Shown: piece after piece, positions 1-55,432 of the stretch | Position numbering within the stretch: position 1 is the first letter of the stretch | How the letters are laid out: every line of letters starts with the position of its first letter | Assembly: GCA_009919175.1 (NCBI GenBank) | Contig: RGCL01000012.1 | Coordinates: forward strand, 1 to 55,432 | Source: Betaproteobacteria bacterium | GTDB lineage: Bacteria > Pseudomonadota > Gammaproteobacteria > Burkholderiales > Burkholderiaceae_C | Length of the DNA stretch: 55,432 nucleotides | Direction: 5' to 3' | Program-made: the position numbers and the translations under genes | Notes under the pieces: model-generated | The model's input: only the letters and a program-made list of their open reading frames with translations | Databases searched by the model: none | Told to the model about the DNA's origin: nothing

Positions 1-300
<300 letters not shown>

Positions 301-364
301 GTGACTTTGCGGGACAGATCTTCGGCTCTGTCCCCAAGCGTCTAGGTCAAGACCAGGAAACATC

Positions 365-1258
365 ATGTCGATTTACATCAACAAAGACACCAAAGTCATC
401 ACCCAGGGCATCACCGGCAAAACCGGTCAGTTCCACACTGAAAAGTGCCAGGAATATGCCAATGGCAAACACTGCTTCGTCGCTGGCGTGAACCCCAAAA
501 AAGCGGGCGAAAAAATCTTTGACATCCCCATTTATGCCAGCGTCAAGGAAGCCGCCAGCCAGACGGGCGCCACGGTGTCGGTCATTTACGTGCCGCCTGC
601 CGGTGCGGCTGCAGCCATCTGGGAAGCCGTCGAGGCCGATCTGGATCTGGCCATCTGCATCACCGAAGGCATTCCTGTTCGCGACATGCTTGAAGTGCGC
701 AACAAGATGAAAGCCAAGGAAGCCGCTGGCGGCAAGAAAACCCTGCTGCTGGGTCCCAACTGCCCCGGCCTCATCACCCCCGATGAAATCAAGATCGGCA
801 TCATGCCCGGTCACATCCATAAAAAGGGCCGCATTGGCGTGGTCTCGCGCTCTGGCACCCTGACCTATGAAGCCGTGGCTCAGCTCACCGAGCTCGGGCT
901 GGGTCAGTCCAGTGCCGTGGGCATTGGTGGCGACCCCATCAACGGCCTCAAGCACATCGATGTGATGAAGGCCTTCAACGATGATCCCAACACCGATGCT
1001 GTCATCATGATTGGCGAAATTGGTGGCCCCGACGAAGCCGAGGCCGCCCGTTGGTGCAAAGCCAACATGAAAAAGCCCATCGTGGGCTTCATTGCTGGCG
1101 TGACGGCCCCTCCGGGCAAGCGCATGGGTCACGCAGGTGCGCTGATCTCTGGCGGCGCCGATACGGCCGACGCCAAATTGGCCATCATGGAAGAGTGCGG
1201 CTTCAAGGTCACCCGCAACCCCTCCGAAATGGGGCGTTTGCTGAAAACTTTGATCTAA
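365..1258 (+). CDS. sucD: Succinyl-CoA synthetase alpha subunit
   Basis: This 297-residue protein has the normal family length. Residues 1-130 form a Rossmann CoA-binding domain (MSIYINKDTKVITQGITGKTG at the start). The ligase domain contains GHAGALISGG, with the catalytic phosphohistidine at about H256. It pairs with SucC to make the alpha2beta2 (or alpha-beta) TCA-cycle enzyme. The start ATG at 365 is preceded by an AGGAAA ribosome-binding site at about 353-358. Two tandem hairpins follow the stop, so the sucCD transcript probably ends here. Confidence 0.98.
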   Translation: MSIYINKDTKVITQGITGKTGQFHTEKCQEYANGKHCFVAGVNPKKAGEKIFDIPIYASVKEAASQTGATVSVIYVPPAGAAAAIWEAVEADLDLAICITEGIPVRDMLEVRNKMKAKEAAGGKKTLLLGPNCPGLITPDEIKIGIMPGHIHKKGRIGVVSRSGTLTYEAVAQLTELGLGQSSAVGIGGDPINGLKHIDVMKAFNDDPNTDAVIMIGEIGGPDEAEAARWCKANMKKPIVGFIAGVTAPPGKRMGHAGALISGGADTADAKLAIMEECGFKVTRNPSEMGRLLKTLI

Positions 1259-1267
1259 AGCCCGGCT

Positions 1268-1320
1268 AAACCCCATTAACATCGGGGTTTTCCTCCAAGC
1301 CCGAGGGAACTCGGGCTTTG
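1268..1320 (+). terminator. Two tandem hairpins after sucD
   Basis: The first hairpin is AAACCCC (1268-1274) paired with GGGGTTT (1284-1290), with a 9-nt loop and a short T run. The second is a perfect 9-bp stem AAGCCCGAG (1297-1305) / CTCGGGCTT (1310-1318) with a GGAA tetraloop. Neither has a long U tract, but position and stability fit termination of sucCD. The second lies only 23 bp before the next start codon. Confidence 0.6.
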
Positions 1321-1341
1321 TGCTTTCTGGGAGACGCACAC

Positions 1342-2028
1342 ATGGATTTTTCCAATACAGACTTTTGGGTGGGCTTGCTCAAGATCATCTGGATCAACAT
1401 CATCCTGTCCGGCGACAACGCCGTGGTGATTGCTTTGGCCGCCCGTTCATTGCCAGCTCACCAGCAGCGAATGGCCATCCTTTTGGGCTCAGGGGCGGCT
1501 GTGGTGCTTCGCATCATCTTGACCTTGGTGGCCGTATGGCTCATGTCCATCCCATATTTGCAGGTTGTGGGCGGCCTTTTGTTGCTTTGGATTGGCATTC
1601 AGTTGTTGCAAGGTGAAGGGGAGGAGGAGGGTGAGGATGTGACCCATTCCACCCTGATCCAGGCCGTCAAAACCATTTTGATCGCAGACTTGGTGATGAG
1701 CCTGGACAACGTGATTGCAGTGGCCGCCGCAGCCAAAGGCTCCATGCTCTTGCTCATCATTGGATTGGCCATCAGCATTCCCCTCGTGGTCTTTGGTTCA
1801 ACCCTGATGATCCGCCTCATGGAGCGATTCCCCGTGGTCGTGACGCTGGGAGCCGCCCTCATTGGTTGGGTCGCCGGCGAGACCATTTCGTCGGACGCCG
1901 TCTTCAAAGGGGTGTTGGCGGAGTGGCCCTGGATGCACTTTGCGGCAGCCGGCTTGGGCGCGGTGATTGTGCTGGGGTGGGGCCGCTTGTCCCGCAAGCA
2001 CCCCCCCGAAGAGCCTGGGGCAGCCTGA
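1342..2028 (+). CDS. TerC/YjbE family integral membrane protein
   Basis: A 228-residue polytopic membrane protein. Two family-type acidic motifs sit in membrane segments: SGDNAVVIALAAR near residue 20 and MSLDNVIAVAAAAKG near residue 120, separated by an acidic loop (GEGEEEGED). TerC/YjbE proteins are thought to export or handle metal ions such as Mn2+ or Ca2+ at the inner membrane. The substrate here cannot be read from the sequence. The ATG at 1342 is preferred over an in-frame upstream start at 1318 because GGGAGA (1329-1334) is a good ribosome-binding site and MDFSNTDFW is the usual N-terminus. No metal riboswitch fits in the short upstream gap. Confidence 0.88.
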   Translation: MDFSNTDFWVGLLKIIWINIILSGDNAVVIALAARSLPAHQQRMAILLGSGAAVVLRIILTLVAVWLMSIPYLQVVGGLLLLWIGIQLLQGEGEEEGEDVTHSTLIQAVKTILIADLVMSLDNVIAVAAAAKGSMLLLIIGLAISIPLVVFGSTLMIRLMERFPVVVTLGAALIGWVAGETISSDAVFKGVLAEWPWMHFAAAGLGAVIVLGWGRLSRKHPPEEPGAA

Positions 2029-2050
2029 GGCGGTCAATCGCCGAGTGTCA

Positions 2051-2075
2051 CTGACCCCGCTGGGATCAGCTTTTG
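2051..2075 (+). terminator. Possible weak terminator after the TerC gene
   Basis: CTGAcCCC (2051-2058) can pair with GGGaTCAG (2062-2069), with one mismatch and a 3-nt loop, followed by CTTTTG. It is short, so this is only a candidate. Confidence 0.3.
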
Positions 2076-2082
2076 TTGAACA

Positions 2083-2108
2083 TCACCCTCCTTTGAACTG
2101 GAGGGTGA
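2083..2108 (+). promoter_or_regulatory. Hairpin that sequesters the pilin ribosome-binding site
   Basis: TCACCCTCC (2083-2091) is perfectly complementary to GGAGGGTGA (2100-2108), with an 8-nt loop. The 3' arm contains the Shine-Dalgarno sequence GGAGG, which ends 5 nt before the pilin ATG at 2110. In the folded RNA the ribosome-binding site would be fully paired. This geometry suggests translational control (RNA thermometer, antisense or protein-opened switch). The function is inferred from structure only. Confidence 0.55.
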
Positions 2109-2109
2109 C

Positions 2110-2643
2110 ATGGATCTCAATCGTTTCCAATCGCAAAGCCCGCGTTCTGCGGGCTTTTCTCTCATCGAGTTGATGGTGGTGGTGGCCATCTTGGGTGTGC
2201 TGGCCTCGTTTGCACTGCCGGCTTATCAAGACTACACCGTGCGTGCTCGCGTGAGCGAAGGCCTGGCGCTGGCCAGTGCGGCCAAGGCCCAGGTGCTCGA
2301 TGTGCTGGGCAGTGCAGCCAGTGCGCCAGCAGGCTATGCGGCGGGGTATTTGCCGCCATCGCCCACCAAGAATGTGGCGAGCATTGCAGTTGAAGCCAAT
2401 ACCGGGGTGATCACCATCACCACCACGGCACTCGCAGGCAACGGCACCCTCAAGCTGGTGCCTTACGTGGGTAGCCCAGACGCTGCCACTGCATTGCCCG
2501 ATGCCACCACAGCTTTCACGCCACCGGCGGGAGCCAATGTGGGCTGGCGTTGCCTGGCTCAGGGTGCCACAGCGCCAGGCGGCATCAACCTGAGCGCGCC
2601 TGCCAGCTTGCAGGCCAAATGGGCGCCAGCCGAGTGCCGATGA
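2110..2643 (+). CDS. Type IV pilin-like protein (prepilin N-terminal methylation domain)
   Basis: A 177-residue protein. Residues 14-30 carry the class III prepilin signal [16 protein letters not shown]: cleavage by prepilin peptidase after Gly, mature N-terminal Phe, and Glu at +5. The hydrophobic helix continues into [18 protein letters not shown], typical of PilA-type major pilins of Betaproteobacteria. Two C-terminal cysteines (GWRCLAQG and AECR) can form the pilin D-loop disulfide. It would be assembled into a type IV pilus or pseudopilus in the inner membrane/periplasm. No assembly genes are adjacent, so it stands alone. The ribosome-binding site is buried in the preceding hairpin. Confidence 0.9.
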
Positions 2644-2807
2644 GGCGCATTGCTGAACGCAGACCAGGAACTGGCCATGGCTGACGCCATTTATAAAACT
2701 TAATTCATAGATCAAGGCTCAAAATGCTGAAATGGATCGCAAATGTCATGCTTATTTTGAGAAGTTTGATGATCAAATGAGGGCATCAATCAACTCAAGG
2801 ACCTTTG

Positions 2808-3179
2808 ATGAAAAACCGTTTGAAGATCAGCTTTGTCATGCTCGCATTGGCACTCACAGCTTGTGGCTCTTCCGGCCCCGGCTCGACCTTGCTCGAAATG
2901 CGCAAGAAGATGTGCGAAGCCAAAAACATCACCCCCATGGTCGAGTACACCGCACCCGAATCACAGGCCGTGATTGGCATGGCTGCAGCCATGTTCAATG
3001 ACCCGACCAAAGGTCCCAAACTCAAGGCCGACCTGGAAGAGTCTTGCAAGTCCAAGCTGGAAGTGGTGTCTGAAAAGGTCGACGGCGACACGGCATTGGT
3101 TCAGCTCAATGATGGCAAAGAACCCACCACGATGAAGAAGATCGATGGGAAATGGAAGATGGTCATCACCAAAAAATGA
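2808..3179 (+). CDS. Small lipoprotein, DUF4878-like
   Basis: A 123-residue protein with a lipoprotein signal peptide and lipobox LTAC at about residues 16-19. The mature part is one small alpha/beta domain (LLEMRKKMCEAKNITPMVEY ... DTALVQLNDGKEPTTMKKIDGKWKMVI), resembling DUF4878/NTF2-like lipoproteins whose role is unknown. AAGGA at 2797-2801 is correctly spaced from ATG 2808. Its stop overlaps the next start (ATGA at 3176-3179), so the two proteins are probably made together and may act together in the cell envelope. Confidence 0.75.
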   Translation: MKNRLKISFVMLALALTACGSSGPGSTLLEMRKKMCEAKNITPMVEYTAPESQAVIGMAAAMFNDPTKGPKLKADLEESCKSKLEVVSEKVDGDTALVQLNDGKEPTTMKKIDGKWKMVITKK

Positions 3180-3760
3180 GTCTGAGGATCGGGCTCATCA
3201 GCCTGTTGTCCGTGGTGGCTTTGGCCATTGCCGGACACAGGCTTTTTTATTTCCACCAGCCGTTGGGGATGCAGGTCCAAGGGATAGAAGCCCACCATGG
3301 CGACCTCATCTTCAGACAAGGCAAAGGCGTTTGGTCGCCCTATTTTGCGGGCTTGAATTCAAGCACGGGGTTTAGCCATGTGGGCGTGTTGATCCAATCC
3401 GGTGAAGGCTTTGACGTTTTACATGCCGATGCAGACGACATCAGCCAGGTCGGAGGGGTGCAAAAAACACCTTTGTCGCAATTTGTGCAGGAGTCACTCA
3501 CCGTCAAGGTCAAGTCCAATCACATGCCGCAGCAACTCAAAGACGCGTTCATCCGTCATCTCGTGCTCATGCATGAACAGCACTTGGCGTTTGACTCGAA
3601 CTTTGAAATCAACGACAACGGCTCAAGGGTGTATTGCACTGAATATGTATGGCTCGCGGCCATGCGGGCAGGCATCAAAGACCTGGGCGAAGTCATCACC
3701 CTGATGGGCAAGGACCTGATCCTGGTTGACTCAATTTACCAGTCGCGCTGGATCAACTGA
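3176..3760 (+). CDS. YiiX/YebB-like permuted papain-fold hydrolase (C92 family)
   Basis: A 194-residue protein with an N-terminal membrane/signal segment (residues 4-25), then HHGDLIFRQGKG, GFSHVGVLIQSGEGFDVLHADAD and a later RVYCTEYVW. This order (His motif before Cys motif) is that of the circularly permuted NlpC/P60-like YiiX family. H in FSHVGV and C in YCTEY are the likely catalytic pair. Such enzymes are thought to cleave amide or ester bonds in envelope or lipid substrates. The start at 3176 overlaps the stop of the lipoprotein gene, implying translational coupling. An upstream in-frame start at 3152 would overlap more and looks less natural. Confidence 0.82.
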   Translation: MSLRIGLISLLSVVALAIAGHRLFYFHQPLGMQVQGIEAHHGDLIFRQGKGVWSPYFAGLNSSTGFSHVGVLIQSGEGFDVLHADADDISQVGGVQKTPLSQFVQESLTVKVKSNHMPQQLKDAFIRHLVLMHEQHLAFDSNFEINDNGSRVYCTEYVWLAAMRAGIKDLGEVITLMGKDLILVDSIYQSRWIN

Positions 3761-3818
3761 ACGGCTGCGATCGGGTGGACTTTTCGATGGGCCACAGCAT
3801 GAACGCGCCAGCACACCT

Positions 3819-6800
3819 TCAACCTGAGATCACGATGTTCGCGGATAGCACCTTGCTGGTCAGCGAGGAGTCGTATTGAGATTGCGTCAGGAACAGGTCA
3901 TTGCCATCGGTCAGCTCAATGGCAGAGATGGAGTCGACCACAGCCAGCATGTCATCAAAGTAATGCGCGATGTTGTCAGCGGTGTCGGCTACGCGGATGG
4001 AGTCCACCGAATTTGCAGCCGAAGACGACACGGCATCCATTGCCAATACATCCGTCAAAGACAGGTGGTAAGACCCATTGGTGATCTTGGAGAGCACATC
4101 AGTGCTGGCAGCGAATTGATCTGCTGTGAGAACAATTGGCGCGGTGCTGTCATCGAGGGTCACGCTGGTGAGCTTGTCACTCAATGCCAACACGTCATCA
4201 AATGAACCCGAGATGTTGTCGCTGGTATCGCTGATGGCGATGGAGCTCACTTTGGACAAACTGATGGTAAATGGCTCGGTGGCACCCGGATTCAAGGTGA
4301 TGGCGTCGTAGGTCGCGCTGGGCAAGAGCAGGCTCAGGTTGTCTGTGCTCACCCCTGTGATGCTCAGGCGATAGTCACCCGTGAACTTGGCCAGGGTATC
4401 AATCAGATCGTTTGCGCCTGCAAAGTCATTCAAGTCCGATTGAGACACCTCAAGCGGCGCATCGTCGACCGTTACCGCAAGCGAGGTGAATTTGCCTGAC
4501 AACGCGGCCAGGGTCGACAAAGAAGCATTGATGTTGGAGGTCGTGTCGCTCAACGCAAACCCGACCACATGACTGTCTTGATCAAGGTCGCTTGCATGGG
4601 TGATCGATGCATCGCTGACATTGACGCTGTAGGTGTCGATTTTGGTGAAGACATCCGTGCTGCTGCTGTACTGGGTGTAATCCAGCGACATCGCTTCGTC
4701 TGGCGTGGCATTGGTGATGCTGGCTAGCTTGGTGAATTGCCCCAGATCCGAGAGATGGTTTGCGATGTTGTCGCTGTCATCGGCAACGGTGAAGCTCACC
4801 ACCTTGTCATCGATATCCAAGTCAGACGCTTGAGCGACATCAGCGCCAGACACATTCACGGAGTAATTGCCATCCACAATCTTTGCCAGTGCCGCTTCGT
4901 TGCTGCGGTATTGATCCACTGTCATGTCCATGGGTGAAGTCGACCCGGAGTCGTTCACTTCAATTGAATCAATTTTTGACAGCACGGTGGAAATGGCCCC
5001 CAAGCTTGCACGAATGTTGTCCGTGGTGTCTTTCACGGCAATCTGGCTCACCCGGGAATTGGACGCCGTGACAAATGCGCCCGCTGCGCTCACATTGGTC
5101 AGTGACACATCAAAGGCATTGGTGATCTTGTTGAGCACGACTTGATTGGCGATCCAATCGCTGTAGCCCAGGGTCAAGGTTTCTGGTGAATCACTGAGTT
5201 CGATGGCATTCAACTTTGCCCCAGCCGAAGTCAGATCGCCAAGATGAGCTTGAACGTTGGCTGCCGAATCTGAAATCGTCATGCTGGTGACGCGGCTGTT
5301 GCTCACCAGGTCTGCGACATCGCTCACTTGTGCGCCATTGACCTTCAAGCTGTAAGGTCCAACCATCTTGCTCAGTGCGGGATCGAAGTCGACGATTTGC
5401 GCAACCGTGAGTTCCAGGGGTTTGGCCACACCCATTTGCGCGATGGATGTCAATTTGCTGTTTGCGCTCAGTTGCGCAAGAGACGATGAGATGTTGTCGC
5501 TTCGATCGTAGACGGCAATGGATTGAACATGGGCTTCATTCAACAAACTGGCTGCGTCAGCTGCGGTGGCGTTGCTGACAGACAGCGTGTAGTTGCCGTC
5601 GATCTTGTCCAGTGTGGTGCCCACGGTGCTGAATTGGGCCATCGACAACTGAATTGCGTTGGATGCAGCATCTGTGACCGAGATGGCCGTGAGGCCCGAT
5701 CCGAGTCCATGCAGCGCACTGAGCTTGGCTGAAATTTGATCGGCGGAGTCACTCACCGACACATGCTCAACACGGCCATCGGCAAGCAAATTTTTGGCTT
5801 GTGCGGCTTTGACTTCGGTGAGATTGACATGAATGGCATTTTGGAATTTCTTCAACAAAATGGCATTGGAGGCCCACTGGTCCTGAGTCATCTCCATACT
5901 GTTAGCGGGGTCGCTTTGCTCTAGGCTCGTGACCTTGGTGCCCAGGCTCGTCAAGGCGCTCAGTTTGTCCAAAATCGCCTCGCCCGTATCCTTGATCGTG
6001 ATGCTGGCCACGCGGGGATTGGTCAAGGTCGTTGCAGCGTTATCCGCACTCACGCCGGTGACGCTCATGCTGTATGAGCCTGAAATGCAAGCCAGTGCGG
6101 CCGCATCCGATGCCAATTGACCTGCAGTGATCTGCACCGTTTTGGGCGGACCAATGAGTCGAATGGCAATGGGCACCGTGCGACCCTGGCTGCCCAAGTC
6201 GGTGATGGCTGCCTGAATGTCGTCCAACTTCAACGCCACATTGGAGATGGTGTCGCTGATGGAAATGGAGGTCACCCTGGAGTCAGCGGCGAGATCCGTG
6301 ATTTGCCTTGAATCTGCAAATTTGATGGCAAATGATGAATTGAGGAACTTGTCGATCGTTGCTTTTTGATTGGCCCATTGTGACGCAGTGATGCTGATGC
6401 TGCTGCCAGGGTCTGATTGCTCAACCGCTTTGAGTTTGGGTCCGAGTCGATTGAGCCCGTCCATCACAGCGGACAAGCTGCTGCCAGTGTCTTTGACCGA
6501 CATGGACTTGATCCGTGCGTCATTGGCCAGTGACAGTGCACTGGAGGACTTGACTTGGCTTAACTCCACCGCATAACCACCCTGCACTTTATTCAGAGAA
6601 GGTTGAAGGTTTCGCCACTCGGTTTCAGACATTGAAAAACTGCCGTTGTCACTGTTGACAATGGTGCCCAATTTACTGGCCAGCTTGGCAATGTCGCTGA
6701 GTTTGCTGTTGAGGTTGGCAGCGGTGTCGGCGACATTCACCGACACGATTCGTGAATTCCCAGTGGCAAGCGAAAGGGCAGAGGCAGCCGGTGCGCCATT

Positions 6801-8066
6801 GATCTTGATGGCATAGTTGCTCTTGATCTTTGCAATCACAGCGGCGTTGTCATTGAACTGTGAAAAATTCAGGTTGAGCAAACTCGATTTGCCTGAAAGT
6901 TCAATGCCTGTGATTTTGGTGTTGGTCTGCAAGCCGTCAATGGCCGCTGAAACGGCATCTGCGCTGTCAACGATTGACACACTGGACACCCTTGAATCGC
7001 CAAACAGCATCTGAGCCTGTGTGGCCGTTGCTTGAGAAATCCCAACCTTGAAATTCTGCGTGGTGATTTTGTCAATCACATCAGAGAAGTTGTTCATTTG
7101 GAGGCTGGTGATCTTCAGCGGATTGATGGCATCTTTCACTTTGACTGCGGTCAGGCTTGAACCCAGCTTCTTGAGCAAAGCCATGTTGTTCGAAAGATTC
7201 GCCGCCGTATCTTCGACGGTGACACTCACTACTTTTTTGTTGTCCGCCAGCAATGCGACCTGATCCGTGCTGGCACCCACAACCGACAGCTGGTAACCCT
7301 TGTAGAGGCGGCCGATGACCAGGCCATCGGTTTGCATTTGAGATGCATTGATGGTGAACACATTGCTGTCGCTGCCCTTGACTTCTTTGAGCCGCAGGCC
7401 CAGATTGACCAAATCATCCAGGCCACTTGAGATGGAGGCTGCGGTGTCCTGGACTGCCACCGATTTGATGCGGTCATTGTTGATGTAGCCCACAGCCTGA
7501 CTGACGGTTGCGCCCGAGACCGCGAGGCTGTAGTTGCCAGATATCTTTCCAATCAGGCTGGCACTCGATTGAAGCTGGGTTGCAGTGAGCGTGACATCGT
7601 TGGCAGGGGTGGTCAGTACAACTTGTGAAATCTTTCCTGCATCGCTCAAACCTTTGAGCACATTGAGCTGGCTACTGACCTTGGCGCTTGTATCGACGAT
7701 ATTGAGTGTTTTCACATGGGGCTTGGCGGCCAATGTGCTGGCATTGCTGGCTTGTACATTGGTCACATTCAGCTGATAGTTGGAAGTGAACTTGCTCAGC
7801 AATTTGCTGTACTGCGTGAATTCGGCTTCTGTCACATTCAAGGACGTTGCAGCATTGGTCTGAACGACAGCCGTCACGCTATTGGCGTAGACATTGAGCA
7901 ATCCCAGGTTGCGATTGATGTTCTCCGTGCTGTCATTGATTCTGACGGTCAGATTGGGATTGGATTTCAATGCGGCAAGCGCCACGCTCACGCTCACTGG
8001 TGAAGTCAGTGCCGTTTGCGAGAAGTAATTGGATGACGCAACTTTGCTTACAGCCATAGTCATCAT
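3819..8066 (-). CDS. Giant repeat protein: about 17 degenerate ~83-residue beta-strand-type repeats
   Basis: A 1415-residue acidic, Ser/Thr/Asp-rich protein built from start to end of one repeat. Each unit has V-x-S-[IV]-x-[VI]-x-D-[ST]-x-x-N/x-I followed by L-x-x-L-x-x-L-x-[ST], then S-[LI]-x-[LV]-x-D, L-[ST]-x-x-Q-x-x, and I-x-x-x-Y-x-[LV]-x-V-[ST]-x-[VA]. I count 17 D[STD]xxxx[IVL] markers. The type is known from large extracellular beta-strand-repeat proteins of proteobacteria. There is no Sec signal peptide, so type I secretion or another leaderless route is possible, but no exporter gene is in the window. The function is unknown; surface adhesin or matrix protein is the simplest guess. 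The first of two tandem ATGs (MMTMAVSK) is used, with only a weak ribosome-binding site. Confidence 0.85.
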   Translation of the reverse strand: MMTMAVSKVASSNYFSQTALTSPVSVSVALAALKSNPNLTVRINDSTENINRNLGLLNVYANSVTAVVQTNAATSLNVTEAEFTQYSKLLSKFTSNYQLNVTNVQASNASTLAAKPHVKTLNIVDTSAKVSSQLNVLKGLSDAGKISQVVLTTPANDVTLTATQLQSSASLIGKISGNYSLAVSGATVSQAVGYINNDRIKSVAVQDTAASISSGLDDLVNLGLRLKEVKGSDSNVFTINASQMQTDGLVIGRLYKGYQLSVVGASTDQVALLADNKKVVSVTVEDTAANLSNNMALLKKLGSSLTAVKVKDAINPLKITSLQMNNFSDVIDKITTQNFKVGISQATATQAQMLFGDSRVSSVSIVDSADAVSAAIDGLQTNTKITGIELSGKSSLLNLNFSQFNDNAAVIAKIKSNYAIKINGAPAASALSLATGNSRIVSVNVADTAANLNSKLSDIAKLASKLGTIVNSDNGSFSMSETEWRNLQPSLNKVQGGYAVELSQVKSSSALSLANDARIKSMSVKDTGSSLSAVMDGLNRLGPKLKAVEQSDPGSSISITASQWANQKATIDKFLNSSFAIKFADSRQITDLAADSRVTSISISDTISNVALKLDDIQAAITDLGSQGRTVPIAIRLIGPPKTVQITAGQLASDAAALACISGSYSMSVTGVSADNAATTLTNPRVASITIKDTGEAILDKLSALTSLGTKVTSLEQSDPANSMEMTQDQWASNAILLKKFQNAIHVNLTEVKAAQAKNLLADGRVEHVSVSDSADQISAKLSALHGLGSGLTAISVTDAASNAIQLSMAQFSTVGTTLDKIDGNYTLSVSNATAADAASLLNEAHVQSIAVYDRSDNISSSLAQLSANSKLTSIAQMGVAKPLELTVAQIVDFDPALSKMVGPYSLKVNGAQVSDVADLVSNSRVTSMTISDSAANVQAHLGDLTSAGAKLNAIELSDSPETLTLGYSDWIANQVVLNKITNAFDVSLTNVSAAGAFVTASNSRVSQIAVKDTTDNIRASLGAISTVLSKIDSIEVNDSGSTSPMDMTVDQYRSNEAALAKIVDGNYSVNVSGADVAQASDLDIDDKVVSFTVADDSDNIANHLSDLGQFTKLASITNATPDEAMSLDYTQYSSSTDVFTKIDTYSVNVSDASITHASDLDQDSHVVGFALSDTTSNINASLSTLAALSGKFTSLAVTVDDAPLEVSQSDLNDFAGANDLIDTLAKFTGDYRLSITGVSTDNLSLLLPSATYDAITLNPGATEPFTISLSKVSSIAISDTSDNISGSFDDVLALSDKLTSVTLDDSTAPIVLTADQFAASTDVLSKITNGSYHLSLTDVLAMDAVSSSAANSVDSIRVADTADNIAHYFDDMLAVVDSISAIELTDGNDLFLTQSQYDSSLTSKVLSANIVISG

Positions 8067-8225
8067 GACTCGGCAGTAGTTCTTCTATCTTGAATATTTC
8101 GCGCTCAATCAACACCAAAGGAATTTATTTTGGGCTGATGATCCACACTAAAGGATTCAAGGCGGCTTTGAGTGCCCTTTGACGCGATCAGATGCGGGTT
8201 GCCCCGGCTCGGCTGTGAAGGTCAG
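8067..8225 (-). promoter_or_regulatory. Upstream region of the giant repeat gene
   Basis: This AT-rich 160-bp stretch separates the repeat-protein start from the displaced moaC 3' end and must hold the promoter of the repeat gene (unless it is read through from upstream). I see no strong -35/-10 pair or operator. Confidence 0.35.
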
Positions 8226-8334
8226 TCAACTCGAGATCCAGTCCCCGCTCTTGCCCCCGTGCTTTTCGAGCAGCTTCACCTCGCTGATGGTCATGCCCCG
8301 GTCCACGGCCTTGCACATGTCGTAAATGGTGAGC
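8226..8334 (-). pseudogene. moaC: Detached 3' end of moaC (left copy)
   Basis: The minus strand encodes [19 protein letters not shown], then [13 protein letters not shown], and ends ISS-stop (stop at 8226-8228). This is the C-terminal third of molybdopterin-precursor synthase MoaC with no start or body attached. Bases 8236-8334 are identical to the 3' end of the moaC at 13441-13889. It is best explained as the 3' end displaced when the island inserted, so that it now marks the island's left edge. Confidence 0.85.
8236..8334. repeat. 99-bp direct repeat, left copy (candidate attachment site)
   Basis: All 99 bases match 13451-13549 in the same orientation. Identity stops abruptly on both sides (8235 G vs 13450 C; 8335 A vs 13550 C). 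The two copies bracket the integrase-bearing island, as attL/attR do. Confidence 0.92.
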
Positions 8335-8367
8335 AAAAGAGATTTGAACAACATCCTGAGGGTTTAG

Positions 8368-8386
8368 TTGGACAAAATTTGGACAA
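8368..8386. repeat. Paired TTGGACAA motif, candidate integrase arm site (left)
   Basis: TTGGACAA occurs at 8368-8375 and again at 8379-8386, exactly 11 bp (about one helical turn) apart, 34 bp inside the left 99-bp repeat. A related pair (TGGACA at 13379-13384 and TGGACG at 13390-13395, also 11 bp apart) lies near the right repeat. Position and spacing suggest arm-type binding sites of the element's recombinase. Confidence 0.45.
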
Positions 8387-8577
8387 GGATTCCTGACCAA
8401 TTGCAGAGTAGTTCAAGTCCTATGAACTTGCTCGTTGGCCTTGTACGTGGCTCTAGCTGGTGGTGCACCTGCTGCTACTAGCTTCAGTGGTGTGGCTGTT
8501 GATGGATACTTTTACCAAGCGCGTGCATTATTAGCATCCCCATCCAGATCACACGATCTAAGCCATTCAATCTATTT
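8387..8577. other. Left end of island, no intact gene
   Basis: This short stretch follows the response-regulator gene. The plus strand at 8435-8584 can encode about 49 residues starting at a TTG, including SFSGVAVDGYFYQARAL. That resembles the 'SGVAVDGY..GA' opening of modules in exported proteins, so it may be the remnant of a lost cargo gene. Otherwise nothing recognisable is seen. Confidence 0.3.
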
Positions 8578-9219
8578 TCATTGAGATTTGGCTCGATGCA
8601 CTGAATCACTCTCAAGCGCCAAGCCTTGGGTGAACCGCATGAGCTCAGATAGTGAATTCAATTGCAATTTCTGCTTGATCTGGGTTTTGTATTGTTTGGT
8701 GGTTGCCAATGAAATATGGAGCGCATCAACGATTTCAGCATTGCCATATCCACTACACATCAAAAACAAGACCTCGCGTTCCCGTGGTGTCAAATCAAGC
8801 AAGCTCCTCTGACGATCAGCTTGCTGACGCTTCATTTCAGACAGCCGGATGTGTGTCAGCATGCCAAGTGCGACGGCGTCCAATAACTCTTTACGGTCAA
8901 AAGGCTTGATGAGGAAGTCGTGGGCGCCCAACTTCATGGCTTGGATCGTCTGCCTAGGGGTACTGACAGCACTGATGTAAATGATGGGAACCGTGCAGCC
9001 CATTGCAATGAGTTGACGATGCAGCTCCAAGCCACTCATCCCCTTCATGCACATGTCTGTGATGATGACCGAAGGATATTGATTGGGCAGGTGCGATAAA
9101 AAAACCAGCGGGTCTGTCCATACCCGCACTTCATGTCCAACAGAGGTCAGCAAATGGTGCATCGCCTCGGTAAGACCAATGTCGTCGTCGACCAAATCAA
9201 TGTGCCCTAGGTTTTGCAT
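8578..9219 (-). CDS. Two-component response regulator, FixJ/NarL type (receiver + LuxR HTH)
   Basis: About 213 residues from the chosen ATG at 9219. The receiver domain shows the acidic pocket VDDD (residues 10-13), phosphoacceptor D55 in ITDMCMKGMSG, and the conserved Lys in LIKPF. The C-terminal LuxR/GerE helix-turn-helix is LTPREREVLFLMCSGYGNAEI followed by HISLATTKQYKTQIKQKL. The start is set by GAAG six bases upstream and by the receiver beginning at GHIDLVDDD; the longer in-frame extension to 9309 lies inside the kinase gene. It overlaps the kinase gene's end by about 23 bp, so the two are co-translated. It should bind DNA once phosphorylated by the neighbouring kinase. The targets are unknown, perhaps island genes. 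Confidence 0.88.
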   Translation of the reverse strand: MQNLGHIDLVDDDIGLTEAMHHLLTSVGHEVRVWTDPLVFLSHLPNQYPSVIITDMCMKGMSGLELHRQLIAMGCTVPIIYISAVSTPRQTIQAMKLGAHDFLIKPFDRKELLDAVALGMLTHIRLSEMKRQQADRQRSLLDLTPREREVLFLMCSGYGNAEIVDALHISLATTKQYKTQIKQKLQLNSLSELMRFTQGLALESDSVHRAKSQ

Positions 9220-10621
9220 AAACATCTTCGACTGAGTTGAATTGCAAAAGGAAACGGCTTCCCTGTCCGTCAACAGGAAGCCAGCGGATGTGACCGCCAT
9301 GACGCTCAATCATGTATTTAGACAGCCATAGACCAATTCCCATCCCCCCTGATTTATTCGATACAACAGGGGTAAACAATTTATGTCGCATTTCTTCAGA
9401 CACGCCGCAACCCGAGTCCGTGATCTCAATGAATATCATGTCCTCCACCCTCCACGTGGATATTTCAAGTCGGCGGCTAGATGCACTTACTTGGTCAAGT
9501 GCCTCCATGGAATTTCGAAATAAAATTCCAATCACGTGCATCAATTCATCAGGGGGAAAATTCAACTTTGCACCTGACTTCAAGTTGAGCTTGAATTGAA
9601 CCAAGGCCTGAGTTAATTCACTCTGATGATGACGAATGAAATGTTCGATCAAAACATCAGGCTCTGTACTTTCGCCAAATGTAGGTGGCCGCTGAAAAAC
9701 CCTTTTGATGCGTTGAATGATTTCGCTGCATGTTTGATTGTCTCTGGCAATTCTTTGCAGAATGACACTCAGATTCGAGTAATTGGCGCTTTCGGCATGA
9801 ATCCGCAAAGCCTCTTCGATGTTGAGTTGAATGGAGGCGATGGGTTGATTAATTTCGTGCGCGATCGAAGCTGAAAGTGCGCCCGCTTGATTCAGTCGAT
9901 TCATCACGGCTGCAGTTTCGCTTTCTTTTGCGGCCAAGAGCTTGGCAGAATTTTGCAGCAGAAGCCGTTGATTTTTTTCGACAACAAATCCCCAATATCC
10001 ATAACAGTAAAAAACAACGCTGACATAGTTAAGCAGCAAGATGGCATTTGATACAGACGAAAAGTCCATGAGTCGATGCCAATGGCCGTTGAGCCAAAAG
10101 TCAAAAAGCCTATATAAATTTGAGCTCACAAAAAATAAAAGAACGAAAAGAATCAACACCAGTGCTTTGCTGTTGGTTTGATTCTTGATTCGCCAGATGT
10201 TGGAAATCAAGATCAACTCCAGCACCACTAAGGCCATGAAGTGAAGCTGCTGCACCTCAGGATGCGCGAACCCTTGCGCCGAAGCTGCATACAGAATCAG
10301 CCACTCAGAAGCCAGCACGGCTAGGTAGGTTTTTAATGGGGCGGGGGACTCACTCAGTTCCCGACGGCTGGACTCGATCATGCTGAGCAAACTGGCAGTG
10401 GTGAGCACGTTGATCAGTGGAGAAGCCAGTCCAACAAGATGAGCTTGAGCGAACATGAATAGCGTTGCAGCTAATGCATAAAAAGCTGTGCCCAAGAACC
10501 AAAACCGCGCATTGATGTTGCGCTGATTGGCAAGCACCCACCACGCACTGATTGGGGTGAGCCAAAAGATGATCAACCCGGACCAGAAGAACAGCGCCAA
10601 GGGTTCAGATGGTTGGGCCAT
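9197..10621 (-). CDS. Membrane sensor histidine kinase, FixL-like catalytic core
   Basis: A 474-residue protein. Residues 8-212 contain six or seven hydrophobic segments (an integral membrane sensor, no PAS domain seen). A short coiled linker leads to the dimerisation/phosphoacceptor motif ASIAHEINQPIASI with H255. The ATPase domain has NSMEALDQV (N box), ITDSGCGV (G1) and GGMGIGLWLSKYMIERHGG (G2). HEINQP is typical of FixL/NtrB-like HisKA kinases paired with FixJ-type regulators, matching the downstream gene it overlaps. The input signal is not evident. The sequence is AT-richer than the flanking chromosome, fitting cargo acquired with the island. No strong ribosome-binding site precedes the ATG. 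Confidence 0.9.
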   Translation of the reverse strand: MAQPSEPLALFFWSGLIIFWLTPISAWWVLANQRNINARFWFLGTAFYALAATLFMFAQAHLVGLASPLINVLTTASLLSMIESSRRELSESPAPLKTYLAVLASEWLILYAASAQGFAHPEVQQLHFMALVVLELILISNIWRIKNQTNSKALVLILFVLLFFVSSNLYRLFDFWLNGHWHRLMDFSSVSNAILLLNYVSVVFYCYGYWGFVVEKNQRLLLQNSAKLLAAKESETAAVMNRLNQAGALSASIAHEINQPIASIQLNIEEALRIHAESANYSNLSVILQRIARDNQTCSEIIQRIKRVFQRPPTFGESTEPDVLIEHFIRHHQSELTQALVQFKLNLKSGAKLNFPPDELMHVIGILFRNSMEALDQVSASSRRLEISTWRVEDMIFIEITDSGCGVSEEMRHKLFTPVVSNKSGGMGIGLWLSKYMIERHGGHIRWLPVDGQGSRFLLQFNSVEDVYAKPRAH

Positions 10622-10647
10622 TGATGAGGAAGGAGTCAGTCGTTAGA

Positions 10648-11013
10648 TCAATGTTTGAGATGTCGAGGCACCTCGATCGCGTCACTGGCTTCATCGAGTT
10701 TCGATTTCTCCCTGCATTGTCGGATGTAAAGCATGGGCAGGGTTTTTTTATGGAGCTGAAACAAATTGATTAAATCTCTGTGGGAATATCCGCTTTCGCG
10801 AATCAGATCTTCCCAGCCAATATTGGAATGGACATGTCGATGAATCCATTCACACAGTTGATCTATTCGAACTGCATGGTTGTCTGGTTTGTACTCTGAA
10901 TGGTTCAAAATGCCCACATGCGATGGATAAAGAAAAGATCCTAAATTGGTGGTCACTGCTACACAATCCGACGAACGTAGGAGTAATGATGAACCGAGGC
11001 TCGTGTTGATCAA
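10648..11013 (-). pseudogene. AraC-type regulator remnant
   Basis: A 121-residue frame. Residues 48-105 (RIDQLCEWIHRHVHSNIGWEDLI, then RESGYSHRDLINLFQLHKKT) resemble the first helix-turn-helix of AraC-family DNA-binding domains. The normal second helix-turn-helix is missing: the protein ends DAIEVPRHLKH. The N-terminal sensor domain is also mostly absent, and the only start is TTG. It is probably a truncated remnant, although a short expressed regulator cannot be excluded. It lies 26 bp upstream of the kinase gene in the same direction, so the original full-length regulator may have belonged to the same operon. Confidence 0.5.
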
Positions 11014-11043
11014 GTCACAGTGTTGTCTGCAGGTGGCTTACCC

Positions 11044-11436
11044 ATGAGCCAGTCAGATTTGTTGTTCATCTATGGGACTCTGTTGCCGGGCTTGAAACTG
11101 GAGCAAGAGATGGCTGGTGCAGAGTGCTTGGGTCACGCCGAGGTGAGGGGGCATTTGTATGACATCGGGTGCTACCCCGGTCTCGTGGACGGAGAGGGGT
11201 GGGTTAGCGGTGAAATTCATCGCGTGAGCCCCGCTCACCTCCATCGTCTGGACGCGATGGAAGAGGTCGTAGCAGATGATCGGAGTGCCTCGCTCTATTG
11301 GCGCGAACGCATCAAGGTCGAGACGGGCGCACATGCGGGAGAGTCGGTTTGGGTCTATCGGTACAACAAGGCGGTAGAGGGGCTCAAACTCATCCCGGGC
11401 GGTGACTATCGGCGGTATTTACTTGGTAGCCAGTAA
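11044..11436 (+). CDS. Gamma-glutamylcyclotransferase-like protein (AIG2/YtfP fold)
   Basis: About 130 residues from ATG 11044. The N-terminal LLFIYGTLLPGLKLEQEM is the glycine-rich substrate loop of the BtrG/AIG2-like fold. LYDIGCYPGLVDGEGWVSGEI and HRLDAMEEV carry the typical beta-barrel and the likely catalytic Glu. Family members release 5-oxoproline from gamma-glutamyl amines or peptides (glutathione or gamma-glutamyl conjugates); the substrate here is unknown. It is divergent from the AraC remnant and about 100 bp ahead of the caspase gene in the same direction, possibly on one transcript. Confidence 0.8.
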   Translation: MSQSDLLFIYGTLLPGLKLEQEMAGAECLGHAEVRGHLYDIGCYPGLVDGEGWVSGEIHRVSPAHLHRLDAMEEVVADDRSASLYWRERIKVETGAHAGESVWVYRYNKAVEGLKLIPGGDYRRYLLGSQ

Positions 11437-11533
11437 ATCACAGACGCAATTTGGTCCCAGCTCAAAATGCCGTTCGAGACATGGGGATTTGACCCGGCTT
11501 GAGGGGTGGGCTGCCGAGAACTAAACTTGACTC

Positions 11534-12874
11534 ATGAAGCATCTGTTTCGCCTTCTTTTATTACTGATCCCGCTGACCGCTGTGGCTCAGTCGTCCTTGC
11601 CGCCGTGCCCGCCCACTGGGGTGAAGCACATGTGCTTTGGGGATCAGATTGGAAGAAATACAGAGGGCGTTGAATGGAGGTATGTTGGTGAATTCAAAAA
11701 CGATCAGCGTAATGGCCAAGGCATCCTTACATTTTCGGACGGAGAAAAATACGTTGGAGAATGGGTCTATGGCTTTCGTTTTGGGATCGGATCAAACACC
11801 TACTCTAATGGTAATAAATATGTAGGTGAGTGGTATTTTGATCAACGATATGGAGAAGGGATTGAATACCAATCTAATGGTGTAGTGATGCGATCAGGAA
11901 AATGGGTGAATGACCATTTAAGCGATTTTTATTCAATTAATCTTGATCTTTTTCCCTTCCATGCTGATTTATTCAAGATAACCTCTTTAAGATCTTCTAA
12001 TCCTTTAAAAGCTGAGAGAGATCGTTCACGAGCAGAGGCTGCCGTCGCATATAGGCGACGGCAAGAAATCGAAGAACGCTCTGTACAAGAAAAAGCCGAT
12101 AAAGAAAGACGGGCCGCGCTGGTGACGAACCAAGCTCCCGCTCCACAACGCTCGCCCACCCTTGCTTCTGGCCTTACTGAACGCCGCGTGGCCTTGATCG
12201 TCGGCAATTCCAAGTATGCCCACAACCCGCTGGACAACCCCGTCAATGACGCCGCAGATCTCGACACAACACTCAAGAATCTTGGCTTCAAGACCACCCT
12301 ACTGCGTGACGCCAACATCACCCAGATGCGCAATGCCACCCGGCAATTTGCCGATGACGTTGCCAGCAGCGATGTCGCATTGATCTTCTTTGCCGGGCAC
12401 GGCATTGAGGCCAAGGGACGCAACTACCTCATCCCTGTCTCAGCCGACATCAAGCACGAGTATGAGCTGGAAGATCAGGCCTACGACGCCGGGCGCTGGC
12501 TCGACATGCTCGAAAACATCAAAGGCATCAACAAGCAGCGGGTCAATATCGTGATCCTCGACGCCTGCCGTAACAACGACCTCTCACGGGGCTGGCGCTC
12601 ATCCAGTAGAGGGTTGGCTCGTATGGATGCGCCAAAGGGCACTTTCATCGCATTTGCAACCGCTCCCGGCAAGGTGGCGATGGATGGCGCAAAAGGGCAG
12701 CGCAATAGTCCCTTCACCAAGAACCTCCTGCGAACAATTCAAACGCCGGATATGCCCATAGAGCTGATGTTCAAAGAGGTCAGGCGGCTAGTTCTTGAAG
12801 ACACCAAGGATGAACAAGTGCCTTGGGACAATTCCAGCCTCGTTGGAGACTTCGTTTTTAAACGTTCGCGGTGA
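11534..12874 (+). CDS. Secreted MORN-repeat caspase-like protease (peptidase C14 p20 domain)
   Basis: A 446-residue protein. It has a signal peptide at residues 1-19 (cleavage near AVAQS) and MORN repeats at about 48-120 (YVGEFKNDQRNGQGILTF, YVGEWVYGFRFGIGSNTY, YVGEWYFDQRYGEG). A charged coiled-coil linker spans 160-195 and a caspase p20-like domain spans 215-440. The catalytic dyad is readable: H289 in FFAGHGIE and C345 in ILDACRNND. Bacterial caspase homologues of this type cleave after Arg/Lys or Asp and often act as effector or defence proteases. This one should be periplasmic or surface exposed. The MORN and linker part is much more AT-rich than the protease domain, as if two segments of different origin were joined. 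It is island cargo whose partner is unknown. Confidence 0.87.
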   Translation: MKHLFRLLLLLIPLTAVAQSSLPPCPPTGVKHMCFGDQIGRNTEGVEWRYVGEFKNDQRNGQGILTFSDGEKYVGEWVYGFRFGIGSNTYSNGNKYVGEWYFDQRYGEGIEYQSNGVVMRSGKWVNDHLSDFYSINLDLFPFHADLFKITSLRSSNPLKAERDRSRAEAAVAYRRRQEIEERSVQEKADKERRAALVTNQAPAPQRSPTLASGLTERRVALIVGNSKYAHNPLDNPVNDAADLDTTLKNLGFKTTLLRDANITQMRNATRQFADDVASSDVALIFFAGHGIEAKGRNYLIPVSADIKHEYELEDQAYDAGRWLDMLENIKGINKQRVNIVILDACRNNDLSRGWRSSSRGLARMDAPKGTFIAFATAPGKVAMDGAKGQRNSPFTKNLLRTIQTPDMPIELMFKEVRRLVLEDTKDEQVPWDNSSLVGDFVFKRSR

Positions 12875-13363
12875 ACGCCAGTTTTTTCTCCCTCGTAGCT
12901 CCTCCCTCATTGTTAAAAAATGAGGTATCAGGTATGTTGACTCCCCATTCCCTGCGAGCGTGGTTGATGATCGCCGACAGATACGCCAGTTCTCGAATGA
13001 CAGTTCCCGAGCTGACCTCCCTGAGTCGCTCGTCTCTATAAGCCGCAATCCGGGCAGCACTGAGGTTCGTCATGCTCCACTGTGCAATGGGTTTGCGCAT
13101 GATGGCCTTGAGTCGGATCGTGTCCTCGGCTGCCCCCTTCATGGTTGGGGTAACTTCTACCAGATACCGCCCGATCAACTCACCCAAGGACGTCCTCTGG
13201 TTTCAGTGATGCTGACGAAATGTCCTTTATCTATGTCGGACTCAACCGATCGAGCCCACTTCTCGGCGTCGACCTTATTTTGAAAAGTTTTAGTCTGGGC
13301 GGGGTAACCATGCCTGAGCACACGGGCCTGCCATTTGCCGCCACGTTGTCTAAAAGAAGCCAT
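12858..13363 (-). pseudogene. Tyrosine recombinase/integrase, frameshifted and truncated
   Basis: The N-terminus from ATG 13363 (MASFRQRGGKWQARVLRHGY, then PAQTKTFQNKVDAEKWARSVESDIDKGHF) is the arm-binding start of a widespread proteobacterial site-specific integrase family. Near 13175-13187 the frame shifts. The core-binding domain continues in another frame with LGELIGRYLVEVTPTMKGAAE through to INHARREWGVNIP. After that, family similarity stops and the frame runs into the end of the caspase gene. The whole catalytic domain (R...HxxR...Y) is missing, so the protein is inactive. It sits 88 bp from the right 99-bp repeat, as expected for the gene that inserted the island. Confidence 0.88.
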
Positions 13364-13378
13364 TTCCTGATCCTCGGA

Positions 13379-13395
13379 TGGACAGGAGTTGGACG
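13379..13395. repeat. Paired TGGAC motif, candidate integrase arm site (right)
   Basis: TGGACA at 13379-13384 and TGGACG at 13390-13395 lie 11 bp apart between the integrase start and the right 99-bp repeat. They mirror the TTGGACAA pair at the left end of the island. Confidence 0.35.
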
Positions 13396-13440
13396 AATTA
13401 CCTTTTGATGACGTGTCGGCCTAGCCAAGGTTGGCAGCTC

Positions 13441-13889
13441 TTAACCCGCCATCCAGTCCCCGCTCTTGCCCCCGTGCTTTTCGAGCAGCTTCACCTCGCT
13501 GATGGTCATGCCCCGGTCCACGGCCTTGCACATGTCGTAAATGGTGAGCCTTCCATTTCCACGCCGGTCTGGCCGTGGGTTTCGGCTTGCGACACACACA
13601 CCACATGGGGCGGGCTGTCGTGGACCTGGAAGTCCACGGTGACGCGGGTGAGGGCAATGGGGTGACACAAGGGGATCAAGTCGCTCGTGCGTTTGGAGGC
13701 CTGAATACCGGCGATGCGCGCCACACCCAGGACATCACCCTTTTTGGCGGTGCCGCTTTGAATGAGGCTCAGGGTATGGGGGCTCATTGCAATGCGCCCT
13801 TGGGCGCGAGCCATGCGGTGGGTGTGGGCTTTGTCACCCACGTCCACCATGTGCGCTTGTCCTTGAGAGTCAAAATGCGTCAACGACAT
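13441..13889 (-). pseudogene. moaC: Cyclic pyranopterin monophosphate synthase MoaC, frameshifted
   Basis: From ATG 13889 (GAGG ribosome-binding site six bases upstream) the protein reads normally: [28 protein letters not shown], up to TGVEME near residue 115. Family members continue with about nine residues like ALTAVSVAA and then [10 protein letters not shown]. Here about 25 bp are missing, and [10 protein letters not shown]...SGDWMAG-stop follows in another frame. The frame actually used ends at 13506 after [14 protein letters not shown]. The lost part includes the YDMCK segment with the family's catalytic Asp and Lys, so the 127-residue product should be inactive in molybdenum-cofactor synthesis. 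The break lies exactly at the edge of the 99-bp repeat. Confidence 0.85.
13451..13549. repeat. 99-bp direct repeat, right copy (candidate attachment site)
   Basis: Identical over all 99 bases to 8236-8334, same orientation. Here the repeat is joined to the body of moaC and supplies its 3' end. Its inner edge coincides with the frameshift in moaC. Confidence 0.92.
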
Positions 13890-13951
13890 GAAGGCCTCGC
13901 CCGAGTCAACTGAGGGGCAGATCATACGTTCGACAGGGATCACTTACATTC

Positions 13952-15490
13952 ATGCCTATGTCCACCCCCTTCAAGCGACTGATCTCTGCCCTGTTGGCGG
14001 CAGGATTGCTGCTGCACCCTTCGCTGGGCGTGGCGCAAACCTCCAAGCCACTGCCTCGCCTGGGGGATGACACCAGCTTGAGCTATGCCCAGGAGCAACT
14101 CATCGGGCAGGGCGTGGTGATGCAGTTGATGCGCTCGCCCCAGCTAGAGACGGATGCCTTTTTGCAAGACCATGTGATGGGCATGTGGAAGCGCTTGCGC
14201 GAGGGCGCAGTCAAGCAAGGGTTGCTCAGCATCGAGCAAGAGAAATTTTTCACCTGGGATGTGTTCCTTCTCAGAGACCAGGAGCTCAACGCATTTGCCC
14301 TGCCGGGCGGCTACATGGGTTTGAATCTGGGTTTGATGGCCACCGTGGACAACGAGTCTGAACTGGCCGCCGTCATGGCGCACGAACTCAGCCACGTCAC
14401 GCAACGCCACATTGCGCGCATGTTCACCAAAAATGAACGCGACATGCCGCTGGTGTTGGGCGCCATCTTGTTGGGGGTCTTGATCGCTGGGCAAAGCAGC
14501 CAGGGTGCCCAGGCCTTGATCACCGGCGGTCAGGCCGCAGGTGTTGCATCCCAGTTGAGTTTTTCCAGGGACATGGAACGCGAGGCTGATCGCTTGGGGC
14601 TCATGGTGCATTCGGCTGCTGGCTACGAGGCCAAGGGTTTTGTGGGCATGTTCAGGCAGTTGTCCTTGGCCTCACGCCTCTATGACTCGCAGTCGTACCC
14701 CTACCTCAGATCCCACCCACTCACCACCGCGCGCGAGGCCGACATCATGGCCAGGGTGCAGCAAATGGACAGTGCGCCCGAGCCTCTACAGAGTTTGAAC
14801 TTTGCCATGGTCAGGGCGAGGTCTCAGGTCTTGCTGCTGCCCACAGGCGAGCTCGACCGCATCATCCAGCTCAACGAAGCCATCAAGGCGGGCATGCCCG
14901 CCGCGCAGTTGGCCGCCTCGGCCTATGCCAAGGCTTTTGCCTTGCTGCGCAAAGGTCAGCCTGACGCGGCCCTGGCGGCTTGGCAGACGCTGGATGCGCT
15001 CGTGCCCCTGCCTGACCAGGCTCGCACGTGGGTTCAATCGCTCAAGGCAGAAATCCTTCTGGATCAACGCAAGCCCTCCCTGGCACTGGAGGCCTTGGGC
15101 AAAGGTCCTCTGACTCGGGCGCAGCGCTTGCTCAAGGCGCGCGCACAACTGGTCTCAGCCGATGCGGGTCTGCTGCGCAATGCCATTGAGGACCTCGAGT
15201 TCTTGTCGGCGCTCGACCCCAGGGATGCCGCAGTCTGGGAGTTGGTCGCTCAAGCCTGGCAAAGTGAAGGCCACCCCTTGCGCGCCTTGCGCGCTCAGGC
15301 CGAAGCCCACCACGCACGCTACGACGACCGTGGGGCTTTGGACCGGTTGCGGGCAGCCCTGGACCTGGGCGATCGTTTGCGCAAGCAAGGGCAGCTCAAG
15401 ACAGAGGACTGGCAAGACCTGGAGATCATTCAGGCGCGTTGGCGCAGCATCAGCGAGCGGCTGCAAGCCCTTCTGAAATCCCGTTCTTGA
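13952..15490 (+). CDS. M48 family metalloprotease with TPR repeats, BepA-like
   Basis: A 512-residue periplasmic protein with a signal peptide (residues 1-29, ending GVAQ). The zinc-protease motif HELSH is at 144-148, with the third ligand E211 in MEREADRLG. A glycine-rich loop (ALPGGYMGLNLGL) precedes the active site, as in the M48 family. Residues 310-505 are helical TPR-like repeats. BepA proteins act in outer-membrane protein quality control (LptD and BAM substrates). It is divergent from moaC with 62 bp between starts. An alternative ATG at 13958 would drop two residues only. Confidence 0.9.
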   Translation: MPMSTPFKRLISALLAAGLLLHPSLGVAQTSKPLPRLGDDTSLSYAQEQLIGQGVVMQLMRSPQLETDAFLQDHVMGMWKRLREGAVKQGLLSIEQEKFFTWDVFLLRDQELNAFALPGGYMGLNLGLMATVDNESELAAVMAHELSHVTQRHIARMFTKNERDMPLVLGAILLGVLIAGQSSQGAQALITGGQAAGVASQLSFSRDMEREADRLGLMVHSAAGYEAKGFVGMFRQLSLASRLYDSQSYPYLRSHPLTTAREADIMARVQQMDSAPEPLQSLNFAMVRARSQVLLLPTGELDRIIQLNEAIKAGMPAAQLAASAYAKAFALLRKGQPDAALAAWQTLDALVPLPDQARTWVQSLKAEILLDQRKPSLALEALGKGPLTRAQRLLKARAQLVSADAGLLRNAIEDLEFLSALDPRDAAVWELVAQAWQSEGHPLRALRAQAEAHHARYDDRGALDRLRAALDLGDRLRKQGQLKTEDWQDLEIIQARWRSISERLQALLKSRS

Positions 15491-15519
15491 GTCGTCCCGT
15501 AAACTCGCGGCCCTTGACC

Positions 15520-17426
<1,907 letters not shown>

Positions 17427-17444
17427 TCAACTTGAAGTCTCAGC

Positions 17445-18062
17445 ATGAAACTCATTGGCGCCATCACCAGCCCTTACGTGCGCAAAGTCCGCATCGTCAT
17501 GGCCGAGAAAAAATTGGATTACGTGTTTGTCACCGAAGATGTGTGGGCGGCAGACACCACCATTCAAGACGCCAACCCCCTGGGCAAGGTCCCATGCCTG
17601 GTCATGGAGGGCGGCGAAGCCTTGTTCGATTCGCGAGTGATCGTTGAGTACCTGGATGCCCTGTCTCCTGTGGGCAAACTCATTCCGGCCAGTGGCCGAG
17701 AGCGCGCCGAAGTCAAAACCTGGGAGGCCCTGGCAGACGGCATCCTGGACGCCAGCATCCTGGCCAGGCTAGAAGCCAACTGGGGGCAACGTAAAGACAG
17801 CGAGCGCAGCCAAGCCTGGATTGACCGGCAAATGGGCAAAGTCACCGCTGCACTCGATGCCATGGAACGGGGCCTGGGCGACAAGCCCTTTTGCTATGGC
17901 AATCACATTTCACTGGCCGACATCTCGGTGGTCTGCGCAACGGGCTATCTGGACTTCCGTTTCCCGGGTCTGCGCTGGGCAGACAGCAGGCCTGCACTCA
18001 AGCGACTGCACGACAAGCTGCTCACGCGCCAAAGCTTCGTCGATACCTTGCCCAATCCCTGA
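17445..18062 (+). CDS. Glutathione S-transferase family protein (YibF-like)
   Basis: A 205-residue cytosolic GST. The N-terminal thioredoxin-like domain begins MKLIGAITSPYVRKVRIVMAEK (Ser/Tyr near residue 9-11 as the glutathione-contacting site), with NPLGKVPCLV carrying the cis-Pro and FDSRVIVEYLD the glutathione gamma-Glu contact. The helical C-terminal domain ends ADISVVCATGYLDFRFPGLRW. It is similar to E. coli YibF in layout; the substrate is unknown. It is divergent from purB. Confidence 0.9.
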   Translation: MKLIGAITSPYVRKVRIVMAEKKLDYVFVTEDVWAADTTIQDANPLGKVPCLVMEGGEALFDSRVIVEYLDALSPVGKLIPASGRERAEVKTWEALADGILDASILARLEANWGQRKDSERSQAWIDRQMGKVTAALDAMERGLGDKPFCYGNHISLADISVVCATGYLDFRFPGLRWADSRPALKRLHDKLLTRQSFVDTLPNP

Positions 18063-18340
18063 GCCCCCGGCTCACCGGCGCATCCTGAATTGGGCGCCAA
18101 TCTTCATTGACTAGGGAAAGCACTAGGATGTGCACCATCCCTGCGGGGTGGGGCTTTGCCATGGCGTGTGCTGCTTAAGTTGTTGAAATCGTTCCTTTTT
18201 TATGTCTGACCATGCTTGGAAGGCCGATGTTGATCGAGCACTTCACTCTGCATTGATAGAAATATAAAGTAAACAATTCCATCCTTTCGACGTTAATAAT
18301 TCATTCGATTGAATTAATTAATGCTACTAAAGGATTTAAA
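18063..18340 (+). promoter_or_regulatory. AT-rich leader upstream of the chitinase gene
   Basis: This 278-bp gap becomes strongly AT-rich from about 18180. An inverted repeat TAATTCA (18297-18303) / TGAATTA (18310-18316), with a 6-bp spacer, sits 24 bp before the start codon and could be an operator or RNA hairpin. A 7-bp stem-loop (CCATCCC/GGGGTGG, about 18134-18150) follows the GST gene but lacks a real U tract. I could not define a convincing -35/-10 pair. Confidence 0.4.
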
Positions 18341-21300
18341 TTGAATTCAAACCAGTTTCGAGGGTGGATTAAAGGGGTCCTCATGACCGTGTTGAGCGCA
18401 TCGATGGGGTGTGCTGTTGCCCAAGCCCAGACCACTGGCTTTGGCAAACAAAAGGTCATAGGTTATTACCTTCCCAATCCAGAGTTCCCTGTGTCTGCCA
18501 TAGACGCAGGCAAATTCAAAAAGCTGACCCACATTCACTATGCATTTGTGACGGTGGTGAATGGGCAACTGCGTTTTTTGGCCGACGACACCAACGCACC
18601 GCAAAACGTGAGGCAGTTGGTGGAGCTCAAGAAAGACAACCATAACCTGAAAATTTGTGCGTCCATGGGGGGGTGGACTGAAACGAACACCGATGAGCGC
18701 GCCAAAAATAATCGCAGGCATTACGAAGCGGCCATGGCCACCGACAGCAGCCGCGCTGCGTTTGCAGCCAATGTCAGGGCCTTCATGGCCTCAACGGGTT
18801 TTGATTGCTTTGACATCGACATGGAGCATCCGGGCTGGGACAACCAGACCGGTCCCTCAGGCAGTGGATTCCAGGAGGCCTACAACTTTGGCAAATTACT
18901 CGAAGCCCTCAAAAAAGAATTTGCTGGCCGCTATGAGTTGAGCATTGCCTCGGCAGGCAGTTTTTGGTTCCTGCAATTCCACTGCCCCTTCATCGAATGG
19001 TGGGCGCAAAATCTGGACTCGCTCAACACCATGACGTACGACTTGTCCGGGAGTTGGGACAGGTTCACGGGGCACAACGCCAACCTGTATGGATCCAGAA
19101 CGCCAACGCCTGCAGCAGCGGGGGGGTATTACAACTTCATGCGGGATGCCAGTTACATCAACGTGGGTTGGGGCAATCTCGTGCGTCAAGCACCGGGCTC
19201 AGGCAACGGCCGTTTCCCCAACTACCCTTTGTCGGTTGACACCCTGGTCAAGGAATTGGTGGCATTGGGCGTTCCTCGCAGCAAAATCGTTTTGGGCGTG
19301 CCTTTTTATGGCCGAGCCTTCAAGGGCGTGCCCGCCATGAACAATGGACTTTTCCAATCCCACACCACCGAGGGGGGTGACCCTTACACCGGGGACCCCT
19401 CATGGATAGTGGGCTGCGATCGTTGCCTGAAAGACAACGAGCCTCGGTTTGTGACCTATGCGGATGTGAAAAACATGTTGGCCAACAGCAGCCTTGGCTA
19501 TCAGGTGTTTCGCGATCCTGATGCGATGGTGCCTTACCTTTACAACGCATCGCGTGGGGTGTATGTCACTTATGACGATGTGACCTCGATCAAGCAAAAA
19601 GGGGCATACATTCTCGAAAATGGCTTGGGCGGCGGCATGTTCTGGCACCTTGGCCAAGACACCATGGATGGAGAATTGTTGGGCGCATTCCACAGTGTGC
19701 TCAACGGCACACCGGGCGAAGCCGCTCAGTTTGCTACGCGCAACTCTCAGGGAGTACGGTACACACCCTGGTTACCCACACCTGAAACTTTTTCAGCGGG
19801 CAAGACCTATTCGTACAACGCCGTGGTCGTGGACGCGGCCAACAATGTATGGCGTGCTGAAAGCCCTCAGGCTGGTGCTCAACCCAATGCCAGTACGGGT
19901 TGGGTCTTGTTGGGGGTGAGTAAAAACGAAGGGATTGCCTTTCATTCCCTTCAGGTCGCAAAACTCGGCACAGGTGACATGAATGGCATGAAGGTGGAGT
20001 TGCCCACATCCTCAGCGCCACCAGCGGTCAATCCTTCACCGGTCACACCTTCACCCGTTGCACCTTCACCCGTTGCACCTTCACCCGTTGCACCTTCACC
20101 CGTTGCACCTTCACCCGTTGCACCTTCACCAGTTGCACCTTCACCGGTCACACCTTCACCGGTCACACCTTCACCAGTCACACCTTCACCAGTCACACCT
20201 TCACCAGTCACACCTTCACCGGTCACACCTTCACCGGTTGCACCTTCACCGGTTGCACCTTCACCGATGAACCCAGCCGCTTCCAACTGGATCAGCGGAA
20301 CGCCCTACAAAGCGGGTCAGCTGGCGAGGGGATCGAATGGCACGGTGTATCAATGCAAACCTTGGCCTTACGAGGGTTGGTGCACAAGCCATGATCCCGC
20401 TGGAATCTATGGATCGCAGGCTTGGGATGTGGCTTCATCAGTGCCTACTCAACCAGGCTCAGCTGCTGCGCCCCTATGGGTGAATGGGACGCAGTACAGG
20501 GCAGGACATCAGGTGACGGGTTTCAATGGATCAATCTACCAATGCAAACCCTGGCCTTATGAAGGATGGTGTGCAGGCTTGGATCCGGTTGGCATCTATG
20601 GTTCGCAAGCCTGGGAATTGGCAAAAGCAAGTGTTGCCCAGCCCCCAACAAACTCAAATCCAGCCCCTTCACCGGTCACACCCTCGCCGGTCACACCTTC
20701 ACCGGTCACACCCTCGCCGGTCACACCTTCGCCGGTCACACCTTCGCCGGTCACACCTTCTCCGGTCACACCTTCTCCGGTCACACCTTCTCCGGTCACA
20801 CCTTCTCCGGTCACACCTTCTCCGCTCGTGCCGTCGCCCAGCCCGATACCTGGTCCGACGCCTGCGCCTGTTGCAGCGATGCCCACCAAGCCCACGATTG
20901 CATGGACCTCACCAACTGCGTCACCCAATGAGTCACGCAAACTGACCTGGAACATGTACTGGGGACAGCGCGCTGAAAAATGGCGCATCCACGTGAATGG
21001 CCAGCCCGGAGCAGACATCACCAGTTTTGATAGCACGGGACCCCTGACTCAGGCGGGTGCCCAGGCTGGCAGTTTCACCCATGTCTTTCAAGCCAACACG
21101 CAACTCGAGGTCGAACTGTGCAATGGCAACAACTGTGTCAAAAGCGATGCCGTGAACATCGCCCTGCAGCGCTCAGCGGGTGCACCACCATCACCGTCCA
21201 CCCCCGTGCCGTTGCCCTCGCCATCCCAGCCGGCTGCTAACCCTGCCTATCCCTGCGCTGGAACGGTGCCAGGGAAGGTGGAAACGGTGACGGCGGCTTG

Positions 21301-22846
21301 TCTGGCCAAGCTGGAAGAGATCCAGTTTGGGGGCGAAAAACTGGTGCCTGGCAAGTTGGGACACATTCCACTGGCTGCCAATGGCAAGCCAGCCAAGGAG
21401 GCCTATGGATACTTTGTGGAGTGGTCCCAATACGGCCGCAAGTTCAATGTGAGTCACATCAATGCAGCGCAATACTCCAAAGTCTTGTTCTCGTTCCTGA
21501 GGCTCATGCCAGATGGCAGTTTGAAGATCACCGACGAATGGGCCACACTCCAAGCCTCCAATGGCATGTCGGCATCAGCAGATGGCAAGGCCAACCTGTT
21601 TGACTACACCCAGCCCGAAAAAGATCGTGGCATCATGCTGGCGTTGACCTACCTCAAGGCCCGCCACCCCCATCTGAAGACGTCTTTCTCGGTGGGCGGC
21701 TGGACGCTCTCTGGCCAGTTCTCCAGCGTGATGGCCAATCCCCAAACTCGGGCCGCCTTTGTGCGCAACGTCCTCAACTTTGCAAATCAGTATGGCTTTG
21801 ATGGCGTTGACATCGATTGGGAATACCCTGTTGTGGGTGGCAACACCGACGCGGCCATGGCTGGGGTGAACTATGTGGAGGTCAATCGTGGGTCTCCATC
21901 TGACGCGATCAACTTTGTGCTCATGCTCAAAGAGTTGCGTGATGCCGTGAATGCTGAGGCCATGGTCAATCCCAGAACCAAAACGGGCAAGAAGGAAATA
22001 TCAACGGCGGTGGGCCTCAACCCCAAGACCATTGATGCACTGGATTTTTCGCAGTTCATTCCATTCATCGACACCGTCAACCTGATGTCGTATGACTTCA
22101 ATGGTGGATGGTCCTCTGTGGCATCGCACAACGCACCGCTCTACAACAACCAAGGGAGTGCGGCAGTGGCAAAAGGCGGCGATCAGTTGCACTCCGAATT
22201 CAACAATTACGATGCCGTGCTCAACATCCTTTGGAATGCGTCAGGTCGCAAAGGCATGCGCAAGTCGGCATCGGTGACTCAGGCGCAGCGTGAAGCCGTC
22301 CTGTCTTCCCCAGTCGCGCAACAAGTCCTGCCCAAGTTGATTCTGGGTCTGGCTTACTATGGCCGCTCCTGGTCCACCAGCGAAGCCATGCCGCAGTCCA
22401 CGGCTTACACACCCTGGTTCAAGGGGGGCGCAGCAACGGGTGGTTCGTTTGAAAACGGCGTATGGGACACCGCGGACGTGATCTATGTCCGCGACAACAA
22501 ACAAGGCTTGATGACAGCACGAGGACGTCAGGTTTCTGCGGCAGTGACTTCTGCCCGGTTCATGGGTGAAGCATGGGACCAATTCGCCTGCGCCAATCTT
22601 GCCTGGATCAATTTGGGCGGCTCAACCCAATTGGTGTCTTACAACGACGAAGACTCCTTGCAGCACATGGCCCGTTTTGTCACCGATCAAGGCATGGCAG
22701 GGACCATGGTTTGGGAAATGGACGGCGACACACACGGTGAGGGCAGTTATCGCCTCTCCAGAGCGGTGATGCATGGCTTTGCCAAGCAGCCCAACAACAT
22801 CGATGGCAAACCGCTCAAGACTTGTGTCAAAGGCGGTCGAGAGTAA
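18341..22846 (+). CDS. Modular chitinase with two GH18 domains, two CBM5/12-like modules and a ChiA_N module
   Basis: A 1501-residue secreted protein. The TTG start at 18341 is supported by AAAGGA (18329-18334) six bases upstream and a signal peptide ending AVAQAQ. Order: GH18 domain 1 (about 35-450) with the DxxDxDxE motif at D155-E162; PSPV/T linker (about 564-643); CBM5/12-like module (about 649-700, with YQCKPWPYEGWC); second such module (712-765); second PSPV/T linker; Ig-like ChiA_N-type module (about 848-945, ending VELCNGNNCVKSDAV); GH18 domain 2 (about 1015-1490) with DGVDIDWE at D1154-E1161. The catalytic glutamates are E162 and E1161. Domain 2 with its ChiA_N module resembles Serratia ChiA, while domain 1 is of a different GH18 subtype. 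It should hydrolyse chitin outside the cell. Confidence 0.95.
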   Translation: MNSNQFRGWIKGVLMTVLSASMGCAVAQAQTTGFGKQKVIGYYLPNPEFPVSAIDAGKFKKLTHIHYAFVTVVNGQLRFLADDTNAPQNVRQLVELKKDNHNLKICASMGGWTETNTDERAKNNRRHYEAAMATDSSRAAFAANVRAFMASTGFDCFDIDMEHPGWDNQTGPSGSGFQEAYNFGKLLEALKKEFAGRYELSIASAGSFWFLQFHCPFIEWWAQNLDSLNTMTYDLSGSWDRFTGHNANLYGSRTPTPAAAGGYYNFMRDASYINVGWGNLVRQAPGSGNGRFPNYPLSVDTLVKELVALGVPRSKIVLGVPFYGRAFKGVPAMNNGLFQSHTTEGGDPYTGDPSWIVGCDRCLKDNEPRFVTYADVKNMLANSSLGYQVFRDPDAMVPYLYNASRGVYVTYDDVTSIKQKGAYILENGLGGGMFWHLGQDTMDGELLGAFHSVLNGTPGEAAQFATRNSQGVRYTPWLPTPETFSAGKTYSYNAVVVDAANNVWRAESPQAGAQPNASTGWVLLGVSKNEGIAFHSLQVAKLGTGDMNGMKVELPTSSAPPAVNPSPVTPSPVAPSPVAPSPVAPSPVAPSPVAPSPVAPSPVTPSPVTPSPVTPSPVTPSPVTPSPVTPSPVAPSPVAPSPMNPAASNWISGTPYKAGQLARGSNGTVYQCKPWPYEGWCTSHDPAGIYGSQAWDVASSVPTQPGSAAAPLWVNGTQYRAGHQVTGFNGSIYQCKPWPYEGWCAGLDPVGIYGSQAWELAKASVAQPPTNSNPAPSPVTPSPVTPSPVTPSPVTPSPVTPSPVTPSPVTPSPVTPSPVTPSPVTPSPLVPSPSPIPGPTPAPVAAMPTKPTIAWTSPTASPNESRKLTWNMYWGQRAEKWRIHVNGQPGADITSFDSTGPLTQAGAQAGSFTHVFQANTQLEVELCNGNNCVKSDAVNIALQRSAGAPPSPSTPVPLPSPSQPAANPAYPCAGTVPGKVETVTAACLAKLEEIQFGGEKLVPGKLGHIPLAANGKPAKEAYGYFVEWSQYGRKFNVSHINAAQYSKVLFSFLRLMPDGSLKITDEWATLQASNGMSASADGKANLFDYTQPEKDRGIMLALTYLKARHPHLKTSFSVGGWTLSGQFSSVMANPQTRAAFVRNVLNFANQYGFDGVDIDWEYPVVGGNTDAAMAGVNYVEVNRGSPSDAINFVLMLKELRDAVNAEAMVNPRTKTGKKEISTAVGLNPKTIDALDFSQFIPFIDTVNLMSYDFNGGWSSVASHNAPLYNNQGSAAVAKGGDQLHSEFNNYDAVLNILWNASGRKGMRKSASVTQAQREAVLSSPVAQQVLPKLILGLAYYGRSWSTSEAMPQSTAYTPWFKGGAATGGSFENGVWDTADVIYVRDNKQGLMTARGRQVSAAVTSARFMGEAWDQFACANLAWINLGGSTQLVSYNDEDSLQHMARFVTDQGMAGTMVWEMDGDTHGEGSYRLSRAVMHGFAKQPNNIDGKPLKTCVKGGRE
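20030..20269. repeat. 15-bp tandem repeats encoding PSPV[A/T] linker, 16 units
   Basis: Sixteen in-frame 15-bp units of the type CCTTCACCGGTCACA/CCTTCACCCGTTGCA encode a Pro-Ser-rich linker between GH18 domain 1 and the chitin-binding modules. Long runs of nearly identical units suggest recent slippage expansion, so the unit number is likely to vary between strains. Confidence 0.9.
20666..20830. repeat. 15-bp tandem repeats encoding PSPVT linker, 11 units
   Basis: Eleven in-frame 15-bp units follow the second chitin-binding module. The last four full units are identical (CCTTCTCCGGTCACA). They form a flexible linker to the ChiA_N/GH18 half of the chitinase. Confidence 0.9.
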
Positions 22847-22873
22847 AACCACGCGCAACGTACTTTGAACCAC

Positions 22874-22905
22874 ACACCCATCAGAACCGCTGGTGGGTGT
22901 TTTTT
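22874..22905 (+). terminator. Rho-independent terminator of the chitinase gene
   Basis: ACACCCATCAG (22874-22884) pairs with CTGGTGGGTGT (22890-22900), an 11-bp stem with one G-U pair and a 5-nt loop. It is followed directly by five more T residues. It lies 28 bp after the stop codon. Confidence 0.9.
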
Positions 22906-22952
22906 GGACGCTGCCTTGCAACGTGACCTTGAAAGCCCAAAGGGCCAGGGTG

Positions 22953-23441
22953 TCAGCTGGCCGATATGCGCCTGCGCAACCAGAGCACCAGGTTGCCCAC
23001 CACGGGCAATTGCGCATACACCTGGGTCGCCGAATCCCAATGGTCCCAATGGGTGTGAATCAGCCACTGCATGCGGCCGTCGGGCAAGCGGTCACAGCGC
23101 CAGCGACATTCGCTCAGGCCTTCGATGTGCTGCGACCGGTTTTGCCCCATCACCCGGATGCTGAAATCAAAATCCCAGGCCAGATATAGGGTGCTGCCTT
23201 GGGCTGCGACATGGCGGATTGCAAAGCGCGGCGCCATCAACTGCACATACATGTCTTCAAAAATGTGACGCATGGCCGCAAGGCCTTTGACATCGTTGAA
23301 GGGGTCACGGAAATGGACATCCGGCGCATACAGTTGGCCCAGTTGGTCCAGTCGATCGGGCGAGAGGTTTTCAAACGCATGAACCAGTGCGTCAATGCGT
23401 TCTGTGGGGATGTCCACTTGAGGGGAAAAGGGCGACATCAT
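22953..23441 (-). CDS. NTF2-like (SnoaL-type) protein
   Basis: A 162-residue cone-fold NTF2-like protein (IDALVHAFENLSPDRLDQL, YAPDVHFRDPFNDVKGLAAM, DGRMQWLIHTHWDHWDSA). Such proteins accompany an SDR, a FAD oxidoreductase, DUF1365 and a CFA-like methyltransferase in stress- or light-induced lipid operons. Its exact role is unknown. It is the last gene of the six-gene operon. Its first ATG (23441) overlaps the SDR stop (ATGA); a second ATG is at 23438. Confidence 0.8.
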   Translation of the reverse strand: MMSPFSPQVDIPTERIDALVHAFENLSPDRLDQLGQLYAPDVHFRDPFNDVKGLAAMRHIFEDMYVQLMAPRFAIRHVAAQGSTLYLAWDFDFSIRVMGQNRSQHIEGLSECRWRCDRLPDGRMQWLIHTHWDHWDSATQVYAQLPVVGNLVLWLRRRISAS

Positions 23442-24208
23442 GATGGCGTCAGGCGCGAGGCTAGTCTAAGGTAAAGCCCATAGGGCAACAGCCGCAGTGC
23501 TTTCATCACATGGGTGAATCGTTTGGGGAAGTGGACCTCAAACACACCTTTGCCCCATTGATCAATCATGGCTTGGGCGGCCGCCTCGGGCTCGATGAGG
23601 GCGGGCATCTGGAAATCATTCTGTGCAGTGAGCGGCGTGCGAACAAAGCCCGGATGAACCACGCTCACCCCCACGCCATGGTCTTTAAGGTCGAGGTGAA
23701 GCACTTCGGCAAAATGGGTCAAGGCCGCTTTGCTGGGTCCATAGGCCAGGCTTTTGGGCAAGCCTCTGAATCCGGCCACACTGGAAATCAGGCTCACATG
23801 CCCTCGACCCTGTTTGAGCAAATGGGGCAAGACGGCATCCACGCAATGGACGGCGCCGTCGTAGTTGATGCGCATGTGTTTGTGCATCTCCTCAGCATTG
23901 AAGGCCGTGGCGCGCTGCGGCAAGTAGTGCCCCACGCAGTAGACCACCAAATGCAAGCCGTGATGGGTGTGCACCTGGGTGCTGGCGCGTGCAACGGCCT
24001 GGGCATCGGTGACATCTAGGGGCACAGCCAGGGCACCTGGATGGGTGCTGGCAAAGGCCTCAAGAGCCCAAGCCTGGCGGGCTGACACCGTCACACGTGC
24101 GCCCAACGCGTGCAAGCGACTGGCCAGGGCAAGACCAATTCCACTGGACGCGCCCACCACCCACACCGGCAGGCCTGACCAATTCTTAAGGGGTGGATTC
24201 AGCGACAT
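23438..24208 (-). CDS. Short-chain dehydrogenase/reductase
   Basis: A 256-residue SDR. The nucleotide-binding GASSGIGLALA motif is at residues 19-29. The catalytic Ser lies in SLISSVAGFRG and the YxxxK motif in YGPSKAAL. It is a classical SDR with NAD(P) cofactor; the substrate is presumably a lipid intermediate, given its neighbours. It begins 10 bp after the CFA-like gene and overlaps the NTF2-like gene by 4 bp. Confidence 0.88.
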   Translation of the reverse strand: MSLNPPLKNWSGLPVWVVGASSGIGLALASRLHALGARVTVSARQAWALEAFASTHPGALAVPLDVTDAQAVARASTQVHTHHGLHLVVYCVGHYLPQRATAFNAEEMHKHMRINYDGAVHCVDAVLPHLLKQGRGHVSLISSVAGFRGLPKSLAYGPSKAALTHFAEVLHLDLKDHGVGVSVVHPGFVRTPLTAQNDFQMPALIEPEAAAQAMIDQWGKGVFEVHFPKRFTHVMKALRLLPYGLYLRLASRLTPS

Positions 24209-24218
24209 GGTGTGGACA

Positions 24219-25427
24219 TCAATCGCGAGCCAGGGTGAACTGGATCACATCGGTGCTGGCCTCTTCAAACCCTGCCTCACAGTAGCTCAGATAAAACTGC
24301 CAGGTGCGGATGAACGTTTCATCAAAGCCCATGCCCAATACTTGTCCCTGCTTGGCCATGAAAGTGGATTGCCATCGGCGCAAGGTCTCGGCGTAGTCCA
24401 GACGCAGGCTGAATTCGTCCACCACGCGCAAGCCTGCCGCCTGTGCATGCTTGCGAAATTCGCTGGGGCTGGGCAAGCAGCCGCCCGGGAAGATGAATTG
24501 CTGGATGAAGTCGGTGCCCCGGATGTAGCGGTCAAACAAGGCGTCATCGATGGTGATGGTCTGGATGCAGGCCCGTCCACCCGGGCGAAGTGCTTCATGC
24601 ACCGCCTTGAAGTAAGCCGGCCAATAGGCTTGACCCACGGCCTCAAACATTTCGATGGAGCACACGGCATCAAAGGGCGCATCGTGGGTGTCGCGATAGT
24701 CCTGCAATCGCAAATCGGCACTGAGCCCTTTGGATTGCAGCCGCTCGTTGGCGTACGCCAATTGGGCCGGGCTCAAAGTGAGGCCAGTGACTTGCGCGCC
24801 ATGGTCGCGCACGGCCACCTCGGCCAAGCCGCCCCAGCCACATCCAATCTCCAGCACGCGCGAGCCGGGGGTGACGCCGGCCTGGGCAAGCACGCGCTCG
24901 ATCTTGAGCTGCTGAGCTTGGGCCAAAGGCCGGTCTAACTTGCCCTCAAAGCTGGCTGCCGAATACATCATGGTTTCGTCCAGCCACAGTTGATAGAAGG
25001 CATTGCCCAGGTCGTAGTGCGCCTGAATGTTGCGTTTGCTGTTGGCCTTGGTGTTGCGACGCATCCAATGGTGGACACGATTGAGCAAATTGCCCAGCCA
25101 ATGGCCGTGGATGAGGTCTTCCAGATGGCGGCGATTGATGAGCACCAGGCGCAACAAGGCGGTGAGGTCTGGCGTTTCCCACAAACCCTTGCGATAGGCC
25201 TGGGCAAAACCAATGTCGCCACTGGCCATGGTCATGTCAAACACTTCCCAATCGTGGATGCGCAGCGACGCACAAGGCCCCTGGTTTTGGCCCATGTGGA
25301 CCGTTTGACCTGTGGGCAGCACCAGTCTCAACTGACCATGTGGCAGGCGTGAGATGAGTTGCAGGGCTTTGCGAGACGAGCGAGGCGCGGCGTGCGCGAC
25401 AAAAGGTGCATGGGTGGATGTGCTCAT
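24219..25427 (-). CDS. Cyclopropane-fatty-acid-synthase-like SAM methyltransferase
   Basis: About 402 residues from ATG 25427, preceded by GAGGAGA. The SAM-binding motif is VLEIGCGWGGLAEVAV, with family segments YDLGNAFYQLWLDETMMYS upstream and GRACIQTITIDDALFDRYIRGTDFIQQFIFPGG downstream. The enzyme adds a methylene or methyl group to unsaturated acyl chains of membrane phospholipids. Homologues in this gene setting have been linked to furan fatty acid synthesis. The start overlaps the DUF1365 stop (ATGA). A longer in-frame start at 25607 lies inside DUF1365 and is rejected. Confidence 0.9.
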   Translation of the reverse strand: MSTSTHAPFVAHAAPRSSRKALQLISRLPHGQLRLVLPTGQTVHMGQNQGPCASLRIHDWEVFDMTMASGDIGFAQAYRKGLWETPDLTALLRLVLINRRHLEDLIHGHWLGNLLNRVHHWMRRNTKANSKRNIQAHYDLGNAFYQLWLDETMMYSAASFEGKLDRPLAQAQQLKIERVLAQAGVTPGSRVLEIGCGWGGLAEVAVRDHGAQVTGLTLSPAQLAYANERLQSKGLSADLRLQDYRDTHDAPFDAVCSIEMFEAVGQAYWPAYFKAVHEALRPGGRACIQTITIDDALFDRYIRGTDFIQQFIFPGGCLPSPSEFRKHAQAAGLRVVDEFSLRLDYAETLRRWQSTFMAKQGQVLGMGFDETFIRTWQFYLSYCEAGFEEASTDVIQFTLARD

Positions 25428-26254
25428 GCAGATCTCCTCATCGAAGGCGTGGTGGACAGGGTGGGTTTGTCTTCTGGGACAGCCACAGTGATGGTGTTCG
25501 CAGGGGGCTCGGGCTTGCTGAAAAAAGGCACATGCTTGAGCCACAGCTTGAGGGCTTGCCAGTGAATGCGTGCGATGACCCCAAGGCTGAGCAAGGGGAA
25601 GCGCCACATCATGCGGCGCACACTGGCCGGGGTCATGGGTTCAAGGGCTCCGCTGACGCTGGTGATCAACAAAGGGCCTTGCTCATCGCCATGCTCGATG
25701 CGCACGACCAGCCTCTCGGGCAATTTGTCGTGACTTCTCATGAAACGAAAGCGGTAGTGACCCTTGACCTCGCAAAAGGGCGACACATGAAAGTGCTTGT
25801 CTGCCATCAGCGTCTGTCCCATGCGGGGGCGATCAAGCAAATAGCAATGCCGCTCGCCAAAGGTGTTGTTCACCTCGACCACAATGGCGCGCAGTTGGCC
25901 GTCTTCGGCATGGCAATGCCAAAAACTCACCGGCTTGAAGGCGTAGCCCAGCACACGGGGATAGCAATGCAGCCAGATGTCGCCCGTGGCGTCATCAATG
26001 CCATGCTCATGCAGCAAAGACGTCAGCCAGGCCAGGGCGCCACCTTGGCTGGCGTCTCGCCCATCGCCATGGTCCTGGTCATGAAAAGACAGCCAGCCCA
26101 GGCGATTGACGCTCAAGCCCCACTGCGACGCCTGGCTCAATGCCCGCATGGGCAGCCAAAGGAAAAAGGTTGGATAGGCAAAGGCATGAACATGCGGGCG
26201 CGTGCGGGAGTGACGCACTTCGCCTTCTGCGATGAATGCCTGGGCGGGTTTCAT
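25424..26254 (-). CDS. DUF1365 family protein
   Basis: A 276-residue protein with the family's usual landmarks: EGEVRHSRTRPHVHAFAYPTFF at the N-terminus, LHCYPRVLGYAFKPVSFWHC in the middle, and ADKHFHVSPFCEVKGHYRF. The biochemical function is unproven; it always co-occurs with the FAD oxidoreductase and CFA-like enzyme. Both ends overlap neighbours by ATGA, so translation is coupled across the operon. Confidence 0.9.
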   Translation of the reverse strand: MKPAQAFIAEGEVRHSRTRPHVHAFAYPTFFLWLPMRALSQASQWGLSVNRLGWLSFHDQDHGDGRDASQGGALAWLTSLLHEHGIDDATGDIWLHCYPRVLGYAFKPVSFWHCHAEDGQLRAIVVEVNNTFGERHCYLLDRPRMGQTLMADKHFHVSPFCEVKGHYRFRFMRSHDKLPERLVVRIEHGDEQGPLLITSVSGALEPMTPASVRRMMWRFPLLSLGVIARIHWQALKLWLKHVPFFSKPEPPANTITVAVPEDKPTLSTTPSMRRSA

Positions 26255-27561
26255 GCCGCTGCGATGGCCCAGTTGCGACGCAAGGCCTGCAACACCGCAT
26301 CGGCCGCTTGCAAGCCCGACTGCAGACCATCTTCATGAAAGCCGTAGCCCATCCAGGCGCCCGCGAAATGCGTGCGCGGCTGGCTCTTGAGCCAATGCAG
26401 TTGCGATTGCGCTTGGATGGCGTGCACATCAAAAATGGGGTGCTCGTAATCGATTTCTGCCAGCACCAGGTTGGGCGCGGGCTGACGAATCGGGTTGAGG
26501 CTCACAAACACATCCGAGGTGAAGGGCAAGGGCTGCAAGCGATTGAGCCAGTAATGCAAACACACCGAGCTGGCATCGCGATCAACACCTGCGCGTTCAT
26601 AGTTCCAGGCTGCCCATGCTTTTTTGGCGCGGGGCATCAAGGTCACATCGGTGTGCAAGACCGCGCGATTGCGCTCAAAGCGGATGGCGCCCAGCAAGCG
26701 CGATTCGGTTTCGCTGGGGTCGCCCAGCATGGCCAAGGCCTGGTCGGCATGGGCTGCAATCACCACCTGGTCAAAACGCTCCTTGCCATGGGCTGTGTGC
26801 AAGGTCACGCCAGTGGCGTCACGTTCGATGCGCAGCACCGGGCACGAGAGGCGCACATCGTCGAGCTCCTGGGCGATGGCGTTGACGTAGTTGCGCGATC
26901 CACCCACCACGGTGAACCACTGTGGGCGGTTCTCAACTTGGAGCAAGCCGTGGTTGTGGCAAAAGCGGATCAGGGTCGCCACAGGAAACTCCAGCATCTG
27001 GTGCGTGGGGCAACTCCAGATGCAGCCCAGCATGGGCAAGAGGTAATGATCGATGAAGGCATCACCAAAACGGTGTTGCTCCAAGAAGCGCGACAGCGGG
27101 ACCAGCCATTCATGGTCCTGATGCGTTTTGGCCATGTCGGTGGTCAAGGCATTGAAGCGCAGGATGTCTCTGAGCATGCCCCAAAAGCGGGGGCTGATGA
27201 GGTTGCGTCGTTGTGCAAACACCGCGTCGAGGTTGGCGCCGTTCCACTCCAGCCGACGGCCACTGGCCAAGGGCACTTGTGCCGAGAACGACATGTCCGA
27301 TGCGGCGGTCTCGATGTTCAAGGATTCGAACAAGGCGATCAGGCCAGGGTAGGTGCGTTCGTTGAACACCAAAAAACCCGTGTCCACACCATGGGTCACC
27401 AGACCCTGAGGTCCAGGCAAAGTCACATCCACGGTATGAGAATGGCCGCCCAGGCGGTGGGCTGCCTCGAACAAAGTGATCTGAGCCTGACCCTGTAGGG
27501 CATGGGCTGCACTCAGGCCGGCAATGCCAGACCCGACAACGGCAACGCGGGGCATTTGCAT
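26251..27561 (-). CDS. FAD-dependent amine-oxidase-like oxidoreductase
   Basis: About 436 residues from ATG 27561, one base after the peroxidase stop and 8 bases after AAGGA. The N-terminal dinucleotide motif is VAVVGSGIAGLSAAHAL, followed by FEAAHRLGGHSHTVDV. The C-terminus has the FAD-contacting end FAGAWMGYGFHEDGLQSGLQAADAV. These are features of the phytoene-desaturase/amine-oxidase superfamily members paired with DUF1365. It may dehydrogenate the modified fatty acid produced by the CFA-like enzyme (inference from context). The longer frame to 27624 overlaps the peroxidase and is not used. Confidence 0.9.
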   Translation of the reverse strand: MQMPRVAVVGSGIAGLSAAHALQGQAQITLFEAAHRLGGHSHTVDVTLPGPQGLVTHGVDTGFLVFNERTYPGLIALFESLNIETAASDMSFSAQVPLASGRRLEWNGANLDAVFAQRRNLISPRFWGMLRDILRFNALTTDMAKTHQDHEWLVPLSRFLEQHRFGDAFIDHYLLPMLGCIWSCPTHQMLEFPVATLIRFCHNHGLLQVENRPQWFTVVGGSRNYVNAIAQELDDVRLSCPVLRIERDATGVTLHTAHGKERFDQVVIAAHADQALAMLGDPSETESRLLGAIRFERNRAVLHTDVTLMPRAKKAWAAWNYERAGVDRDASSVCLHYWLNRLQPLPFTSDVFVSLNPIRQPAPNLVLAEIDYEHPIFDVHAIQAQSQLHWLKSQPRTHFAGAWMGYGFHEDGLQSGLQAADAVLQALRRNWAIAAA

Positions 27562-27562
27562 G

Positions 27563-28147
27563 TCAACGTCCTTGAGTAGGGGCTTGGGAGAGATATTGCT
27601 CGATGGTCTTGACCATGCGCGCATCCGAGGGTTCGGTCATGCTGCTGTAGGCCGTCACCTGAGTCCCATCGCGATTGATGAGGTATTTATAAAAATTCCA
27701 CTTGGGCGTGGTGCCCGAGCGTTCGGCAAGTTGCTTGAACAAGGGGGAGGCATTGGCACCCCGAACAGCGGTTTTGGAGAACATGGGGAACTTCACCCCA
27801 TAGGTGTTCTCACAAAAATCAGCGATCTTGTCATTGGCGCCCGGCTCCTGGGCGAAGTCGTTGGACGGAAAGCCCAGCACCACCAGGCCTCGGGCTTTGT
27901 GGGTGGCATAGAGTTTTTCTAGGCCAGCATATTGGGGTGTGAAGCCACAGTAGCTGGCCGTGTTCACCACCAGCACCACCTGACCCGCGTATTGACAGAG
28001 GTTTTGCGGCTTCTCATCTTGCAAGCGCAAGACCGTGTGCTGCAACACCGCAGGGCACGCTGTGCTTGTTGTGGACACTTGCGCGTGTGCTGGGCCATTG
28101 ATGAACATCAATGTGAAGAGACTCAACGCCAGGGGAAAGAAACGCAT
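27563..28147 (-). CDS. Glutathione peroxidase (Cys type), exported
   Basis: 194 residues from ATG 28147, with GAGGA eight bases upstream. The signal peptide MRFFPLALSLFTLMFINGPAHA is followed by the peroxidase domain. Peroxidatic C67 lies in VVNTASYCGFTPQYAGLE; the conserved GFPSNDFAQEPG and KWNFYKYLI segments supply the Gln and Trp of the catalytic tetrad. It uses Cys rather than selenocysteine. It should reduce lipid or other hydroperoxides in the periplasm with thioredoxin- or glutathione-like donors. It is the first gene of the light/oxidative-stress lipid operon. Confidence 0.92.
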   Translation of the reverse strand: MRFFPLALSLFTLMFINGPAHAQVSTTSTACPAVLQHTVLRLQDEKPQNLCQYAGQVVLVVNTASYCGFTPQYAGLEKLYATHKARGLVVLGFPSNDFAQEPGANDKIADFCENTYGVKFPMFSKTAVRGANASPLFKQLAERSGTTPKWNFYKYLINRDGTQVTAYSSMTEPSDARMVKTIEQYLSQAPTQGR

Positions 28148-28289
28148 GGGGTAATTCCTCGGGAAAACATGGTCTTTTTGTCTAGGTTCACAATCCGCAC
28201 ATGTTTTGGTTTTGCCCGATGATGAACGTCTGGCGATTTTTTGTCCATGACAACTTTCATGACCTTGTTGTTGAGGGTGTATTGATTCC
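28148..28289. promoter_or_regulatory. Divergent promoter region with inverted repeat, candidate LitR operator
   Basis: The region separates the peroxidase-led operon (minus) from the LitR-like gene (plus). A perfect short palindrome TTGTC-CAT-GACAA lies at 28241-28253, 36 bp before the regulator start. MerR-family regulators usually bind inverted repeats in such divergent regions and control both sides. Assignment as the operator is inferred from position. Confidence 0.4.
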
Positions 28290-29138
28290 ATGAATGTCCG
28301 CTCGGGAGACCGTCCCATCCTGTTATCGATTGCTGCTGTCGAGCGGGATACCGGCATTGGCAAGGACACCCTGCGTGCCTGGGAGCGTCGCTACGGTTTC
28401 CCCACGCCCTCAAGGGATCAAAACGATGAGCGCACCTATCCTCGCATGGGTCAAACTCCACCGCCTGCGTCCATCGATGAGATCGATCAGGACCCCAATG
28501 CGGCCGTCATGCCCCTTTACGACGCGATTCGTCAGCACGACGACCAGGGCTTGCGCAGGCTCTTGGGTCAAGCCTATTCCGCGCACGGTCTGGCGCATTT
28601 CGTCATGAATGTCATTGCACCGCTCAATACCATGGTGGGCGATGGATGGATGCGCGGCGAACTCCAGGTGTTTGAAGAGCATCTCTACAGCGAGACCGTT
28701 CAGACCTTGTTGCGTCAAGCCATCAACCAATTGCCGCAACCTTCGGTTCGCAATCGCCCACGGGTGTTGCTCACCACCTTCCCGCAGGAACAGCATGGCT
28801 TGGGCTTGTTGATGGTGGAGGCTTTGCTGTGCCTCAAAGGCTGCACCTGTGTTTCGCTGGGGGTGCAAACGCCCATCCGGGACATCGTCATGGCCGCTAA
28901 GGCCCATCAGGCGCAGGTGATTGCCCTGAGCTTCAGCTTGGCCTTCAACCCCAACCAAGTGCTGGACGGCTTATCTGAGTTGCGCGCCCAACTCAGTGAC
29001 AGCGTGGAAGTCTGGGCTGGTGGGCGAAGTGGCATCTTGCAGCGCCGAGATGTGCCTGGCGTCATGATCCTGGGCGACCTCAAAGACCTGGCTTTGCATG
29101 TCGATCGCTGGCGCAATGCCAACGCCGCGAGCATCTGA
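28290..29138 (+). CDS. LitR/CarH-like B12-binding photoreceptor regulator with abnormal MerR domain
   Basis: A 282-residue protein. The MerR helix-turn-helix start is normal (SIAAVERDTGIGKDTLRAWERRYGFPTP). After DERTYP, however, the usual wing and helices ('QV.KLR.I..LLD.G.RPG') are replaced by RMGQTPPPASIDEIDQ. The light-sensing part is complete: the four-helix cobalamin cap has W120 with E130-H131 nine residues later, and the Rossmann B12 domain has E167-Q-H169-G-L-G172, with H169 the likely lower ligand. CarH/LitR proteins repress in the dark with adenosylcobalamin and release DNA in light. The divergent lipid/peroxidase operon is its probable target. Loss of the MerR wing may impair DNA binding. 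Confidence 0.85.
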   Translation: MNVRSGDRPILLSIAAVERDTGIGKDTLRAWERRYGFPTPSRDQNDERTYPRMGQTPPPASIDEIDQDPNAAVMPLYDAIRQHDDQGLRRLLGQAYSAHGLAHFVMNVIAPLNTMVGDGWMRGELQVFEEHLYSETVQTLLRQAINQLPQPSVRNRPRVLLTTFPQEQHGLGLLMVEALLCLKGCTCVSLGVQTPIRDIVMAAKAHQAQVIALSFSLAFNPNQVLDGLSELRAQLSDSVEVWAGGRSGILQRRDVPGVMILGDLKDLALHVDRWRNANAASI

Positions 29139-29432
29139 TCTGACCCCGTCATTCAGTGAAACCGGCCTTGCTTGACGGCAAGGTTTGCCGATGGCTTTTT
29201 GCGTCAATCTCAGGAATGAGCCTTAAAGATTGATGTGATTAACAATAAATTACAAAATTAGAATTATTATTGCCCGAGCCTGTTTGAAATCAGGTGATTG
29301 GGTGTTCTAGCTCAACGATCCCATGAAACCGCACCACGCGGTCATGGGGCTTGGCAATCCCTCACTCGCGCCAGTTGGATCGTAAAGGTGGTGTGTAGAG
29401 GGGCGTCCATTGTTGTTCAAAGGCGTTTCAAC
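29139..29432 (+). promoter_or_regulatory. Intergenic leader of the secretin/Ig-repeat operon
   Basis: A weak stem CCTTGC/GCAAGG (29166-29183) may end the regulator transcript. A strongly AT-rich block (29220-29272) is the likely promoter area. A stable hairpin then follows at 29320-29348: CCCATG + ACCGC paired with GCGGT + CATGGG, with an AA bulge and an ACCAC loop. It lies in the presumed 5' UTR, 85 bp before the secretin start. AAAGG (29419-29423) is the ribosome-binding site. Confidence 0.45.
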
Positions 29433-31562
29433 ATGTCAGTGCTTCGTTCTTCATCGTCATTCATGGGCCACTACAAACGCGTGGTGGTGGCCGTTTTCAT
29501 CTTGGGCTTGATCACGGGGTGTTCAACGCCGGTCAGCAACCGCTGGGAAAAGCGCGAAACCCAGCTCGCCATTGCGGTGGAGGAGTTGAACAAAGACAAC
29601 CCCAACCCCAAAAGTTTGGTCAAGCTGGTTCGCAGTTTTGAGAAGAATAAAACCGATTACGACGATGGGGGTTATGTGGATTACATCTACATCCGCCAGA
29701 TGGTGTTGCAACAGTTGACAGCCAAATTACGAGAGGCCGTTGACACCCAAAAATCTGATCTGGTCAACGAATGCGTGGCCACCATCCTCGAACTCGACCC
29801 AACCAATGAAATGGTTCAGTCGCTCATGGAGACCGGTGCGATCAACGGAATCGAGACGGGTGCGTTAGCCAAGGATCAATCGCATCAATTCTCCAGGCTT
29901 GCGCCTTACTCATCGATGGGTGCCAACTACAACGTGCTGGTTCACCAGTCCATCCTGGTGGCGCGGCGTGACGGCCGCAAATACAGGGTGTTGTTTGACA
30001 TCCTTAAAAAACCCCTGCCGTTCTCAATCGGGATGATCCAGATGAATGCGCCTCAGCAACTGGCGCATTTGTCTAAAGAAATGGGTCTTTCGCTCAGCTG
30101 TTCGCCCAAGGCGTTTTCCCAGCTGACACCCAAAAACCCAAACAAAAATATGGCCTTCAACATGTCGTCTACTTTGCTGGACTACTTGGGCGACATGGCA
30201 GAGCAGTTCAAGATCAACTTCGTCGTTTTGCCGGATCAGGTTTATTGCTACGCGGGTGAATTGCCCGACGAAGACATTGACGGGGGTGAATTCCTGAGCG
30301 TATTTAGGGCCGAATTTGTGAACCTCGAATTGCTCGTGGGCATGATCCGGCTCATGGTCGGCGATGAAAACATCGTCATGACCGATGACGCCACCAAATC
30401 TGTCTGGGTCAGAAGCAATCGAACCAAGTTCATGAAGGTGTTTGATCTGGTCAGGAACGTGGACGTGCCTGAGGCCGAAATCGAGGTCCAGTTGGAACTG
30501 TACGAAGTGTCGGCCAGCCTGCTGCATCGCATTGGCGCACGCTTGCCGCAGTTGATTCGTGCGGGGATTGGAGACGCGATCAACGGCGGCTCCATCAACT
30601 GGAGCAACTGGCTCAACAATGCCAAAACCCAGTCGCTGCGAGTCATGATCAGCGATGGCTCCTTTCAGATCAACGCCCAATCTCAGCAATTGCGGGCGAC
30701 GACGCTGTCGCAGCCCCGCATCCGCTTGCAAGATGGCCAGCGGGCAAAACTGTTTGTGGGTGACAAAACCCCCGTCTTTTCATCCACCATTGGCCAAGGC
30801 GGTTTCGTATCGGAAAACGTGAACTATGTCTCTACCGGTGTGACGCTGGAGGTGGAAGCCAAAATCGTTGGGCCTGAGATGGTTCAGGTGGCCGTGAACA
30901 TCGACTCAACCGAATTGGGCACACTGGTGACCACCACCAACGGGTCCTCTGCCAATGCAGTGACCTCCAGAACCACCGTGACGCGCCTCACCATCCAGGA
31001 TGGTGCGACCGAGGCTCTTGGCGGTTATGTTCGGCGTATCCGGAGCAAGGACTTGGACGGCATGCCCATCCTGGGTGCGACCGATTTAGCGCCGATGGGG
31101 GGGACTCGCAACACGAGGGACAGCGATGTCGAGCTGCTCATCTTCATCACGCCCAAGATCATCAAATCCAAGACCAATGCGTCCAATCGCCTGGTGATGG
31201 CCAGCGATGGCAATGTGCCCCGCTTCATGAGCCCCATGGTCATCACCAGCAACATGAACAGCCCCATTCGTTCACTGTTCCAGGTGCCACAAGTCCGTGC
31301 CGGCAGCAATCCAAACATGATCAACGCCAACCCCTACAACAACCCCTACGGTGGATACAACCCCAATGTGATGAACCAGGGCGGCGCGGTGTATCCGAAT
31401 CAAGGTGTCATGACCTATCCCAATCAGGGCGTTGTGACTTATCCCAACCAAGGCATGGTTCAGCCGACACAGCCCTATAACCCGGGCGTGGTGGTCCAGC
31501 CCAATGTCGTTGGAGGGGGAGTCAACGACGGCACCAGCGGTCGGGGTGGTGGCAGAAGGTAA
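29433..31562 (+). CDS. Lipoprotein secretin (outer-membrane channel, GspD/PilQ superfamily)
   Basis: 709 residues from ATG 29433. A signal peptide with lipobox LITGC (Cys near residue 30) is followed by a helical N-terminal region. Next come an N0/STN-like domain (FSIGMIQMNAPQQLAHLSKEMG through LLDYLGDMAEQFKINFVVL) and an N1-like domain (RAEFVNLELLVGMIRLM through VFDLVRNVDVPEAEIEVQL). The secretin core follows (LRATTLSQPRIRLQDGQRAKLFVGDKTPVF, then VTLEVEAKIV, then SDVELLIFITPKII). The C-terminus is Asn/Pro/Gly-rich with YPNQG repeats. Such proteins form multimeric gated pores in the outer membrane. No other type II secretion or pilus gene is adjacent. The only partner is the Ig-repeat protein 11 bp downstream. 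Upstream in-frame starts to 29298 are rejected. Confidence 0.88.
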   Translation: MSVLRSSSSFMGHYKRVVVAVFILGLITGCSTPVSNRWEKRETQLAIAVEELNKDNPNPKSLVKLVRSFEKNKTDYDDGGYVDYIYIRQMVLQQLTAKLREAVDTQKSDLVNECVATILELDPTNEMVQSLMETGAINGIETGALAKDQSHQFSRLAPYSSMGANYNVLVHQSILVARRDGRKYRVLFDILKKPLPFSIGMIQMNAPQQLAHLSKEMGLSLSCSPKAFSQLTPKNPNKNMAFNMSSTLLDYLGDMAEQFKINFVVLPDQVYCYAGELPDEDIDGGEFLSVFRAEFVNLELLVGMIRLMVGDENIVMTDDATKSVWVRSNRTKFMKVFDLVRNVDVPEAEIEVQLELYEVSASLLHRIGARLPQLIRAGIGDAINGGSINWSNWLNNAKTQSLRVMISDGSFQINAQSQQLRATTLSQPRIRLQDGQRAKLFVGDKTPVFSSTIGQGGFVSENVNYVSTGVTLEVEAKIVGPEMVQVAVNIDSTELGTLVTTTNGSSANAVTSRTTVTRLTIQDGATEALGGYVRRIRSKDLDGMPILGATDLAPMGGTRNTRDSDVELLIFITPKIIKSKTNASNRLVMASDGNVPRFMSPMVITSNMNSPIRSLFQVPQVRAGSNPNMINANPYNNPYGGYNPNVMNQGGAVYPNQGVMTYPNQGVVTYPNQGMVQPTQPYNPGVVVQPNVVGGGVNDGTSGRGGGRR
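31392..31463. repeat. Three 24-bp tandem repeats in the secretin C-terminus
   Basis: Three consecutive in-frame 24-bp units encode YPNQGVMT, YPNQGVVT and YPNQGMVQ. They form part of a low-complexity Asn/Pro/Gly tail after the secretin core. Confidence 0.8.
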
Positions 31563-31573
31563 GGGTAAGGCGC

Positions 31574-34500
31574 ATGAAACAAATCATCAGGTGGTTGTTC
31601 ATTGGGTTGGGGTTGGCGCTGGCCTCAAGTCTGTCTGTGCATGCGGAATTGCCAGACTATCCCAGCATCACCCGCCCAGCCAACTACGCCAAACTGCCAG
31701 TCGGTAAAGAGGTGACGGTGACATGGACCACGAGCGATGGGCCAGGCGGCACCAGTTGGGCATTACTTTATAAGGGTCAATCGGTCGCATCAGCCAGCTC
31801 CAGTGCAAATGCGGTTGTCACCAACGGCGAGATCAAATGGACGCCAAGTAAGGACCAAATGGGCGACAGCCAATCCCTGATCATCCAATTGTGCAATGGC
31901 GACTCCTGTAGGACTGGTCCGGTCATTGAGGTCTCTGTTGTGGACGGCAAGCCGGGCACGCCAGTGATCACCAGCGGCGCAACAGGGGTCGATGGTAAAT
32001 ATCAAGTGGTCTGGTCCATGCAGGGCGGTGTGACTGGCAGCAGTTGGCAGGCCGTTGTGGACGACACCGTGGCCTATACAGGGACATTGACAGGCGGCAC
32101 AGACTTGAACCCAGGGACACAGGCCGGATCGGCATGGCTTGATTTGTCTGCTGGAACGCACACCATCAAGGTCATTTTGAAGAATGACTACGGTGAAAGC
32201 GTGTCCAGCACACAAAGCGTGACCATGCCGCAGATCACACCCGGCCAGGCGAGCCTGGCGTCTGAATGGTCCAACCGCGTGGTCACCAAAGGGACGAGTT
32301 ATTCGGTGAGCTGGAGCACCTTGGGCAATGCGGCCAAGAGCGGATCGTTGATCTTTGATGGCACGGAAGTGGCGAAATTCACTTTAGACACGGCAGGCAA
32401 GTCTGGGAGCCTGACCTGGACACCCAGCGCCAGCACGGGTGGCAGTTACAAGTCGCTGTCGCTCAAGCTGTGCAATGGCACCACTTGTACTGACGGCCAG
32501 GATTTTCAGGTGATGGTGAAGGATTGGACCCCGGGTAAGCCCACGTTGAGCGGGCTTTCAACGGTGATACTTGGGAGCAGTTACCAGTTGAGTTGGAACC
32601 GCATAGAAGGGTTTTGCGGCACATCGTGGCAACTCTACAAACGCATAGGGCAGACGGACAACGCTCTGGGCAGTGAGACCAATCTTGCCACCTGTGTGAG
32701 ATCGGACGTTGCTCAGTCGGACAGTGTGATCCTGAACCCAAGTGCATTGACCAAGGGCAGCAATGTATTCGTGGTGAGGCTCTATCGCAAAGAGGGCGAT
32801 GTCAAGGCGTTCGTCGATTCCGACGTGTTCACGGTCACGGCAACTGAATCGGTTGCCCCCACACCCGCGCTCACCGCCCCCAGGTTGATAGCCAACCATA
32901 CCGCGATTGCAACCGGTGGCTCTGTGACCCTCACCTGGACGGCACCCAAAGGCAACTACCTCAGCTGGCAGCTCAAAGAGTCGGGCAACTCCTATCCCGG
33001 CGGGACGATCAGCACAACGGGAGATGACCAAACATCCAGCATGACGGTGAGCCTCAACACGGCCAAAGATTATGCTTTTTCGGTCCGCGCTTACACCGGT
33101 TCCAGTTCGGCAGGCGATTTTCGCGACAGCAACGAGGTCCTGATCTCGGTTCGTGACGTGGTGGGTGTGACCGCAGTCAACAAGGCGGTGGTGGCCTCAC
33201 CAGGCACAAGTTTGATTTTTGGCTCTGAAATCCCCATCAGCTGGAGCGTGGTGGCCGGCGGCACGCCCGCATCCTCCCGGCTCTATGTGAACAAAGGCCT
33301 GACCAATGGCCAAACCCTTGAAGGCACATCCATCACCAGGAGCACAAGCGGCTGGAATGGCAGCTTCAGCGTCAAGGGCCTGGGCGTTGGGTCGCACACC
33401 ATTCAGGTCGAGTTATGCAACACAAAAGGCTGCGTGCTGAGCGACGCCCAAACGCTCACCGTGGTGGCCAATACGTCCAACTTGGTCAAGCCCACGGTGA
33501 CCAGTGCGCCGCCCAGCAGCATGGCCAAGGGCGGGCAGCACCTCTTGAAATGGGAGGCGGCCACCACCCAAGCCGTCAGCTGGCAGGTCTTCAACGGCAC
33601 TCAGACCTTGACCGATTTGCAGGTGCCTGTGCGTGTGAGCAATCAAACCTTGCAAAAGGGTGAAGTGGGGCTGGTGTTTGGTCTGGCCCAGCAATACAAA
33701 CTCACGATCAAGCTGTGCGACGCCCAAAAACAGTGTGTGAGCAGCGACGAAAAGATCGTGAATGTCACTGACGGCACCAACAACAGTTTTTTCCCACCCA
33801 GCAAACCCACGTTCCTGGCAACCGGCAGCAGCACCAAGGTGGGGCAGGCACTCAGCTTCACCTGGACATCCAATGACAACTTGACGCCGCTCACCAGTTG
33901 GAGCATCAAGCAAGGTGCCACGGTATTGGCTCAAGAAAATCTGCCTGCCAGTACACAGAAAAATTTTTCCAAGACCGTCCCCTTGAGCTGGTTGGTGCCG
34001 GGCAGCAATGACCTGGTGGCGAGCGTGTGCAATGCCAATGGGTGTACCACCAGCGATGCGCTCACCATCAATGTCACCACCGCCGAGGGGCAGAGCGTGG
34101 GCGGCGTGCCCGATCGGCCAGAACTGGATGCCTCGAACGTCAAGCGCGTCACGGTGGGGGAGCCCATCAACCTGACCTGGTCCATCAAGGCCAATGGCCT
34201 CAAGGGGGAATACTGGAAATACCTCTTGCGTGGCGCAGAGGGCTATTCGGAATTGACGGCATCCCTGGCCATTGACCCCAACTCCCCCGTAACCACCAAA
34301 CGAAGTGTGCCCCTGGTCTTCAACACCGATGGCACCAAGAGCATCCTGGTGAGAACCTGTTTGGTGGACAAATGCGTCGACAGCGCCATCTTTGATCTGG
34401 TGGTGTCCGCGCCGGTGTCCGCGACCGCTCTGCCCGCGACATCTGCGGTGCGCTCGGGTGTGGGCAGTGCCAGCCAAGCCAGCACGGTCAATCCATCGTC

Positions 34501-35311
34501 GAATCTGAATTCGCCCCTGCAATCCAACGCGGCGTCCTCGGCTTCCAGCCCCACGGCTTCGCTACCCATGGTGAATACATCGCGAACCGTGGAGTCGATA
34601 AGCCTCAGTGCCCTCCCACCCGGCGCCATGTCGAGCATGGGCAATGCGCGAACCAATCCGGCGTTTGCTTTTTCAGATCGCCGCGACGACCAGGGGCCGC
34701 GCCCGCCGGGCAAGGCCGTGATTCGACCGTTTGCCAGCCAGATCCCAGACGCCAGGTTCACGACCGAGAGCTGGCTCACCCTCCAATGGAGTCGCTCGGA
34801 AGGGGAAGTCGCCACCGATTGGTCTTTTCTGCTCGATGGCAGCCCGGTGGTGAACCGCCAATCCCTGGCGCCGCAACAAATTCAGTCGGGCAATGCGCCT
34901 CTGCCCAAGCTCACGGCGGGGAACCACTCCGTCGTGGTTCAGTTGTGCAACAGCTCTGGGTGCACCATGAGCGAGGCCGTCAGCCTTGAGGTTCAAGGCT
35001 CGGCGCTACAAGCCACACAAAGGGCGCCCGACCCACCGCTCATCCTGGCCAATACGCAGTGGACCAGCGATCGCGTCATGGTGCATTGGCGCTCAGGTGA
35101 TGTGCCGGGCGATCAGGTGGACATCATGATCAATGGCCGCAGCATGGAAGGGCGCCTGGCGGTTCGCTCAGGGATGGGACAATCGGGCTCTCATAGCTAT
35201 TCTTACCAGGGGGATCTTGGCGTCCAGCAAGCCGTGGTGACCGTGTTGCTTTGCAACGCTTATGGCTGCACATCCAGCCAGCCCTACACCATCAAGCGTT
35301 TTGGATTCTGA
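31574..35311 (+). CDS. Exported protein of about 11 ChiA_N-like Ig modules
   Basis: A 1245-residue protein with signal peptide MKQIIRWLFIGLGLALASSLSVHA. It then has about 11 modules of 95-110 residues, each opening with a KP-x-hydrophobic strand and V[ST]W. Eight or so end in a disulfide-like motif LCN-x(2,4)-C: LCNGDSC, LCNGTTC, LCNTKGC, LCDAQKQC, VCNANGC, TCLVDKC, LCNSSGC, LCNAYGC. A Ser-rich linker (about residues 950-1035) precedes the last two modules. The modules resemble the N-terminal ChiA_N domain of Serratia ChiA (VALCNADGC) and the matching module in the chitinase at 18341-22846. It has no catalytic domain; the likely role is extracellular chitin/glycan contact or a surface stalk. 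It is in an operon with the secretin. Confidence 0.85.
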   Translation: MKQIIRWLFIGLGLALASSLSVHAELPDYPSITRPANYAKLPVGKEVTVTWTTSDGPGGTSWALLYKGQSVASASSSANAVVTNGEIKWTPSKDQMGDSQSLIIQLCNGDSCRTGPVIEVSVVDGKPGTPVITSGATGVDGKYQVVWSMQGGVTGSSWQAVVDDTVAYTGTLTGGTDLNPGTQAGSAWLDLSAGTHTIKVILKNDYGESVSSTQSVTMPQITPGQASLASEWSNRVVTKGTSYSVSWSTLGNAAKSGSLIFDGTEVAKFTLDTAGKSGSLTWTPSASTGGSYKSLSLKLCNGTTCTDGQDFQVMVKDWTPGKPTLSGLSTVILGSSYQLSWNRIEGFCGTSWQLYKRIGQTDNALGSETNLATCVRSDVAQSDSVILNPSALTKGSNVFVVRLYRKEGDVKAFVDSDVFTVTATESVAPTPALTAPRLIANHTAIATGGSVTLTWTAPKGNYLSWQLKESGNSYPGGTISTTGDDQTSSMTVSLNTAKDYAFSVRAYTGSSSAGDFRDSNEVLISVRDVVGVTAVNKAVVASPGTSLIFGSEIPISWSVVAGGTPASSRLYVNKGLTNGQTLEGTSITRSTSGWNGSFSVKGLGVGSHTIQVELCNTKGCVLSDAQTLTVVANTSNLVKPTVTSAPPSSMAKGGQHLLKWEAATTQAVSWQVFNGTQTLTDLQVPVRVSNQTLQKGEVGLVFGLAQQYKLTIKLCDAQKQCVSSDEKIVNVTDGTNNSFFPPSKPTFLATGSSTKVGQALSFTWTSNDNLTPLTSWSIKQGATVLAQENLPASTQKNFSKTVPLSWLVPGSNDLVASVCNANGCTTSDALTINVTTAEGQSVGGVPDRPELDASNVKRVTVGEPINLTWSIKANGLKGEYWKYLLRGAEGYSELTASLAIDPNSPVTTKRSVPLVFNTDGTKSILVRTCLVDKCVDSAIFDLVVSAPVSATALPATSAVRSGVGSASQASTVNPSSNLNSPLQSNAASSASSPTASLPMVNTSRTVESISLSALPPGAMSSMGNARTNPAFAFSDRRDDQGPRPPGKAVIRPFASQIPDARFTTESWLTLQWSRSEGEVATDWSFLLDGSPVVNRQSLAPQQIQSGNAPLPKLTAGNHSVVVQLCNSSGCTMSEAVSLEVQGSALQATQRAPDPPLILANTQWTSDRVMVHWRSGDVPGDQVDIMINGRSMEGRLAVRSGMGQSGSHSYSYQGDLGVQQAVVTVLLCNAYGCTSSQPYTIKRFGF

Positions 35312-35335
35312 GGTGTTCCTGGTGCATCGCAAATC

Positions 35336-35836
35336 ATGCCGATTGAGCACGCCAGCCCCGATTTTTCAGAACACCTCATTGACCCTTTGCACATCGAAGA
35401 GGCGGTTGCGCAGCTCAAGCGCAAAGGGCCAGTGGTCTTCACCAATGGTGTCTTCGATGTCCTGCATCGCGGCCATGTGACTTACCTGGCGCAGGCCCGG
35501 GCGTTGGGCGCCTCGCTGGTGGTGGCCTTGAACACCGATGCCTCGGCCAAGCGGCTGGGCAAAGGCGAAGACCGCCCGCTCAACACCTTGGCCGACCGCG
35601 CATGGGTCATGGCGGCCTTGGCCTCGGTGAGCAGGGTCACCTGGTTTGATGAAGACACGCCGCTTGCCCTCATTCAGCGCATCCGCCCCGATGTGCTGGT
35701 CAAAGGCGGGGACTACAACATGGATGTCCTGGCCGAGGCGCAATGGGTGCGTGCACAAGGTGGCAAGGCGCTGGCCATTCCCTTTGTCTCGGGCTACTCC
35801 ACCACCCAGTTGGTCAATCGCATCCGCCAATCCTGA
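35336..35836 (+). CDS. rfaE2: D-glycero-beta-D-manno-heptose 1-phosphate adenylyltransferase
   Basis: A 166-residue nucleotidyltransferase of the cytidylyltransferase fold. FTNGVFDVLHRGHVTYL holds the HxGH ATP-binding motif; RPDVLVKGGDYNMD and the C-terminal SGYSTTQLVNRI are diagnostic of the RfaE2/HldE C-terminal domain. It converts heptose 1-phosphate to ADP-heptose for LPS inner core synthesis. In Betaproteobacteria this half is a separate gene rather than fused to the kinase. It follows the Ig-repeat gene by 24 bp in the same direction and converges on glnE. Confidence 0.95.
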   Translation: MPIEHASPDFSEHLIDPLHIEEAVAQLKRKGPVVFTNGVFDVLHRGHVTYLAQARALGASLVVALNTDASAKRLGKGEDRPLNTLADRAWVMAALASVSRVTWFDEDTPLALIQRIRPDVLVKGGDYNMDVLAEAQWVRAQGGKALAIPFVSGYSTTQLVNRIRQS

Positions 35837-35858
35837 AGCCAGGCTGCTCAGCCATGTG

Positions 35859-38588
35859 TCACACCTGCGATGTGCCAGGGCGTTGACCCAGGACTTCGTC
35901 CCACAGTCGCAAGATCGCCTGGCGCTGCGTGGTCAGCTCTTGGGCACTGACCTGGGTGCTGTCTTCATTGAGCCTGGCCTGGTGCTGGCGATGACGCAGT
36001 TGCCGATAGGCATTGGCTGCGTCTTGCCCCACGCCTGCGATCAGCAGCCCAGCCTGCTCTGCACGCAGCAGCAAGGCAATGTTGCCCACGTTGTCGCGCA
36101 ACTCCGGGTGTTCATGGGCATGCAGCAACACCAGGTGTTGCATCACAAATTCAACATCGATCATGCCGCCGGGGCTGTGTTTGAGGTCAAAGCGGCCCGA
36201 TGCGACTGGGCGCGCCTGCGCAAGGCGTTCACGCATGGCGCGGATCTCGTCGCCCAGGTGCTGGGCATCGCGCGGTGCGGTGATGACTTGCACGCGCACG
36301 CCCTCGAGTTGCGCGGTCATGTCGGCATTGCCCCAGCAACAGCGTGCGCGTGTCATGGCCTGATGCTCCCAGGTCCAGGCGGCGTTGCTGCCGCGCTGGG
36401 TTTGGTAGTCGATGAACGCCTTGAGCTCGCTCACCAGCAAGCCGGAGTTGCCATTGGGACGCAAGGCGGTGTCGATCTCATAGAGGTCGCCCTCTTCGGT
36501 TTTGACCGTGAGCCAATTCACCCACTTGCGCACCAGGCGTGCGTATATGTCAGAGGCCTGGGGATGGTCGTCGTCGTACACAAAGACCAAATCCAGGTCG
36601 CCGCCATAGCCCAATTCTTTGCCGCCCAACTTGCCGTAGGCCATGATCCCCAGTTGGGGCTCGGGTCGATGCCGCTGGGGCATGCGCTCCCACACCCAGC
36701 GCAAACTCAGGTCCAGCAGCACGTCGGCAATCTGGCTCAGGTCGTCGGCCACTTGCTCGACCGTCAACTGGCCGGCCACGTCTCGCGCCAGGGTCAGAAA
36801 GACTTCACTGTGGTGCGCGCGCCTGAGCAAGTTGAGCTGATCTTCTTCGCTGTCGTGCCCGCTTTGCAGCAACGCCTCGCGGCGCTGGCTGAGGATGTGT
36901 CGCAACTGCAATGCATTCACCCGGCCTTTGCGCGCGTCGGGCAGCGCCAGCTCATCGATCACCTCGGGGTGGCGGCTGAGGTAGCGGCTCACCCAGCGGG
37001 CTGCGCCGAGCAAATCCAGCAAGTGCCGGTTCACGCCAGGGCGCTCGATCAGCAAGGCCAGGTAGGAGTCACGCCGAAACAGCACGGGCAGCCAGTCCAT
37101 CCAGCGCGTCACGGCATCGGTGCTGCAAGCGCCCTGGGCATGCCAACCCAGCACCTCGCCGAGCAACTGCTGCAAGCGGCGCTGGGCCTGGTCGCGCAAG
37201 GCACGCCGGTGGGGGTGGTCGAAGAGGGCTTGCAAATGCGAGCGCACAGGCTCTTCGGTCAGTGCCAGCAGGCCCGCCTCATCTGAGGGACGCTGAGAGC
37301 TTGGCTGCGGAGTCGATTCGCCCGCTGGGTTGTCATTGGCTTCCCCCTGGCCGAGCAAGACATCGAACTCACGCGCCACGAACTCGCGGTGGCCGTCCAG
37401 TGCCCCATCAAAGGCGGCCTGGGTGTCAAAGCCCATGGCCTGCGCCAACCAGATCCGGTCCTGCTCGTCTTGCGGCAGCGCATGGGTTTGCTGGTCGTCG
37501 AGGTACTGGATGCGGTGCTCGACCTGGCGCAAAAACACATAGGCAGCTTGCAGCGCATCGGCGGTCGCGCGGGTCATGAGCTGGGCATGCGCCACGCGAT
37601 CCAGTGAGGAAAGGGTTTGCTGGTCGCGCAGTTCAGGAAAGCGCCCAGCACGCACCACTTGCAGCAGCTGCACAATGAATTCAATTTCGCGGATGCCCCC
37701 GCGCCCGAGCTTCACGTCCTGCGCCCGGTGGCTGCGATGGGCGCTCACCGCCGTGGTGCGCACCGCATGCTGGCGGATCTGTCGATGCAACTGCCGCAAC
37801 GACTCGAACACGTTGTAGTCCAGGTGCCGCCGAAACACAAAGGGCGTGATGATGCTGTTGAGTGACTGACCTTCGTCCCCCGGCGCAGTACAGGCCACAC
37901 ACCGTGCCTTGAGCCAGGCAAACCGCTCCCATTCACGCCCCTGCACCAGGAAATAGGTTTCCAGTGCATCGCTGGAGACGGTCACGGGGCCAGACAAGCC
38001 ATTGGGTCGCAAGGCCAGGTCCACCCGAAACACAAAGCCGTGTTCGGTGGTTTCGCCAATGAGCTGTTGCAGCGACCTGGCCAATTTGGCAAAAAACGCA
38101 GCGTTGTCGATGGGCCTGGCGCCATCGGTTTGTCCGTCTTCGTCATGCACATAAATCAGGTCGATGTCGCTGGACACATTGAGCTCGCGTGCGCCCAACT
38201 TGCCCATGCCCATGACCCACAGGCGTGCGGTGTCGCCCACTGGGGTGCGAGGCATGCCATGAACGCTCGACCACTCCGCCCAGGCATGGTCCAGGGCATG
38301 GCGCAGGGCAAACTCGGCCAGGTCGCTCATGCCGTGGGTGACCACCTCCAGTGGGCATTGCTCAACGCAGTCGAGCACCACCAGGCGTTCAAAGACCAGC
38401 TGGCGCAGCACCCGCAGGCGATCGGGCAACTGAGGCCAGTCAGCGGCCAATTGCTCAAAGGCCGTTTGCAGCTGGGGCATGCGAGGCGGGCCGGGGGGAA
38501 GCACCGCCAGCCATTTGGCATAGCGACGCCGGATGCGGGTGACGGTGCGGGCATGGCTGGCCAGCGCGTCGCGCTCAATGCCATTCAT
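35859..38588 (-). CDS. glnE: Bifunctional glutamine synthetase adenylyltransferase/adenylyl-removing enzyme
   Basis: A 909-residue protein with two homologous nucleotidyltransferase halves. The N-terminal adenylyl-removing half contains GMGKLGARELNVSSDIDLIY; the C-terminal adenylylating half contains AYGKLGGKELGYGGDLDLVF. Both keep the paired Asp residues for metal binding. In response to PII and glutamine it attaches or removes AMP on glutamine synthetase, setting ammonia assimilation. The length is slightly shorter than the E. coli protein (946). Divergent from yhdP, with 51 bp between starts. Confidence 0.97.
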   Translation of the reverse strand: MNGIERDALASHARTVTRIRRRYAKWLAVLPPGPPRMPQLQTAFEQLAADWPQLPDRLRVLRQLVFERLVVLDCVEQCPLEVVTHGMSDLAEFALRHALDHAWAEWSSVHGMPRTPVGDTARLWVMGMGKLGARELNVSSDIDLIYVHDEDGQTDGARPIDNAAFFAKLARSLQQLIGETTEHGFVFRVDLALRPNGLSGPVTVSSDALETYFLVQGREWERFAWLKARCVACTAPGDEGQSLNSIITPFVFRRHLDYNVFESLRQLHRQIRQHAVRTTAVSAHRSHRAQDVKLGRGGIREIEFIVQLLQVVRAGRFPELRDQQTLSSLDRVAHAQLMTRATADALQAAYVFLRQVEHRIQYLDDQQTHALPQDEQDRIWLAQAMGFDTQAAFDGALDGHREFVAREFDVLLGQGEANDNPAGESTPQPSSQRPSDEAGLLALTEEPVRSHLQALFDHPHRRALRDQAQRRLQQLLGEVLGWHAQGACSTDAVTRWMDWLPVLFRRDSYLALLIERPGVNRHLLDLLGAARWVSRYLSRHPEVIDELALPDARKGRVNALQLRHILSQRREALLQSGHDSEEDQLNLLRRAHHSEVFLTLARDVAGQLTVEQVADDLSQIADVLLDLSLRWVWERMPQRHRPEPQLGIMAYGKLGGKELGYGGDLDLVFVYDDDHPQASDIYARLVRKWVNWLTVKTEEGDLYEIDTALRPNGNSGLLVSELKAFIDYQTQRGSNAAWTWEHQAMTRARCCWGNADMTAQLEGVRVQVITAPRDAQHLGDEIRAMRERLAQARPVASGRFDLKHSPGGMIDVEFVMQHLVLLHAHEHPELRDNVGNIALLLRAEQAGLLIAGVGQDAANAYRQLRHRQHQARLNEDSTQVSAQELTTQRQAILRLWDEVLGQRPGTSQV

Positions 38589-38639
38589 GGGGCAAGCTCC
38601 TGAGGTGAAGGTGATAATTGCCAGGGCAGACTCCGCACC

Positions 38640-41600
38640 ATGGACACCACCGAATCCACCGCATCACCACCTCCACCCAGCGCACCACCTGCCGCAGGTG
38701 CCTGGCTGTGGCTGGATGTGGCGGCCAAATGGGTCTGGCGCGCTGCACTGGCCTTTTGGGCGTTGCTGGTGATCACGGCCCTCTTGCTTCATTTCTGGAT
38801 TGTGCCCCGTTTGGGGGATTTGAAAGACGATGTGGCGCATTGGGCCAGCCAGCAATCGGGTTTGCGCATTGAGATCGACTCGCTGGATGTGGTCTCACAT
38901 GTGTTTTGGGCCAGCGTGGAGGCCAAGGGCATCTCGGTGTCCACCATCGATGGCCGGCGCGTCTTATCGTTGCCCAAAACCACCTTCGACTTCAGTGCGC
39001 GCTCCTTGCTTGCCCAGAGCGTGGACCGCTTGGTGATGGACGAGCTCAGCCTGGAGCTTGGCCGCGATGAGCAGGGTCGCTGGACGGTGGCAGGCCTTCC
39101 CCTTCAGCCCAGTGACGACGCCAAACACCCCTTGGCGCAATGGCTGCTCAATCAACCCCAGTTGCAACTTCGCCAAGCCCGCCTGAGCTGGCGTGAACAC
39201 GCCAGTGAGCCCGTCGAGTGGCTCAACCAGGTGGACCTGGAGATGAGCGCAGGCCTTTTTCAACACCGCTTCAACTTGAGAGCGACGCCAGCTTTGGCCG
39301 ACATGGGACAACGATTCGGCGCCATGGGTCGATTCAGCGAGCCTTTGTTCACAGGCCGCAGCGGCGACCCCAGCACCTGGCAAGGCGAGGTTTATCTGGA
39401 GGCCTCGGAGTTATCGGCCAAGCCCTGGTTTGCCCGCTGGCAACTCAAGGCACCCATTGAATTCAACGCCAAGGCGGCAGTCCGGGCCTGGTTCACGGTG
39501 GATGCGGGCGAGATCCGCCGCGCCGATGTGGACTTGCAAACCGATCATTTGCAACTCAACTGGCCACAACGCAGCCGTGAACTGAACCTGCATCACATCC
39601 AGGGCCGTGTCACCTACACGCAGGACAAGGGTGGGGTGGTGCAGGGCATCAAAACCGATGACTTGCGCTTTGAGACGGCCACGGGTGAGCCTTGGCCTCG
39701 CACGTCACTGAGCCTGAACTGGTCACAAACCGAAGCCGGGGACATCAAGTCGATTGCGGTTCAGGCCGCGCGCATCGATTTGTCGGTGCTGTCCAACCTG
39801 GCGCATGGCCTGGAGTTGCGTCATGACGAGTTGAAGGCCCTGGACAAACTCAAACTCGATGGCCAGATCAAGGACCTGGCCTTGAGCTGGGAGTTGGCTC
39901 AGCCCAACAAGCCGCCCAAGTACGCGATCAAGGCCACCGGCACCCAACTGAGGTGGGCTGCCGTCGAAACTGGCATGGCCGGATTGCCCTGGATACCAGG
40001 ACTCACCTCGGCCAATGCAGAACTCACGATCCAGGAGGGCGAGGGGCGCTTGAACCTCAAGATCGATCGCGGCGAGGTCCATTTGCCCGGCTTGCTGGCC
40101 GAGGCCAGGGTCCCCATCGATGCAGCCCAATTGGCAGTGAAATGGCATCACGATGCCAAGGGCACCGAGGTCGAGTTTTTGCCCTCACAGGTGTCCAACC
40201 GCGATCTGCGGGGCAGCTGGCAGGGCAGCTGGAAGCGTGATCCATCGACCAGTGCCCTGGGGCGGCTGTCGCTTTCCGCCGAGATCCAGGAAGCCCAGGC
40301 CAACCGGGTGTTCCGTTACCTGCCCAGCAGTTTGCCCGCCGATGTCATTCGCTATGTGCAGCAGACGGTGCGTGCAGGCAAGGTGAGCCAGGCCAAGTTC
40401 GAGGTCAAGGGGGATTTGGACCGCTTCCCCTTTGCCAACAGCAAGGACGAACGATTTGAGGTCAAGGCCAAGTTGCTGGACTTGGTCTATCAGTATGTGC
40501 CTGACATCCGGGGCCAAGCCCTTCAGTGGCCGGGCTTTGCCAATCTGGATGCGGACTTCGACATCAAGGGTCTGAGCATGGCCATCCGCAAGGCCAGCGC
40601 CAAGGTGGTGGGTCATCCAGGCGTGAATTGGAAAAACCTCGAGGCGCGGATCGCTGACCTCTCTCGCCCTGTGGTGGACGTCACCGGATCCACCCAAAGC
40701 GATCTGGTGGCCGTGCTGGCTGTGGTGCGGCAAAGCCCCATTGCCGGTCTGATTCAGGATGCCCTCAGCGACACCACAGGCAGCGGCCGCACCAGCCTCG
40801 AACTGGGCTTGCGCATTCCCCTCGATCAGATCGATAAAACCACGGTCAACGGCAAGCTGGCGCTGGACAAGGCTCAGGTGCGCTTAGGCCCATCCATCCC
40901 CGACATGAATGGGGTGACGGGCGATGTGCTGTTCACCGAAAGCCGTTTGCTCATCCCCGCAGTGCGTGCCCAGGTGCTGGGCGCCGAGGCGCGCCTCGAA
41001 GGTGGCCTGGCCTTCACACCGCAAGCCTTGGCCGACTCCAGCAAACCCACCACCCTCAAGGTGTCTGGTGTGGCCACCGCCGCCGGTTTGCGCAATCAGC
41101 GTCAACTCGCTTGGCTGGCTCGTCTGGCCGAGCAATTCGAAGGCAGCGCCCGCTATGAGATGGGCTTGGTCATGCGCGATGGGCAACTCAATTGGCTGCT
41201 GTCTTCTAACCTGCTGGGGTTGTCCTCCAGCCTGCCCGCGCCGCTGGACAAGATGTCGGGTCAGTCCTTGCCCTTGCGCCTGGAGTCTCGCTCTCAAGCC
41301 GCCTCGACGACCGCCACGCGCGCCAACCCCGAGACGGTGCTGTCGCTCAATGTGGGGCAGGTGCTGCGCTCGCAATACGTGGTCAGGACCCAAGCCTCGG
41401 GCGCCCTCGAGCCCTTGAGCGGGGCTTTGTACCTGGGCAATGAGGTTGCTGCCCTGCCCACCCTGGCCAATCGCAGCATCGTTTGGCAATGGAGTTTTTC
41501 GGAGCTGGACTTGGAGCCCTGGCAAAAGCTGTGGCGTCGCCTGGACGTGGAGGCTGCGGCATCGGCCTTGCCGTCGCCGCGCACCACCCGGCCTGCAACG

Positions 41601-42740
41601 CCCGAAGGCATGAACGCCTGGTTGCCAACGCAACTCAATTTCCAGACCGATCGCCTGGTGGCTGGCGGCCGCAATTGGCAATCGGTTCAGGCACGCGCCA
41701 CCCGCAAGGCTCAGGCCTGGGACATTGACCTCAAGGGCGTTGACTTTCTCGGCTCAGGCCAATATCTGCCTGCAAGGGCAGACCAGGCCGCGGAGTTGAA
41801 TTTCCAGTTCCAGCGTTTGGTGATTCCCCCCAGCCTCGCCACCAGCGTGGAGGACGCGCTCACATCTGACGGTCCACGGCAAATGCCCGCGCTCAAGGTG
41901 TCGGTTCAATCCTTGACACTCAGGGGCAAGCCCTGGGGTCGGGTGGACATTGAGGCCGTGAGTCGCGCCTTGCCCCAAGGCGGGCGTGATTGGCAATTGC
42001 AACGATTCGATTTGACCTTGCCGGAGGCCAAGTTCAAGGCCAAGGGCGACTGGAACCCAGCGCGCCTTTCGCAACAAACGCGGCTGGACTTCACCCTTGA
42101 GGTTCAAGATGGCGGCGCCTTCATGTCGCGCTTGGGTGTGCCTGGCGCAGTGCGCTCGGGCCAGGGCAAGCTGGCTGGCAACCTGGGCTGGCAATCCTCG
42201 CCCATGAGCCCCAGCCTCAAGTCCATGAGCGGCCAGTTCAACATGAACATCGAAAAAGGCCAGTTCCTCAAAAGCGAGCCCGGGGTGGGGCGCTTTTTTG
42301 GCATCTTGAGTCTGCAGTCCCTGCCTCGCCGCCTCACGCTGGACTTTCGCGATGTGTTCAGTCAGGGCTTTGCCTTCGATTACTTCCGGGGCGATGTGAG
42401 CATTGAAAAAGGGGTGGCCCGCACCAACAACCTGCAAATGAAAGGCGTGTCGGCGGGCGTGTTCATGGAAGGCTGGGCCAACGTCAACGAGGAAACCCAT
42501 GACCTCAAGGTGGTGGTGGTGCCTGAAATCAACGCCGGGACAGCCTCGCTCTTTTATTCCACCATCAACCCGGTGGTGGGCCTGACTTCGTTTCTGGCGC
42601 AGTACGTGTTGCGCCAGCCGCTCATCAAGGCCAACACCGACCACTTGCACATTTACGGCACGTGGAGCGATCCCACCGTGGACACCATCGATCCTGAGAG
42701 CGGCAAAGTGCTCTCCACCACCAAGGACAAATCGCCATGA
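38640..42740 (+). CDS. yhdP: YhdP family AsmA-like inner-membrane-anchored protein
   Basis: A 1366-residue protein with a short Pro-rich cytoplasmic N-terminus and one membrane anchor at about 31-56 (WRAALAFWALLVITALLLHFWIV). The rest is a very long periplasmic beta-rich region of AsmA/TamB type, ending in the conserved AsmA-like C-terminal segment (RTNNLQMKGVSAGVFMEGWANV through NPVVGLTSFLAQYVL). YhdP-type proteins bridge inner and outer membrane and help move phospholipid. The stop overlaps the nitrilase-family start (ATGA), so the genes are translationally coupled. Confidence 0.93.
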   Translation: MDTTESTASPPPPSAPPAAGAWLWLDVAAKWVWRAALAFWALLVITALLLHFWIVPRLGDLKDDVAHWASQQSGLRIEIDSLDVVSHVFWASVEAKGISVSTIDGRRVLSLPKTTFDFSARSLLAQSVDRLVMDELSLELGRDEQGRWTVAGLPLQPSDDAKHPLAQWLLNQPQLQLRQARLSWREHASEPVEWLNQVDLEMSAGLFQHRFNLRATPALADMGQRFGAMGRFSEPLFTGRSGDPSTWQGEVYLEASELSAKPWFARWQLKAPIEFNAKAAVRAWFTVDAGEIRRADVDLQTDHLQLNWPQRSRELNLHHIQGRVTYTQDKGGVVQGIKTDDLRFETATGEPWPRTSLSLNWSQTEAGDIKSIAVQAARIDLSVLSNLAHGLELRHDELKALDKLKLDGQIKDLALSWELAQPNKPPKYAIKATGTQLRWAAVETGMAGLPWIPGLTSANAELTIQEGEGRLNLKIDRGEVHLPGLLAEARVPIDAAQLAVKWHHDAKGTEVEFLPSQVSNRDLRGSWQGSWKRDPSTSALGRLSLSAEIQEAQANRVFRYLPSSLPADVIRYVQQTVRAGKVSQAKFEVKGDLDRFPFANSKDERFEVKAKLLDLVYQYVPDIRGQALQWPGFANLDADFDIKGLSMAIRKASAKVVGHPGVNWKNLEARIADLSRPVVDVTGSTQSDLVAVLAVVRQSPIAGLIQDALSDTTGSGRTSLELGLRIPLDQIDKTTVNGKLALDKAQVRLGPSIPDMNGVTGDVLFTESRLLIPAVRAQVLGAEARLEGGLAFTPQALADSSKPTTLKVSGVATAAGLRNQRQLAWLARLAEQFEGSARYEMGLVMRDGQLNWLLSSNLLGLSSSLPAPLDKMSGQSLPLRLESRSQAASTTATRANPETVLSLNVGQVLRSQYVVRTQASGALEPLSGALYLGNEVAALPTLANRSIVWQWSFSELDLEPWQKLWRRLDVEAAASALPSPRTTRPATPEGMNAWLPTQLNFQTDRLVAGGRNWQSVQARATRKAQAWDIDLKGVDFLGSGQYLPARADQAAELNFQFQRLVIPPSLATSVEDALTSDGPRQMPALKVSVQSLTLRGKPWGRVDIEAVSRALPQGGRDWQLQRFDLTLPEAKFKAKGDWNPARLSQQTRLDFTLEVQDGGAFMSRLGVPGAVRSGQGKLAGNLGWQSSPMSPSLKSMSGQFNMNIEKGQFLKSEPGVGRFFGILSLQSLPRRLTLDFRDVFSQGFAFDYFRGDVSIEKGVARTNNLQMKGVSAGVFMEGWANVNEETHDLKVVVVPEINAGTASLFYSTINPVVGLTSFLAQYVLRQPLIKANTDHLHIYGTWSDPTVDTIDPESGKVLSTTKDKSP

Positions 42741-43555
42741 AAGTCGCAGCCCTGCAAATGGTGTCTGGTGTGGCCTGGGAGCAGAACCTCGCGGATGCCT
42801 TGCGCCTCATCCGTGATGCTGCGCGACAGGGTGCCGAGCTCGTGGTCCTGCCCGAGCACTTTGCCTTGCTGGGGCGGCGCGACACCGACAAGCTGGCATT
42901 GCGGGAAGTCTGGGGGCAGGGGCCACTGCAAAACGCCCTGGCTGGCGTGGCCCGCGAATGCGCCATCTGGCTGGTGGGCGGGACCTTGCCCATTGCCATC
43001 GAAGGCACCGACCAGCAGGCCTACAACACCTTGCCCGTCTGGAATCCCCAGGGTCAATGCGTGGCGCGCTACGACAAGATCCATCTCTTTGAATTTGACA
43101 ATGGCAACGAGCAGTTCAATGAGTCGGTGGTGCTGCGCCATGGACAGCAGCCCGTGGCAGTGACCCTTCACGACCGGCAAGGCCAGACCTGGCAAATGGG
43201 CTTGAGCGTTTGCTATGACTTGCGTTTCCCCGAGCTGTTTCGTCACTATGCGCAACTCGGCGCGGATGTGCTGGTGGTCCCCAGCGCCTTCACGCACACC
43301 ACAGGCCAGGCGCATTGGGAGGTCTTGCTCAGGGCAAGGGCAATTGAAAACCAGTGCGCGGTGCTGGCGGCGGCGCAAGGGGGTGTTCATGCCAATGGCC
43401 GACACACCTGGGGCGACAGCCTGGTGATCGATGCCTGGGGTCAGGTCCTCAACCGCTTGCCGCAGGGCGAGGGGGTGGTGATGGCCGAATTGGTCAAGGC
43501 CGATCAGGAGCGCGTAAGGGCGCAACTGCCGGCTTTGCGCAACCGGCGCCTCTGA
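42737..43555 (+). CDS. Carbon-nitrogen hydrolase (nitrilase superfamily, Nit1-like amidase)
   Basis: A 272-residue cytosolic enzyme. The catalytic triad is readable: E40 in LVVLPEHFALLG, K114 in RYDKIHLFEFD and C159 in GLSVCYDLRFPELFR. The sequence is close to the Nit1/YbeM-type omega-amidase branch, which hydrolyses deaminated glutathione in characterised members. It overlaps yhdP by 4 bp. This gene order (glnE, yhdP, nitrilase) is common in Burkholderiales. Confidence 0.93.
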   Translation: MKVAALQMVSGVAWEQNLADALRLIRDAARQGAELVVLPEHFALLGRRDTDKLALREVWGQGPLQNALAGVARECAIWLVGGTLPIAIEGTDQQAYNTLPVWNPQGQCVARYDKIHLFEFDNGNEQFNESVVLRHGQQPVAVTLHDRQGQTWQMGLSVCYDLRFPELFRHYAQLGADVLVVPSAFTHTTGQAHWEVLLRARAIENQCAVLAAAQGGVHANGRHTWGDSLVIDAWGQVLNRLPQGEGVVMAELVKADQERVRAQLPALRNRRL

Positions 43556-43557
43556 GG

Positions 43558-43686
43558 TCAGCCTTTGGCAGGCGGGTCCTTGTCCTCGTCTTCATCCAGG
43601 TCTTTGCGCCCAGAAAACATGGTCCACCACACGATCAGGACCAGCAGCAAGCCAGCACCCAACGCTTCAAGCAAAATCAGCCACAT
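43558..43686 (-). CDS. Small single-pass membrane protein (42 residues)
   Basis: The frame encodes MWLILLEALGAGLLLVLIVWW followed by TMFSGRKDLDEDEDKDPPAKG: one hydrophobic helix and a short charged cytoplasmic tail. It looks like a real conserved mini-protein rather than a shadow because the helix-plus-charged-tail design is complete and the gene neatly fills the gap between the nitrilase gene and mltA. Its ATG (43686) overlaps the mltA ATG (43685) head to head at the palindrome CATG. Function unknown. No clear ribosome-binding site. Confidence 0.55.
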   Translation of the reverse strand: MWLILLEALGAGLLLVLIVWWTMFSGRKDLDEDEDKDPPAKG

Positions 43687-44833
43687 GAGACGTCTGTTGT
43701 ATGTGATTGCAATGGGTGGCATTGTAGGAATGCTCATGAGCTGTGCGAGCCGCATGGCACAAAGCCCCACCTCCCTGCCGGTACCCAGCGGTTTGCCTTC
43801 TCCTTCTGTGCCATCTGGTTCAGTGGCGCAAGCCTTGCCCAAGCCTGCCGAGCCTGGCATCAGCGTGTCAGTGCCGGTGAGCTGGTCGGATTTGCCCGGT
43901 TGGCGCGATGCACCCCTGGATCCCGTGTGGGGGGTGTTGCTGCGCAACTGCGAGCGCCCCACCGAGGCCGTCATGAGTTTGTGTGCCGATGTGCGGCGTT
44001 TGTCCATCGCCGACGATGCCCAGCGGCGGCAATGGATGGAGTCGCGCTTGCAGCCGCACCGCCTGCAAGCCGAGTCGGGTGCGAGCGAAGGCCTGCTCAC
44101 GGCGTATTACGAGCCCGTGTTTGACGCCTCGCGTGAGCGAAGCCCGGGATACGAGGTGCCGCTCTATGCCCCGCCCCCTGAATTGGCCTCTGGTTCAAGC
44201 CGCACGCCCTGGTTCACGCGTGAAGAGATCGACACCCGCGCCGATGTGCGTGCGCGGCTCAGGCCCCTGGCTTGGCTCTCCGATCCGGTGGACGCCTTGG
44301 TGCTGCACATCCAGGGCTCGGGGCGTTTGCGATTCAAAGAGGCCAATGGCAGCACCACCGAGGTGGGCATTCGCTATGCCGCCTCCAACAACCAGCCTTA
44401 CCGCAGCGTGGGTCGCGCCTTGCTCGATGCGCGCGAATTGACCGACGCCTCATGGCCAGGCATTCAGGTCTGGTTTGTGCGCAACCCGGTGCGCGCACAG
44501 TCTTTCATGTGGACCAACCCACGCTATGTGTTCTTCAAGGAAGCCCCCATCGCCGAACCCGAGCTTGGCCCACCAGGGGCACAAGGCGTGCCACTCACGG
44601 CCATGCGCTCCATCGCCGTGGACCCGCGCTCTGTGCCCTATGGCTCGCTGATGTGGCTGCACACCCGGGGCACAGACCTGCAACTGTCCCAGCTGGTGCT
44701 GGCGCAAGACACCGGATCGGCCATCGTGGGCGCGGTGCGTGCGGACTTGTTCGCGGGCACGGGTGCAAAGGCGGGCGCATTGGCTGGGCGCATCAAGCAG
44801 CCGCTGTGGCTGTGGGTGCTCAAGCCTCGATGA
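43685..44833 (+). CDS. mltA: Membrane-bound lytic murein transglycosylase A
   Basis: About 382 residues from ATG 43685. The lipoprotein signal peptide ends at MLMSC, giving an outer-membrane-anchored enzyme. The MltA domain has GLLTAYYEPVFDASR and LVLHIQGSGRLRF; the C-terminal 3D domain has SIAVDPRSVPYGSLMWL and VLAQDTGSAIVGAVRADLF, with the Asp residues that give the family its catalytic centre. It cleaves the MurNAc-GlcNAc bond of peptidoglycan to form 1,6-anhydromuropeptides. The frame is open back to 43565, but only the 43685 start gives a signal peptide. Confidence 0.93.
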   Translation: MRRLLYVIAMGGIVGMLMSCASRMAQSPTSLPVPSGLPSPSVPSGSVAQALPKPAEPGISVSVPVSWSDLPGWRDAPLDPVWGVLLRNCERPTEAVMSLCADVRRLSIADDAQRRQWMESRLQPHRLQAESGASEGLLTAYYEPVFDASRERSPGYEVPLYAPPPELASGSSRTPWFTREEIDTRADVRARLRPLAWLSDPVDALVLHIQGSGRLRFKEANGSTTEVGIRYAASNNQPYRSVGRALLDARELTDASWPGIQVWFVRNPVRAQSFMWTNPRYVFFKEAPIAEPELGPPGAQGVPLTAMRSIAVDPRSVPYGSLMWLHTRGTDLQLSQLVLAQDTGSAIVGAVRADLFAGTGAKAGALAGRIKQPLWLWVLKPR

Positions 44834-44847
44834 CGCGGTCCTGATCT

Positions 44848-45315
44848 TCAGCCCGGCAGGGGCAGCACACCACTGGCTTTGACCTCGCCCAGCGAAAAAC
44901 TGGTCTGCAAGTCTTTGACGTTGGGCAGGTTGAGCAGCACATTGCGCGCGAACTCGCTGAAGCTGTTGAGGTCTTTGCACACCACCTGCAGCTCAAACGT
45001 GCCCGTGCCACTGATGTAGTGGCAAGACACCACTTCCGGGATCTGACGGATCGCCTCTTCCAGCTCGCGGGTCACATCGCCGCGGTTGCGTTCGGCGTCC
45101 AGCCGAACAAAGGCCAGCACATCCAGCCCCACCTTTTGCCGGTTGATGTCGGCGCGATAGCCCAGGATGTAGCCCCCCTCTTCGAGGGCGCGCACCCGCC
45201 GCCAGCAAGCCGGTGCGGACAAGCCCACCCGGTGGGCCAACTCGGTGTTGGGCAAGCGGGCATCGAGTTGCAGTTCTTTCAGAATAAGCCAGTCGAATTG
45301 GTCAAGTTGTTCCAT
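44848..45315 (-). CDS. Lrp/AsnC family transcriptional regulator
   Basis: A 155-residue protein. The N-terminal winged helix-turn-helix is FDWLILKELQLDARLPNTELAHRVGLS, then ACWRRVRALEEGGYILGYRA. The C-terminal RAM/ligand-binding domain has VVSCHYISGTGTFELQVVCKDL. Such regulators sense amino acids. It is divergent from the indolepyruvate oxidoreductase gene, a common pairing, so it probably controls that gene (aromatic amino acid degradation) and itself. Confidence 0.92.
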   Translation of the reverse strand: MEQLDQFDWLILKELQLDARLPNTELAHRVGLSAPACWRRVRALEEGGYILGYRADINRQKVGLDVLAFVRLDAERNRGDVTRELEEAIRQIPEVVSCHYISGTGTFELQVVCKDLNSFSEFARNVLLNLPNVKDLQTSFSLGEVKASGVLPLPG

Positions 45316-45429
45316 TTTTTGATTTTAAAGAACAAATATTTCAAAACCGGGGGCAAACACCGTGCTCGAAAGAAAGGCAATTTCTGGCGCTTGGCCCTAG
45401 ACTAGGCCCATCACCAGCTGGGAGATGCC
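45316..45429. promoter_or_regulatory. Divergent promoter region between lrp-type gene and oxidoreductase
   Basis: A short AT-rich tract includes TTTTGA (45317-45322) and TCAAAA (45341-45346) as inverted ends, compatible with the loosely palindromic AT-rich sites used by Lrp/AsnC proteins. This is positional inference. Confidence 0.35.
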
Positions 45430-48400
45430 ATGAACGCGCCATTGCCTGAGGCCATTCGAAAAGCCCTCGAATCGGTCACCTTGGACGACAAGTACACCCT
45501 GCCCGAGGGCGCGGCTTTCATGAGCGGGGTTCAGGCCCTGGTGCGTTTGCCCATGATCGTGCGCCAGCGCGATGCCTTGCAAGGCAAGCGCACAGCGGCC
45601 TTCATCAGCGGCTACCGGGGCTCGCCCTTGGGCAATTACGACCAGGCCTTGTGGTCAGCCCGTGAGCATCTGGCCAAGCAAGACATTGTTTTTCAGCCCG
45701 GCGTGAATGAGGAGTTGGCTGCCACCGCCTTGTGGGGCACCCAGCAACTGGGCTTTGCTCCACCGGGCGACAACCGTTTTGATGGCGTGTTTGGCATTTG
45801 GTATGGCAAGGGTCCGGGCGTGGACCGCTGCTCGGATGTGTTCAAACACGCCAACATGGCGGGCACCACCCCGTGGGGCGGCGTGCTTGCGGTGGCCGGT
45901 GACGACCATGTGGCCAAAAGCTCCACCGCTGCGCACCAGAGCGACCACATCTTCAAGGCCTGCGGCTTGCCTGTGTTTTTCCCGGCATCGGTGCAAGACA
46001 TTCTGGATCTGGGCGTTCATGCATTGACCATGAGCCGCTTTGCCGGTGTGTGGGCGGGCATGAAAACGATTCAGGAAATCGTGGAGTCCAGCGCATCGGT
46101 GGACGTGAGCGCAAGCCGCGTCAACGTGGTGTTGCCCGACTTTCCCATGCCGCCTGGCGGCCTTCACATCCGCTGGCCAGACGATGCCCTCACCCAGGAG
46201 GCCAGGCTGTTCAACCACAAGTGGTACGCCGCCCTGGCCTACATCCGTGCCAACCGGCTCAACCACAATGTGATTGAAGGACCGCGTGACCGATTTGGCC
46301 TGATTGCCAGTGGCAAGGCCTACAACGACACCCGCCAAGCCTTGCTGGACCTGGGGCTTGACGATGCGCGCTGCCGTGAACTGGGCATTCGCCTGCACAA
46401 GGTCGCGGTGGTCTGGCCGCTGGAGGCCAACACCGCGCGTGAGTTCGCCACCGGGTTGCAGGAAATCCTGGTGGTGGAAGAAAAGCGCCAGCTCATTGAA
46501 TACCAACTCAAAGAAGAGCTCTACAACTGGCGTGATGATGTGCGCCCCAACATCCTGGGCAAATTTGACGAACCCGAAGGGGATCGCTCGGGTGGCGAAT
46601 ACGCCAGCGACAACCCCAGCAGCCGCACCTTGCTGCGGGCTGCTGCCGATTTGTCGCCTGCCATCGTGGCGCAAGCCATTGCCAAGCGACTCACCAAACT
46701 CGGTGTCGATGCCACCACACAGGCCATGCTGGATGCGCGCGTGGCCCAGATCCTGGCCAAGCAGCAGGCCTTGGAGGTGATCGAGGTCAAGGCAGATCGT
46801 CAGCCCTGGTTTTGTTCAGGCTGTCCGCACAACACCAGCACCCGCGTGCCCGAGGGCTCACGGGCCATGGCGGGCATTGGCTGCCACTTCATGAGCGTGT
46901 GGATGAATCGCAGCACGGTGGGCTTTACCCAAATGGGCGGCGAAGGCGTGCCCTGGGTGGGGCAGCAGCCGTTCTCCAACACCCAGCACGTGTTTGCCAA
47001 CCTGGGCGACGGCACCTACTTTCACAGCGGCTTGCTGGCGATTCGCCAAAGCATTGCGGCAGGCGTGAACATCACCTACAAGATTTTGTACAACGACGCA
47101 GTGGCCATGACTGGAGGTCAGCCCCTGGGCGAGCGGCCCGAAGGTCACAGCGTGGTTCAGATCGCCAACAGCGTCACCGCCGAGGGCGCAAGGCGTGTGG
47201 TCATCGTCACCGACCAGCCCGAAAAATACGATGGGGTCAATGGCTTGCCCTCTGGCGTGACCATTCACCACCGCGATGAACTCGACCGCATCCAGCGGGA
47301 GTTGCGCGACACCGCAGGCTGCACGGCTTTGATTTATGACCAGACCTGTGCCACTGAAAAACGCCGCCGCCGCAAGCGCGGCAAGATGGTGGACCCAGCG
47401 GTTCGCGTGTTCATCAACGAACTGGTTTGCGAGGGCTGTGGCGACTGCTCGGTGCAAAGCAATTGCATCAGTGTCGAGCCCCTGGAAACCGAATTTGGCC
47501 GCAAGCGCACCATCAACCAAAGCACCTGCAACAAAGACTTGAGTTGCCTCAAAGGCTTTTGCCCCAGCTTTGTGACCGTCGAAGGCGGTCAACTCAAAAA
47601 AGCCCAACGTCAGGCTCAACCCACACCCGAGAGCCTGGGCGAATTGCCCGAGCCCATCCTGCCGTCACTGAGTCAGGCTGCGCAGCACGGTGGCTACGGC
47701 ATCGTCGTGGCCGGTGTGGGGGGGACCGGCGTCATCACGATTGGGCAGGTGCTGGGCATGGCCGCTCACATCGAAGGCCTGGGCATCGTGACTCAGGATG
47801 CGGCAGGTCTGGCACAAAAGGGCGGTGCTACCTGGAGCCATGTGCTCATGGCTCCCCGCTTTGAAGACATTCGCACCACGCGAGTGGCTTTGGGTGCCGC
47901 CGATCTGATTCTGGGTTGCGACCCGATTGTGTCGGCTGGCAAAGAGACCTTGTTGCGCATGGGCGCAGGGCGCACCCGCGTGGCGCTCAATGCCAACAGC
48001 ACCCCCACGGCCTCGTTCATTCAAAACAGCAAGCAGTGGGAAAACCCCAGCGACCGCTGCGTGGCTGCGATTGGTCAAACCCTCGAAGGCCAGGGCCTTG
48101 GGACTTTGCAAGCCAACGCAATGGCCACAACCCTGATGGGCGACACGATTTTTGTGAACCCCATGGTCATGGGCTTTGCCTGGCAAAAGGGCTGGCTGCC
48201 GGTGCGCAAGGAATCCATTCATCGGGCGATGGAGCTCAATGGGGTGCAGGTCAAGGCCAACCAGCTGGCTTTTGAATGGGGGCGGTGGGCAGCCCATGCG
48301 CCCGAGCGTGTGGCCGATTTGCTCCAGCCGGCCCAGCGTGTGCAGTTCCAGGCGCCGCAAAGCCTGCAAGCCATGGTCGATCAGCGCGCCGCGTTTTTGA

Positions 48401-48525
48401 CGGCCTACCAGAATCAGGCCTATGCCCAAAGCTACCGCGACTTTGTGGCGGGTGTGGCCCAGCGTTCAGACACCCTGGCGCGCGTGGTGGCGCGGCAGTT
48501 GTTCAAGCCTTGCCAAGCGCAATGA
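45430..48525 (+). CDS. Fused indolepyruvate:ferredoxin oxidoreductase, C-terminus interrupted
   Basis: A 1031-residue frame. The N-terminal thiamine-diphosphate oxidoreductase halves include FISGYRGSPLGNYDQAL and the TPP-binding domain (GDGTYFHSGLLAIRQSIAAGVN, NDAVAMTGGQ). A ferredoxin-like cluster follows (CEGCGDCSVQSNC), then the gamma domain (GIVVAGVGGTGVITIGQVL). The enzyme oxidatively decarboxylates arylpyruvates (or related 2-oxoacids) to acyl-CoA with ferredoxin. Full-length homologues continue after 'VAR.LFK' for about 150 residues. Here the frame stops at 48525 with PCQAQ, and a C-terminal segment resumes in another frame at 48509. About 45 residues ('LMAYKDEYEVARLY...' in relatives) are missing at the junction, so activity is doubtful. 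Confidence 0.88.
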   Translation: MNAPLPEAIRKALESVTLDDKYTLPEGAAFMSGVQALVRLPMIVRQRDALQGKRTAAFISGYRGSPLGNYDQALWSAREHLAKQDIVFQPGVNEELAATALWGTQQLGFAPPGDNRFDGVFGIWYGKGPGVDRCSDVFKHANMAGTTPWGGVLAVAGDDHVAKSSTAAHQSDHIFKACGLPVFFPASVQDILDLGVHALTMSRFAGVWAGMKTIQEIVESSASVDVSASRVNVVLPDFPMPPGGLHIRWPDDALTQEARLFNHKWYAALAYIRANRLNHNVIEGPRDRFGLIASGKAYNDTRQALLDLGLDDARCRELGIRLHKVAVVWPLEANTAREFATGLQEILVVEEKRQLIEYQLKEELYNWRDDVRPNILGKFDEPEGDRSGGEYASDNPSSRTLLRAAADLSPAIVAQAIAKRLTKLGVDATTQAMLDARVAQILAKQQALEVIEVKADRQPWFCSGCPHNTSTRVPEGSRAMAGIGCHFMSVWMNRSTVGFTQMGGEGVPWVGQQPFSNTQHVFANLGDGTYFHSGLLAIRQSIAAGVNITYKILYNDAVAMTGGQPLGERPEGHSVVQIANSVTAEGARRVVIVTDQPEKYDGVNGLPSGVTIHHRDELDRIQRELRDTAGCTALIYDQTCATEKRRRRKRGKMVDPAVRVFINELVCEGCGDCSVQSNCISVEPLETEFGRKRTINQSTCNKDLSCLKGFCPSFVTVEGGQLKKAQRQAQPTPESLGELPEPILPSLSQAAQHGGYGIVVAGVGGTGVITIGQVLGMAAHIEGLGIVTQDAAGLAQKGGATWSHVLMAPRFEDIRTTRVALGAADLILGCDPIVSAGKETLLRMGAGRTRVALNANSTPTASFIQNSKQWENPSDRCVAAIGQTLEGQGLGTLQANAMATTLMGDTIFVNPMVMGFAWQKGWLPVRKESIHRAMELNGVQVKANQLAFEWGRWAAHAPERVADLLQPAQRVQFQAPQSLQAMVDQRAAFLTAYQNQAYAQSYRDFVAGVAQRSDTLARVVARQLFKPCQAQ

Positions 48526-48847
48526 GCGCGGCGAGCTCACCAAACAAAAATTTGGCAGCGCCATGCGCTGGGCCTTGAGTGTGCTGCCCCACTTCAAGGG
48601 CTTGCGGGGCACGGCACTTGACCCCTTCGGTTACACCGAGGAGCGGCGCACCGAACGCGCCTTGATTGGCGAATACCGTGCGCTGATTGAAGAGGTGATG
48701 CAAGGTGACTTGCAAGGCCGCAAAGACCTGGCTTTGCAGTTGGCCAACTTGCCCGAGGAGATCAAGGGCTATGGCCATGTGAAGGCCAGGAACCTCACGC
48801 AGGTGCGCGCGCGCTGGCAAGCGTTGCTGGGGCAGTGGCGGGCCTGA
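48509..48847 (+). pseudogene. Out-of-frame C-terminal fragment of the indolepyruvate oxidoreductase
   Basis: The frame reads LAKRNERGELTKQKFGSAMR, LRGTALDPFGYTEERRTERALIGEYRAL and LPEEIKGYGHVKARNLTQVRARW. This is the normal C-terminal end of the fused oxidoreductase family but has no start of its own. It overlaps the end of the main frame by 17 bp and is separated from it by a frameshift at a small deletion. Confidence 0.85.
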
Positions 48848-49813
48848 TCAGCCCACCACCCCTGCCGCATGCGCTTGCTGGTCGGCGTGGTAGCTGGAGC
48901 GCACCAGGGCACCCACCGCTGCGTGGGTAAAGCCCATGTCGTAGGCTTTTTCTTCAAACATCTTGAAGGTATCGGGATGCACATAGCGGCGCACCGGTAA
49001 ATGGCTGGTGCTCGGCGCCAAGTACTGGCCGATGGTGAGCATGTCGATGTGGTGGGCGCGCATGTCGGCCATCACTTGCAGGATTTCTTCGTCGGTTTCG
49101 CCCAGCCCCACCATCAGCCCACTCTTGGTCGGGATGTGGGGGAACAAGGCCTTGAATTTTTTGAGCAGGTTCAGGCTGAAGGCATAGTCGCTGCCGGGCC
49201 TGGCCTGGGCATAGAGGCGGGGCACGGTTTCGAGGTTGTGGTTCATCACATCGGGCGGCGCGGCCTTGAGGATGTCCAGGGCGCGGTCATCACGCCCGCG
49301 AAAGTCGGGCACCAGCACCTCGATCTGGGTCTGGGGTGAGCGTTCGCGGGTCTTGCGGATGCATTCCACAAAATGACCTGCGCCACCATCTCGCAAGTCG
49401 TCGCGGTCCACGCTGGTGATCACCACATACTTGAGCTTGAGCGCGGCAATGGTGTTGGCAAGGTTGTCAGGTTCGTTGACATCCAGCGGGTCGGGGCGGC
49501 CATGGCCGACGTCGCAAAACGGGCAGCGGCGCGTGCACTTGTCGCCCATGATCATGAAGGTGGCTGTGCCCTTGCCAAAGCATTCACCGATGTTGGGGCA
49601 AGAGGCTTCCTCGCACACGGTCACCAGCTTGTTCTCGCGCAAGATGCCTTTGATTTCGTAAAAGCGCGAATTGGGCGAGCCGGCCTTGACGCGGATCCAG
49701 TCGGGCTTTTTGAGCACGGGGGCCTGGGTGTCCACCTTGATGGGGATGCGTGAGAGCTTGGCCGCCGCTTTTTGCTTGACGGTGGGATCGTAGGGGGTGT
49801 CCGAATGGCTCAT
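48848..49813 (-). CDS. lipA: Lipoyl synthase
   Basis: 321 residues from ATG 49813. The auxiliary 4Fe-4S cluster motif is [12 protein letters not shown] and the radical-SAM motif is CTRRCPFC; the C-terminal RSSYHADQQ carries the conserved Ser ligand of the auxiliary cluster. It inserts two sulfurs into protein-bound octanoyl groups to form lipoate for 2-oxoacid dehydrogenases and the glycine cleavage system. The start overlaps the lipB stop (ATGA). The longer frame to 50239 lies within lipB. Confidence 0.97.
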
Positions 49814-50568
49814 GGGGTGTCCTGTGTCGGCATCGGTTGGGTGGACCTTGCAGGGGACAAGGTTGGGGTTTGCGGCTTGAGTTGGCCGTCGAGCGCCTGA
49901 CTCAGCAATTGCGCCACCTCGGCCACGCTGGTTCGAACGCCGATTGTAGAAAGGTCCACCGTGGGCAAGCCCGCATAGCCACAAGGGTTGATGCGCAAAA
50001 AGGGGCTCAGGTCCATGTCCACATTCAAAGCCAGGCCATGGTAGGTGCAGTGACGCGAGACCTTCACCCCCAGGGCGGCAATCTTGCCCACACCCTCGAA
50101 GTTGGGTTGTGGCGCTGGACTGCCTGGTTCGCGGTATTGGGGGCGTTGGGGCAACAGGGCGTGGCTGAAGGGGTCGTCGAGCCGCACATAAATGCCAGGC
50201 GCGCCCGCCACGCGGTGCCCCACCACCCCAAAATGCCACAGCGTGCGGATGAGGGCTTCTTCGAGCTTGTGGATGTAGGTTTTGACAAAGAAGCCCGCAC
50301 GTTGCAAATCCACCAGTGGGTAGGCCACCAGTTGGCCAGGGCCGTGATAGGTCACCTGCCCGCCCCGGTTGGTGGGCAGCACGGGGATCTCACCCGGGTT
50401 GAGCAAGTGGATGTCTTGTGCCGCAAGACCCAGGGTGAAAACCGGTGGGTGCTCGCACAACCACAGCTCATCGGGCGTGTTCTCGGTGCGCGACTGCGTG
50501 AAGGCCTGCATGCGCGCGATGGTGCTGGCGCAATCCACGCGGCCCAGCCAGGTGGTGTGCAAGCTCAT
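49810..50568 (-). CDS. lipB: Octanoyl-ACP:protein N-octanoyltransferase
   Basis: A 252-residue protein with the family motifs [51 protein letters not shown] (catalytic Lys) and INPCGYAG (catalytic Cys). It transfers octanoate from acyl carrier protein to lipoyl domains, the step before LipA. A roughly 30-residue insertion ([21 protein letters not shown] region) and a Pro/Thr-rich tail make it slightly longer than the E. coli protein. Operon with lipA (4-bp overlap) and the ybeD-like gene (4-bp gap). Confidence 0.96.
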
Positions 50569-50572
50569 GGCC

Positions 50573-50851
50573 TCAGAGCACCACTTTCACCATGGGGTGG
50601 GTGGTGAGGGTGCGATAGAGCTCGTCGAGCTGCTCGCGGCTGGTGGCATGGATGATCAGGGTGATGCCCTGGTAGCGCCCTTTGCTGCTGTCGCGCAGCT
50701 CCATGGTGCCGGGGTCGAATTGCGGATCGAACTGGTGGGCGATGTGCGCCATGGCCTCTTTGAAACCCTCGACCTTGGCGCCCATGACCTTGATGGGAAA
50801 GAGGCAGGGGTACTCGATGAGCGACTGATCGGGTGGGATGGCGGCGCTCAC
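50573..50851 (-). CDS. ybeD: YbeD/DUF493 family protein
   Basis: A 92-residue protein matching the small ACT-like DUF493 family ([54 protein letters not shown]). Members sit next to lipB in most proteobacteria; the function is not established. It overlaps the upstream aminotransferase stop by 4 bp. Confidence 0.9.
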
Positions 50852-51744
50852 TGCTTGACCTTTTGATAGGCCTGGTAGAGGCGCTGGTAAATCGGACCGG
50901 GTCGTCCAGCCTGGGCGCCATGGCCAATGGCCTGGCCGTCAAGGTGGGTGATGGGCAAGACCTCTTTGGTGGCCGAGGTCAAGAGTAATTCGTCGGCATC
51001 GAAGACTTCGCTGCGCCGGATGGGGCGCAGCTCATAGCTCAGGCCTTCTTGTGCACACAGCTCTTCGAGCAGGCCATAGCGTATGCCTTCGAGCACCAGA
51101 TTGTCTTTGGGTGCGGCCATGACGCTGCCGTTTTTCACCACCCACACATTGCTCGAAGAGGCTTCGGTGAGGTGTCCGTTTCGGAACATCACGGTCTCCA
51201 CCGCATGGGCTTGATGGCTGATGTCGCGCGCCAGGATGGCCGACAGCAGGCTGATGGACTTGATGTGTCCTTTTTCCCAGCGAAAGTCATGTGCGCTCAC
51301 GCAAGACACCCCATGCTCACGCTGCTCGGCGCTGGGCGGCTTCATGGTGTTGACCATGGCAAACACCGTGGGTGACAGCTGCGGGTCGATCACATGGTCG
51401 CGCGGGGCCACGCCGCGCGTGATCTGGATGTAAATGAGTTGCTCAATGTTGCCTACGCGCTGCCCCGTATGGGCGGCATGGGCATTCACCAGGTGGTCGA
51501 TGCGCGCGGCCCAGGTGGCGGCATCATCGGCGTGCGGGATGCGAACCTCCTGCAATGACCGGGCCATGCGCGCATGGTGGTGCGCCCACCGAAAGGGCTT
51601 GCCCCCGTAAACCGGGACCACTTCGTAAATGCCATCGCCAAAAATGAAGCCCCGATCGAGCACGCTCACACGGGCTTCGTTCAGGGGCAGGTACTCGCCG
51701 TTGAGGTAACACAGATGATGAGGGAGGGCGACAAGATGGTTCAT
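50848..51744 (-). CDS. dat: Class IV PLP aminotransferase, D-amino-acid transaminase type
   Basis: A 298-residue protein. The N-terminal SVLDRGFIFGDGIYEVVPVY is typical of D-alanine/branched-chain class IV enzymes. The PLP lysine is K162 in GHIKSISLLSAILA, and LTEASSSNVWVV plus SATKEVLPI bind the phosphate and substrate. It probably interconverts D-amino acids and 2-oxoacids for cell wall precursors, though exact substrate choice cannot be read. It is the first gene of the lipoate operon. Confidence 0.9.
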   Translation of the reverse strand: MNHLVALPHHLCYLNGEYLPLNEARVSVLDRGFIFGDGIYEVVPVYGGKPFRWAHHHARMARSLQEVRIPHADDAATWAARIDHLVNAHAAHTGQRVGNIEQLIYIQITRGVAPRDHVIDPQLSPTVFAMVNTMKPPSAEQREHGVSCVSAHDFRWEKGHIKSISLLSAILARDISHQAHAVETVMFRNGHLTEASSSNVWVVKNGSVMAAPKDNLVLEGIRYGLLEELCAQEGLSYELRPIRRSEVFDADELLLTSATKEVLPITHLDGQAIGHGAQAGRPGPIYQRLYQAYQKVKQ

Positions 51745-51899
51745 GAGAAAGAATTATCCGCTTGCGATAAGGCCTACAGATGGCCCGGTCATCGGCAGGG
51801 TCAAATCAGACCATTCAAATCACATACAATGCCAGGCTTTCACAATGGGTGTAAACCTGGTGTCAAGAACCTGGGTGAACATTCGTCGGTTTGTCAGCC
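51745..51899 (+). promoter_or_regulatory. Promoter region of the ATP synthase operon
   Basis: This 155-bp gap lies between divergent dat and atpI. TACAAT at 51825-51830 is a good -10 element; the matching -35 is weak. No terminator or riboswitch is visible. Confidence 0.4.
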
Positions 51900-52379
51900 A
51901 TGAAGCCAGCAAGCTGGGATGACCAAGACTCCTCCCAACACAACAGTCAGGAAGAGTTCAAGTCGCTCACAGCCCAAGAGGCTCAGGCACTGAGGCTTCA
52001 ACAGCCGAATGTGTCCCTGTTGCGGGTGGTGCTGGCGCAAGTGCTGGTGGGTGTCGTGTCGGCGGTCGTGGCCTACGGGTTCACGCTCAAGGCATCGGTG
52101 GCCTGGTCAGCACTGTATGGTGCCTTCATTGTTGCTTTCCCTGCCGCCTTGTTTGCGCGGGGCTTGTGGCGGATGCGGCAGATCAAAAGCCCATTGGCTT
52201 CGGCGGTGGGTTTGGGGGTTTGGGAGGGCATCAAGCTCTTGCTGACCCTGATGGGATTGGTGGCGGCACCCTGGTTGGTGCCGACTTTGAACTGGCCTGC
52301 CATGTTGGTGAGCCTGGTGTTGACGATGAAAGTCTATTGGGTGGCACTGGCATGGCGCCGGGTGTTTGCCCCGAAATGA
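51900..52379 (+). CDS. atpI: ATP synthase protein I
   Basis: About 159 residues from ATG 51900 (a TTG three codons earlier is possible). A polar N-terminus is followed by four membrane helices (VVLAQVLVGVVSAVVAYGF, ALYGAFIVAFPAALFA, GVWEGIKLLLTLMGLVAAPW, NWPAMLVSLVLTMKVYWVAL), the AtpI pattern. It helps assemble the c-ring of the F-type ATP synthase. It is first in the operon, 17 bp before atpB. Confidence 0.88.
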   Translation: MKPASWDDQDSSQHNSQEEFKSLTAQEAQALRLQQPNVSLLRVVLAQVLVGVVSAVVAYGFTLKASVAWSALYGAFIVAFPAALFARGLWRMRQIKSPLASAVGLGVWEGIKLLLTLMGLVAAPWLVPTLNWPAMLVSLVLTMKVYWVALAWRRVFAPK

Positions 52380-52396
52380 GAGGATGAAAGTCGAAC

Positions 52397-53254
52397 ATGT
52401 CTGCTGAACATGCACCCACTGCCGGTGAATACATCGTTCACCACCTGACCCATTTCCAAAACAAGGAGATGGCTGGGATCATCGATTTCTCGGTCTTCAA
52501 TCTGGATTCGATTTTTTGGGCCGTGCTGTTGGGCGTCGTGGGCACACTGATGCTGTGGCGTGCGGCGGTCAATGCAACCTCGGGCGTTCCGGGTCGCTTT
52601 CAGGCAGCGGTTGAAATCCTGGTCGAGATGGTCGACACCCAGGCCAAAGGCATCATTCACAACGCTGAGAGCCGCAAACTAGTGGCGCCCTTGGCCCTCA
52701 CGGTGTTTGTATGGATCTTTCTGATGAACGCCATGGACTTGTTGCCCGTGGACCTCATCCCCGCCATCTGGTCGGCCATCTTTGGCGCTGCTGGCCATGA
52801 TCCCCACCATGCCTACATGCGCGTGGTCCCCACGGCCGATTTGTCTTCCACGCTGGGCTTGTCCTGCTCGGTGCTCTTGATCTGTGTCTTCTACAACATC
52901 AAGATCAAAGGCATTGGTGGCTGGGTTCACGAACTCTTTTGCGCTCCCTTTGGCGCTCACCCCTTGCTGTGGCCCATCAACTTCGTGATGCAGATGATCG
53001 AATTTGCGGCCAAAACCGTCTCGCACGGCATGCGACTGTTTGGCAACATGTATGCAGGCGAGCTGGTCTTCATGCTCATCGCACTCATGGGTGGAGCGGC
53101 AGCGGCTTCCCTGTCTGGCATTTTGTTGCCCGTTGGCCATGTGATTGCAGGCACCATCTGGGCCATCTTCCACATTCTGATCATCACCTTGCAGGCCTTC
53201 ATCTTCATGATGCTGACCCTGGTGTATGTCGGACAGGCGCACGACGCCCACTGA
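52397..53254 (+). CDS. atpB: ATP synthase F0 subunit a
   Basis: A 285-residue polytopic protein. The essential Arg lies in SHGMRLFGNMYAGELVFMLIAL, with the terminal helices ILLPVGHVIAGTIWAIFHILII and LQAFIFMMLTLVYVG. It forms the proton half-channels against the c-ring in the inner membrane. Confidence 0.97.
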   Translation: MSAEHAPTAGEYIVHHLTHFQNKEMAGIIDFSVFNLDSIFWAVLLGVVGTLMLWRAAVNATSGVPGRFQAAVEILVEMVDTQAKGIIHNAESRKLVAPLALTVFVWIFLMNAMDLLPVDLIPAIWSAIFGAAGHDPHHAYMRVVPTADLSSTLGLSCSVLLICVFYNIKIKGIGGWVHELFCAPFGAHPLLWPINFVMQMIEFAAKTVSHGMRLFGNMYAGELVFMLIALMGGAAAASLSGILLPVGHVIAGTIWAIFHILIITLQAFIFMMLTLVYVGQAHDAH

Positions 53255-53289
53255 TTCGTTTTTTTCTCAACCTTCCATACTTTCTCTAG

Positions 53290-53547
<258 letters not shown>

Positions 53548-53573
53548 TCCAGCAACCGTAGAAAGGTGTTGTC

Positions 53574-54044
53574 GTGAGCATCAACGCAACCCTGTTCGTT
53601 CAGGCCATCGTCTTCGCGATCCTGGTGTGGTTCACGATGAAGTTCGTGTGGCCCCCCATCGCTACGGCTTTGGATGAGCGTGCACAAAAAATTGCCCAAG
53701 GGCTCGCTGCTGCGGAAAACGCCAAGCTCGAACTCTCGAATGCCCACCAGCAAGTCGAGAAAGAGTTGGCCAAGACCCGCGACGAGTCAACCAAACTGCT
53801 GGCGGATGCCGAGCGCCGCGCTCAGGTGATGGTCGAAGAGGCCAAAGCCAAGGCGGCGCAAGAGGCAGCTCGCATCGTTGCTGCGGCCAAAGCCGAGGCG
53901 GCACAGGAGTCGGTCAAGGCCCGTGAGGCTTTGCGTGACCAGGTGGCCGTGTTGGCGGTCAAGGGCGCAGAACAAATCTTGCGCAAAGAGGTCAATGCCA
54001 GTGCGCATGCCGATTTGCTCAACCGTTTGAAGACCGAGCTGTAA
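53574..54044 (+). CDS. atpF: ATP synthase F0 subunit b
   Basis: A 156-residue protein starting at GTG 53574, with AAAGG seven bases upstream. The N-terminal membrane helix ([20 protein letters not shown]) is followed by a long Ala/Glu/Lys-rich coiled coil that forms the peripheral stalk. Confidence 0.96.
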
Positions 54045-54055
54045 GAGGACAAGCC

Positions 54056-54586
54056 ATGGCCGAACTTGCCACCATTGCTCGCCCCTATGCCGAGGCCTTG
54101 TTCCAGTCTGCCAAGGGGCAGGCCAGTGCCGATGCAGATTGGCTCAACGAACTGGCCTTGGTTGCCGAGCAACCCCAGTTGCAGCAGTTTGCTGACAACC
54201 CCAAGGTGACACCCGACCAGGTGTTTGGTTTGTTCACTTCGGTGATCAAGTCCAAGCTGTCCGATCGGGCGACCAACTTCCTGCACACCCTCATCAGCAA
54301 CAACCGCTTGGTGGCGTTGCCTGAGATTGCAAGACAGTTCCATGCCCTGGTCAATGCACAGCAAGGTCTTTCCGACGCGCACATCCAAAGCGCCTTTCCT
54401 CTGGAAGGGGCTGACCTGGCTCAAGTCCAGGCAGTTTTGGAAAAGCGATTTGGACGCAAGCTCAATGTGTCGGTCGACATTCAACCCGAGTTGATCGGTG
54501 GCATCCGTGTGGTGGTCGGTGATGAAGTGCTCGACACTTCGGTCAAAGCCCGTCTCGAACAAATGAAAGTGGCGCTGACAGCCTGA
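54056..54586 (+). CDS. atpH: ATP synthase F1 subunit delta
   Basis: A 176-residue protein with N-terminal [18 protein letters not shown] and C-terminal [32 protein letters not shown], both diagnostic. It joins the peripheral stalk to the top of the F1 head. Start 11 bp after atpF. Confidence 0.97.
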
Positions 54587-54630
54587 GCCTTTGCTTGGGC
54601 AAGCGTTTTTAAAAGGAAAAGGAAAGAGTC

Positions 54631-55432
54631 ATGCAACTCAATCCCGCAGAAATTTCTGAGCTGATCAAAAGCCGCATCGAAGGCCTGCAACCCAGTGCCG
54701 ACGTGCGCAATCAGGGCACCGTGATCTCGGTGACCGATGGCATTTGCCGCATTCATGGCCTCTCGGACGTGATGCAGGGTGAGATGCTGGAGTTCCCCAA
54801 CAACACCTTTGGCTTGGCCTTGAACCTCGAGCGCGACTCTGTTGGCGCCGTGATTCTGGGTGAGTACGAGCACATCACTGAAGGCGACACCGTCAAGTGC
54901 ACAGGCCGCATTCTTGAAGTGCCCGTGGGTCCCGAGCTCATTGGCCGTGTGGTCAACGCGCTGGGTCAGCCCATCGACGGCAAAGGCCCCATCAACGCCA
55001 AGATGACCGACGTGATCGAAAAGGTTGCCCCTGGCGTGATCGCACGTCAATCGGTGAGCCAGCCCATGCAAACGGGTCTGAAGTCCATCGACTCCATGGT
55101 GCCCATTGGTCGTGGCCAGCGCGAATTGATCATTGGTGACCGCCAGACCGGTAAAACGGCTGTGGCGATTGACACCATCATCAATCAAAAGGGTCAGAAC
55201 ATGACCTGCATCTACGTGGCCATTGGTCAGAAGGCTTCGTCGATCAAAAACGTCGTGCGCGCATTGGAGCAAGCCGGCGCCATGGCCTACACCATCGTGG
55301 TGGCCGCCTCGGCTTCCGAGTCTGCTGCCATGCAGTACGTCTCGGCCTATTCGGGCTGCACCATGGGCGAATACTTCCGCGACCGCGGTCAAGACGCCCT
55401 GATCATTTATGACGACCTCTCCAAGCAGGCCG
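54631..55432 (+). CDS. atpA: ATP synthase F1 subunit alpha, N-terminal part
   Basis: The frame starts at ATG 54631 (GGAAAG ribosome-binding site) and stays open to the window end, about 267 residues of the usual ~515. [18 protein letters not shown] and [19 protein letters not shown] form the N-terminal barrel. The nucleotide-binding P-loop GDRQTGKTA is at 169-177. It continues the atpIBEFH operon, and the rest lies outside the window. Confidence 0.97.

Follow-up and report, generated by a model that had tools for sequence, protein, structure and literature searches.

Positions 8228–13549 of the window, by which we mean the whole 55,432-nucleotide stretch analysed here, very probably represent a decayed integrative element, belonging to a family whose insertion site is the moaC 3′ end. 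The basis for this reading is a repeat of the moaC 3′ end, the element ends, the homology and clade specificity of the integrase, and the full and empty sites of relatives. The host is a freshwater bacterium of a Limnohabitans-like genus, the name being taken from nearby loci. The copy in the window cannot by itself show the mechanism, and the case rests on its relatives.

Results

A repeat of the moaC 3′ end borders a low-GC island

A repeat search of positions 7000–15000 returned a single direct-repeat family, with copies at 8228–8334 and 13443–13549 (107 bp at 97%). Within these, 99 bases of the moaC 3′ end are identical (8236–8334 and 13451–13549), the copies lying 5215 bp apart. A 23-base piece of the repeat occurred at these two places only in the window, against an expectation of 0 (100 shuffles), and the C-terminus of moaC is encoded by both copies (PF01967 positions 109–136). 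The original prediction had an island flanked by 99-bp perfect moaC repeats; repeat search and sequence comparison bear this out, with the second moaC tail present at the far border of the element. GC content is 46–50% at 8–12 kb, compared with 53–54% in the left flank (3–7 kb, itself low) and 58–62% on the right; the deficit of the island is greater against the right neighbourhood than against the left. The moaC gene lies on the minus strand and adjoins an M48 peptidase gene, and a gene near it is presumably purB. Just past the displaced moaC tail, positions 3819–8066 hold a repetitive ORF of 1415 aa that has no Pfam match. The features of the island and its borders are collected in Table 1.

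Table 1. Features of the element in the window and of the adjoining moaC gene.
Feature	Position	Strand	Evidence or remark
Displaced moaC 3′ end (attR side)	8228..8334	-	8236–8334 identical to 13451–13549
Right-end GTCC-N7-GTCC pair	8370..8384	-	surrounding right end resembles that of G047
Cargo: FixJ-like response regulator	8578..9309	-	PF00072, PF00196; NF006900 match below its cut-off
Cargo: sensor histidine kinase, 474 aa	9197..10621	-	PF02518, PF00512
ORF of 121 aa	10648..11013	-	without Pfam family
Cargo: gamma-glutamylcyclotransferase-like protein	11020..11436	+	PF06094, 80 bits
Cargo: MORN and caspase-like peptidase, 446 aa	11534..12874	+	PF00656, 135 bits; PF02493; PADLOC caspase model
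Integrase remnant	12861..13363	-	starts with ATG at 13363; frame shifts near 13200; lacks the catalytic half
Left-end GTCC-N7-GTCC pair, candidate integrase arm sites	13380..13394	-	motif search and reading of the sequence
moaC 3′ end, integrase-side copy (attL side)	13441..13549	-	stop codon 13441–13443; GCGGGTTAAGA tail common to G047, absent from displaced copies
Gap of ~25 bp relative to relatives' moaC, frame broken	13549..13551	-	spanning moaC matches 24 or 25 bases longer
moaC 5′ part, 113 codons before the frame breaks	13551..13889	-	PF01967 positions 1–100, 128 bits; tblastn

The integrase remnant and foreign-looking cargo that had been proposed to lie between the repeats were both recovered. 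The remnant matches the intact integrase of genome G047 at 70% (residues 2–65) and 74% (residues 67–155) identity, numbered in the 338-aa frame, and the cargo is of low GC. The remnant also matches PHROG 1 integrase and, as far as its partial sequence goes, sits directly after moaC, in the same place as the G047 integrase. Past approximately residue 155 the window holds no recognisable integrase sequence, and hence no intact catalytic domain; a genome search returned no further copy of this integrase. Among the island proteins of the window scanned with Pfam there was no replication family. The five cargo proteins had no match inside the islands of relatives (16 loci, E 1e-3) and three weak matches outside them. 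The caspase-like protein had seven genome matches including itself, one of them, on contig C192, 73% identical. With its integrase broken and no replication gene of the relatives' type seen, the element is not expected to move alone, and the copy in the window is a defective relic that should not be self-mobile now. Neither the frameshift and truncation of the integrase nor the ~25-bp gap in the host moaC had featured in the original prediction.

Related integrases follow moaC in other genomes

The integrase was matched at E 1e-15 or better in 19 of the 84 genomes of the genus, and directly after moaC in seven. Those at moaC are whole in G047 and G042, and cut by the contig end in G852, G020 and G011, the last also diverging past approximately residue 240. 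Frameshifted integrases are present in G035, where the contig ends as well, and in the window; at least two of the seven are therefore broken. At the level of the family, 41 of 399 genomes had a match at 1e-40. Thirty integrase loci were examined out of 56 places in these 399 genomes, and moaC was directly upstream in nine. These nine integrases were closest to the query in tblastn (49.5–69% identity), the other 21 loci, none of them at moaC, reaching at most 46%. The width of this gap depends on the aligner, because in the identity column of another alignment some integrases away from moaC reach 49–51%. At class level (369 genomes), one of 11 loci had the integrase after moaC. Among 80 moaC loci of named records, an integrase match or piece followed the gene immediately in five: L049, L061 (Collimonas sp. 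OK607), L075 (Limnohabitans sp. Rim28), L106 (Ralstonia soli) and L122. Integrases of this family are thus found beside moaC in the genus and in other genera, as the original prediction would have it.

In a tree of 34 rows, from which rows of <190 residues were left out, the moaC-adjacent integrases formed one clade (support 100/97). A second tree, of 43 rows, gave a clade of 18 rows (100/99) that includes two members located at pntB (see below); the remnant of the window is in neither tree. Viral contigs yielded only distant or short integrase matches and ten listed phage records yielded matches of up to 38%, with no close relative in either set, and one plasmid record fell into the 60–80% band of the integrase search. 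In G003 (L186, oriented 1178–3271), a caspase gene is next after moaC, with neither an integrase nor a second tail.

Full and empty sites in congeners

Genome G047 (two contigs, 100% complete) carries an intact moaC followed at once by an integrase of 327–338 aa, and 8.3 kb further a second moaC tail (193 bp at 98%, of which 178 bp are identical). Beyond this tail lies a gene that we take to be glycosyltransferase-like. Directly after moaC in the congener G057 comes the same glycosyltransferase-like gene, and a single moaC tail was present within the 11.5 kb examined. Both observations accord with the original prediction, under which relatives without the island should have an uninterrupted moaC and no second fragment of it. 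The right ends of the G047 and window elements resemble each other, in TTGTCCAAATTTTGTCCAACTAA and other blocks, as far as their entry into moaC, the entry point being at differing distances from the gene end in the two. The G047 island also contains a transposase gene with an rve domain (L025:8428–9291), presumably of the IS3 type. Among 60 congeners, a search for an empty site in a species close to that of the window was negative, full-length moaC matches reaching ~70% DNA identity at best. Together with the repeated adjacency, the single clade and the matching ends, the sites of G047 and G057 uphold the proposal that moaC serves as attachment gene for a tyrosine-recombinase family.

Second tails, element ends and gene content in relatives

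Five genomes among 61 congeners contain a second moaC tail (the window's own, G011, G030, G047 and G058); in G030 and G058 it could not be connected with an integrase because the contigs end. In eight loci with an integrase or a remnant, the second tails span 90–193 bp at 74–100% identity. Besides those of the window and G047 given above, they are found in Rim28 (157 bp, 90%), G405 (90 bp, 74%), G274 (122 bp, 98%), G453 (158 bp, 99%), G109 (113 bp, 100%) and G406 (133 bp, 94%). Second tails also occur at two loci without an integrase match, L064 (203 bp, 87%) and L046 (46 bp, 96%), and at L049 (85 bp, 76%), where only an integrase piece is present; L068 and L090 gave short tail matches of doubtful meaning. 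No second tail was detected for G312 (19.9 kb examined), G365 (6.1 kb), L042, L061, L106 or L026 within DNA of limited reach. In G453 (L161, oriented 9111–13072), three successive moaC tails lie past one moaC, the two later copies being shorter, which is probably a pile of older insertions at one site.

We tested ten elements, leaving out L046, for the motif GTCC-N7-GTCC. It immediately precedes both the integrase gene and the second tail in eight of them, the window included, and failed this both-end test in L161 and L049; three extra occurrences were seen in the eight positive loci. The motif may be the arm-binding site of the integrase. The integrase-side tail has GCGGGTTAAGA or GCGCGTTAAGA at its end in the window, in G047 and in G030. 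Because the displaced tails lack these endings, at least the last codons of moaC are apparently supplied by the element, as they are in e14/icd, and in the window the last codons of the integrase-side tail are probably element-encoded. Comparison of the tails with nearest relatives in three of nine cases did not decide which copy is native; of eight relatives compared for Rim28, four were closer to the far copy, three to the near copy and one equally close to both.

Apart from the window, seven integrase-bearing islands measure 6.6 to 12.5 kb, the longest counting the pile of G453, and that of L064 is 1.7 kb. Island GC was below that of the rest of the locus in all eight islands measured, a set that does not contain the window. 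Protein scans covered a selection of island proteins, with L159 and L164 left out. Replication-type genes were encountered in L075 (VapE), L025 (AAA_25 with PriCT_2), L161 (D5) and L064 (Prim-Pol); PHROGs pointed to a primase-like protein in L160, and L165 encodes a DUF5906 protein that may be linked to replication. Because the relatives' islands (6.6–12 kb) carry such genes where scanned, they look satellite-like. Phage satellites with primase or VapE genes include those of the P4 and PICI type. The likeness to these lies in small size and in the presence of an integrase and replication-type genes in the relatives' islands scanned, whose selected proteins included no capsid family. The window's copy differs from them, as its scanned proteins yielded no replication gene.

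Members of the integrase clade at pntB

Two integrases of the clade, nested inside the moaC rows, follow the 3′ end of a gene that we take, from its protein sequence, to be pntB: those of G052 (L215:8813–9826) and G843 (L214:4715–5704). A change of integrase target is likely in these genomes. The pntB tail agrees with the moaC core at 15–16 of 21 bases, a modest resemblance given that the best of 43 other ORF tails in the window agrees at 14. Neither G052 nor G843 showed a second pntB tail before the contigs end, ~11 and ~5 kb past the integrase start. The search for a crossover core by agreement of paired tails was weak: the columns of the loci were out of register in one comparison, and in another the agreement arose by construction, the anchor string having been sought in both copies.

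The host moaC of the window appears frameshifted

The gap in the window's moaC coincides exactly with the inner border of the right-hand repeat, and no second moaC gene was found elsewhere in the genome. At the other integrase or element loci checked, moaC is one unbroken frame in 22 of 22 (21 distinct). The frame is not restored in the window, and we therefore describe its element as a degenerate derivative. Since the catalytic Asp and Lys of MoaC fall within the out-of-frame part, the protein is expected to be inactive. Genes for moaA and moeA are present in the genome, as are two members of the formate dehydrogenase alpha family, one above the curated cut-off and the other, a contig-edge fragment, below it. 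A third formate dehydrogenase candidate was rejected, as it is NuoG. Because moaA, moeA and formate dehydrogenase family genes persist, either moaC was lost only recently or this point of the sequence was misassembled.

We put at somewhat below even the chance that the gap is a real lesion tied to the element, as might arise where the homology ends if a cut by the integrase or a repair step failed, and that the strain has lost molybdenum cofactor synthesis. Such a lesion, to which an assembly error is the alternative, is compatible with the integrative-element reading. It would fit the meeting of gap and repeat border at one point and the lack of any other moaC. In addition, in five of the seven other integrase loci that have a second tail, the start of the homology falls within the stretch missing here or at its edge. 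The intact moaC of all other loci checked speaks against it, and the persisting molybdenum-related genes leave room for an assembly error.

Other possible origins of the repeat

Several observations count against an integrative element. The moaC gap adjoins the repeat border, a position not expected from simple site-specific integration, and the frame is not restored as it is beside the other elements; no empty site came to light in a close relative of the species; the cargo is unlike that of the relatives' islands; two integrases of the clade are at pntB; and several loci have no second tail. The genome is a draft of 248 contigs, and its sequence irregularity falls exactly at the repeat border, as might be expected if the repeat itself were an artefact of assembly or binning. 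Yet independent genomes, some of them nearly complete, share this layout and these element ends, and we consider such an artefact very improbable. Because the layout recurs in this way, assembly duplication is an unlikely source of the window's repeat and was set aside. A segmental duplication, or homologous recombination that needed no integrase, would account for copies that are identical over 99 bp in the window, 178 bp in G047 and 113 bp in G109, where element and host copies might be expected to differ, but the copies do differ elsewhere (74–94% in L075, L159 and L165), and the conserved element ends, the clade specificity of the integrases and the empty site of a relative make this origin exceedingly improbable.

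Discussion

The integrative-element reading suggests the following route. A tyrosine integrase would recombine a short site in the moaC tail with a matching site on a circular element, which would bring its own copy of the moaC tail; the circular intermediate is itself a presumption. After insertion, the host gene would end in the tail of the element, on the integrase side, and the original tail would be pushed to the far end, giving the direct repeat. The exact crossover point is probably no more than ~100 bp from the end of the gene, and may lie near GACATGTGCAAGGC. The far tail would then be the native one, and the copy in the window would once have been mobile by the same route.

The mechanism is of a known kind. 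The e14 prophage of E. coli, as described in two papers, inserts in the 3′ part of a housekeeping gene, icd, supplies the gene end, and leaves a displaced icd copy of 163–165 bp at its far end (PMC6379469, PMC11148124). Beside that length, and the 90–193 bp of the relatives here, the 99 bp that the original prediction had thought long for an att identity block is not exceptional. The e14 case differs in its target and in that icd stays functional, whereas the moaC of the window appears frameshifted; in addition, the moaC elements carry primase-type replication genes. The dusA islands likewise tie an integrase family to one conserved protein gene, with an element-derived gene end and varied cargo, but they use the 5′ end of dusA and attachment sites of ~21–28 bp, in contrast to the moaC 3′ end and repeats of ~90–193 bp (PMC4482086). 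For CMGI-A of Cupriavidus metallidurans, a table lists moaC (Rmet_4428) with the island; this island is of 87 kb, and the passage makes no attachment-site claim (PMC7019866). The original prediction knew of no standing of moaC as an integration hot spot, and the literature searched, in which subscription papers were thinly covered, likewise held no report of moaC as an attachment site; the word moaC is absent from the main texts of PMC12884075, PMC4482086 and PMC6379469. The moaC target and the integrase clade appear unreported in the searchable literature.

A broader proposal is that Limnohabitans and other betaproteobacterial genera harbour a distinct family of small satellite-like elements with the moaC 3′ end as attachment gene, able to switch to the pntB 3′ end via a similar short core (GAYATG..CAAGGC), and that the lesion seen here disables molybdenum cofactor synthesis. 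We offer this combination tentatively, and in its entirety it is rather doubtful.

An apparently unreported attachment gene, with an integrase clade of its own and recognisable ends, would make such elements findable by a simple rule. Since one clade contains both moaC and pntB targets, changes of integrase target could be studied in it. Finally, the broken moaC raises the question of whether hosts sometimes lose their molybdenum enzymes through such insertions.
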